This document shows positions 1 through 35,568 of a stretch of DNA of 35,568 bases, piece after piece. Numbering within the stretch: the stretch's first letter is position 1; each line of letters begins with the position of its first letter. Under the pieces are notes generated by a model. The model was not told where the DNA came from and made no database searches. It saw only the letters and a program-made list of their open reading frames with translations. The position numbers and the translations under genes were made by a program. The stretch spans positions 1 through 35,568 of the IMG/VR virus record IMGVR_UViG_3300025137_000118; one strand, given 5' to 3'. The DNA is from a virus.

Positions 1-766
1 GACCAGTTTGCGCCTTCCATGTAGAAAAGAATTGAGTCACCCTACGAGCATCAAGATTTTTTTGTGCGTCATCAAGATATGTTTGGCGACTAATACCTGT
101 CAACGGGTCTACCTCCAACAACCAAGATTGAAAACCTTGGTCGGTGTTTATATCCTGCCAATCAGGTACAGCAGTTTGTATTTCGGACCAAAAAGCCTGT
201 TCAGAAGTAACAGCTTGCCTATGTTGTAGTTGCTGCACTTGCGGCACTACACTGGTTTGCATGTTTTTTATAAGGCTTTCTAACTCATCCATACGTGTTT
301 GCTGTTGCAGAGTTTCTTCACGACTAACACGCCGCATAACGTCAATAGAATCACCGTACTCCTCAACATCTGCATCTGTTACGAGTGCAGGTTTTGGCTG
401 AGTGTCAGTTTTAGTTGGTGTGTTTAATGTTGACATTAATGCTTCAAGTTGTGTAACCCGCGTTTCTAGTTCACGCTTTTCTGCGTGTAAACGTGGGACT
501 TCTGCATTATACATCCCTTGCAACGATTTATACCGCCGCTCAAATGTTTCTTCTTCATCTACATTGTCTGATTGTACTTGCTCTTGACTATCAGACTCGA
601 CTGCTTGTTCTTCCGCACTGTCGGCTTCGCTGACTGTTTCAGATACAGAATTTTCAACTACGGCCTCGGGCGTATTTACACCCTGTTCCTCAGTCTCAGT
701 ATTAAGTTCTTCGTACAATTTTTGAATAGCCTCAGATTGCTTCTTAACTTGCGCTGGTATTGCCAT
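1..766 (-). CDS. Capsid scaffold (assembly) protein, cut by window edge
   Basis: The frame is open from an ATG at 766 to the left edge, giving at least 255 codons without a stop, so the C-terminus is outside the window. The start has a good Shine-Dalgarno (AGGAGC, about 6 bases upstream). The protein begins MAIPAQVKKQSEAIQKLYEE. A long acidic stretch rich in E, D, S and Q follows, then a heptad-like coiled-coil segment around residues 85-115, and later a VPDWQDIN segment. This acidic, coiled-coil layout and the place directly after the portal gene are typical of podovirus scaffolds, which guide assembly of the capsid shell and are then lost. The next gene leftward should be the major capsid protein. 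Family assignment rests on context and composition, not on a catalytic motif. Confidence 0.72.
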   Translation of the reverse strand, partial: MAIPAQVKKQSEAIQKLYEELNTETEEQGVNTPEAVVENSVSETVSEADSAEEQAVESDSQEQVQSDNVDEEETFERRYKSLQGMYNAEVPRLHAEKRELETRVTQLEALMSTLNTPTKTDTQPKPALVTDADVEEYGDSIDVMRRVSREETLQQQTRMDELESLIKNMQTSVVPQVQQLQHRQAVTSEQAFWSEIQTAVPDWQDINTDQGFQSWLLEVDPLTGISRQTYLDDAQKNLDARRVTQFFSTWKAQTG

Positions 767-806
767 GCTAAACGCTCCTAACGGTATGCGTAATTAAACA
801 GCTGTC

Positions 807-1031
807 TCATGGTGTAGACTGTGCTGCGTATTCAGGGGACTTTTCAATAAGGTCATAAACCTCTTTAAGAACCTGACACCGCCCCTGTGAACGTGCCACG
901 TTCTCACTACCCAAATTAGGTAGATTCTCAAGCTCGTGTCTATACCAACTGTCGAGCCATTCGAGTAATGCAGGATATTGGCGAGACAATGCCGCCAAAA
1001 CCTTAATTGTATCAGGACTAGGGCGCTTCAT
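807..1031 (-). CDS. Small conserved-looking protein between portal and scaffold (74 aa)
   Basis: This 74-aa frame starts at an ATG that overlaps the portal stop codon by four bases (ATGA), so it is translationally coupled to the portal. It is predicted to be mostly helical, with WLDSWYRHELENL followed by a second helix ending KEVYDLIEK. No known motif, signal peptide or membrane segment is visible. Its position in the packaging/capsid operon, between portal and scaffold, suggests a virion assembly accessory, but nothing in the sequence proves that. The function is unknown. I am confident it is translated because of the overlap and the tight gene packing on this strand. Confidence 0.7.
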   Translation of the reverse strand: MKRPSPDTIKVLAALSRQYPALLEWLDSWYRHELENLPNLGSENVARSQGRCQVLKEVYDLIEKSPEYAAQSTP

Positions 1032-3064
1032 GCATTACCCGTCGCGTTTGGTGTTACAGTATTAGCATCTGCTCCCCCTTTTGGCGAACCATCAGGTTGT
1101 GTAGGTGCAGGTGCAGCTTGTTGTTGGGCTTGGGCTTTAGCTTGTGAACCCAAGCGTCCTTTTTCTCGGGACGGAACTATATCGTCTACTGGCATTTGTA
1201 AACCTTTAGCTACCTCGCGTAGTAAAGCTGCTCGTCCATCTTGTCCTACAATTTCTATATCAATCGGATTGGCCGTTGCATTTAAAAACTCTACGCGACG
1301 AACATTTACAGTTTCTTTTACCGCTAAGTTAATAGCGCCTCTAGCTATAATCTCTACATCGCCTTTAATGGATTCGTCTTCATCGTAACGCATATTGTAA
1401 ATAAACTGTCTTTGTACAATAGGTTTAATAATATCATTATCTATGTGCATAACAATTTGACGAATACCTTTGCCAGCAGAACCCATCAGCATAGATAGTC
1501 CCGATGCGGTCCTGCCTGCACCTGACACGTTAAGGTCCCCTGTAACGTAAGAAGGTACGCCAGAATGATCATCGGCTAGCTTGCTAAATCTATCATACAC
1601 ACCCATAAGTTCGTTGGCACGAGAATCCGGTTGAGAAAAACGGACCGCAGGTGCACTAGACCCTAGGGGATCATTAGTTACTTGCCAAATTTTCCACGGA
1701 GATAGTTGCGTAATGTCTTCATTAGGAGGGATGCGCTCAAGGTTAACCTCAACTTGAGGTCCAGATGCGAGTCCCATATTATTAACAAGGGACCGCGCAG
1801 CGGCATTGCAGACATTTTGGAGGTCTTCAATAATTTCGGGGATACCCCGTCCCCAAAGCGCACCGGGAGCTTTAATAAACGAGGTAGTTGCATACGGCTT
1901 CTCTCCAAGCGGATCATAGTTAAGAATTGCTTTGATAGTGTAATTACCCACTACCCACACGTTAGCATCATACTCTTTAGCAGGGTCGGGTATTTCTTCT
2001 GAAGTTAAACCCCAATCCAGTAGCATTTCACCGCTAACTTTACCCCAAAACTCTAGTGCATCATACGTTTCAGTAGGCGAATCATACACGTAATACTTAC
2101 GTTCAAGCTCGTCTTCTTGCAACTTTACATCTTCATTAATCCAAGACTGCCCGTTACCTATTTCTAATACTTTACGTATAGCAGCGTCATCATACCCGGG
2201 AACACCTATAAGGTCGGCCAACTGTGTTCTGCTCATAGGGTGATGTTGAAACAAGTAACCATCGTTTAATTTAGTAACTCCCGGTTCAGGATACATATTA
2301 AACGGATTTACGCGCTCGTATTCTGGTCCTAACCTGTCTGTTCCTTCGACCATAGTAGCGCCGTCTGGTCCTTTGGTCCAACCAAGCATACGTTGTCGGC
2401 GGACAATCGGTCCTTTAACAAACGCGCACGGGTAAGTAACCAAATCAGTAATAAAATCATTGAAAGCATCGGGCCAGCCGCCTTGGGCAAACTGATCATT
2501 AATACGTATCTTCATTTTATCGGCACGATTTTGGGCGTCTTGTAGTATTCTAAACCTATAGTCTTGGCTAACCACTTCTTTTAGTTCTTCCATTTCTTCA
2601 ATAGAAGGAGCTTGTTGGGTAGCTTGGATAGCTTGTAAAACTTTATCCGCAAAAATCTGTTGTATTATACCAGATTGTTCGGGCGACAAATCAGGAATAG
2701 GTGTAGGGGTTAAATCCCAAGGTGGAGTTCCTGTATCTAATAAAATGTCGCGAAGCCAACTTTCAGCCCCACGACATTTTACTTCAGTGAGCATCATATA
2801 TACTTCAGACCCGCCTTGACCTTGAATCTGTCGTAGTTTGTCCGCCTCGTACTGTCCGGCTCGTTGGCGTAGTGCTCTCAGCATTATGTCTTCGATGGGC
2901 TTTTTAGCAATACGTGCTGCGTCCCAACATTGTCTTAGGTAAGAAGTAAGTCCTAAAATTAACTCTGTGTTTTGACGATCTTCAAGGGCGCGATTAGAAG
3001 CAGCTTCCTCATCACGTACCATCTGGTCGTTACTAACAACACGTAATACAGAAAGTCCTACCAT
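1028..3064 (-). CDS. Portal protein
   Basis: This is a 678-aa protein directly downstream of the terminase genes, the usual place for a portal. The portal forms the dodecameric ring at the capsid vertex through which DNA is packaged and ejected. The size matches large podovirus-type portals better than the 400-500 aa portals of many siphoviruses. The N-terminal third is helical and charged. A central region has the aromatic/basic segment YPCAFVKGPIVRR and turns such as NPFNMYPEPG, as seen in portal wing regions. The C-terminus is a Q/A/P-rich tail, probably flexible. The ATG at 3064 follows a weak TAAGGT ribosome site and is accepted because the N-terminus looks coding. The call rests on size, order and general resemblance. 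Confidence 0.8.
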   Translation of the reverse strand: MVGLSVLRVVSNDQMVRDEEAASNRALEDRQNTELILGLTSYLRQCWDAARIAKKPIEDIMLRALRQRAGQYEADKLRQIQGQGGSEVYMMLTEVKCRGAESWLRDILLDTGTPPWDLTPTPIPDLSPEQSGIIQQIFADKVLQAIQATQQAPSIEEMEELKEVVSQDYRFRILQDAQNRADKMKIRINDQFAQGGWPDAFNDFITDLVTYPCAFVKGPIVRRQRMLGWTKGPDGATMVEGTDRLGPEYERVNPFNMYPEPGVTKLNDGYLFQHHPMSRTQLADLIGVPGYDDAAIRKVLEIGNGQSWINEDVKLQEDELERKYYVYDSPTETYDALEFWGKVSGEMLLDWGLTSEEIPDPAKEYDANVWVVGNYTIKAILNYDPLGEKPYATTSFIKAPGALWGRGIPEIIEDLQNVCNAAARSLVNNMGLASGPQVEVNLERIPPNEDITQLSPWKIWQVTNDPLGSSAPAVRFSQPDSRANELMGVYDRFSKLADDHSGVPSYVTGDLNVSGAGRTASGLSMLMGSAGKGIRQIVMHIDNDIIKPIVQRQFIYNMRYDEDESIKGDVEIIARGAINLAVKETVNVRRVEFLNATANPIDIEIVGQDGRAALLREVAKGLQMPVDDIVPSREKGRLGSQAKAQAQQQAAPAPTQPDGSPKGGADANTVTPNATGNA

Positions 3065-3076
3065 ATTTATATTACC

Positions 3077-3430
3077 TTACTTCGATTTTTTTTGGTACGC
3101 AGGTTTTTCAGGCTCAGGTTGGGGCGTCGGTGCTTTTGACACAGAGTTTTTGCTAACTTTATCTTTTAAAAGTCTTGTTTCCCCGGGCCTATCATTTGTT
3201 TTAATAGACTCATAGGTTGGATTTGATTGACCTTCAACTCTTCTAGTCCCGCCTGCGTCTAAACTACGATTTGCATCTGCAGTAGCATATCTTCTGCGTG
3301 TCTCAGCTAAAGTATTAGCTCTAGCGCGTTGTTGGGCGCGGTTTTTTCGAGCGCGTTCTGTAGCTGTTAAAACTGAACCGGCTATACGACTACTTGGTTT
3401 TTTATAATCCATTGGTCTATTTTCGGGCAT
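3077..3430 (-). CDS. Basic Lys/Arg-rich protein of unknown function (117 aa)
   Basis: I place the start at the ATG at 3430, not at an upstream in-frame codon at 3508, because AGGAGGT lies five bases before it and because the upstream part lies inside a terminator. The protein is strongly basic and low in complexity: an Arg-rich middle (residues about 25-50) and a Pro/Lys-rich tail ending QKKSK. It has no membrane segment or recognisable domain. It is the first gene after an intrinsic terminator and a candidate promoter, and it leads the portal-scaffold operon. A DNA- or scaffold-binding virion component is possible, but this is only inference from charge and place. Confidence 0.65.
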   Translation of the reverse strand: MPENRPMDYKKPSSRIAGSVLTATERARKNRAQQRARANTLAETRRRYATADANRSLDAGGTRRVEGQSNPTYESIKTNDRPGETRLLKDKVSKNSVSKAPTPQPEPEKPAYQKKSK

Positions 3431-3454
3431 GTGTACCTCCTGTGAATATGGGCA

Positions 3455-3484
3455 AGTATATACACGCATAAAATTTTTAAACAA
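3455..3484 (-). promoter_or_regulatory. Candidate sigma70-type promoter for the portal operon
   Basis: On the minus strand TTGTTT (3479-3484) is followed after 18 bases by TATACT (3455-3460). It lies just past the terminator at 3487-3528 and about 25 bases before the start codon at 3430. The arrangement (stop the terminase transcript, then restart) supports it; the -35 match is only moderate. Confidence 0.42.
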
Positions 3485-3486
3485 GC

Positions 3487-3528
3487 AAAGAAAAAGCCCA
3501 CCGGTCATGGAGGAAAAACCGGTGGGCT
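3487..3528 (-). terminator. Rho-independent terminator after the large terminase gene
   Basis: A perfect 11-bp inverted repeat, AGCCCACCGGT (3495-3505) and ACCGGTGGGCT (3518-3528), has a 12-base loop. On the minus strand it is followed by TTTTCTTT. The plus-strand side is followed by AGGAGG rather than a T run, so the terminator acts on leftward transcripts from the terminase genes. Confidence 0.85.
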
Positions 3529-3599
3529 AGGAGGAGAACTAATGAATACAATCATCAGGGAGCAGTGTAATTCTCCGCTACCAGATTATTTTACCTATG

Positions 3600-4994
3600 T
3601 CAAGTCCAGCCACCTGCGGCTACTTTTTTTATTTCTCGACGTTGCGTCAGTAAAGCCCCTCCATCTGCAGCTGTTATATGCAGCATAAAATATTGCAGAG
3701 CTTCAGCTACATGGCTGTGTTTGTTTTTGTCGATAGTCCCATTCTTGTGGTGGAACCTATAACCCCCCATCATTGCGGCTTTAAGCTGTGTACACCTAGG
3801 GTCAACAACAAACGCGCTGTCACCATCAACTTGACGCATAAGAAAATTATCAACCGCGCTGATCCTCGCACTTACGTTGTTAGTTTTAGCCGCTATAACC
3901 CTAAGCCCTTCGGCTTTAATTATATCCACGACACTGCGTTCATCAGTTTGCGCCCGTTGTACACCAGCGGGGTCAACTACAACAAGCACAGGTACACCAG
4001 CAAAACGTTCATAAAGTAACGGTTTAAGAACAGTGCGTACAAACCTCTGTACCCCCATATCAAAACTAACAGCCTCATCGTGAATAATTGTCCGACCTCT
4101 AGGATCAAGCTGACCCACCACAGCAGCAGGTGTCAACCCTAAGTCCATGCCCACAATAACAGGCCGTATGCCATTGTTAATTATGTTAAGGGGTTTGTTT
4201 GCCATGTGGTAATCTGGTCGAAAGTACTTATACACAGGCTGTCCTGCCGAACTTAGCCCGTACTCTCCGTCAATAAACACCCGAACATATTCTTCGCTGC
4301 GACCCTGCGTGTCGTAATACTCATCCGGTAAGTTCTCCACGTTTTCAGCAAACGCACTACGGCCACTAGGTTGCTTAAAAACAGCCCAACCATTGTCGTT
4401 AGGACTTACTCCGTCTTTAGGACTTAGCCCCTCCATCTGGTAGTACCACCAAGTGTCCATAGTTGGCGGGTTAGTGTCACCCCACATCCCGTGCCAAGTC
4501 GGGCCACCGTCCTTGGAACTAGGAAAACGCCCAATGCGTTTAGACATAGCGTCCATAATGTCAGGGTGTATGTCGCGGCACTCGTTAAACCACGCAAACG
4601 AAAGCTCTAGCGAGTTAAGGTTAGCTACATCGTCGGCATCGTCTAACGCGCGGAACATTATCTCGCACTCAACGTCCCCCACCTCAAAAAAATATGTCTT
4701 AGTTGTCCGCATGTACCGACCACATACTCCCGGCGGGAACCAATCCAAAAATGTTTTAATAACGGTATCCTGTAACTGCCGTGCTGTCTCACGGACCACA
4801 GCAGCACGAGTTCGCCGTTTGCCGGTAGCGTCCGGCTTCTGTGCAGACGCTCTGCGGACAACCTCAAAACAACAAGTAACGGATTTGCCTGAGCCAACCG
4901 GACCCATAAGAACCCGCATCTTAGCATCCGAACTCATAAAAGTACGCCCCGTAGCTGGGGGTGTGTAGTCTATGTCAAGTGGCAATCTGAGCAT
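3600..4994 (-). CDS. terL: Terminase large subunit (packaging ATPase and nuclease)
   Basis: The protein pumps DNA into the prohead through the portal and cuts the concatemer. The N-terminal ATPase has Walker A GPVGSGKS at residues 31-38 (counting from the ATG at 4994) and a Walker B-like strand with a catalytic acid at SFAWFNECRD. The C-terminal RNase H-like nuclease shows acidic motifs at GMDLGL and VVVDPAG, and a late HSHVAEALQYF segment. About 464 aa is normal for the family. An upstream TTG at 5015 is possible but has no ribosome site. The ATG at 4994 overlaps the end of the preceding gene by 20 bases, so coupled translation is likely. A GGAGG directly abuts this ATG, which is too close to be ideal, so the exact start is uncertain. 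Confidence 0.93.
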   Translation of the reverse strand: MLRLPLDIDYTPPATGRTFMSSDAKMRVLMGPVGSGKSVTCCFEVVRRASAQKPDATGKRRTRAAVVRETARQLQDTVIKTFLDWFPPGVCGRYMRTTKTYFFEVGDVECEIMFRALDDADDVANLNSLELSFAWFNECRDIHPDIMDAMSKRIGRFPSSKDGGPTWHGMWGDTNPPTMDTWWYYQMEGLSPKDGVSPNDNGWAVFKQPSGRSAFAENVENLPDEYYDTQGRSEEYVRVFIDGEYGLSSAGQPVYKYFRPDYHMANKPLNIINNGIRPVIVGMDLGLTPAAVVGQLDPRGRTIIHDEAVSFDMGVQRFVRTVLKPLLYERFAGVPVLVVVDPAGVQRAQTDERSVVDIIKAEGLRVIAAKTNNVSARISAVDNFLMRQVDGDSAFVVDPRCTQLKAAMMGGYRFHHKNGTIDKNKHSHVAEALQYFMLHITAADGGALLTQRREIKKVAAGGWT

Positions 4995-5439
4995 CCTCCA
5001 CAATGTCCGGCTCAACAGTCATGGTCTTGTCTTCACCGCCTAAGTTAATGGTAATCTTAACGCCACCAGTGGGGCCATCACTGTCATCGCTCCTAGTCTC
5101 AAGACCAGCCCACTTAACCGTGGATTTTATAAGATCAGCCTTAACAGCTGCAGATACATCAGGGTTGTGAATCAAAAGCCACGATGTTGTAAGTAGTTCT
5201 TCGGCCTGAGCACGGGCTTTTAGTTTAAACGTAAGCCCCTTTTCAGTAACCTCTGCCCGGTAAGCGTCTACACGTTTTGTAAAAATAGGGTCTGCGTTAA
5301 ACGCAGTCAGGTCATGGGCTGTAATATGATGGCGGTCTTTAATTTCGTCTACGGTTTCACCGCTGCCTTCCAACATTAAGGCTATGTCAAAAGCTAATCG
5401 GTCAGACCATTTGGTGTGGTACAGGGGAAGATTGTCCAT
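4975..5439 (-). CDS. terS: Probable terminase small subunit
   Basis: This 154-aa protein lies immediately upstream of and overlaps the large terminase. The N-terminal half has a helix-turn-helix-like stretch (VDEIKDRHHITAHDLTAFN), compatible with recognition of phage DNA. The middle is a long helical segment rich in A, K and E, which would fit the oligomerisation core. The C-terminus is acidic with a GGVKITINLGGED strand, a layout seen in small terminases that use their tail to contact the large subunit. The ATG at 5439 follows AAGGTG. Small terminases are poorly conserved, so the call depends mainly on gene order, size and the HTH. Confidence 0.68.
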   Translation of the reverse strand: MDNLPLYHTKWSDRLAFDIALMLEGSGETVDEIKDRHHITAHDLTAFNADPIFTKRVDAYRAEVTEKGLTFKLKARAQAEELLTTSWLLIHNPDVSAAVKADLIKSTVKWAGLETRSDDSDGPTGGVKITINLGGEDKTMTVEPDIVEDAQIAT

Positions 5440-5450
5440 AAAGCACCTTG

Positions 5451-5603
5451 TTATTTGCCAGCTTTTTTCATTGCTGCTTTGTGCGCCTGTGTAAAACTTC
5501 TGCCTTGTTGCATAGCTTTTGTCATTTCTTTCATGTGTTTGGCGCTATGGTGTTCACTGTGTTTAGCCATTAATTCTTTTTGCTTCTTTGTTAAAGCTGC
5601 CAT
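5451..5603 (-). CDS. Small His/Lys-rich phage protein (50 aa)
   Basis: This short frame (ATG at 5603, TAA at 5451-5453) has a ribosome site (AGGGAAG) and lies 11 bases before the small terminase gene. It begins MAALTKKQKELMAKHSEHHS and continues with an alternation of Met, Lys and His (AKHMKEMTKAM) and the segment SFTQAHKAA. From memory, similar 45-60 aa proteins with an LTxxQ start, an HxxHH motif and an FTxAH motif occur in many environmental phages as conserved hypothetical proteins. Its biochemical role is unknown. It is the first gene of the leftward packaging operon and follows a candidate promoter. The histidine spacing could bind a metal, but that is inference. Confidence 0.72.
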   Translation of the reverse strand: MAALTKKQKELMAKHSEHHSAKHMKEMTKAMQQGRSFTQAHKAAMKKAGK

Positions 5604-5637
5604 CACGCTTCCCTTTTATTGCGCTTGATATTTTGTA

Positions 5638-5665
5638 GATATACATGGCCAAGATTAGCAGTCAA
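5638..5665 (-). promoter_or_regulatory. Candidate leftward promoter for the packaging operon
   Basis: On the minus strand TTGACT (5660-5665) is separated by 16 bases from TATATC (5638-5643). Transcription would start about 28 bases before the ATG at 5603. Both hexamers are imperfect but the position is right. Confidence 0.4.
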
Positions 5666-5800
5666 TAGATTACAGAGCTAACTTGACAAACTTGACACGG
5701 TCCTTTTTTGGGCCTGTGCAGTGTGAGGATTACTATAATAAGGGGGCTATGCAAAATCCGTAGTCCATGTACCCCCCCTCCCCCCTCTATCGACCATGCC

Positions 5801-5822
5801 GTCACCGTGCTGGCATGGTGAC
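5801..5822. repeat. Strong hairpin/palindrome in the control region
   Basis: GTCACCGTG and CATGGTGAC form a 9-bp stem (one G-U pair) closed by a four-base loop. A competing stem, CCATGCC (5794-5800) with GGCATGG (5812-5818), shares the same 3' bases, so the two folds exclude each other. It lacks a T run and is not a terminator. A protein binding site or an RNA switch is possible. Confidence 0.6.
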
Positions 5823-5848
5823 AGCTGCAGCGGATTAGCAGGGTAAAG

Positions 5849-5882
5849 CCCCGTAACTTGACATTCTGGCCTAGTTATGGGA
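5849..5882 (+). promoter_or_regulatory. Duplicated promoter-like motif, copy 1
   Basis: The sequence CCCC-G-TAACTTGACATTCTGGCC then TAGTTATGGGA matches the copy at 7271-7303 with only a few differences. The core TTGACATTCTGGCCTAG is identical in both. TTGACA looks like a -35 box, but no -10 box follows at 16-18 bases in either copy, so an unusual promoter or an activator site is likely. It lies about 155 bases before the gene at 6039. Confidence 0.6.
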
Positions 5883-5898
5883 AAAGATAATTGTCGAA

Positions 5899-6019
5899 GC
5901 GGCGGGAACAGACGCCGCAGGGAAACCTAGACACGTTACTTGAAGTCCACTGTTCATGGACATCCTAGCCGAAGCCGTAGGACGTTTGTCCGATAATCGG
6001 TAGCGCCACGGTTCGGCGC
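5899..6019 (+). ncRNA. GC-rich structured leader, unidentified RNA
   Basis: A chain of stems is visible: GCGGCG/CGCCGC (5899-5918), GTCCA/TGGAC with a 7-base loop (5945-5961), TCCTA/TAGGA (5963-5982) with an alternative GGAC/GTCC (5980-5991), CCGA/TCGG (5990-6000) and GCGCC/GGCGC with a 7-base loop (6003-6019). It ends about 20 bases before the start codon at 6039. It matches no tRNA, riboswitch or ribozyme that I can recognise. It may be an mRNA leader or a separate RNA. Confidence 0.45.
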
Positions 6020-6038
6020 ATTCGAAAGGGGTTAGCTT

Positions 6039-6413
6039 ATGGCTAATTCACCAAGTTGGGAAGGTAACTTCCGCCTGATCGAAACCAAAGAGGGTTCTTC
6101 GATCTTCACTATCAAGGCTTCGCCTACTGGCAAGTATGACGGTGACACTGTTGAAGACGCATTGGCTGCGGTTATCAAAGCCAAAGTGAAGTTTGACGGG
6201 TGGAAGTTGTGGGTCGATGGCGACTTCGCAACAACAGTTGACAAGGGCGAAATCGTGACCCCTACGAAACTGGCGAAGCTGGTCAAGGAAGCGGACGAAG
6301 TTGCTCTTGCATTTGTCAAGAGACCGTTTCCACAACCGAAAATTCGGTTGATCAAGGGTGACGGAGCAACCCGCTCATTCACTCGGAAGGCCTCAAACCT
6401 TCGCGAACTCTAA
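6039..6413 (+). CDS. Unknown 124-aa protein with distinct base composition
   Basis: An ATG at 6039 follows a good ribosome site (AAAGGGG). The protein is soluble and has alternating beta-strand and helix patterns (FRLIETKEGSSIFTIKA, then VEDALAAVIKAKVKF). The C-terminus is basic (PQPKIRLIKGDGATRSFTRK). No membrane segment, cysteine cluster or known motif is present. The DNA is visibly richer in G and C than neighbouring early genes and uses AAG, GTC, GAC and TTC freely. It is alone in its block behind its own promoter-like motif and structured leader, and is followed by two tiny membrane peptides and a terminator. This suggests a separately controlled, perhaps strongly expressed, very early gene or a recent arrival. 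Minus-strand frames here lack ribosome sites and are taken as shadows. Confidence 0.7.
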   Translation: MANSPSWEGNFRLIETKEGSSIFTIKASPTGKYDGDTVEDALAAVIKAKVKFDGWKLWVDGDFATTVDKGEIVTPTKLAKLVKEADEVALAFVKRPFPQPKIRLIKGDGATRSFTRKASNLREL

Positions 6414-6420
6414 GCAGACA

Positions 6421-6446
6421 GTTAGGGCGGCGCAAGTCGCCCTAAC
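6421..6446 (+). repeat. Hairpin after the 124-aa gene
   Basis: GTTAGGGCG (6421-6429) and CGCCCTAAC (6438-6446) form a 9-bp stem with an 8-base loop, eight bases after the stop codon. No T run follows, so it more likely protects or separates the mRNA than ends transcription. Confidence 0.5.
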
Positions 6447-6473
6447 ACCTAACTTAACTTGAAGGATAGAATT

Positions 6474-6551
6474 ATGAAGGGTGAAATACGAGCAGCGTTG
6501 CTGTTCACGCTGTGTATAGTGTTAGTTATAGCCACGTTGTTAGTGCTATGA
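6474..6551 (+). CDS. Tiny membrane peptide 1 (25 aa)
   Basis: An ATG at 6474 follows AAGGA eight bases upstream. The 25-residue product begins MKGEIRAALLFT and is then almost wholly hydrophobic, ending LVIATLLVL, so it is one predicted membrane helix with a short polar N-terminus. Its TGA overlaps the ATG of the next peptide (ATGA). Small single-pass peptides of this kind occur among phage early genes and lysis genes. No family can be named. The ribosome site, the four-base overlap and the terminator after the pair argue that both are translated. Confidence 0.5.
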   Translation: MKGEIRAALLFTLCIVLVIATLLVL

Positions 6552-6640
6552 TTGATATGGTATTAAATATGTGGCCAATCGTTCCTGTATTGATTGGTGG
6601 CGTCATAGGTACATTGATTGGGATGTACTGCGACAAATAA
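6548..6640 (+). CDS. Tiny membrane peptide 2 (30 aa)
   Basis: The ATG at 6548 overlaps the stop codon of peptide 1. The 30-residue product has a hydrophobic core (VLNMWPIVPVLIGGVIGTLI) and a short MYCDK tail, giving one likely membrane helix with a GG-x3-G small-residue face that could pack against a partner. Translation should be coupled to peptide 1. The stop codon lies only a few bases before a strong terminator, so the pair ends this short transcription unit. Function is unknown; a two-peptide membrane complex is a fair guess. Confidence 0.48.
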   Translation: MIDMVLNMWPIVPVLIGGVIGTLIGMYCDK

Positions 6641-6646
6641 AACGAC

Positions 6647-6676
6647 ACCCGCTGGAGCAATCTGGCGGGTTTTTTG
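6647..6676 (+). terminator. Rho-independent terminator ending the first rightward unit
   Basis: ACCCGC (6647-6652) pairs with GCGGGT (6665-6670), followed by a run of T. An outer GACAC/GTGTC pair could extend the structure. It lies directly after the second tiny membrane gene. Confidence 0.82.
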
Positions 6677-6909
6677 TGTCTGCCGCCTGCGTCTACTAGC
6701 TTCCAAGCTTATAGGTATGTCTCTGCTCGTATAGTACTCGCCATTCGTCGGGGGTTTATAGCTCCGCTACAGTACGGTATCAATACTGCCCTTGTAAGGG
6801 GTCTATACTACGCCATAATCTAAGGTTTATAGTACAACTTTACAAATTGTATAGTATATATCCAACTATATAGATTATACATACTATCTATTTTTAGGGG
6901 GGTTTTATA

Positions 6910-6933
6910 ACTTGACACAAAACCATGTAAAGT
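6910..6933. repeat. Inverted repeat of ACTTGACA / TGTAAAGT half-sites, 8-base spacer
   Basis: ACTTGACA (6910-6917) and TGTAAAGT (6926-6933) are inverted half-sites separated by eight bases. The same two half-sites abut exactly at 7041-7056. A dimeric repressor or activator site is likely. Confidence 0.5.
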
Positions 6934-7040
6934 TTGTTGTTTTTATTGTACAATATTGCCATAGAAAGCATGTCAACTATATATATTAGGTAGATTAGGT
7001 AAGTTTTTTTAATAATACCCTTTCCTCATGAGGATATATA

Positions 7041-7056
7041 ACTTGACATGTAAAGT
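7041..7056. promoter_or_regulatory. Near-perfect 16-bp palindrome, operator candidate
   Basis: ACTTGACATGTAAAGT is a palindrome except for one symmetric position (ACTTnACATGTnAAGT). It overlaps a TTGACA box that could act as a -35 with GCTACA 17 bases further on. This is a classic shape for an operator that covers a promoter. Confidence 0.5.
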
Positions 7057-7270
7057 TTTAGGTACGCTACAGGGTAGCCATATTAATAAAAAAAAATACC
7101 TATTCTATATAGTTGCCCATTTTTCTTAGCCTATTCAGTAGCTTACACTATCTATTTTACTATCCATTTACCTAACATAAACTACCTACTTACCTACCCC
7201 TCATAACTTTACATATATACTTGACACTACTAACCACTATCCGCGTACTCCTTCATTGATTTTATACCCT

Positions 7271-7303
7271 CCCCTAATTTGACATTCTGGCCTAGATGTG
7301 GGA
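7271..7303 (+). promoter_or_regulatory. Duplicated promoter-like motif, copy 2
   Basis: CCCC-TAATTTGACATTCTGGCC then TAGATGTGGGA repeats copy 1 (5849-5882). It lies about 100 bases before the first gene of the main early operon at 7400. Both copies point in the same direction and precede the first gene of a rightward unit. Confidence 0.6.
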
Positions 7304-7399
7304 CAAAGCTGGACGGCCAACGAAGTACTACTAACAAATACTAAACAGTAGTTACTAGCTGGTTGTTATCCAAACTTAACAATCTGTGGAGGACATCCT

Positions 7400-7717
7400 A
7401 TGAAACAGACTTCTTACAAAGCTAATAGAGAGCAGCTTAAAGAGTGGCGGTCACTAGCTGACTTACAAGCTGAGTTCCATGACGAAGAGATTGCTACTAA
7501 GACACTGGCCGTTAGAACTCGGTTACGTACTTATCTCAATATCCAAGACGTTATATACGACGTCGTTGCTGGTCATGACCTGTTAGTTACTGACCCTATG
7601 AGTTGTTTTGAGGGTTCAGTAGTTAGCGTTGCTGACAGATCGACACTACGTCAGCATGGCTATGACAAGTTCGTCGTTCAGTACAACAATCATGGTTTTA
7701 CAACGGTGGATATATAA
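7400..7717 (+). CDS. Unknown early protein (105 aa)
   Basis: This is the first gene of the long early operon. The ATG at 7400 follows GGAGG at seven bases. The 105-aa product has a charged helical N-terminal half (NREQLKEWRSLADLQAEFHDEE) and a beta-rich C-terminal half (DLLVTDPMSCFEGSVVSVAD). No membrane segment, metal cluster or known family motif is visible. The stop codon overlaps the next start by one base (TAATG), as in many junctions downstream. Small acidic proteins at this place in lytic phages often act on the host, but nothing here shows how. Confidence 0.7.
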   Translation: MKQTSYKANREQLKEWRSLADLQAEFHDEEIATKTLAVRTRLRTYLNIQDVIYDVVAGHDLLVTDPMSCFEGSVVSVADRSTLRQHGYDKFVVQYNNHGFTTVDI

Positions 7718-8004
7718 TGAGCCTTACATCACAACAGCTGAAAGATGCTGCTAAGTTCTTCGGTTATGAAGATGCTGATCTACCTGATTGGGAGAAAGAC
7801 GGTATGTGGAGTGAGGTTAAAGCTGATGTAGTATATCAAGCTCAGTCACCTACCATGTTTAAGGTCGTATTCACCACCAGTAACGGTGACGTACAGAACG
7901 AATGGAAAGGTTACTACAGCACTGCTGACTGTAGATCAGCCCTTAAAGATGCTGACCTCATCATACCACACAACTGGTATTGGACTATCAAGGAAGACAA
8001 ATGA
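7717..8004 (+). CDS. Unknown early protein (95 aa)
   Basis: The start overlaps the previous stop codon by one base and the end overlaps the next start by four bases (ATGA). The 95-aa product is acidic and rich in aromatic residues (KFFGYEDADLPDWEKDGMW and a late HNWYWTIKEDK). It reads as a small mixed alpha/beta domain without cysteines or membrane segments. I recognise no family. The tight overlaps on both sides are strong evidence that it is a real member of the operon. Confidence 0.7.
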   Translation: MSLTSQQLKDAAKFFGYEDADLPDWEKDGMWSEVKADVVYQAQSPTMFKVVFTTSNGDVQNEWKGYYSTADCRSALKDADLIIPHNWYWTIKEDK

Positions 8005-8345
8005 AACAGATTAAGACATCTGGTCAAGGTTGTCATCGTTACGTCAGTAAGTTGCAACCTTTTACAAACCACAGTGGTTCCCTAACAGGGGACTACTACC
8101 CATCCAAGAGACAGTATGTAGTTTGGTCATACGATCACTGGCCTCTCTACATATTTGATAAGACATCTAACATTTGGTTTGGCAATTCTACTAAGTACAG
8201 TCGGACTACTAGCAAACACAGTACTCAGTCTATGCCCCATATCGGTGGTCTGTATGAGGACATAACTTGGCTAAGTCGGAAACGTACAATGTATTTGTGG
8301 TCATATGGTTACCACAGCCTAGTGAAAGAGAGGATTATTGCATGA
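8001..8345 (+). CDS. Unknown aromatic-rich early protein (114 aa)
   Basis: I choose the ATG at 8001 because it overlaps the previous stop codon (ATGA) and follows AAGGAAG; a TTG at 7980 in the same frame has no support. The 114-aa protein is basic and rich in Tyr, Trp, Ser and His (RQYVVWSYDHWPLYIFD, then TMYLWSYGYHSLVKE), suggesting a compact beta domain. It has no membrane helix or metal cluster. The function is unknown. Confidence 0.65.
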   Translation: MKQIKTSGQGCHRYVSKLQPFTNHSGSLTGDYYPSKRQYVVWSYDHWPLYIFDKTSNIWFGNSTKYSRTTSKHSTQSMPHIGGLYEDITWLSRKRTMYLWSYGYHSLVKERIIA

Positions 8346-8599
8346 GAAACAGAGCGTTTCGTAGAGCTAATAAGTTTAGGCTCATTAACAAAGCTCGTAA
8401 GTTGTTGGACCAGAGATGGTCTGGCTTTGGGGATAGTAGAGTTCCTGCTAAGTTATCTACTAGCAAGGATGCTGCTAGACTTGGTTACAATATGCATCGT
8501 TGTAAGTGTGAGTATTGTTCTCCACGTTATCACACTCAACGTAAGATGCACACTGCTGCTATGAGAGACATTCAGCAACAGCTTACTGACATTGCATAG
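8342..8599 (+). CDS. Small CxCxxC protein, putative zinc-binding (85 aa)
   Basis: The ATG at 8342 overlaps the previous stop codon by four bases. The 85-aa product is very basic. A first half rich in Arg and Lys is followed by a cluster HRCKCEYCSPRYHTQRK at about residues 52-68, with three cysteines and flanking histidines that could hold a zinc ion. Many phages encode short basic proteins with a CxCxxC centre followed by a basic tail; this looks like a member of that loose group, whose function is not known. The UAG stop codon is built into stem II of the hammerhead ribozyme that follows, so termination on this gene and ribozyme folding must compete. Confidence 0.68.
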   Translation: MRNRAFRRANKFRLINKARKLLDQRWSGFGDSRVPAKLSTSKDAARLGYNMHRCKCEYCSPRYHTQRKMHTAAMRDIQQQLTDIA

Positions 8600-8663
8600 T
8601 CGAAACAGGGTTAACAGCCCTGTCTGTGTTGATTGGTTATCAGCACACTGATGAGACTAACCA
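8597..8663 (+). ncRNA. Type II hammerhead ribozyme A
   Basis: All parts of a self-cleaving hammerhead are present. Stem II: UAGUC (8597-8601) with GACUA (8655-8659). Core: GAA (8602-8604) and CUGAUGA (8648-8654). Stem III: ACAGGG (8605-8610) with CCCUGU (8618-8623). The cleavage triplet GUC ends at C8624, so the cut falls between 8624 and 8625. Stem I: UGUGUUGAU (8625-8633) with AUCAGCACA (8639-8647), nine pairs closed by loop UGGUU (8634-8638). AACCA (8659-8663) just 3' of stem II can pair with that loop as a pseudoknot. With stem II open, it is type II. The next ribosome site (AAGGAG, 8665-8670) starts two bases later. A second copy at 10276-10345 shows compensatory changes. Confidence 0.95.
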
Positions 8664-8679
8664 CAAGGAGACTGACTAC

Positions 8680-8895
8680 ATGGATAAACTAAGACTGTTT
8701 GCCATCAGGAGGAGGGCATACGGACCCCTTGTTACTACAGATACTGGTGAACCCATCTACTTCGATAACAAGATGGAAGCCAAGACCGTTCGTAACAGGA
8801 TTACTGAGGGTATGGTGTTTAGTTTTGGTAAGAAGGCCCACAAAGCCGTGGTTACTAAAGCACCAGACCATAGATTATATGAGGAGACTAAGTAA
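8680..8895 (+). CDS. Unknown small basic protein (71 aa)
   Basis: The ATG at 8680 has AAGGAG upstream at nine bases; the in-frame TTG at 8626 lies inside the ribozyme and is discarded. The 71-aa product is basic with a Arg-rich start (FAIRRRAYG), a beta-hairpin-like middle (LVTTDTGEPIYFDN) and a Lys/His-rich second half. No family is recognised. It is the first gene on the RNA segment released between the two ribozymes. Its stop codon overlaps the MoxR start by one base (TAATG), so the two are translationally coupled and may be partners. Confidence 0.65.
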   Translation: MDKLRLFAIRRRAYGPLVTTDTGEPIYFDNKMEAKTVRNRITEGMVFSFGKKAHKAVVTKAPDHRLYEETK

Positions 8896-9899
8896 TGAGA
8901 GCATCACTATTAAAAGATACCATCGCTAGGTTATGGGAGATTAAAAGACCTGTAGCTGTAGTCGGTGCACCGGGAGGTGGTAAGACACAATGTATACAGC
9001 AGACTGCCAAAGAGATTGGTTGTCACTTTATACAACGCCATCTACCTACCATCCCAGTAGAAGACTTCGGTGTACCCGACATGTCATCATCTACTGACAC
9101 CACGTTCAAGTACAAATTACCGGAGTGGTTCCCGTCTAAGGGTTCCAAGTATGACGATGGTAAGGGTGGTATACTGTTGTTCGATGACAGGAACCAAGCT
9201 GACAACGATCTACAGAAAGCCCTAGCTAACCTGATCCAAGAACGTGAAGTTCATGGTGTACCTATGGCTGATGGTTGGCAGGTTATCAGTACTGGCAATC
9301 GTAAACAGGACAGAGCCGGTGCTAACAAAGTACTTGGTCACTTGGCTAATCGTGAGACTGAGCTAGAGCTAGAGACGCATCTAGATGATTGGCGTAGATA
9401 TGCTCTCGACAACGGTGCTCGTACCGAGGTTGTTAGCTTCATTGGTTTCCGTCCTAACTTGTTACATGACTACGACCCACAACGTGAGGGTGGTAACCCT
9501 ACACCAAGGTCATGGATGGAGGGTGTAAGTGCAGTACTTGGTGTTGTGTCATCAGAAGCTGAGTACGAATGTTTCAAGGGTGCTATTGGTGAGGGTGCTG
9601 CTGCCGAGTTTGTTGGCTTTATGAGGATATTTCGTAAGCTGCCAAACCCTGACAACACGTTACTCAATCCTAAGACTGCTGATGTGCCGGATGATGCTGC
9701 TACATTGTATGCTATGTCCGGTGCTTTAGCTCAACGTGCTACGCCTAAGAACATGGGTAATCTATGCCTGTACTTGGAGCGTTTACCAGCTGAGTTCTCA
9801 GTACTCTGTGTCAGTACGGTGTTACGCCGTGATCCTGAGTGTGCCGATACTGAGGCGTTCAGAGATTGGTCAATCGGTAACCAATCAGTGTTATTTTAA
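8895..9899 (+). CDS. MoxR/CobS-like AAA+ ATPase
   Basis: This is a 334-aa single-domain AAA+ protein. Walker A is GAPGGGKT at residues 24-31. The Walker B strand is GGILLFDDRNQAD, where the second acid is Asp rather than the common Glu. A sensor-type segment (GWQVISTGN) and an Arg-containing loop (HLANRETELELE) follow. The helical C-terminal part fits the MoxR lid. MoxR ATPases work as hexamers that remodel a client together with a VWA-domain protein, as CobS and CobT do in cobaltochelatase. Here the VWA partner and a DUF3150-like protein lie just downstream (10362-12411), so the trio is probably one machine. The client of such phage versions is not known. Confidence 0.88.
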   Translation: MRASLLKDTIARLWEIKRPVAVVGAPGGGKTQCIQQTAKEIGCHFIQRHLPTIPVEDFGVPDMSSSTDTTFKYKLPEWFPSKGSKYDDGKGGILLFDDRNQADNDLQKALANLIQEREVHGVPMADGWQVISTGNRKQDRAGANKVLGHLANRETELELETHLDDWRRYALDNGARTEVVSFIGFRPNLLHDYDPQREGGNPTPRSWMEGVSAVLGVVSSEAEYECFKGAIGEGAAAEFVGFMRIFRKLPNPDNTLLNPKTADVPDDAATLYAMSGALAQRATPKNMGNLCLYLERLPAEFSVLCVSTVLRRDPECADTEAFRDWSIGNQSVLF

Positions 9900-9924
9900 T
9901 CAACCATAGTGGAGGAAAGAAACT

Positions 9925-10272
9925 ATGACTAGACCATCTAATGCCAGCACAAGCTGGAGAGACAAAGACGTAGAAACTCTTATGTCTATGAAACGTGAAG
10001 GCTTCACTGATGAAGATATTGGTGAGGTACTAGGTCGTACTGCTAAGGCTGTATCGGTTCGTCACAGTAAGGTTGTAAAACGGTACAATGGTACTGGACC
10101 ACAATCACACCACACAGTGCTGTCTGATGATTGGGTAGACACTATCCAAGAGCCAGACGCTACACCAGTGGCAGATGATAACTACGTTATCTGTATCCCT
10201 CGTAAAGCTGTACTTGTCGTATTGGTTGCTGTGTTAGTAGCAGCAAGCTGGTATGCCGGTAAGTATCTGTAA
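9925..10272 (+). CDS. Myb/SANT-like HTH protein with C-terminal membrane anchor (115 aa)
   Basis: The ATG at 9925 follows GGAGGAAAG. Residues about 10-50 (SWRDKDVETLMSMKREGFTD, then EDIGEVLGRTAKAVSVRHSKV) form a three-helix Myb/SANT or GcrA-like helix-turn-helix with the typical 'more entry, then IGxxLGRT' pattern. A polar linker follows. The last 21 residues are a hydrophobic helix (AVLVVLVAVLVAASWYAG) with a KYL end and RK before it, so the HTH should face the cytoplasm. A membrane-tethered DNA-binding protein is unusual in phages. It lies between the MoxR gene and ribozyme B. Tethering of phage DNA or of the MoxR complex to the membrane is a guess. Confidence 0.75.
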   Translation: MTRPSNASTSWRDKDVETLMSMKREGFTDEDIGEVLGRTAKAVSVRHSKVVKRYNGTGPQSHHTVLSDDWVDTIQEPDATPVADDNYVICIPRKAVLVVLVAVLVAASWYAGKYL

Positions 10273-10275
10273 ACA

Positions 10276-10345
10276 TTGTCGAAACAGGGCGGCTATCTGC
10301 CCTGTCCACAGTAGTTGGTTACTATTGTGCTGATGAGACAAACCA
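10276..10345 (+). ncRNA. Type II hammerhead ribozyme B
   Basis: This has the same architecture as ribozyme A. Stem II: UUGUC (10276-10280) with GACAA (10337-10341). Core: GAA (10281-10283) and CUGAUGA (10330-10336). Stem III: ACAGGGC (10284-10290) with GCCCUGU (10299-10305). Cleavage follows C10306 of GUC. Stem I: CACAGUAGU (10307-10315) with ACUAUUGUG (10321-10329), loop UGGUU (10316-10320). AACCA at 10341-10345 can pair with the loop. Compared with copy A, seven of nine stem I pairs are changed on both sides and still pair, while core and loop are identical. It starts three bases after the stop codon of the upstream gene and ends just before the ribosome site of the DUF3150-like gene. Confidence 0.95.
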
Positions 10346-10361
10346 AGTGGAGTATATAAAT

Positions 10362-11219
10362 ATGGTGAAGCTAACCAACAAAGCTGTCCTTGTACAGTTA
10401 TCAATAGGTGTTCCGACACTTACACGACTAGACAGAGCGATCAGTAGTAAACTTACAGCTGATGCCGGTGCTGTTGATGGTAGTATCCGTGGTTATAAAT
10501 CACTGCTACCAAATGCAGACTTGCTTAAACAGATTACTACACTGAAGAACTCTATCCGTAGTAAGTTCTATACCAACACGTTACCTTGGGGGATTAAAGG
10601 TACGTACATCTTACCTACTAGAAACTACATGGACTTTGTGTCTGACTTCAAACAAGACAGACATAAGTTTTTAGGTATGGTTGCTAAGTTTTCAGATAGT
10701 TATTCTGACATGGTTCATGCTGCTAGTGTGTCATTGGGTAAGGGGTTTAATTCTGCTGACTACCCTACACAAGAGAACCTAGAAGCATCGTTCTATATGA
10801 ATATGCGTACTAGTAGTTTGCCTGCTGAAGACTTTCGTTACAACGATATGTCTGATGAAGAAGAACAGGCTATACGTGACAGTGTAACACAAGAAGTTAC
10901 TGATGCTGCACAGGTTGCCATGACAGAAGTATGGCAGCGTCTGTATGATCGTACTAAAAGATTTGCTGACAAGCTCAATGATCCCGCTGCTGTGTTCAAC
11001 AACAGTACCATTGAGTTGTTGACAGAACTTTGTTCTATACTACCGCGTCTTAACTTTGCTGATGATCCCAATCTAGAGAACATGAGACAACAAGTTGAGC
11101 GTACTCTTACAGGTTACCACCCCGATCACTTCCGTAATGATCCTGTCTTTCGTAAGGATCGTGGTCAAGCTGCGTCTGATATTGTTGCTCAGATGGCAGC
11201 ATTTATGGAACCATCATAA
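10362..11219 (+). CDS. DUF3150-like protein, partner of the MoxR/VWA pair
   Basis: I choose the ATG at 10362, nine bases after GGAG; a GTG at 10347 overlaps that ribosome site. The 285-aa protein is soluble and largely helical. It begins with a beta-strand NKAVLVQLSIGVPTLTRLD, then a helical region with R/K-rich parts and a middle GTYILPTRNYMDFVSDFK. This layout (a strand-rich start followed by coiled helices, between a MoxR ATPase and a VWA protein) matches the DUF3150 family of plasmids and phages. Its role is unknown; an adaptor or regulator of the ATPase complex is likely from the constant gene order. It is the first gene after ribozyme B, so its mRNA would start with a processed 5'-OH end. 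Confidence 0.65.
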   Translation: MVKLTNKAVLVQLSIGVPTLTRLDRAISSKLTADAGAVDGSIRGYKSLLPNADLLKQITTLKNSIRSKFYTNTLPWGIKGTYILPTRNYMDFVSDFKQDRHKFLGMVAKFSDSYSDMVHAASVSLGKGFNSADYPTQENLEASFYMNMRTSSLPAEDFRYNDMSDEEEQAIRDSVTQEVTDAAQVAMTEVWQRLYDRTKRFADKLNDPAAVFNNSTIELLTELCSILPRLNFADDPNLENMRQQVERTLTGYHPDHFRNDPVFRKDRGQAASDIVAQMAAFMEPS

Positions 11220-11241
11220 CCCATACAAGGAGGATAATTGT

Positions 11242-12411
11242 ATGACTTCAATTGCACCCATTGTGGACTTCCACAGTAGAACTTTATCACCTGCCGAAAA
11301 GCAGGTGCTAATCGACAAAATATCTAAGGCCAAGACTAGCCTGATCTTAGATCATCCTTTCTTCGGTGCTATAGCGTTGAATATGCCAACCCTATTTGAC
11401 AGTACTATACTAACAGCATGTACTAACGGTAAACGTATCAAGTACAATCCCGACTTTCTTGGTAGTTTACGTGATGCTCAGGTTACGTTTCTAGTAGCTC
11501 ATGAGTGTTTCCACCCTATGCTGGAGCATATATGGCGTCTCATGGGCCGTGATCCGCAGTTGTGGAACATAGCTGGTGACATTGTGATCAACCAGATACT
11601 TACTAACGAGGGTATCGGTGAGTTTATTGAGGGCGGTATACTAGACGAAGACCTCTACAATGCTGGTGATGGCAACACTGACAGTATCTATAACTTGTTA
11701 CCACCCCAACCAAAGGGGGGTACTTGGCGGTTTACACAGGGCGGTATCGGTGACGATATGGAAGCACCAGATGGTAGCCCTGCTGAACAGGCACAAGAGC
11801 AAGCTGAGTGGCGTATCAAGATAGCGCAAGCTGCACAAGCTGCTAAGATGTGTGGTAAACTCAGTGGTGACATGGAGCGTCTAGTTGGTTCTATACTAAA
11901 CGCTAAGGTTCCGTGGGAAACACTGTTGTTTAGGTTCTTTGAGAAAGCTACCAGTGGTATGCGTACTTTCGCTAGACCTAATCGCCGGTTTATACAGCAG
12001 GGTATTTACTTACCTACAGCTACAGGTGTTCAGCTTGGTGACATTGTGTTTGCTGTAGACTGCTCTGGTTCTGTTAGTGACGATGAGATAGACCAAGCTG
12101 CTGCTGAAGTCATCAAGGTGCATGAGGAACTACGTCCTAAGAAACTTCACGTAGTGTACTTCGACAGTCGGGTGTCTCACATGGATACGTTTGAACCTGA
12201 TGATGACGTTACTGTTACGTCTCATGGTGGAGGCGGTACAGCGTTCAGCCCCATATGGGACTACATCTACGACAACGACATAGACCCAGTTGCTTGTGTC
12301 GTTATCACTGATCTAGTTTGTTACGACTTTGGTGACGAACCAGACTACCCAGTTCTATGGGTGTCAACACATTCAGATCAAGCTGACTTCGGTGAAGTGG
12401 TAATGATGTGA
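11242..12411 (+). CDS. Metallopeptidase-like plus VWA-domain protein (CobT-like partner)
   Basis: The ATG at 11242 follows AAGGAGGAT. The 389-aa protein has two parts. The N-terminal part carries a zinc-protease motif HECFH at residues 87-91 (context VAHECFHPMLEH), as in the DUF2201 putative metallopeptidase family. The C-terminal part is a VWA-like domain with MIDAS motif DCSGSVS at residues 273-279 and later acidic VITDLV. The DUF2201 plus VWA-like pair is a known domain combination, often next to a MoxR-type ATPase. MIDAS binds Mg2+ and recruits the client for the ATPase; the HExxH motif suggests actual peptidase activity. No signal peptide is present, so it acts in the cytoplasm. Confidence 0.88.
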   Translation: MTSIAPIVDFHSRTLSPAEKQVLIDKISKAKTSLILDHPFFGAIALNMPTLFDSTILTACTNGKRIKYNPDFLGSLRDAQVTFLVAHECFHPMLEHIWRLMGRDPQLWNIAGDIVINQILTNEGIGEFIEGGILDEDLYNAGDGNTDSIYNLLPPQPKGGTWRFTQGGIGDDMEAPDGSPAEQAQEQAEWRIKIAQAAQAAKMCGKLSGDMERLVGSILNAKVPWETLLFRFFEKATSGMRTFARPNRRFIQQGIYLPTATGVQLGDIVFAVDCSGSVSDDEIDQAAAEVIKVHEELRPKKLHVVYFDSRVSHMDTFEPDDDVTVTSHGGGGTAFSPIWDYIYDNDIDPVACVVITDLVCYDFGDEPDYPVLWVSTHSDQADFGEVVMM

Positions 12412-12608
12412 GTGTAGAACAATTATTGTTAGCGGCCCTAGTGGTCGCTAACTTAGTTTATATTTGGCTGACACGTAAGGAGTGCGAAGATGCCAAGTAT
12501 GATAGTGCGTTCTATCTACAGGTTTTGACAGATGTGGCAAACAAAGTAGTAGAAATTAAGGTAGACAATCAAGGCGATATAGAGATTCGCGAAATATCAG
12601 GAGAGTAA
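12408..12608 (+). CDS. Small single-pass membrane protein (66 aa)
   Basis: The start overlaps the stop codon of the VWA gene by four bases (ATGA), so translation is coupled. Residues about 4-21 (EQLLLAALVVANLVYIWL) form one membrane helix, followed by positive residues (TRKE) and an acidic cytoplasmic-type tail with DNQGDIEIREISGE. This is the second small membrane protein next to the MoxR/VWA genes, after the SANT-like protein at 9925. Together they hint that the complex works at the membrane. No family is recognised. Confidence 0.62.
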   Translation: MSVEQLLLAALVVANLVYIWLTRKECEDAKYDSAFYLQVLTDVANKVVEIKVDNQGDIEIREISGE

Positions 12609-12609
12609 C

Positions 12610-13302
12610 ATGGCTACAGTAAGATTCAGTGATCAGTTGAACAAAGACATCAAAACAAATGCTAGGGCGTTACACAACGCTGCTATCGACAAGGTTAGAA
12701 TGTCTTTTGCTACAGACAATTTAGGTAAGGAGATACACGAAATTTTGTACTCAGAAAACCAGCGTACAAAAATGGCTAAGTTGGGTAAAAACTTTTTCTC
12801 AGACCGTGGTACTTTAGCAATGAATGGTTTCTACGATAATAGCGGTAGAACTATAGCTCTTGATTTTGGACCTCCAGAGGGTAACGTGACTTTTGAAAAT
12901 TGTCATAACTACACTACCCCTCGTATAGATTTCACCAACTTGTTATTCGGTTCTACTACAAAGCCATATGGTTTGGATGCTAGCTATGGTTCTTTCAAAC
13001 TAAATGACGATCCCAAGTGGGATGGTATCAAAGCTCGTTACATAACTTGGTGTAAGCAACTCTATATAGCAGAGAAAAAACGTGATGAGTTTGTGGAAGG
13101 CGTACAGCGGGTTATCAACAGCTTTAGTACGTTAGCTCCTGCACTAAAAGCATGGCCTCCGCTGTGGGACTTAGTGCCTGATGACAAACAACGTAAACAT
13201 AGGGAGATTGTGACACGATCTAAAGCTGTGTCCAAAGATGATCTAGGTATTGATACTAGCCAGCTTACAGCAGCAGTAACTATGGCAAAGTTGACACGCT
13301 AA
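12610..13302 (+). CDS. Unknown 230-aa protein, possibly Nmad5-like
   Basis: The ATG at 12610 follows AGGAGAG. The 230-aa soluble protein has a helical start (FSDQLNKDIKTNARALHNAA), a central beta-rich part, and a helical end that includes INSFSTLAPALKAWPPLWDL. A helix ending in 'tl..aLkaWP...lvP' is reminiscent of a predicted nucleotide-modification-associated family of phages (Nmad5), but this is a faint similarity from memory. No catalytic residues can be named. Its stop codon overlaps the next start by one base. If the Nmad5 hint were right, phage DNA might carry modified bases, though no other modification gene is seen in the window. Confidence 0.5.
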   Translation: MATVRFSDQLNKDIKTNARALHNAAIDKVRMSFATDNLGKEIHEILYSENQRTKMAKLGKNFFSDRGTLAMNGFYDNSGRTIALDFGPPEGNVTFENCHNYTTPRIDFTNLLFGSTTKPYGLDASYGSFKLNDDPKWDGIKARYITWCKQLYIAEKKRDEFVEGVQRVINSFSTLAPALKAWPPLWDLVPDDKQRKHREIVTRSKAVSKDDLGIDTSQLTAAVTMAKLTR

Positions 13303-14129
13303 TGGCTGTCATTACTAGCTATGAAACAGCAGTCTCACACTTTTCTAGTGTGAGGCATAAGCTGAAGGGTAAGCCGCTCTGTTCAATGGGCCGCTTATAT
13401 AAACGCTATGAACCCTGCTCTGATGCACTGTTAGAGCGTATGGGTATAGAACGGGAGTATTTTGACATACACATACATGGCCAACACTTGTGTAGCCTAA
13501 CTTCTGACAACGTGTTGACCTTTGTTATGCCTAAGAACCTAGTGAAACATAATGCCATTACACTAGCTGTATCGTTAGATAATATGGTTAACGTGTTTTG
13601 GTCTAGGTTTGCTACAGGTAGGTGGAAACTATGGTGCTATGACCCAGAAGATTACTCATATAATTACAATAAGATGCTTGATGCTCCTGAGTATTTTGAG
13701 GGTATCAAGTTTAATCTAGTAACCAAAGAGTGTCTTAACCCACAAGCTAGTGACGTAGGCCATGTAAACGTAGCCAACCGTAAAGTATGGTGGAACGCTA
13801 TCAGAGCATGGAAACGGGGGGTTAGGGTAAGAGCTAAGATGGGTATGTTCAGTGAACTTGTTGACAAGGCTGTCAATGAACAGCAACCGTCTGGGCCGTA
13901 TGTAAACTTTCATGGTGAGAAAGAACTTGACACACTTGCAAGGTGTATTAAGAATAACGAACACCCTACTGAACTGTTCATGATGTTTATACATAGTCAC
14001 TTACGCCGCCATATGTATGCGCCACAAGGCGATATGAAAACTATGTTTGTATCACAGGCTATAGATACGGTGTGTAATGAGCAGAGTGTAGAGTTGCGTA
14101 GGAGATTTGGGGTGTTTGATGACGTATGA
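13302..14129 (+). CDS. Unknown 275-aa early protein
   Basis: This gene overlaps the previous stop codon by one base (TAATG). The 275-aa protein is basic, rich in His, Tyr and Trp and has no membrane helix. Notable stretches are FDIHIHGQHLCSLTSDN, a beta-rich centre, and a basic segment NAIRAWKRGVRVRAKMG that could contact nucleic acid. The C-terminal third is helical (ELFMMFIHSHLRRHMYAPQG). No family is recognised. It ends the first half of the early operon together with the zinc protein at 14119. Confidence 0.62.
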   Translation: MAVITSYETAVSHFSSVRHKLKGKPLCSMGRLYKRYEPCSDALLERMGIEREYFDIHIHGQHLCSLTSDNVLTFVMPKNLVKHNAITLAVSLDNMVNVFWSRFATGRWKLWCYDPEDYSYNYNKMLDAPEYFEGIKFNLVTKECLNPQASDVGHVNVANRKVWWNAIRAWKRGVRVRAKMGMFSELVDKAVNEQQPSGPYVNFHGEKELDTLARCIKNNEHPTELFMMFIHSHLRRHMYAPQGDMKTMFVSQAIDTVCNEQSVELRRRFGVFDDV

Positions 14130-14340
14130 TATGTCGGATGCTAAGGAGTTTACGTCTGTATGGAATAGGTACAGCCAGAACTTTACACCGCTTATAGCTT
14201 GTCCAGAGTGCAAACATAGCGACAGAGCAGGACAAGTTGAGTACGAAAGGTTTGAGTTGTTTGGCGGTATATACGAACCCGTAGGTTACTGGGTTTCGTG
14301 CGGAAACTGTAGTGGCTCAGGTAAAATACTAAAAGACTAA
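14119..14340 (+). CDS. Small zinc-ribbon protein with DnaJ-type CxxCxGxG (73 aa)
   Basis: I take the ATG at 14119, which overlaps the end of the preceding gene by 11 bases; a second ATG at 14131 is also possible. The 73-aa product carries CPEC at about residues 28-31 and CGNCSGSGKI near the end, two CxxC pairs separated by about 30 residues that should bind one zinc. The second pair has the CxxCxGxG form of the DnaJ cysteine-rich domain. In other phages such single-zinc domains sit next to, or are fused into, replication proteins. Here it precedes the DUF3310-PolA block by two genes. Its role is not known. Confidence 0.65.
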   Translation: MTYDMSDAKEFTSVWNRYSQNFTPLIACPECKHSDRAGQVEYERFELFGGIYEPVGYWVSCGNCSGSGKILKD

Positions 14341-14345
14341 AAAAA

Positions 14346-14495
14346 GGGGGCGGCTAGTTTGTGAAGCACAGGTAGTTGTGAAGGTTAATGTAGATGCCGC
14401 CCCCATTTAGTCTAGGGAAAAAGGTAGTCGTAGAGGTCAGCGATTAAAACAATATATTTGACCCAACTGCGTCCTCGGCCAACCTCTACAACTAC
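14346..14495 (+). promoter_or_regulatory. Structured intergenic RNA with competing stems, attenuator-like
   Basis: This 200-base gap holds two strong structures. GGGGGCGGC (14346-14354) pairs perfectly with GCCGCCCCC (14396-14404). GTAGTCGTAGAGGT (14424-14437) pairs with ACCTCTACAACTAC (14482-14495) with one mismatch. The loop of the first contains GTAGTTGTGAAGGTT (14372-14386), which can pair with the same 3' strand, so two folds compete. A 17-codon frame (14394-14447) overlaps the switch. It lies between the zinc protein and the replication operon. No T run follows, so it is not a simple terminator. Confidence 0.5.
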
Positions 14496-14542
14496 TCTAC
14501 CATACAAACAAAGGTAGACAAGATAAAAAATGGAGCAATGTT

Positions 14543-14884
14543 ATGGATACTACAGCTAAGATAACACTTACTAAACGGATGCTTGATAAGAGCATCATAG
14601 ATGCCAACAAAACGGTGCTAGCTTTTGCTAAAGCTAATATGCCGGTTAGTTATGATGACATACAAAACGGAACTAAGGTCATACAAAAGGCTTATTATGA
14701 AGATGGTGATCCTGCTACTATACGTATGTACAGACGCCCAAGAGGTGACGAGCTTCTGTCTATAGAAGGTCTTAAAAAACGCGCCAAAGTTGGCGATGTT
14801 GTATCGTTCTCTGTGCGTTATATACCAGATGAACTAAACACTTATATATGTGTCATTATTACAGAGGGATGTACTCTAGTATGA
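14543..14884 (+). CDS. Unknown 113-aa protein opening the replication operon
   Basis: The ATG at 14543 follows TGGAGC. The 113-aa protein has a helical start (KRMLDKSIIDANKTVLAFAK), a central segment with RMYRRPRGDELLS, and a beta-rich end (KVGDVVSFSVRYIPDELNTYICVIITE). It has no membrane segment or metal site. Its stop codon overlaps the start of the DUF3310 gene by four bases. No family is recognised. It is the first gene after the structured gap at 14346-14495, so any attenuation there would set the level of this gene and the replication genes behind it. Confidence 0.65.
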   Translation: MDTTAKITLTKRMLDKSIIDANKTVLAFAKANMPVSYDDIQNGTKVIQKAYYEDGDPATIRMYRRPRGDELLSIEGLKKRAKVGDVVSFSVRYIPDELNTYICVIITEGCTLV

Positions 14885-15111
14885 GAGCTATCCCCCCAAA
14901 CAACCAGCAACAGGTTGGTGGTACTCATTACACATCAATGGGTGTGCAGCCTTGGGAGGCACTAGATAGTTGGTTATCTCCCGAGGAACTACGAGGTTAC
15001 CACAAGGCTACAGCTATTGGTTACCTTGCTAGGGAACATAGTAAGGGTGGTGATGAGGATATTAAGAAAGCCCATCACCACCTGTCTAAGCTAGTGGAGT
15101 TACTAGGTTAA
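14881..15111 (+). CDS. DUF3310 family protein (76 aa)
   Basis: I use the ATG at 14881, which overlaps the previous stop codon (ATGA). The protein shows the DUF3310 signature: VGGTHYTSMGVQPWEALD near the start, then a GYLAREHSKGG turn, then DIKKAHHHLSKLVELLG. In the family these are the 'GgdHY...QpweVI', 'yilR...KgG' and 'dlkKA..yl..l' blocks. DUF3310 genes are common in phages near nucleotide metabolism and DNA polymerase genes. The fold is thought to be related to MazG-like or other small nucleotide-handling proteins, but an activity is not established. The stop codon overlaps the start of polA by one base. Confidence 0.88.
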   Translation: MRAIPPNNQQQVGGTHYTSMGVQPWEALDSWLSPEELRGYHKATAIGYLAREHSKGGDEDIKKAHHHLSKLVELLG

Positions 15112-16976
15112 TGGATATAATAACTTTAGACTTAGAAACGTATTACGACAAAGATTATTCTTTGCGTAAGATGACAACTGAAGCCTACATACGTGACCCT
15201 AGGTTTGAGGTTATAGGTGTAGGTTTAAAAGTAAATGATAACCCTACTGATTGGTATAGTGGCGATGATGTGGAGGGGTATCTGAACTCTATAGACTACA
15301 GTGACAAAGCTATACTAGCTCACAACACAGCTTTTGATGGGGCTATACTAGGCTGGCTATACAATATTAAACCAAGGCTGTGGCTAGACACTCTATCTAT
15401 GTCACGACCTTCCTATCAGATGACGGTAGGGGGGTCGTTAGACAAGTTGTCTAAGAAATTTAAACTAGGATATAAAGGCGATGAAGTACACGCCGCTATT
15501 GGCAAACGCCGTACAGACTTTACACCAGAAGAACTGGCTAAGTATGCCGAGTACTGCATACAAGACGTAGAATTAACTTATAAATTGTTCAAGAGATTGG
15601 CTAACAAGTTTCCTTCGGCAGAGATACAAGTTATAGACCAGACACTGCGTATGTTTACTGAGCCTACTATTCAGCTAGACACCAACGTGTTGTCAGAACA
15701 TCTATCCGGTATACGATCCAACAAGAAACGACTGATGGATAAGTTAGGTGGTGAGGACAAAATAAAATCCCATCTTATGTCTAATCAAAAGTTTGCTGCT
15801 CTACTAGAAAAACTGGGGGTTATTGTACCCCTAAAGATAAGCCCCACAACAGGCAAACACACTTACGCATTTGCTAAGACCGATGAAGGTTTTAAGCTAT
15901 TGTTGTCACACGATAGACCTGTTGTTAGGGCATTGTGTGAGGCTAGGCTGGCAGTTAAATCCACCATAGACGAGACACGCACCGTGGCTTTTATGGGTAT
16001 AGCAGAGCGTGGACCTTTGCCTATCATGCTAAAATACTACGGAGCGCATACTGGTAGGTTTAGCGGTAGTGATAAAGTTAACTTACAAAACTTACCGAGG
16101 GGCGGCAAACTTCGAGCCGCACTTACGTCACAGTATGGACAACGTGTTGTAGCTTGTGATTCATCTCAGATCGAGGCTCGTGTAGTAGCGTGGTTAGCCG
16201 GTGAAGAAGCACTACTGGAGCAGTTTCGTAACAACATAGATGTATATTCTGAGTTTGCTTCGGCGGTTTACGGAAGACCTATTACCAAAGCCGATAAGTT
16301 GGAACGTCATGTTGGCAAGACTGCCATACTTGGCCTTGGGTACGGCATGGGTAAGGACAAATTTAAAGACAGTCTTAAATCAGGCTACCCTTCAGTAGAC
16401 ATATCTATCGACCAAGCGGACGAAGTTGTAAAGCTGTACCGTTCTACCAATAGAAACATAAATCTATTATGGTCGCAGTGCCAATGGATGTTGGGAGCTA
16501 TGGTACGAGGTGATAGAGGCACAATATGCAATGACGTACTGCCGTACGATGAGTTTGGTATAACTTTGCCTAACAAGTTACAGATACAGTATCCTGCTTT
16601 GCGCGAGCTGGACCAACGCAGTTACGGATACATTAACAGACCAGCAGGGTTCTATACGCTAACTGCTAGAAAGATTACCGGAGACATTTCCAATGACGGG
16701 ATACCTTGGGTAAACATATATGGCGGCAAGGTAGTAGAGAATATAACACAAGCCGTGGCTCGTATAGTTGTAGCAGAACAAATGGTACGTATAGGACAGC
16801 GTTATAAAGTGGCGTTACAAGTCCACGATGAAGTGGTGTGTATCGTTGACGAGAGCGAAGCTGAAGCTGCTAGAGACTACATGGTAGAAGTTATGTCTAC
16901 CCCACCAACGTGGGCTGAAGACTTACCTGTTGCTTGTGAAGCTGACATAGGCGTTAATTATGGTGACGCAAAGTAA
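15111..16976 (+). CDS. polA: Family A DNA polymerase with proofreading domain, Leu762 type
   Basis: This 621-aa enzyme replicates the phage genome. The N-terminal 3'-5' exonuclease has Exo I DLET (D7, E9), an Exo II region AHNTAFD and an Exo III YCIQDVELTY, so proofreading should be active. No 5'-3' exonuclease domain is present. Polymerase motif A is DSSQIEARV (from D350), motif B is GKTAILGLGYG (K403 to G412) and motif C is QVHDEV (H572-D573-E574). Aligned with E. coli Pol I, the position of Phe762 is Leu407. Among environmental phages Phe, Tyr and Leu occur here; Leu changes nucleotide discrimination and has been linked to slower, more accurate replication. The ATG overlaps the previous stop codon by one base. 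Confidence 0.95.
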   Translation: MDIITLDLETYYDKDYSLRKMTTEAYIRDPRFEVIGVGLKVNDNPTDWYSGDDVEGYLNSIDYSDKAILAHNTAFDGAILGWLYNIKPRLWLDTLSMSRPSYQMTVGGSLDKLSKKFKLGYKGDEVHAAIGKRRTDFTPEELAKYAEYCIQDVELTYKLFKRLANKFPSAEIQVIDQTLRMFTEPTIQLDTNVLSEHLSGIRSNKKRLMDKLGGEDKIKSHLMSNQKFAALLEKLGVIVPLKISPTTGKHTYAFAKTDEGFKLLLSHDRPVVRALCEARLAVKSTIDETRTVAFMGIAERGPLPIMLKYYGAHTGRFSGSDKVNLQNLPRGGKLRAALTSQYGQRVVACDSSQIEARVVAWLAGEEALLEQFRNNIDVYSEFASAVYGRPITKADKLERHVGKTAILGLGYGMGKDKFKDSLKSGYPSVDISIDQADEVVKLYRSTNRNINLLWSQCQWMLGAMVRGDRGTICNDVLPYDEFGITLPNKLQIQYPALRELDQRSYGYINRPAGFYTLTARKITGDISNDGIPWVNIYGGKVVENITQAVARIVVAEQMVRIGQRYKVALQVHDEVVCIVDESEAEAARDYMVEVMSTPPTWAEDLPVACEADIGVNYGDAK

Positions 16977-17012
16977 TTTTTAACTTGACATACTATACAA
17001 CGGAGACTACCT

Positions 17013-17321
17013 ATGGCTACAACACCGGAAGGGCGCGTAAAGAAAGCCCTAGATAAGATGTTAAAGGAAGAAGGAGTGTGGTCATATAGTCCCCAAGCTG
17101 GACCGTTTGGTTCAGCAGGTATACCTGACAGAGTTGCTATAGTTAGTGGTAGGTTCGTAGGTATAGAGGCTAAAGCCAACAATAAAAAGAAGCCGACACC
17201 ATTACAACTAAGATGTATGTCGGACATAGAGGATGCAGGTGGCAAATGTTTTGTTGTCTGTGATGCAGAGACTATAGCTACGGTAAGGAGGTTTATCCGT
17301 GCTAGTATTGGAGCAGACTAA
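17013..17321 (+). CDS. VRR-NUC domain nuclease (102 aa)
   Basis: The ATG at 17013 follows CGGAG. This stand-alone VRR-NUC domain belongs to the PD-(D/E)XK nuclease superfamily, with E6 near the start, the core GIPDRVAI (active-site Asp), then VGIEAKA (the ExK pair) and TPLQ. Such single-domain proteins are common in phages and can cut branched DNA; the eukaryotic relative FAN1 acts in crosslink repair. It overlaps the SNF2-like helicase gene by 23 bases, and phage VRR-NUC and SNF2 proteins are often paired, so they probably work together on recombination intermediates or replication forks. An ACTTGACA box lies in the short gap before it (16983-16990). Confidence 0.92.
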   Translation: MATTPEGRVKKALDKMLKEEGVWSYSPQAGPFGSAGIPDRVAIVSGRFVGIEAKANNKKKPTPLQLRCMSDIEDAGGKCFVVCDAETIATVRRFIRASIGAD

Positions 17322-18864
17322 GGAGCTAGCTTTAAAGCTACGTGATCCTGATAAAGTTACCGAGATGGTATCAGGCAGCAGAGTAACAGCCAAGGGTGCT
17401 ACCATAGTGCCGCACACTGTTGATGCTGTACATAAACTGAGAGGTATAGGTATTAACGCACCTTCGCCTATACTACACCACTATGGCTGGCCTAGTAAGT
17501 ACACGCCATACAACCACCAACGACTTACCGCAGCTTTCCTTACTGTGAACCCTAAAGCTCTTGTACTTAACGAGATAGGTACAGGCAAAACTCAGAGCGC
17601 GTTGTGGGCGGCAGACTATCTTATATCAGTTGGTGAGGTAAGTAAGGTACTGATAATATCTCCGCTGTCTACGCTTGAACGTGTCTGGGGCGATGCTATC
17701 AGAGAAGAGACAAACAACAGACAACCTGTTATCCTTACCGGAACCAAAGAGCGCCGTCGTAAGCGTCTCAACGTAGACGCAGAATATTACATTGTAAATC
17801 ACGAAGGTTTTAAGCTCATATGTGATGACGCAATAGGTAAGTTTGATCTAGTTATCGTAGACGAAGCGGCAGTGTTACGTAACCCGTCTACTACTAAGTT
17901 CCGAGCATTGTATAAGTGGATGTCTGTTAACCCTGACACTAGGTTGTGGTTGATGACAGGCACACCTACGCCAAACCTGCCTACAGACGCATGGTCTTTA
18001 GCCAAGCTAGTAGGTAACCCGATGGTTTATGGCAGCAACTACAGAACATTTACATCGTTTAAAGATTTGGTGATGCGTAGAGAGCGTATGTATACGTGGG
18101 TTCCTAGGGCTGACAGCATGGACGTAGTTAAACACGTACTGCAACCATGTGTACGGTACACTAGAGATGAGTGCTTTGACTTACCGGATACTGTTCGACA
18201 GACCAGAGAGGTCAAAATGACACCCGAACAGGTCAAGCATTATAAGTCCATGATGAAAACTCTGATAACAGAATCAGAAACAGAGGGGACTATAACCGCT
18301 GTAAACGAAGCGATTAAGATACAGAAGTTAGTACAGATAGCTTGCGGCGTGGCATATAATGACGAGGGTGAAAGTGTTCAGCTAGACTGCACCCCCCGTG
18401 TAGCAGCTACTAAGGAAGTTATACGCGAAGCTGGGGGCAAGATCATTGTATTCGTACCTCTGACCGGCACGTTACACATGCTACACAAAGAACTTAGCAA
18501 GCACTGGACAGTAGGCGTAGTTAACGGCAGCGTATCTGCCTCTAAACGCAATGTTATATTTGATAACTTCCAGAACGCTGATGATCCTAAGATATTACTG
18601 GCTCACCCAGCTACTATGGCCCACGGTTTGACGCTTACATCAGCATCTACAGTGGTATGGTACGGGCCAATAACAAGTAACGAGCAGTACGTTCAAGCCA
18701 ATGGTAGGATTGAGCGCATAGGAAAGAAACATTCGTCTAACGTGGTCCACATAGAAGCCACGCAGATAGAGCAGAGAATGTATGACAGGTTAGCCAGAAA
18801 GCAGAAGATGCAGGGCTTATTGTTAGACATGATTAGACTAGAAATGGAGAAAAGCAATGGATAG
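17299..18864 (+). CDS. SNF2-family DEAD/DEAH-like helicase
   Basis: The GTG at 17299 is accepted because AAGGAGG lies seven bases before it. The 521-aa superfamily 2 ATPase has motif I NEIGTGKT (Walker A at residues 91-98), motif II VDEAAVLRN (D188, E189), motif III WLMTGTPTPN and motif VI QANGRIERIGKKH with its arginine finger residues. In phages lacking a DnaB-type helicase, SNF2-like proteins may remodel forks or strip proteins from DNA. The overlap with VRR-NUC before it and YqaJ after it (8 bases) makes it the centre of a recombination block. Confidence 0.93.
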   Translation: MLVLEQTKELALKLRDPDKVTEMVSGSRVTAKGATIVPHTVDAVHKLRGIGINAPSPILHHYGWPSKYTPYNHQRLTAAFLTVNPKALVLNEIGTGKTQSALWAADYLISVGEVSKVLIISPLSTLERVWGDAIREETNNRQPVILTGTKERRRKRLNVDAEYYIVNHEGFKLICDDAIGKFDLVIVDEAAVLRNPSTTKFRALYKWMSVNPDTRLWLMTGTPTPNLPTDAWSLAKLVGNPMVYGSNYRTFTSFKDLVMRRERMYTWVPRADSMDVVKHVLQPCVRYTRDECFDLPDTVRQTREVKMTPEQVKHYKSMMKTLITESETEGTITAVNEAIKIQKLVQIACGVAYNDEGESVQLDCTPRVAATKEVIREAGGKIIVFVPLTGTLHMLHKELSKHWTVGVVNGSVSASKRNVIFDNFQNADDPKILLAHPATMAHGLTLTSASTVVWYGPITSNEQYVQANGRIERIGKKHSSNVVHIEATQIEQRMYDRLARKQKMQGLLLDMIRLEMEKSNG

Positions 18865-19696
18865 AACGACTTACCTAGGGTCATCAGATGCTAGGGACAT
18901 AATAACGGGGGATTGGTACGCAGTGTACGCCCGTAAGAAGGGGTTAGAGGAACCTGTTGATCTAAGTGACAACTTCAAGGTTCAACTTGGTGTGCACACT
19001 GAGGAGTTCCATATTGATTGGACTTTTAAGAGGTTACAAGCTGAAGTAGGTGACGGTGTATACGCTCTTAGTAAGTTTGCTAGTAAAGGCCAGCAACACC
19101 GAGCCGAGATAGATGTGTGTGCGTCTCACCCAGATGGTGTGTTAATTGAAGGTACTGGCGATGAGACACCTGTTGAGGTTAAACATTCCGGTAGATTTGC
19201 TACAGCAGATCAGGCGTGTGATTTTTACATGCCCCAGATACAGCACCATATGTATTGTTGGGATTCTGAACACTTGTTGTTCAGTGTTATACTGGGTAAC
19301 GAAGAACCCGAGCGTGTATGGGTTTCTCGATCTGACGAGTGGATATACGACTATGTCGATAAGTGCCAACGTTTTTGGGCAGATCACATAGAGCTAGATG
19401 TCCCACCGGTCAACCCGTCAGGTGGTGAACGTATATCTAGCTTACCTACTGCTGATGTGTTTGACAGAATAAAGCGCAATGGTTTCAGTAAACGATGTAT
19501 GCAGCACGACAATCGCGCTACGTCTCTTGCTCAAAAGTTTATAGAAACTAAAGGCGCGGTGACCCAGCACAACTCTGTTAAGTCAGAATTAAAATCTATG
19601 ATGCAGTCTGACGAAGATGTTTTGTACTGGGATGATCTACTAATGAAGCGCACAAAGAGCGGTTCAATAACATTTAAAATAATGACAGGAGAATAG
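18857..19696 (+). CDS. YqaJ-like recombination exonuclease
   Basis: This 279-aa protein is of the lambda Exo/YqaJ type. It begins with the family pattern YLGSSDARDIITGDW, then LGVHTEEF (E49, E50). The catalytic core is AEIDV (D86) and PVEVKHSGR (E107-x-K109), followed by a helical QACDFYMPQIQHHMYC segment that contains the family's QxxxY-like glutamine and tyrosine positions. The enzyme degrades one strand from double-strand ends, leaving 3' single strands for the ERF annealase encoded immediately downstream. The two are a classic exonuclease-annealase pair. The start overlaps the SNF2 gene by eight bases. Confidence 0.9.
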   Translation: MDRTTYLGSSDARDIITGDWYAVYARKKGLEEPVDLSDNFKVQLGVHTEEFHIDWTFKRLQAEVGDGVYALSKFASKGQQHRAEIDVCASHPDGVLIEGTGDETPVEVKHSGRFATADQACDFYMPQIQHHMYCWDSEHLLFSVILGNEEPERVWVSRSDEWIYDYVDKCQRFWADHIELDVPPVNPSGGERISSLPTADVFDRIKRNGFSKRCMQHDNRATSLAQKFIETKGAVTQHNSVKSELKSMMQSDEDVLYWDDLLMKRTKSGSITFKIMTGE

Positions 19697-19698
19697 TG

Positions 19699-20241
19699 AT
19701 GGCTAAAGAACCTAGCGCAGTTCAAGACTTGATTGCTGCTCAAGGGGCGTGTGATCCAGTGTTTAAGGATGCTACTAACCCACACTTCCGTAGTAGATAC
19801 GCCAGCCTCAGTGCTTGTGTAGACGCTTGTAAGGAAGCGTTTCATAGGCATAACTTTGCAATACTACAGTCCAATGGCTACGATCAGTTTGGTCCGTATG
19901 TATTGACAACGCTGTTACATTCTTCCGGTGAGAAGTATGAATCAATCGTTTACCTAGTCTTGAGCAAGCAAGACATGCAAGGCTTGGGTAGTGCGATTAC
20001 ATACGCGCGTAGGTATGGGCTTTTGGGTATGGCAGGACTTGCCCCAGAGGATGATGATGGTAACGCCGCTTCACAGACACCGCCACCTAAGAAGTCTTCA
20101 GTACCGCCGGTAATGAAAGACGTTACACCTAAACCTAAAAAAGTAGCTAAGGCTAAACAGGAACCGGTCCCAGCTGCTGATAACTTAGACCAAGATATGT
20201 CTGACACAATGATGGGCGACCTTCACGGTATGCTAGATTAG
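19699..20241 (+). CDS. erf: ERF-family single-strand annealing protein
   Basis: I choose the ATG at 19699 with AGGAGA before it; a GTG three bases upstream is also possible. The 180-aa protein has the ERF core: NPHFRSRYASLSACVDACKE, then TTLLHSSGEKYES, then QGLGSAITYARRYGL followed by PEDDDGN. These are the conserved segments of P22 Erf-like annealases, which form rings on single-stranded DNA and pair complementary strands. A flexible Pro/Lys-rich linker and an acidic C-terminal tail (LDQDMSDTMMGDLHG) follow. It works with the YqaJ nuclease upstream and the SSB-like protein downstream. Confidence 0.93.
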   Translation: MAKEPSAVQDLIAAQGACDPVFKDATNPHFRSRYASLSACVDACKEAFHRHNFAILQSNGYDQFGPYVLTTLLHSSGEKYESIVYLVLSKQDMQGLGSAITYARRYGLLGMAGLAPEDDDGNAASQTPPPKKSSVPPVMKDVTPKPKKVAKAKQEPVPAADNLDQDMSDTMMGDLHGMLD

Positions 20242-20249
20242 GAGAAACT

Positions 20250-20729
20250 ATGGAATACGATAACACAAACAAAGGCGTAATGTTTTCGCCATTCGCTAAT
20301 CAAGTATGGCAAACAGAACGCCAGAAGTTGATTGGTAGCGGCAACGTAAACGTAGACGGCGTACAAGCAGATGCTATGTTCGTTAAAGAGACGCTTGGTC
20401 AAGGCAAGGGGGCCATTGTAAACATCTACGCTAAGGTAGGTACGTTGCATAAGAACGATAAGAACGGTAACGCCAAAGCACCTGACTTTTCTGGTCCTAT
20501 GCCCTTGCATCCTGACAAGCGTGTTGCAGGTTGGATGGGTACTACCAAACAAGGTAAACCTTATATGCAGTTGTCGATAAGTGAGAAGCAAACGTCCGCA
20601 GCTAGTCCTGCTGCACGACAGCCAAACAACCAGCAACAGGTTGCTCGTACTCCTGAGCCTTCTTCAGGGGCGGTGGCAGGTGTAGACGAGGTTGATGATA
20701 TGCTAGCAGGGATGACCGCAGATGACTAA
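20250..20729 (+). CDS. Putative single-strand DNA-binding protein (SSB-like)
   Basis: The 159-aa protein starts at an ATG with AGGAG upstream. Residues about 10-115 form a beta-rich domain with a FVKETLGQGKGAIVNIYAK centre and the late strand MGTTKQGKPYMQLSIS, which could be a small OB-type fold (some similarity to DUF736-like proteins). A low-complexity Q/A/P-rich linker follows, and the tail ends GVDEVDDMLAGMTADD, acidic like the tails by which SSB proteins recruit partners. Position directly after the exonuclease-annealase pair is the normal place for a phage SSB. There is no direct motif proof, so this is a well-supported inference. Confidence 0.65.
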   Translation: MEYDNTNKGVMFSPFANQVWQTERQKLIGSGNVNVDGVQADAMFVKETLGQGKGAIVNIYAKVGTLHKNDKNGNAKAPDFSGPMPLHPDKRVAGWMGTTKQGKPYMQLSISEKQTSAASPAARQPNNQQQVARTPEPSSGAVAGVDEVDDMLAGMTADD

Positions 20730-21024
20730 GGAGCCTTACAAAACTGTAGTGGCTGTGGACTTTACAAAGGTAGAGGCACTACGTGGTCATCTACACCTTA
20801 ACCAAAGACACATGGCTAAGGCGTTAGGTGTTTCACGTATGACTTACCAGAGTTGGGTACGGGGTCAGCGTATAAGGAAGTCTAACGAGGATAAAGTTAA
20901 GTTAGCTTTACGCCAACTGATAGACTTACTTAGGGAGGAAGAATGGCCACCGGAAGGCTTTATGCAAATGAAGTCTGACCAACTATACGAAAGGCTGCTT
21001 GAGATTTTAGAGGAACGCAGCTAG
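20722..21024 (+). CDS. Cro/XRE-type helix-turn-helix regulator (100 aa)
   Basis: The start overlaps the end of the SSB-like gene by eight bases. Residues about 18-58 (LRGHLHLNQRHMAKALGVSR, then MTYQSWVRGQRIRKSNEDKV) form a typical XRE-type HTH: helix 'QxxMAkaLGVSRmTYqSWvrG'. The C-terminal 45 residues are charged and helical and may mediate dimerisation. It is the only plain DNA-binding regulator recognised in the window and thus a candidate for binding the repeated ACTT(G/T)ACA boxes of the control region. That link is a guess. Confidence 0.82.
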   Translation: MTKEPYKTVVAVDFTKVEALRGHLHLNQRHMAKALGVSRMTYQSWVRGQRIRKSNEDKVKLALRQLIDLLREEEWPPEGFMQMKSDQLYERLLEILEERS

Positions 21025-21032
21025 GCTACATC

Positions 21033-21051
21033 AGGGGGGTACGTCCCCCCT
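21033..21051 (+). terminator. Strong GC hairpin before the primase-helicase gene
   Basis: AGGGGGG (21033-21039) pairs with CCCCCCT (21045-21051) around a five-base loop; only TTT follows before ACTAGGG. It may partly stop transcription or mark an mRNA processing point inside the operon, and would lower expression of the primase-helicase relative to the genes before it. Confidence 0.45.
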
Positions 21052-21069
21052 TTACTAGGGACAGTGATA

Positions 21070-23895
21070 ATGAACACGTTGGAGTTTCTTCAACGAGTTC
21101 TACCCGCAGAAGGTAACTACTGTGCAATCGTCATAAATGACGGGGTTGCTCGGCAAGGATTTTATTCTACTGTGGATGAACTCGGTAACGCTATCGTCAA
21201 ATTGGACGGGCGTAAACACAATACATATTATGCTATATCTTCTTTCCAAGATAAGAGCAGTCGTAAACAGCTTAACGTATTATGTACCAAGACATTTGCT
21301 CTTGATATAGATTGTGGCTTTGACAAGAACGGAAATCCTACGCCGTACCTCACTAAGAAAGAAGGGTATACGGCACTGGTTAAGTTTGTGAGAGATACGG
21401 GTTTACCGGAGCCGATGGTGGTATCATCCGGTAATGGACTTCATGTATACTGGGTTCTAAACGAGCCTCTACGTCCAGCGGAATGGAAGCCTCTGGCTAA
21501 TGCTATGAAGGCTATGATAGTAGCACATGGGTTTGAGCTAGACATGGCTGTGCCAGCAGATAATGCTAGGGTGCTAAGAGCCATAGGTACACACAACGCT
21601 AGGGGCGGTGAAGAAGTAAAGCTGATCCTAGACCGCCCACCAAACGACCTAGCTAGTATAACAAGTTGTCTGAAGTCTTACATAAAATCTACAGCGCCGA
21701 GCAAGACGCACAAGAATGATAGTTACCCCAAGTCAGTCGCATCCATAGTCAAATCTAAATGCCAGCAGATAGCATGGGCTGTGGACAACCAAGACCAAGT
21801 TAGTGAGCCTATGTGGTATAACCTCCTAGGTATTGCTAGTGTTTGCCACGATGCAGAAGATGTGGCTAAAGAATGGAGCCGTGACCACGCTAACTACGAT
21901 CCAGATGAGACGGTTCGTAAGTTGCACCAGTGGAAAGCGCAAGTAACTGGACCAACAACTTGTACAAAGTTTGAGAACGATAACGTGGGTGGGTGTAACG
22001 GTTGCCCTGTCAGGGGTAAGATAGGAACACCAGCCAAGTTAGGCGCACAGTACAAGGAGCAAGATACTTCCGCTAATGCCCCGTCTGATGCTGTAGTCGA
22101 TGTGCCGTTACCCAAACCATTCAAACGAGCTAATGGCGGTATGTACGTAGAGATTGATGACAGTGACGTACCGATTACTAACTTTGACATATACCCTGTC
22201 AGTTATGGCAGAGACGAAACACTGGGCTACGAGGTATGTAGGTACAAGTGGAACAGGCAACACGTTGGTTGGCAAGACTTAGTGCTTAGACAAGGCTACT
22301 TGGCTGACGGTACATACAGAGAGTTTGTAGGGTCTATTGCTGACCAAGGTATTGTACTGGAAACCAGAAGGCAGACAGAGTATTTCCAGATGATGCTACG
22401 GTCTTACATGCATGAGCTACGCAAACAGCGGACTATGACTAACTTGTATTCTTCGATGGGATGGAAAGAGGATTACAAGTTATTCGTACTTGGCGATGTA
22501 TTGTACCGGCGTAAACCGGATGGGTCAGTAGAAACCGAATCAATAAAACTAGCGTCTGCATCACAGCGTGTGGGCAGTGATATGTTTGGTAGCTCTGGTA
22601 CACTTGAAAAGTGGACACAGCTTAGTGAGGTGTATGGCAAGGCTAAACTAAACGCTCATATGTTTAGCATAGGTGTAAGTCTAGCCGCACCTTTGATGTC
22701 CTTCACTGGTTTGAAAGGTATGACCGTATCTCTGTATGGAACAACAGGGGGCGGTAAGTCGTTAGCCCAGCTTGCGGCGCAGTCTGTATGGGGCAATCCT
22801 GATAAGCTACACTTCCAAGCTAAGTACACACAGAACACACTGTTCAGTAGGTTTGGTATGTATAACAACTTACCTGTAACTATTGATGAAGTCACCATGA
22901 TGAGTGACAGAGACGTTGGTGACTTTCTATATTGGGTTAGCCAAGGTCGTGACAAGGCTAGGCTTAACCGTAACGCAGAAGAACGCGAGGCTAAGACATG
23001 GGCTACGTTCTGTATAGTATCTACAAACAAACCCATGAGTTCCAAGTTGATAGCGTCTGGGTTAGATACTGATGCTCAGATGGCCCGTCTACTAGAGCTT
23101 ACAGTAGACGCGCACCCTCTGTTCACTAAAAGTAGTGACGCAGGTAAGAAGATATTCACTGTCATGTCAACGAACTACGGAGCCGTTGGTGATGTATATA
23201 TAAAGAAACTGATGGAGATTGGTGAGCAAGGCATACGAGCCATGATTGACCAAGCTACTGAAGAATTTCGTGCTACATTTAACGTAGAGTTTACAGGTCA
23301 GGAAAGGTACTGGGAACAAGTTATGGTACTCACGTACTTGTCGCTGAAGTTAGCACACGGTTGGGAACTTATAAAATTTAACCCAGAAGACGGTATGTGG
23401 TGGGCGTTAAATCAAATCGGTGCACTGCGTAAGACAGTTACAGAGAACCACACTGACGGGTTTGATCTTATATCTGAGTACCTAAATGAAATGGTCAGCG
23501 AGACTGTACGGGTTATGCACACCGGTGACCAGACATCCATAGACTACGAGCGTTTACCTAGAAGTGGTATAAGGGTGAGGGTGGATGTGTACCGCAAAGA
23601 TCGTGGTGATCTATTTGATACCGGCACTGTGATGCTGGACAGGGCGCACTTCAGAAAGTGGCTATCAAAGCGAGGTGGTGACTACAAAGGTATCATGGAC
23701 ACGTTACAGAATGAACATGCAGATGCCACGCCTAAGCATAAGAAAACCTCACTAGGTAAGCACACTCCGATTAAGCTACCTCAATCTTACGTCATAGGTA
23801 TAAACCTGTCTCATCCACGGATGCAGGGGGTACTAGATGAAGCCGAGGTTGCATACGAGGAACTAACACTGGGGCAGTTACAAGCCGTTAAGTAG
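21070..23895 (+). CDS. Primase-helicase: archaeo-eukaryotic-type PrimPol fused to DUF927-like helicase
   Basis: This 941-aa protein joins two replication activities. The N-terminal part shows primase motifs LDIDCG (D79, D81) and SSGNGLHVYW (H125), as in AEP/PrimPol enzymes. A cysteine cluster (C298, C309, C312 in GGCNGCP) may bind zinc between the domains. The C-terminal part is a helicase with Walker A GTTGGGKS (557-564) and Walker B TIDEVTM (D606, E607), then an Asn sensor (IVSTNKPM); this arrangement and the surrounding text match the DUF927 superfamily. I prefer the ATG at 21070 with AGGG upstream over a GTG at 21064. It is the last rightward gene and ends one base before the convergent giant gene. 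Confidence 0.88.
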   Translation: MNTLEFLQRVLPAEGNYCAIVINDGVARQGFYSTVDELGNAIVKLDGRKHNTYYAISSFQDKSSRKQLNVLCTKTFALDIDCGFDKNGNPTPYLTKKEGYTALVKFVRDTGLPEPMVVSSGNGLHVYWVLNEPLRPAEWKPLANAMKAMIVAHGFELDMAVPADNARVLRAIGTHNARGGEEVKLILDRPPNDLASITSCLKSYIKSTAPSKTHKNDSYPKSVASIVKSKCQQIAWAVDNQDQVSEPMWYNLLGIASVCHDAEDVAKEWSRDHANYDPDETVRKLHQWKAQVTGPTTCTKFENDNVGGCNGCPVRGKIGTPAKLGAQYKEQDTSANAPSDAVVDVPLPKPFKRANGGMYVEIDDSDVPITNFDIYPVSYGRDETLGYEVCRYKWNRQHVGWQDLVLRQGYLADGTYREFVGSIADQGIVLETRRQTEYFQMMLRSYMHELRKQRTMTNLYSSMGWKEDYKLFVLGDVLYRRKPDGSVETESIKLASASQRVGSDMFGSSGTLEKWTQLSEVYGKAKLNAHMFSIGVSLAAPLMSFTGLKGMTVSLYGTTGGGKSLAQLAAQSVWGNPDKLHFQAKYTQNTLFSRFGMYNNLPVTIDEVTMMSDRDVGDFLYWVSQGRDKARLNRNAEEREAKTWATFCIVSTNKPMSSKLIASGLDTDAQMARLLELTVDAHPLFTKSSDAGKKIFTVMSTNYGAVGDVYIKKLMEIGEQGIRAMIDQATEEFRATFNVEFTGQERYWEQVMVLTYLSLKLAHGWELIKFNPEDGMWWALNQIGALRKTVTENHTDGFDLISEYLNEMVSETVRVMHTGDQTSIDYERLPRSGIRVRVDVYRKDRGDLFDTGTVMLDRAHFRKWLSKRGGDYKGIMDTLQNEHADATPKHKKTSLGKHTPIKLPQSYVIGINLSHPRMQGVLDEAEVAYEELTLGQLQAVK

Positions 23896-23896
23896 T

Positions 23897-26800
23897 CTAC
23901 AATTCTGCTCCTAGTGCATCATAGAAGTTCTCTAGGTAATCCCGACCTGCTCTAGCTGATGCGTCTAGGGTACGTTGGGAAGCTGTTTTCTTAGCCTCTT
24001 TTAACGCTTCCCTGACCTTACGTTGGAAGTTGCTTATGTACATAGGTGTACCTCTGTACAACCTGTTGTGCTCTCTTACTTCACGTTCAAGTTTTCTACG
24101 CCCAGCAGCGTCAGCTTTTACCCATGCTGTCCTGTATGCAGCAGACACAGCTTTAGAATAATCACTAACTCGTCTAGCATACTTGATCGTTGTGTATTCT
24201 TTTGCAGCAGAGCGCGGATAAAAACCGGCTAGTCTACCTATGGCTAACGCAGCACTCATTTCGTTTGATACTACGTAGCCTCTCTTATCCACTACGGCCC
24301 CGTTTTGATAGTATGAGTACACATCCCCCACATTTCTAAGAAGGGTAGTAGGCGCGGCTCTCAATACGTCTATGCCGCTTACTGTAGAACTAAACGGTGC
24401 GGTGACCCCAAGCCTAACAAATTTTAGCGTGTCTAAACTAAACCCAGCTATCGGTCCTGCTATGTCTTTTACTTCCTGCATTACATCAGCACCCTCTATG
24501 AGTACTGATGTACCGGGAATTACATTGCTTAGTGACACGCGCCCAGCAAGGTCGATTGGTATCCATTCTTTTAATGGGCCATCCATTAACAGTGATCCTG
24601 CACCTTCAAACAACTGTTCGTCCAACTGCGTAGTTAGCCAAACTCTTGAACTACCCATAGATGCTTTCCATCCGACCATCTGTAACATGGTGTCTATAAG
24701 GTCTTCCAAGTCTTCTGCTAGTGGAAACCCTCCAGCGCCAGCAAGAGTATACAACAGCGCAAGCATCCCTAACTTGCCAGCCATACTTAGATTAGCAAAC
24801 GTCTGTATGGATGTGACAGGGTACACTTTATACATATACACGAAGGCTTGAATACCGCTTCGGAAGAACGCCGGTCTGTTCATCACAGAGTATTCACCCA
24901 TAGTTTGGTTGATCGCGCTTACAGCAAAGTTTCTGGCTTTCTGCTTTATATCACCGCTAGCTTTGACATCTTTGAGGCGTTGCAATTCTAGCCGGTACGC
25001 CGCTAGTCCCAGACTTCTACGAGACGCTTGTTCACTTCTGGTAAATGCCACCATAAATACGTCTGCGAACTTCTGGTAAGCCGTATTAAACGGGCCTGTT
25101 GTACCCCTAGACAAACCCATCATTGCGTTGCCTTGAGCAGGGATCATAACACCTTCTCTGATTTCCTTGGCAATAAACTTAGCTTCGTCAATAGTTAAAC
25201 CACTTTCGGGGTCAGCATATGTTGCTGGTCTGTTATCTTTTTCCATTTTCTTGGCAATATTTTCGTAGAACGATGCCGAGTTATACGCTTCGTTGGACGG
25301 CATCTTAAACGTACCTTTTAAGCCTACTGAGGCCACGGCTCTATTAAGCTCGTATGTAGCAGCAGTTGCACCGAACCCTCCACCAAAATTAGTTTTAGCG
25401 TTATAGCTGGCTAGAAACGGTAGACCGTTTACGTACATGCCAATAGGGTTAAGCAAGCCCGTAGCTAAAGAACCGCCAAGCTGGAATAAACCGGTAGCAG
25501 ATCGAATACGAGAAGCGTACTTACCGGATTCTATATCGGATTGACTGACATCACGATTAGAATGTAGGAACTCAAATCCTTTTATACCCTGTCTGTAAAA
25601 CTCATCACCCCTGTTAGATACTTCCCCGTCTATAACTACATTGGTTTTGTTATATTGCATTTGCATCTGTTCATATTCACGAACAGCATCCCGCCGCTCG
25701 TCTTGCGACAGTTGGGGGTTTGTAGCTCTGTCTTTTAACGAAGCCAGTTTTTGTTTTACCCTAGAACTGTCCATTCTCCACAGATCATTGCTCTGTCTAC
25801 GGCTTAGGTTTAGCAAGTCGTTTACTTTTGTCCGATACAACGCCTTGGCTACAGCAGATGCCCGTCTGTCAATGTGTTGCGCTACTGCTAACACTGCGTC
25901 TAGATCAGCACCCGGGGTAAAGTTACGTTGTAATCTTTTACGTGCGCTAGCATTTTGATTTGTAAGTTGAGTAATAACTTGTTTCATTTTTTCGGGCGGT
26001 AGATTTATACCAAATCTTTCTATACCCATGATAAATTCGTTAAGGTTTAACTCCATAGGTGCAGATATTGTATCCGCTACGGCGCTAACCGTTGCTGTTA
26101 GTTTTACGCCTTCTATACGTTGGTATCCTAATTTCTCTCCCGTAGGATCAAGAGCCTCTAGTGTTACTTTTTCATTTTTAAACAACTCGTTATAAGATTT
26201 AGCTGCTGATGCAGCTTCCCGCTCAGTATCAAATTGCATATATACAAACTGATCTTTGTAGCTGTCATCAACAGAAAGTATTTGATTACCCAAGGATGCC
26301 CTGACACGCAGCTGGAACTTACCACTACGCAAATAAGGAACATACCCGCTTGCTAGTGTGACTTTTGTAAATTTATCTGATTCAACAGTAGCCGCATACT
26401 CTGACAACATTACTTGCCGTAATTTAGTTTGGAACTCAAACTGCCCTGCGCTCTTGCTTGTTCTATCTCTAAAAGTTTTTAGTTGGGCAAGTACATCTTT
26501 ACCTGTCCCATCTTTAAAGAATGAATCAACAGTAACAATCTTTTGTTCGCCATCAGGTTTTTTAGGATCAACAGGTAATTCCATTGGTTTTGCACCAATT
26601 AAAAATCTGTTAACAGCTTGGGCAAAATTTTCTGCGTTTTTAGTAGCTTGTTTATCTAACGTAGTTTTGCCATCCTTTATTGTTTCGTTTTCACGATACA
26701 AAGTACTCATTGTTTTTATAAGGTTTTTTAACAACGCAGCATCTTGAGGCGTAAACTTTTCTGAAGGTCGTAGCATACCCTCAAATTGTTCTATTGCAGA

Positions 26801-29800
26801 TTGTTCTTCGTCTAGTTGAGCAACGTATTTTGCACGTAAAAATTCTATTTCTACATCTTCCATTGCTTTTCTTGTTTGTTGGTACGCAATCCACTCTACG
26901 CTATTTTCTGTTAAACCTTTTATGCCCTTTACTTTAACTGTTCTTTTTACATCTTTTTTACCTGCTTCTGATACAATCTCAACGTATGTATAACCGTCTC
27001 GTAGTTCTTTTAAAGATCGCCGCCCTAAACTTTTTAGTTGGTTTATTAGCTGTTCGTTTTGTGTAACTTTTCCGTTTACCACCTTAAACAATGGGGCTTT
27101 AAATTTTTCTATGCCGCCAAGTTCCCGTAGTTCATAAACAGATTTAAGTTGGCTATCATACAGCATTGTGTTTAAAGTTTTAGTCTGTTCCGTAGATATG
27201 CTACCGGCTATATTTTTAATGGCGCGGTCTAAAGCAACGGCCATAGTTTCGTTGCCTTTGATACGAACCTCGCTTGCCTTCTGGCCATGCCGCTCAAACA
27301 AGTTGTTCATTGCTTGGATGCCAGCGTTTTCCCGTGCATTAAAAGTAGACAAACTTAAAAAGTTAGTAACAAACGAGCGCCACTTTTGGCGCATACTGCC
27401 GCCCTTGCCTACAAATACATTAGTTCTATCTAAGACGCTTTCCCACGAGTTATACATATTAGGTTGCATTTGCCCAGCAGCAAACGCAATCTGACTGTCA
27501 CGCAGAGGAGTAGCAACAGAGAACCTACCATTAGATGCTGGTCCTGTAGACGTTGTAACTTGATTATACCGATTGGCAACTTCGGACATAATAACCGGTC
27601 CGCCACCCAACCTTACATACTTGCGTGATTGGTCTAGTAAGTATCGCACATCCTCGTCACCAAACTTAATCTTGGCAAACTTGTTAAGGAATCTTTTAAT
27701 TGCCATCCACACTCTAGATATAATGTTGGTGTCTAGTACCGCTGCATAGTCAGCTAGATATTCCTCAACAGCTTCTGCTTTAGATTGTTTAGCCACCCCA
27801 TCACGTTTAACTTCCATAGAGTTATCTACAGCTGCACGTACCTGTGCATTGCTGTCGTATATAGATTCCATAATTGTGTTAAACTGAGCCGCAGGTACAA
27901 CACTGCGTAGTCCAAAGTGACCTAGTGTTTCATGTGCCAGTACAAAGTTAAGGTGCTGTGCGTTTGCAACCCTGTCTGAGAATATAATAGCTGTGTTATC
28001 GAAAGCAAAGCCTACAGCCGGTGCTGTATCAAAGTCTCCTTTTGCTCGGCTTTTAACTGCCGCTTTGTAAAGTCTAGGGTTCTTGGTTTTAAGATCAGCT
28101 TGGTTGCGGTATACGTGTAGCTTAGGTTTAGATTCTAGCTTAGATATAAATGCCCTAGCCAACATCATAACTCTGCCGTTTGACATGGCTTTAGGTGCTT
28201 TGCCTGTGTCTGCGTCTATAAGTTTTGCTCTGCCTTGGTCAACATTTATCTCTAAATCAAGAGATGCACTATCAGCCAAATCACTTAATGATTGGTCTGT
28301 CTGCGTCTTATCTTTTATACCTTCCTCTTTTAGTATGGCGTCCATACGATTGTTAATAAAGTATTCATCGCGGTCAGTTGGTGGCAAACTAAGTAGGTCT
28401 GCAATATCAGCAGGTGCATTTGTTTCATTAAAACGACTGCTGTTGTCTAATCGCAATGGTCCTACTAAGTCGTTGTCAGCTAACAATTTGTAAAACGGAT
28501 TTATTTCTGTTTTAGAAAATGTTTTACCCTCGGGCTTCATAACCGGTATGCTGTCTACATCACTTGCAATTTGAAACAAAATAAGTTGGAATTGTGCTTT
28601 TCCGTTTAGCTCATCACTGTATGTAGCAATAGCTTTTCTGGCTTTGGTCCGTGCGTTTACATCGTTTTCTACAAAAGCAAGTCTTAATAACCTGTCTAAC
28701 GCTCCATAGTATTTAATGTTTTGTTTCTGGGCTGTATCTATAAATTGCGTAAGTTTATCTACAGACAGGCTACCAATAGCTTCTTCTTTAAAACTAGATT
28801 TACGAAGGGGTGCGTCTAATAAAACTTTTTTAACAGCTTTTTGTTTTGCTGCAGCATTTGATTTTTTGTCAGCTACAATTTTATTAATTTTAGCTACTGT
28901 TTTAGAATCAATAGTATCTACTGTGGGTATAGTTTCTAGTAAATTACCGCTTTGATCAGTGTCGAATAACTCTGCAACAACATCATCAAACACAACCCCA
29001 GCTTCTTTTGAAAGGGGTGCTGCTAATGCTTTTCTTTTTAACTTGTCAGCGGGTTTTGTTTTGGTTTCGGTTTTGGTTTTGGGTTCACTTTTTCCGGTAG
29101 TATCCGTTTTTTGGGCGTCTCCATCTCCATCTTCTTTGCGAGGTCCGGCCTGTTCGCCATCATCCATCGGCGCTGCGCTTGGCTTTTGTACGGCATCGTC
29201 ATCTACCTTTGGGTTTAGATCAAAGTATTCTATAAACGGGTTTTTGCCTTGCATATTCCGTTGAATAGCAATGGCATCATACCCTTCTTTACGGGCTGCG
29301 TCTGCATAACTTTTGTCATTACCTTTACCAAATAGCTCGGCTAACTTTGTCCTGCTTTTAACAGTAAGCATATTAGCAAAATTAACATCTATTCGTGTAA
29401 GTGTTTTAAGTTTAGCTCCGCCTATAGCAGCCGCTTTATTGCTAGCTAAATACATAAAGCCATCGGGCGCTTCTACTTTACCCGACCTAAATAGTTTTAG
29501 TGGGCCGCTTGCTGTACCCTCTGGTAGTTTAGTTTCATCAGGCTGGCTTTTGGTTTCTGGCCCTTGCGACTGTGAGCTTTCCTTTTTTTCGTCCGTTTGC
29601 GCTTTGTCTGCCGCCGCCGCGCGTGACTTTTTTGGCGTTGGTTTTTTTGGCTCTTTTGGTTTTTCTGGTTTAAAACCTTTAGGCCACTTTTTATCTAAAA
29701 CACTTGCAAGCGGTACAAAACCTTCTACTCCGTCTATTTCATTACGCACTAAAATAAATGCTTCGGTTTCCTGTCCTTGTACTGTAGTAGTTACAGCATC

Positions 29801-32194
29801 ACCGGTAACTATAGTTACAGGAATTTCTGAATCAGACAAAAGGGCTATACGTTGTGCACCTTTTTTAAATTTAGATTTTGTAGTAGAACCCCCTGCTTCA
29901 GTTGGCGCTCGTACTAACGGCTCATCACTATCTTTTTGTTTTTGTTTGCGTAACTTGTTAAACAAAGATTTAGATGCGCCCGTACCAATAACCGCCCTGA
30001 CCCATTCCTCTTGGGCTTTCAAAGAACGACTATTAAGAGTTACATTGTTTAACAGTTTACCTGCTTCGTCTGAAAACGTATCCCATGCAGTTACACCTTC
30101 ATTGTAATCGTCGATTGTTAAATTTTTTGCGGTTTCAGATTTTGTACGTTGTCTTTCAGCCGCATCAAAATCAGCATCTCGTTGTCGTTTAGCTTCAGCT
30201 TTGTCCGCCATAGCCTGTTTAACAGGATTTAACTGACCAGATAACTGGCTATCAGTAGTCGGACCTGTAGGACCAGCTTGAGAAAACCGTGCATTATCTC
30301 GTAGTTGTTCCCCTTCTTCAAAACTAGTTGTCGGTAGATCAAACTCTGTTTGTAATGACGAACCTTCATATATTCTAGGTAGGTCTGGGTCAGCCTCTGA
30401 TTCCGCTTGTTTTAATGGTCCTCTAACAGCAGGCAAAACTATACCCGGTAACGTACCTAGCTGACCAGCATTATACCGTCTTATACGTTCTTCTTCCGTG
30501 AGAACACGGGTAGACATAGGGACATTTTGTACACTGGTATCAAGTGTAGTGGGAGGAGGAGCCGTACCTAGGTCAACATCGTCACCAAACAAATCCCCTT
30601 GGGGGTCTGGTGCTGGACCAAACCCTGCCCTTGTAGGCGCGTCTCGGTCATAACTAAATAAATCTGGCTGGTCTTCTTGGATGTCTTGATCTGGACGCGT
30701 CCCTAAATCAACATCGTCGCCAAAGAACTCACCTTGTTCGCCTACAAAATTAGTACGTAAACCTGCTCTAGGTGCTGTGCCTTCGCCGCCCTCCAAGTCT
30801 AAACTATCTTGAGTCTGATAATCTTCTACTGGCGGTCCATCTAAAATGTTTACCGGCTCATTTCTATCTGTGCTTTTGCGTATGTTAACTACGCCACCGA
30901 TAGCCCCACCGACTGTAGCCCCAGCTATAGCGGCTTCAATAAGTCTAGCTGTAGTTTCGTCGTTTGTGTAAGGGTCATCTCCGTACTGGCTACCGCCAGC
31001 CATGACTACGCCTTCTTGTAAGGCTTCTGTTCCGCCCTCTAATACCGCACCGCCTGCAATACCTTTTCCGACACGTTTAATTAATCCGCCGGTAGATAAC
31101 CCTAAAAGCCTACTAGCACCGATAGCTTCAGGTATAGTAGACAAGATAGCATACGGTATACCTAGTGCTGCAGCCGCTGCTCTAGCTCTATCATCACCAG
31201 CCTCTGCGCCTCTATCGCGCATTTCTCCATACACATCAGCTGTACCTATGGCGTAGTTATTAATAGCTGTCGCTGCGCCTACACCACCAAGTTGGGCTAA
31301 CGCTCTGCGTTGTTTTGCATCAAGCCCTTTAAGACCTTTTTTTGCGTATACCTCTGCGGCTTCAATAGCGACTTTTTTAAAGCCAGCTTTTGACATAATA
31401 CCGCCAACGCTACCAAGTGCTGCGCCTAACGGGTTACCAGATGTTGCCCCACCTACTGCAAAACCTATAAGGCCAGCGGCAATAGACTCAATAATGTTTG
31501 GTCCTTGCTGCCCAATCATAGACACAGCGTACTCAATAGCACCTAACTCACCGTCTGCTACTTCGGCTGCTGTAGCTTGAAACGGTGACAGTTCTTGTAT
31601 TCGTTCTTGTGAACTCTGTACAAGTTCAGAACCAAAATCTTCTGCACCGGCAAACTGTAACCCAGCGCCAGCTAGTGTTTTTAATCCTTGGGTTCCTATT
31701 TCAAAACTACGTTTAAATCTTGTTCCTAATGTAGGGTTTGTAATACGGCTAAGATAATCATTGTATTGTTTAGCAGATAAACTATCCCAATTTGCACCTT
31801 TCGGACGTTGACTAGGGGCGTTTAGATATTGTTGGGATTGTACCGCAGACGCATAGTCATCACTATCAAATTCAAAACCGTTTACAGATAACCTACCACT
31901 TGATCTATCAAAAGCAATCATAGGACGGCGCGGTGTTGGCGGTGGTGCTTTTATAGTTGGTGCTGCTTTATCAAAATCACCTAGTAATTTTTTTTCTTCA
32001 TTTCTTAAATCTTGTAACGAGGAAGGTGTGCCAAGATTATACGTACCACTGTTGCCAAACGCTTGGTCTGCAAGGCTTGGAGTCAGGTTACCAATACCTG
32101 TACTGGCTGTAGTACTGTACGGGTCTCCCGGTCTGGGGCTTAACCCAATTCCCATAGAGTTATTTACTCCGCGTTTTAATATTTGGCTAGCCAT
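23897..32194 (-). CDS. Giant polyvalent internal virion protein (2765 aa)
   Basis: This is one of the longest phage proteins, read leftward from an ATG at 32194. It combines many regions. Residues about 220-265 and 418-433 are Gly/Ala-rich hydrophobic segments, like parts of ejected virion proteins that enter membranes. Residues about 440-890 are disordered and charged. Residues about 898-990 (KLFRSG..., DGFMYLASN) resemble ADP-ribosyltransferase-type domains of polyvalent proteins. H1421-E1422 and H1426 in LAHETLGHFG form an HExxGH zinc-protease-like motif. The C-terminal 400 residues, with VYPVTSIQTFANLSM and GFPLAEDLEDLID, look like the LPD38-type ending common in such proteins. It is probably ejected with the DNA to protect it and act on the host. 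Domain edges are rough. Confidence 0.82.
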   Translation of the reverse strand: MASQILKRGVNNSMGIGLSPRPGDPYSTTASTGIGNLTPSLADQAFGNSGTYNLGTPSSLQDLRNEEKKLLGDFDKAAPTIKAPPPTPRRPMIAFDRSSGRLSVNGFEFDSDDYASAVQSQQYLNAPSQRPKGANWDSLSAKQYNDYLSRITNPTLGTRFKRSFEIGTQGLKTLAGAGLQFAGAEDFGSELVQSSQERIQELSPFQATAAEVADGELGAIEYAVSMIGQQGPNIIESIAAGLIGFAVGGATSGNPLGAALGSVGGIMSKAGFKKVAIEAAEVYAKKGLKGLDAKQRRALAQLGGVGAATAINNYAIGTADVYGEMRDRGAEAGDDRARAAAAALGIPYAILSTIPEAIGASRLLGLSTGGLIKRVGKGIAGGAVLEGGTEALQEGVVMAGGSQYGDDPYTNDETTARLIEAAIAGATVGGAIGGVVNIRKSTDRNEPVNILDGPPVEDYQTQDSLDLEGGEGTAPRAGLRTNFVGEQGEFFGDDVDLGTRPDQDIQEDQPDLFSYDRDAPTRAGFGPAPDPQGDLFGDDVDLGTAPPPTTLDTSVQNVPMSTRVLTEEERIRRYNAGQLGTLPGIVLPAVRGPLKQAESEADPDLPRIYEGSSLQTEFDLPTTSFEEGEQLRDNARFSQAGPTGPTTDSQLSGQLNPVKQAMADKAEAKRQRDADFDAAERQRTKSETAKNLTIDDYNEGVTAWDTFSDEAGKLLNNVTLNSRSLKAQEEWVRAVIGTGASKSLFNKLRKQKQKDSDEPLVRAPTEAGGSTTKSKFKKGAQRIALLSDSEIPVTIVTGDAVTTTVQGQETEAFILVRNEIDGVEGFVPLASVLDKKWPKGFKPEKPKEPKKPTPKKSRAAAADKAQTDEKKESSQSQGPETKSQPDETKLPEGTASGPLKLFRSGKVEAPDGFMYLASNKAAAIGGAKLKTLTRIDVNFANMLTVKSRTKLAELFGKGNDKSYADAARKEGYDAIAIQRNMQGKNPFIEYFDLNPKVDDDAVQKPSAAPMDDGEQAGPRKEDGDGDAQKTDTTGKSEPKTKTETKTKPADKLKRKALAAPLSKEAGVVFDDVVAELFDTDQSGNLLETIPTVDTIDSKTVAKINKIVADKKSNAAAKQKAVKKVLLDAPLRKSSFKEEAIGSLSVDKLTQFIDTAQKQNIKYYGALDRLLRLAFVENDVNARTKARKAIATYSDELNGKAQFQLILFQIASDVDSIPVMKPEGKTFSKTEINPFYKLLADNDLVGPLRLDNSSRFNETNAPADIADLLSLPPTDRDEYFINNRMDAILKEEGIKDKTQTDQSLSDLADSASLDLEINVDQGRAKLIDADTGKAPKAMSNGRVMMLARAFISKLESKPKLHVYRNQADLKTKNPRLYKAAVKSRAKGDFDTAPAVGFAFDNTAIIFSDRVANAQHLNFVLAHETLGHFGLRSVVPAAQFNTIMESIYDSNAQVRAAVDNSMEVKRDGVAKQSKAEAVEEYLADYAAVLDTNIISRVWMAIKRFLNKFAKIKFGDEDVRYLLDQSRKYVRLGGGPVIMSEVANRYNQVTTSTGPASNGRFSVATPLRDSQIAFAAGQMQPNMYNSWESVLDRTNVFVGKGGSMRQKWRSFVTNFLSLSTFNARENAGIQAMNNLFERHGQKASEVRIKGNETMAVALDRAIKNIAGSISTEQTKTLNTMLYDSQLKSVYELRELGGIEKFKAPLFKVVNGKVTQNEQLINQLKSLGRRSLKELRDGYTYVEIVSEAGKKDVKRTVKVKGIKGLTENSVEWIAYQQTRKAMEDVEIEFLRAKYVAQLDEEQSAIEQFEGMLRPSEKFTPQDAALLKNLIKTMSTLYRENETIKDGKTTLDKQATKNAENFAQAVNRFLIGAKPMELPVDPKKPDGEQKIVTVDSFFKDGTGKDVLAQLKTFRDRTSKSAGQFEFQTKLRQVMLSEYAATVESDKFTKVTLASGYVPYLRSGKFQLRVRASLGNQILSVDDSYKDQFVYMQFDTEREAASAAKSYNELFKNEKVTLEALDPTGEKLGYQRIEGVKLTATVSAVADTISAPMELNLNEFIMGIERFGINLPPEKMKQVITQLTNQNASARKRLQRNFTPGADLDAVLAVAQHIDRRASAVAKALYRTKVNDLLNLSRRQSNDLWRMDSSRVKQKLASLKDRATNPQLSQDERRDAVREYEQMQMQYNKTNVVIDGEVSNRGDEFYRQGIKGFEFLHSNRDVSQSDIESGKYASRIRSATGLFQLGGSLATGLLNPIGMYVNGLPFLASYNAKTNFGGGFGATAATYELNRAVASVGLKGTFKMPSNEAYNSASFYENIAKKMEKDNRPATYADPESGLTIDEAKFIAKEIREGVMIPAQGNAMMGLSRGTTGPFNTAYQKFADVFMVAFTRSEQASRRSLGLAAYRLELQRLKDVKASGDIKQKARNFAVSAINQTMGEYSVMNRPAFFRSGIQAFVYMYKVYPVTSIQTFANLSMAGKLGMLALLYTLAGAGGFPLAEDLEDLIDTMLQMVGWKASMGSSRVWLTTQLDEQLFEGAGSLLMDGPLKEWIPIDLAGRVSLSNVIPGTSVLIEGADVMQEVKDIAGPIAGFSLDTLKFVRLGVTAPFSSTVSGIDVLRAAPTTLLRNVGDVYSYYQNGAVVDKRGYVVSNEMSAALAIGRLAGFYPRSAAKEYTTIKYARRVSDYSKAVSAAYRTAWVKADAAGRRKLEREVREHNRLYRGTPMYISNFQRKVREALKEAKKTASQRTLDASARAGRDYLENFYDALGAEL

Positions 32195-32206
32195 GTGTAT
32201 CTGCCT

Positions 32207-34879
32207 TTAGAAAGTCGCCATTGGATTACCGGAAGATGTTATGGTTATTCTAGGTTCAATGGTTTCCTCTCCGTTTCCACCTATAACCTTTGTATCTTGT
32301 AAAATAAGAAAAGAATCTGAGTTGGGTATTTGGGCAATAGCCATTGATCCATTTGATCCCTGCATAGTTGTCCATTTATATTCTTTTGCTCCTTCAACTA
32401 GTTTAAGTTTTTCTACTCTCTGTTGTATTGATCCTTTTAGAAGTTCTACTTTTAATTCTTTATTTGTTGCTAATTGTGATTCAAATTCTTTCATAAACAA
32501 TTCAGCTTTTAGTTTAGCTTGCGTAGCCATAGATGCTTTGTTAAGCTGCTTGTACTCAAGATCATAAATGTTACGTAAGTCAGCAATCATTTGTTCTCTA
32601 GTAAGGTTATCGACTCGGGGATCAACAGCCACTCCAGTACCCTTGTCTACAATACCATACCTACCATCGGTGTAAGGCTGCAGTGCGTAGTTATCACCGG
32701 GAAATGAATAGGTTAACCAATCTGCTAACGCTTGATCGTTGCCTTTGTTAAACTCACTTAACATAACCATACCGTCTAAGTATCTACGGTCTGTGTCCAT
32801 CATGTTTAATTGCGATTGTATTGCTGCCATTTTTGGAAAGTCTGAAGTTAACTGGGCAAACTTATACGCAGATAACAACTTCTGCCCTTGCGAAGCAAGA
32901 TCATTACGAGCTTGTTTAATTTCAAGATCATTACCTATAAATGCAAGAGAATCTGGACTAGGTTTTATTACAGGGGTGGTGCTTGATTTTTTATCACCAA
33001 ATGTTAACCCGCCTTTTTGTCCAGTTGTTGGCCCTGTAAAATTTAATTCCGTAGCTTTTTCTATTTGTGCTTGTTCTACCGGTTTAGGAGGTTCTACTAC
33101 ACCCTTCTCTATGGCTTCTTTATGAGCTTGCTCTGCTTTAAACAGCAGCTCTCGGTATTCAGCTGGCTCCATGTCAAATTCTTCAGCTGTCATGCCTGCA
33201 CCAGCAACATAACCTTGTACTAGGTTATGCAGTGCAACATTGTACGCAACATCAGAAAGTCTTTCTAAGTCTGCAGAAATTCCGTTAAATCCTAAAATAG
33301 CTGCTACAGCACCCGACACATCAGCGGATACTCCATACGCTGTGTTTCCAGCTGCAGCCACTCCGCCTGCGGCGTAGTCTACAACAGTAGCTAAAACACC
33401 CCGCACACGAGAACCAAATGCATTGGCATCATCAACGCGACTAGTGCTTCTGCTTTGTACTTCTTCACTTACTACTGCTCCACTAGATGCTGGGCCGTCG
33501 CTATCTGTTGTAACTGACTGTTCAAGTATAAATTTTTTACCTACACCGCCTAAGATAAAAATATTTGCAGCCCCACCCTCATCTAACGCAGGGTATAATT
33601 TTAAAGCTTTTTGTTTGAAGGATTCAAATTCTTGGCCAGATTCTCGGGCTAAAGCTAAATTTGTAGGGGTTGTGGAGGGATTTGGTGCAACCGGAGCAGC
33701 TGTTTCAACCGGAGCAGCTGTTTCAGTAGATGCTGTTTCAATAGATGCTGTTACAACTGGAATATCTGCCGGATCAGTCTCTATACGTTTGAACCTGTTC
33801 ATCCAATAATTTGCAAACTCAGAAGCCGAAGGATTTTTTCCCCTAAAACCGTTTTGATCTAATACAGCTCTGGCTCTTTTTAATGGGTCTTTGTTTTTTG
33901 CATATAAGTTTTTAAATACATCAAAAGCTGTATCGCCTCGCTTCGCGCCTATTAACAGAAAGCTAGCTCCTCGCGCACCTTGCTGGTGTGCTAGATACAA
34001 CTCTGCAGCAGTTGGTTGTCTGCCTAAAACTTTTTCTAACGCTTTACGATTTTTATTTGTAAGTTTTACAATAGCATCAGTAGCTTTAGTAATATTAAAT
34101 CTATCTTCTCGTGCTAATTCTAAACCATCGGCAGTCTCTGGCATAATTTGAAAAGCGCCGCCAGCACCGCTGCCTTCTCGGTTCATAACTCCGACGTCAA
34201 AATTACTTTCAATTTGTGCTAAATTTTTAAGAAAGCCTGTAGGAAAACCATATATACGTTCAAGTTCGTTCCAACGTGCTACAACTTGAGGAGTTATTGC
34301 GTTTACTTGCGTAGTTTCTGCGGCATCTTGTGTGGCAGATGTATCAGTTTCGGGGGGCGGAAACGTAAATGTCGGAGTTTGGGTTACTTGTTCACCAATC
34401 GTAAATTCTTCGGGTTTAAATGGACCGTTTTGTAGATACGTAGTTAACCCAGCTGGGGGCAACGAAGGGGGTACAGTAGGTCCTTCCGGTGCAGGTTGAC
34501 CTAAATCATAAGGGATATTTTGTGTATTACTAGGTAGATTAGGGTTTAATATTTGTGCAGGTGTTGGGCCAGCAGGGTTCAATGTTTGTGCGGGTATTGG
34601 TGTTTTGGGAAATTGTGGGCTAACTAAACCGGGATTTGCTGGCGCTTCGCCAAGTCTAGCTAGTTCTTGGTCACGCAGCCTTTTTAGTAGTACTTCATTT
34701 TCTTGTATTGTTTGGCCGGTTTGTATTTGAGCAAGACGGCTTGTGTTTATATCCTCATAACCTTTGGTGCGGTTTTGTGCGTTTAACACAGCCCGATCAA
34801 AAGCTTCCATAGAGTTTTCACCGGCTATAGTTCCTAGACCACCGGCTTGACGTACTTGAGAATAAGATGGACCAGCCAT
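32207..34879 (-). CDS. Internal virion protein with lytic transglycosylase domain (890 aa)
   Basis: The ATG at 34879 follows AAGGAG. The N-terminal 190 residues are Pro/Thr/Gln-rich and flexible. Residues about 195-330 form an SLT (goose-lysozyme-like) transglycosylase with the catalytic glutamate E224 in AQIESNFD, followed by GAGGAFQIMPETA and AAELYLAHQQG, which are the usual ES, GxxQxxP and AYN-like blocks. The enzyme cuts peptidoglycan during DNA entry. The rest is helical, with an Ala/Gly-rich hydrophobic stretch (about residues 490-540). It sits 12 bases upstream of the giant virion protein and is likely ejected with it. It is not a typical free lysin, because it is large and multidomain. 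Confidence 0.88.
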   Translation of the reverse strand: MAGPSYSQVRQAGGLGTIAGENSMEAFDRAVLNAQNRTKGYEDINTSRLAQIQTGQTIQENEVLLKRLRDQELARLGEAPANPGLVSPQFPKTPIPAQTLNPAGPTPAQILNPNLPSNTQNIPYDLGQPAPEGPTVPPSLPPAGLTTYLQNGPFKPEEFTIGEQVTQTPTFTFPPPETDTSATQDAAETTQVNAITPQVVARWNELERIYGFPTGFLKNLAQIESNFDVGVMNREGSGAGGAFQIMPETADGLELAREDRFNITKATDAIVKLTNKNRKALEKVLGRQPTAAELYLAHQQGARGASFLLIGAKRGDTAFDVFKNLYAKNKDPLKRARAVLDQNGFRGKNPSASEFANYWMNRFKRIETDPADIPVVTASIETASTETAAPVETAAPVAPNPSTTPTNLALARESGQEFESFKQKALKLYPALDEGGAANIFILGGVGKKFILEQSVTTDSDGPASSGAVVSEEVQSRSTSRVDDANAFGSRVRGVLATVVDYAAGGVAAAGNTAYGVSADVSGAVAAILGFNGISADLERLSDVAYNVALHNLVQGYVAGAGMTAEEFDMEPAEYRELLFKAEQAHKEAIEKGVVEPPKPVEQAQIEKATELNFTGPTTGQKGGLTFGDKKSSTTPVIKPSPDSLAFIGNDLEIKQARNDLASQGQKLLSAYKFAQLTSDFPKMAAIQSQLNMMDTDRRYLDGMVMLSEFNKGNDQALADWLTYSFPGDNYALQPYTDGRYGIVDKGTGVAVDPRVDNLTREQMIADLRNIYDLEYKQLNKASMATQAKLKAELFMKEFESQLATNKELKVELLKGSIQQRVEKLKLVEGAKEYKWTTMQGSNGSMAIAQIPNSDSFLILQDTKVIGGNGEETIEPRITITSSGNPMATF

Positions 34880-34894
34880 GACTAGCTCCTTAAA

Positions 34895-35568
34895 TTAACC
34901 GATTGCACCACTACCGCCGATACCACCGGCTTGTTTAGTACCATACGCTTGCAAGAACGGTTCTTTTTCACCACCGTAACCAAATGCGCTAGTTGTGCCG
35001 TACACTAAGTCTGATTGTGCTTGGCGTCTGCGTTCAGCAAGGTCTTGCATAAGAGGTAGTGTTAAACCTGCTGCACCTTCTGGTGCTGAATCAGGCATAT
35101 AATCTAATGCAGCTTGTTGGAACCGCAGACCAGCAGCTTGGCCTCTATCAGTCTCGGCTGCTGCGGCAACAGACCCAGCGGCAGAGCCAGCTATTTTAGC
35201 TTGTCTTGCTACAGCTGCAGCAGCATTACTAGATAGACCGCGAGTGTTTTCTGCAATCTGGCGTTCTGTTTGTATTGCAGTTTCAGCGTATGCACCAGCA
35301 GGGTTTGCTTGCGCTTGTTTTGACGCTTGTAAAAACTCATTGGCCATAGCAACTTGTTGGTCAAACAACGATTTGTTTGTACGCGCCATCTCTGCTAGTT
35401 CTGCTTTACGTTGTTGTACTAACTGTGCTTCTTCTGGAGATAGACCTGAAACGTCTGGGCTTTCAGCTAACGCTAATGTGGTAATACGCATAAGAGTATC
35501 AGGGCTAGTTAAACCTTTAAGAGCACTTGTTAAATTTGTTCCGCTAGCAGCAGCTGTGCTACCGGCAG
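34895..35568 (-). CDS. Ala-rich internal virion protein, 5' end outside the window
   Basis: The frame stays open from the stop codon at 34895 to the right edge without a stop, so the true start lies beyond 35568; an internal ATG at 35491 is probably not the start, because the 25 codons before it read as protein (ending SPDTL before MRITTLALAE). At least 224 aa. The middle is Ala/Gln-rich and helical (AAAAVARQAKIAGSAAGSVA), like small internal core proteins of podoviruses. The C-terminus is Gly-rich (GGIGGSGAIG). It lies 15 bases before the transglycosylase gene in the same leftward operon. A role in the ejection complex is inferred from position and composition. Confidence 0.68.
   Translation of the reverse strand, partial: AGSTAAASGTNLTSALKGLTSPDTLMRITTLALAESPDVSGLSPEEAQLVQQRKAELAEMARTNKSLFDQQVAMANEFLQASKQAQANPAGAYAETAIQTERQIAENTRGLSSNAAAAVARQAKIAGSAAGSVAAAAETDRGQAAGLRFQQAALDYMPDSAPEGAAGLTLPLMQDLAERRRQAQSDLVYGTTSAFGYGGEKEPFLQAYGTKQAGGIGGSGAIG

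Follow-up and report, generated by a model that had tools for sequence, protein, structure and literature searches.

Gene context of the candidate ribozymes

The DNA studied here is the 35.6-kb IMG/VR virus record IMGVR_UViG_3300025137_000118, analysed over its full length of 35,568 nucleotides (the window). Among the proteins encoded on the contig are a terminase, portal, helicase and primase, together with a DNA polymerase whose nearest counterparts, at 35–38%, are those of the Rhizobium RHph_TM and Pseudomonas KPP25 phages, so that the lineage is without a close cultured member in the collection searched. An N4-like assignment was dropped on account of this polymerase relationship and of a 2765-aa protein without RNA polymerase match, which resembles a "structural protein" of KPP25-like phages. 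At 14331–14445 a strong inverted repeat of high G+C content precedes a T run and is probably a terminator; a weak suhB-like match below the cut-off also falls there, on the minus strand.

The region of interest comprises the following features, all on the plus strand; the basis of an assignment is given in parentheses.

8342–8599, +, upstream gene, 85 aa if the start is ATG 8342; its stop codon UAG (8597–8599) overlaps stem II
8597–8663, +, predicted type II hammerhead ribozyme A including the 3′ pseudoknot strand (sequence, folding, RF02276, descriptor, clade model)
8598–8601, +, stem II 5′ strand AGUC, sharing the last two bases of the upstream stop codon
8602–8605, +, conserved core GAA and A15.1 (direct reading)
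8605–8623, +, stem III hairpin (direct reading, folding)
8622–8624, +, GUC cleavage triplet (direct reading); cut C8624/U8625 predicted from hammerhead chemistry
8625–8647, +, stem I hairpin with loop UGGUU (8634–8638); 5′ end of the predicted downstream product
8648–8654, +, conserved core CUGAUGA
8655–8658, +, stem II 3′ strand GACU
8659–8663, +, AACCA, pseudoknot strand for loop I, 1 nt 5′ of the Shine-Dalgarno sequence; covaries in relatives
8665–8670, +, Shine-Dalgarno-like AAGGAG of the downstream gene (direct reading)
8680–8895, +, downstream gene, 71 aa; homologues precede the ATPase gene in many relatives
8895–9899, +, AAA/MoxR-type ATPase (phrog_1297)
9925–10272, +, 115-aa protein, weak similarity to a transcriptional regulator family (E about 1e-3 only)
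10276–10345, +, predicted type II hammerhead ribozyme B, predicted cut after C10306 (RF02276, descriptor, clade model)
10362–11219, +, 285-aa gene 3′ of ribozyme B, conserved in relatives

Ribozyme A occupies the gap from the upstream stop codon to the downstream Shine-Dalgarno sequence. The same layout is found 1.7 kb downstream for ribozyme B, with the upstream stop at 10272 and the downstream start at 10362. Such packing is common among hammerheads of phage loci: a same-strand start codon with a Shine-Dalgarno sequence lies at most 40 nt away in 79% of cases, compared with 17% for randomly chosen positions and 4% for the opposite strand, and the median distance is 24 nt among hammerheads having such a start within 120 nt. 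The upstream stop codons cluster 2–6 nt 5′ of GAAA, with a mode of 2 as in ribozyme A, and almost none fall within the element; part of this tightness at stop and start follows from the compactness of phage genomes. An early status of the gene block is plausible.

Structure of ribozyme A

A preliminary description had placed a complete type II hammerhead core at 8597–8663 between two phage genes. Direct reading of positions 8000–9400 reproduced all elements with their coordinates, and the flanking genes are the 85-aa gene upstream and the 71-aa gene downstream. The NUH cleavage triplet as well as the CUGANGA and GAAA (8602–8605) core motifs are all present, and the A15.1-U16.1 pair corresponds to A8605-U8623. 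Stem I is formed by 9 pairs (8625–8633 with 8639–8647, one of them U-G) and stem III by 6 Watson-Crick pairs (8605–8610 with 8618–8623), extended by U8611-G8617 and U8612-A8616. Stem II contains 4 pairs (8598–8601 with 8655–8658), or 5 if U8597-A8659 replaces one pair of the pseudoknot. The counts proposed before (9 for stem I, at least 6 for stem III, 4–5 for stem II) are thus borne out. The same applies to the proposed complementarity of loop UGGUU (8634–8638) and AACCA (8659–8663), which is complete.

Minimum free-energy folding of 8594–8664 returns precisely this three-way structure (−24 kcal/mol, z −3.4), and none of 200 shuffles was as stable. Folding and descriptor agree on a three-way junction in which stem II is open and stems I and III are closed by loops. 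In the longer native context (8540–8720) stem II of copy A has a probability of 0.16 in a model without pseudoknots, compared with about 0.75 for stem II of copy B; given this weakness, folding of A may depend on the pseudoknot or on the timing of transcription.

A strict descriptor covering hammerhead types I, II and III on both strands yielded two matches in the window, both of type II and on the plus strand (A, 8597–8659; B, 10276–10341), and no match in 20 dinucleotide-preserving shuffles of it. A looser type II scan of 204 sequences, namely the window and phage loci, returned 217 hammerheads, and none when these sequences were reversed. About 120 of the scanned loci had been picked by a hammerhead-like pattern, and the count of 217 therefore says nothing about hammerhead frequency; the relatives found through the ATPase gene were picked irrespective of a ribozyme. 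The hammerhead element of the window is beyond chance.

Family assignment

In a search with the single Rfam family Hammerhead_II (RF02276), ribozyme A scored 32.4 bits (E 1.5e-6) and ribozyme B 34.8 bits (E 3.5e-7), both below the curated cut-off of 37 bits, which is a conservative filter and not a structural feature of the family. A cmscan of the window and the region against all of Rfam with E up to 10 reported no hammerhead and only chance matches, a discrepancy that probably stems from the search filters. RF02277 (HH10) gave no match in the window and likewise none in its controls. Relatives located via the neighbouring ATPase gene bear the same element; many of them exceed the RF02276 cut-off, with a maximum of 53.2 bits, and in some of these the ribozyme is found in the same gene context.

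A covariance model of the clade (R1) was built from the elements of 24 relatives, leaving out the window and its near-identical contigs L124–L126. It assigns 70.5 bits to A (E about 1e-17) and 73.6 bits to B (E about 2e-18), these E values being rough, and found nothing else in the window. A covariance-model match had been set beforehand as a check on the preliminary description; it was obtained with RF02276, though under the curated cut-off, as well as with R1.

Covariation of stems and pseudoknot

Among the 24 relatives, each of the three stems shows compensatory changes, and so does the pseudoknot. In their alignment 95.5% of the cells are paired, and two-sided changes occur in 18 of 23 pairs, amounting to 128 cells versus 34.5 in shuffles. 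The covariation score is 0.624 versus 0.188 in shuffles and drops to 0.08–0.18 when the structure is slid by 1–3 columns. The pseudoknot helix displays two-sided changes in 3 of its 5 pairs. In a wider set of 188 distinct phage hammerheads, many of them related so that the counts are not independent events, at least 5 pairs between loop I and the 3′ tail are possible in 50%, versus 14% with exchanged partners; UGGCU/AGCCA and UGGUU/AACCA are the commonest forms. The covariation within the clade indicates selection on the hammerhead fold. Taken with the RF02276 match, the R1 score of A and the relatives passing the cut-off, these compensatory changes support the assignment of A as a type II hammerhead.

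Distribution among related and cultured phages

At site A, directly 5′ of the homologue of the 71-aa gene, a ribozyme is also present in L129, L145/L147 and L182, and in several relatives without a detected homologue of this gene it is located directly 5′ of the ATPase gene. No ribozyme is found at site A of L127 and L128, the closest ATPase relatives (72%) beyond the near-identical contigs, nor did a search for degenerate hammerheads in these two detect any. The ribozyme is thus not essential in the clade. The site is occupied there by another hairpin; in L127 (4730–4800, the gap at site A) it is stable (z −3.0) and has no convincing counterpart in Rfam.

Occupation of site B was seen in L124 and L126 alone, both near-identical contigs. 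Ribozyme B carries the same pseudoknot as A (loop UGGUU, 10316–10320, with AACCA, 10341–10345). It is 87% alike to the site-A ribozyme of L129, to which ribozyme A of the window itself is only 74% alike. From this one comparison, the closer relationship of B suggests that the ribozyme may have been copied between sites.

The genomes of KPP25 and RHph_TM3_14A contain no RF02276 match. DNA searches of cultured phages retrieved only a weak match in Aphanizomenon phage CL131 (MG209611) with copy A and nothing convincing with copy B. Both CL131 and Streptomyces phage Urza (MN234189) are cultured phages with RF02276 matches among small co-directional genes, arranged in tandem in Urza, and differ from the window phage in showing no detected kinship to it beyond the ribozyme. 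Urza has 10 such matches at 41.2–49.0 kb, 7 of them above the cut-off and none annotated in the stretch viewed, compared with 2 in the window phage. The type II match in CL131 (97349–97417; 36.2 bits, just below the cut-off) extends over the annotated gp126 start; a start codon located 14 nt 3′ of the ribozyme would suit better, and the gp126 start may therefore be annotated too early. In another viral contig (L032), about 3 kb of sequence (8402–11317) contain seven matches to the hammerhead pattern.

Natural type II hammerheads in which loop I and the 3′ tail pair as a pseudoknot have been described by Perreault et al. (2011; PMC3088659), who also reported hammerhead clusters around (pro)phage genes and proposed a role in mRNA processing. 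The window copies share the permutation, the core and the loop I-tail pseudoknot, a trait of most type II members, with these RF02276 ribozymes, several copies of which flank phage genes; they differ in scoring slightly under the family cut-off and in a stem I of 9 pairs. The HHphage variant of haloviruses HF1 and HF2 likewise lies close to a start codon, 13 nt 5′ of that of a helicase gene within a lytic virus's early region (PMC3088659). In contrast to the canonical window copy, HHphage is a structural variant of the hammerhead and belongs to archaeal viruses. Type II hammerheads of phages are hence already known, and the lineage of the window phage is a further carrier; no hammerhead was reported from this lineage in the literature searched, whose coverage of subscription journals was sparse.

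Proposed function and alternatives

Ribozyme A is very probably a natural type II hammerhead that cuts a polycistronic phage RNA and, together with B, divides the operon. The best-supported role is such cutting of polycistronic mRNA into two products that would both have hairpin-protected ends. In the proposed sequence of events ribozyme A would fold in the gap that separates the upstream stop codon from the downstream Shine-Dalgarno sequence, with the pseudoknot of loop I and AACCA holding the fold, and we infer that it would cut itself at C8624/U8625 during or after transcription. Hammerhead chemistry would leave the upstream product with the stem III hairpin at its 3′ end, terminating in a 2′,3′-cyclic phosphate, and would give the downstream product a 5′-OH start whose nucleotide is already paired in stem I; the stem I hairpin also folded on its own as this 5′ end. 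A and B would thereby split the operon into shorter, hairpin-capped mRNAs, and the expression or decay of each segment could be set separately.

Ends of this kind resist 5′-end-dependent RNase E and 3′ exonucleases in bacterial RNA decay, and we infer protection of the product ends as the benefit of cleavage. No phage hammerhead with a demonstrated benefit from processing was found in the literature. There is precedent in a pseudoknotted type II hammerhead whose in vitro cleavage proceeds at 0.5 mM Mg, and in tandem hammerheads of bacteria that cleave a polycistronic RNA (PMC3088659).

A ribosome that terminates upstream or initiates downstream would sit on stem II or on the pseudoknot strand of A, and a link to translation is therefore possible. 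Gating by translation, in which such a ribosome would unfold the ribozyme and cleavage would occur only on ribosome-free RNA, is conceivable though rather unlikely; if true, it would couple the cutting of mRNA to translation or to how far the ribosome lags behind the polymerase.

That the hammerhead is folded but inactive or vestigial, kept as an intergenic spacer or hairpin, is improbable. Such a remnant would agree with the related phages that lack the element and with near-identical contig L126, in which one change disrupts the A8632-U8640 pair close to the stem I loop. The core positions, however, are all intact in the two copies, and the other changes in L126 fall in loop III, convert C17 to A (an allowed H17) and turn a U-G pair in stem I of copy B into C-G; the selection on the fold that the clade covariation indicates likewise speaks against a relic.

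Less probable still is a release of the segment 8625–10306 (71-aa, ATPase and 115-aa genes) by A and B and its circularisation by an RNA ligase or the reverse reaction. Two copies in the same orientation flank this three-gene block, the predicted ends are a 5′-OH and a 2′,3′-cyclic phosphate, and the possibility was raised by Perreault et al., who nevertheless detected no spliced or circular products (PMC3088659); many relatives, moreover, have a single copy near the block. A transcription terminator or simple regulatory hairpin instead of a ribozyme is hardly credible and was rejected, for although stem III is an intergenic hairpin rich in G+C, there is no T run, the element is absent from the list of the terminator scan, and the conserved CUGAUGA/GAAA core and the pseudoknot would be left unexplained.

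A review of 2017 regarded the role of prokaryotic hammerheads as still open and remarked on their link to phages (PMC6155905). The packing of stop codon, ribozyme and Shine-Dalgarno sequence in the window phage makes this question testable with respect to both mRNA processing and a link to translation, and with Streptomyces phage Urza and Aphanizomenon phage CL131 cultured phages carrying copies are on hand for such tests.
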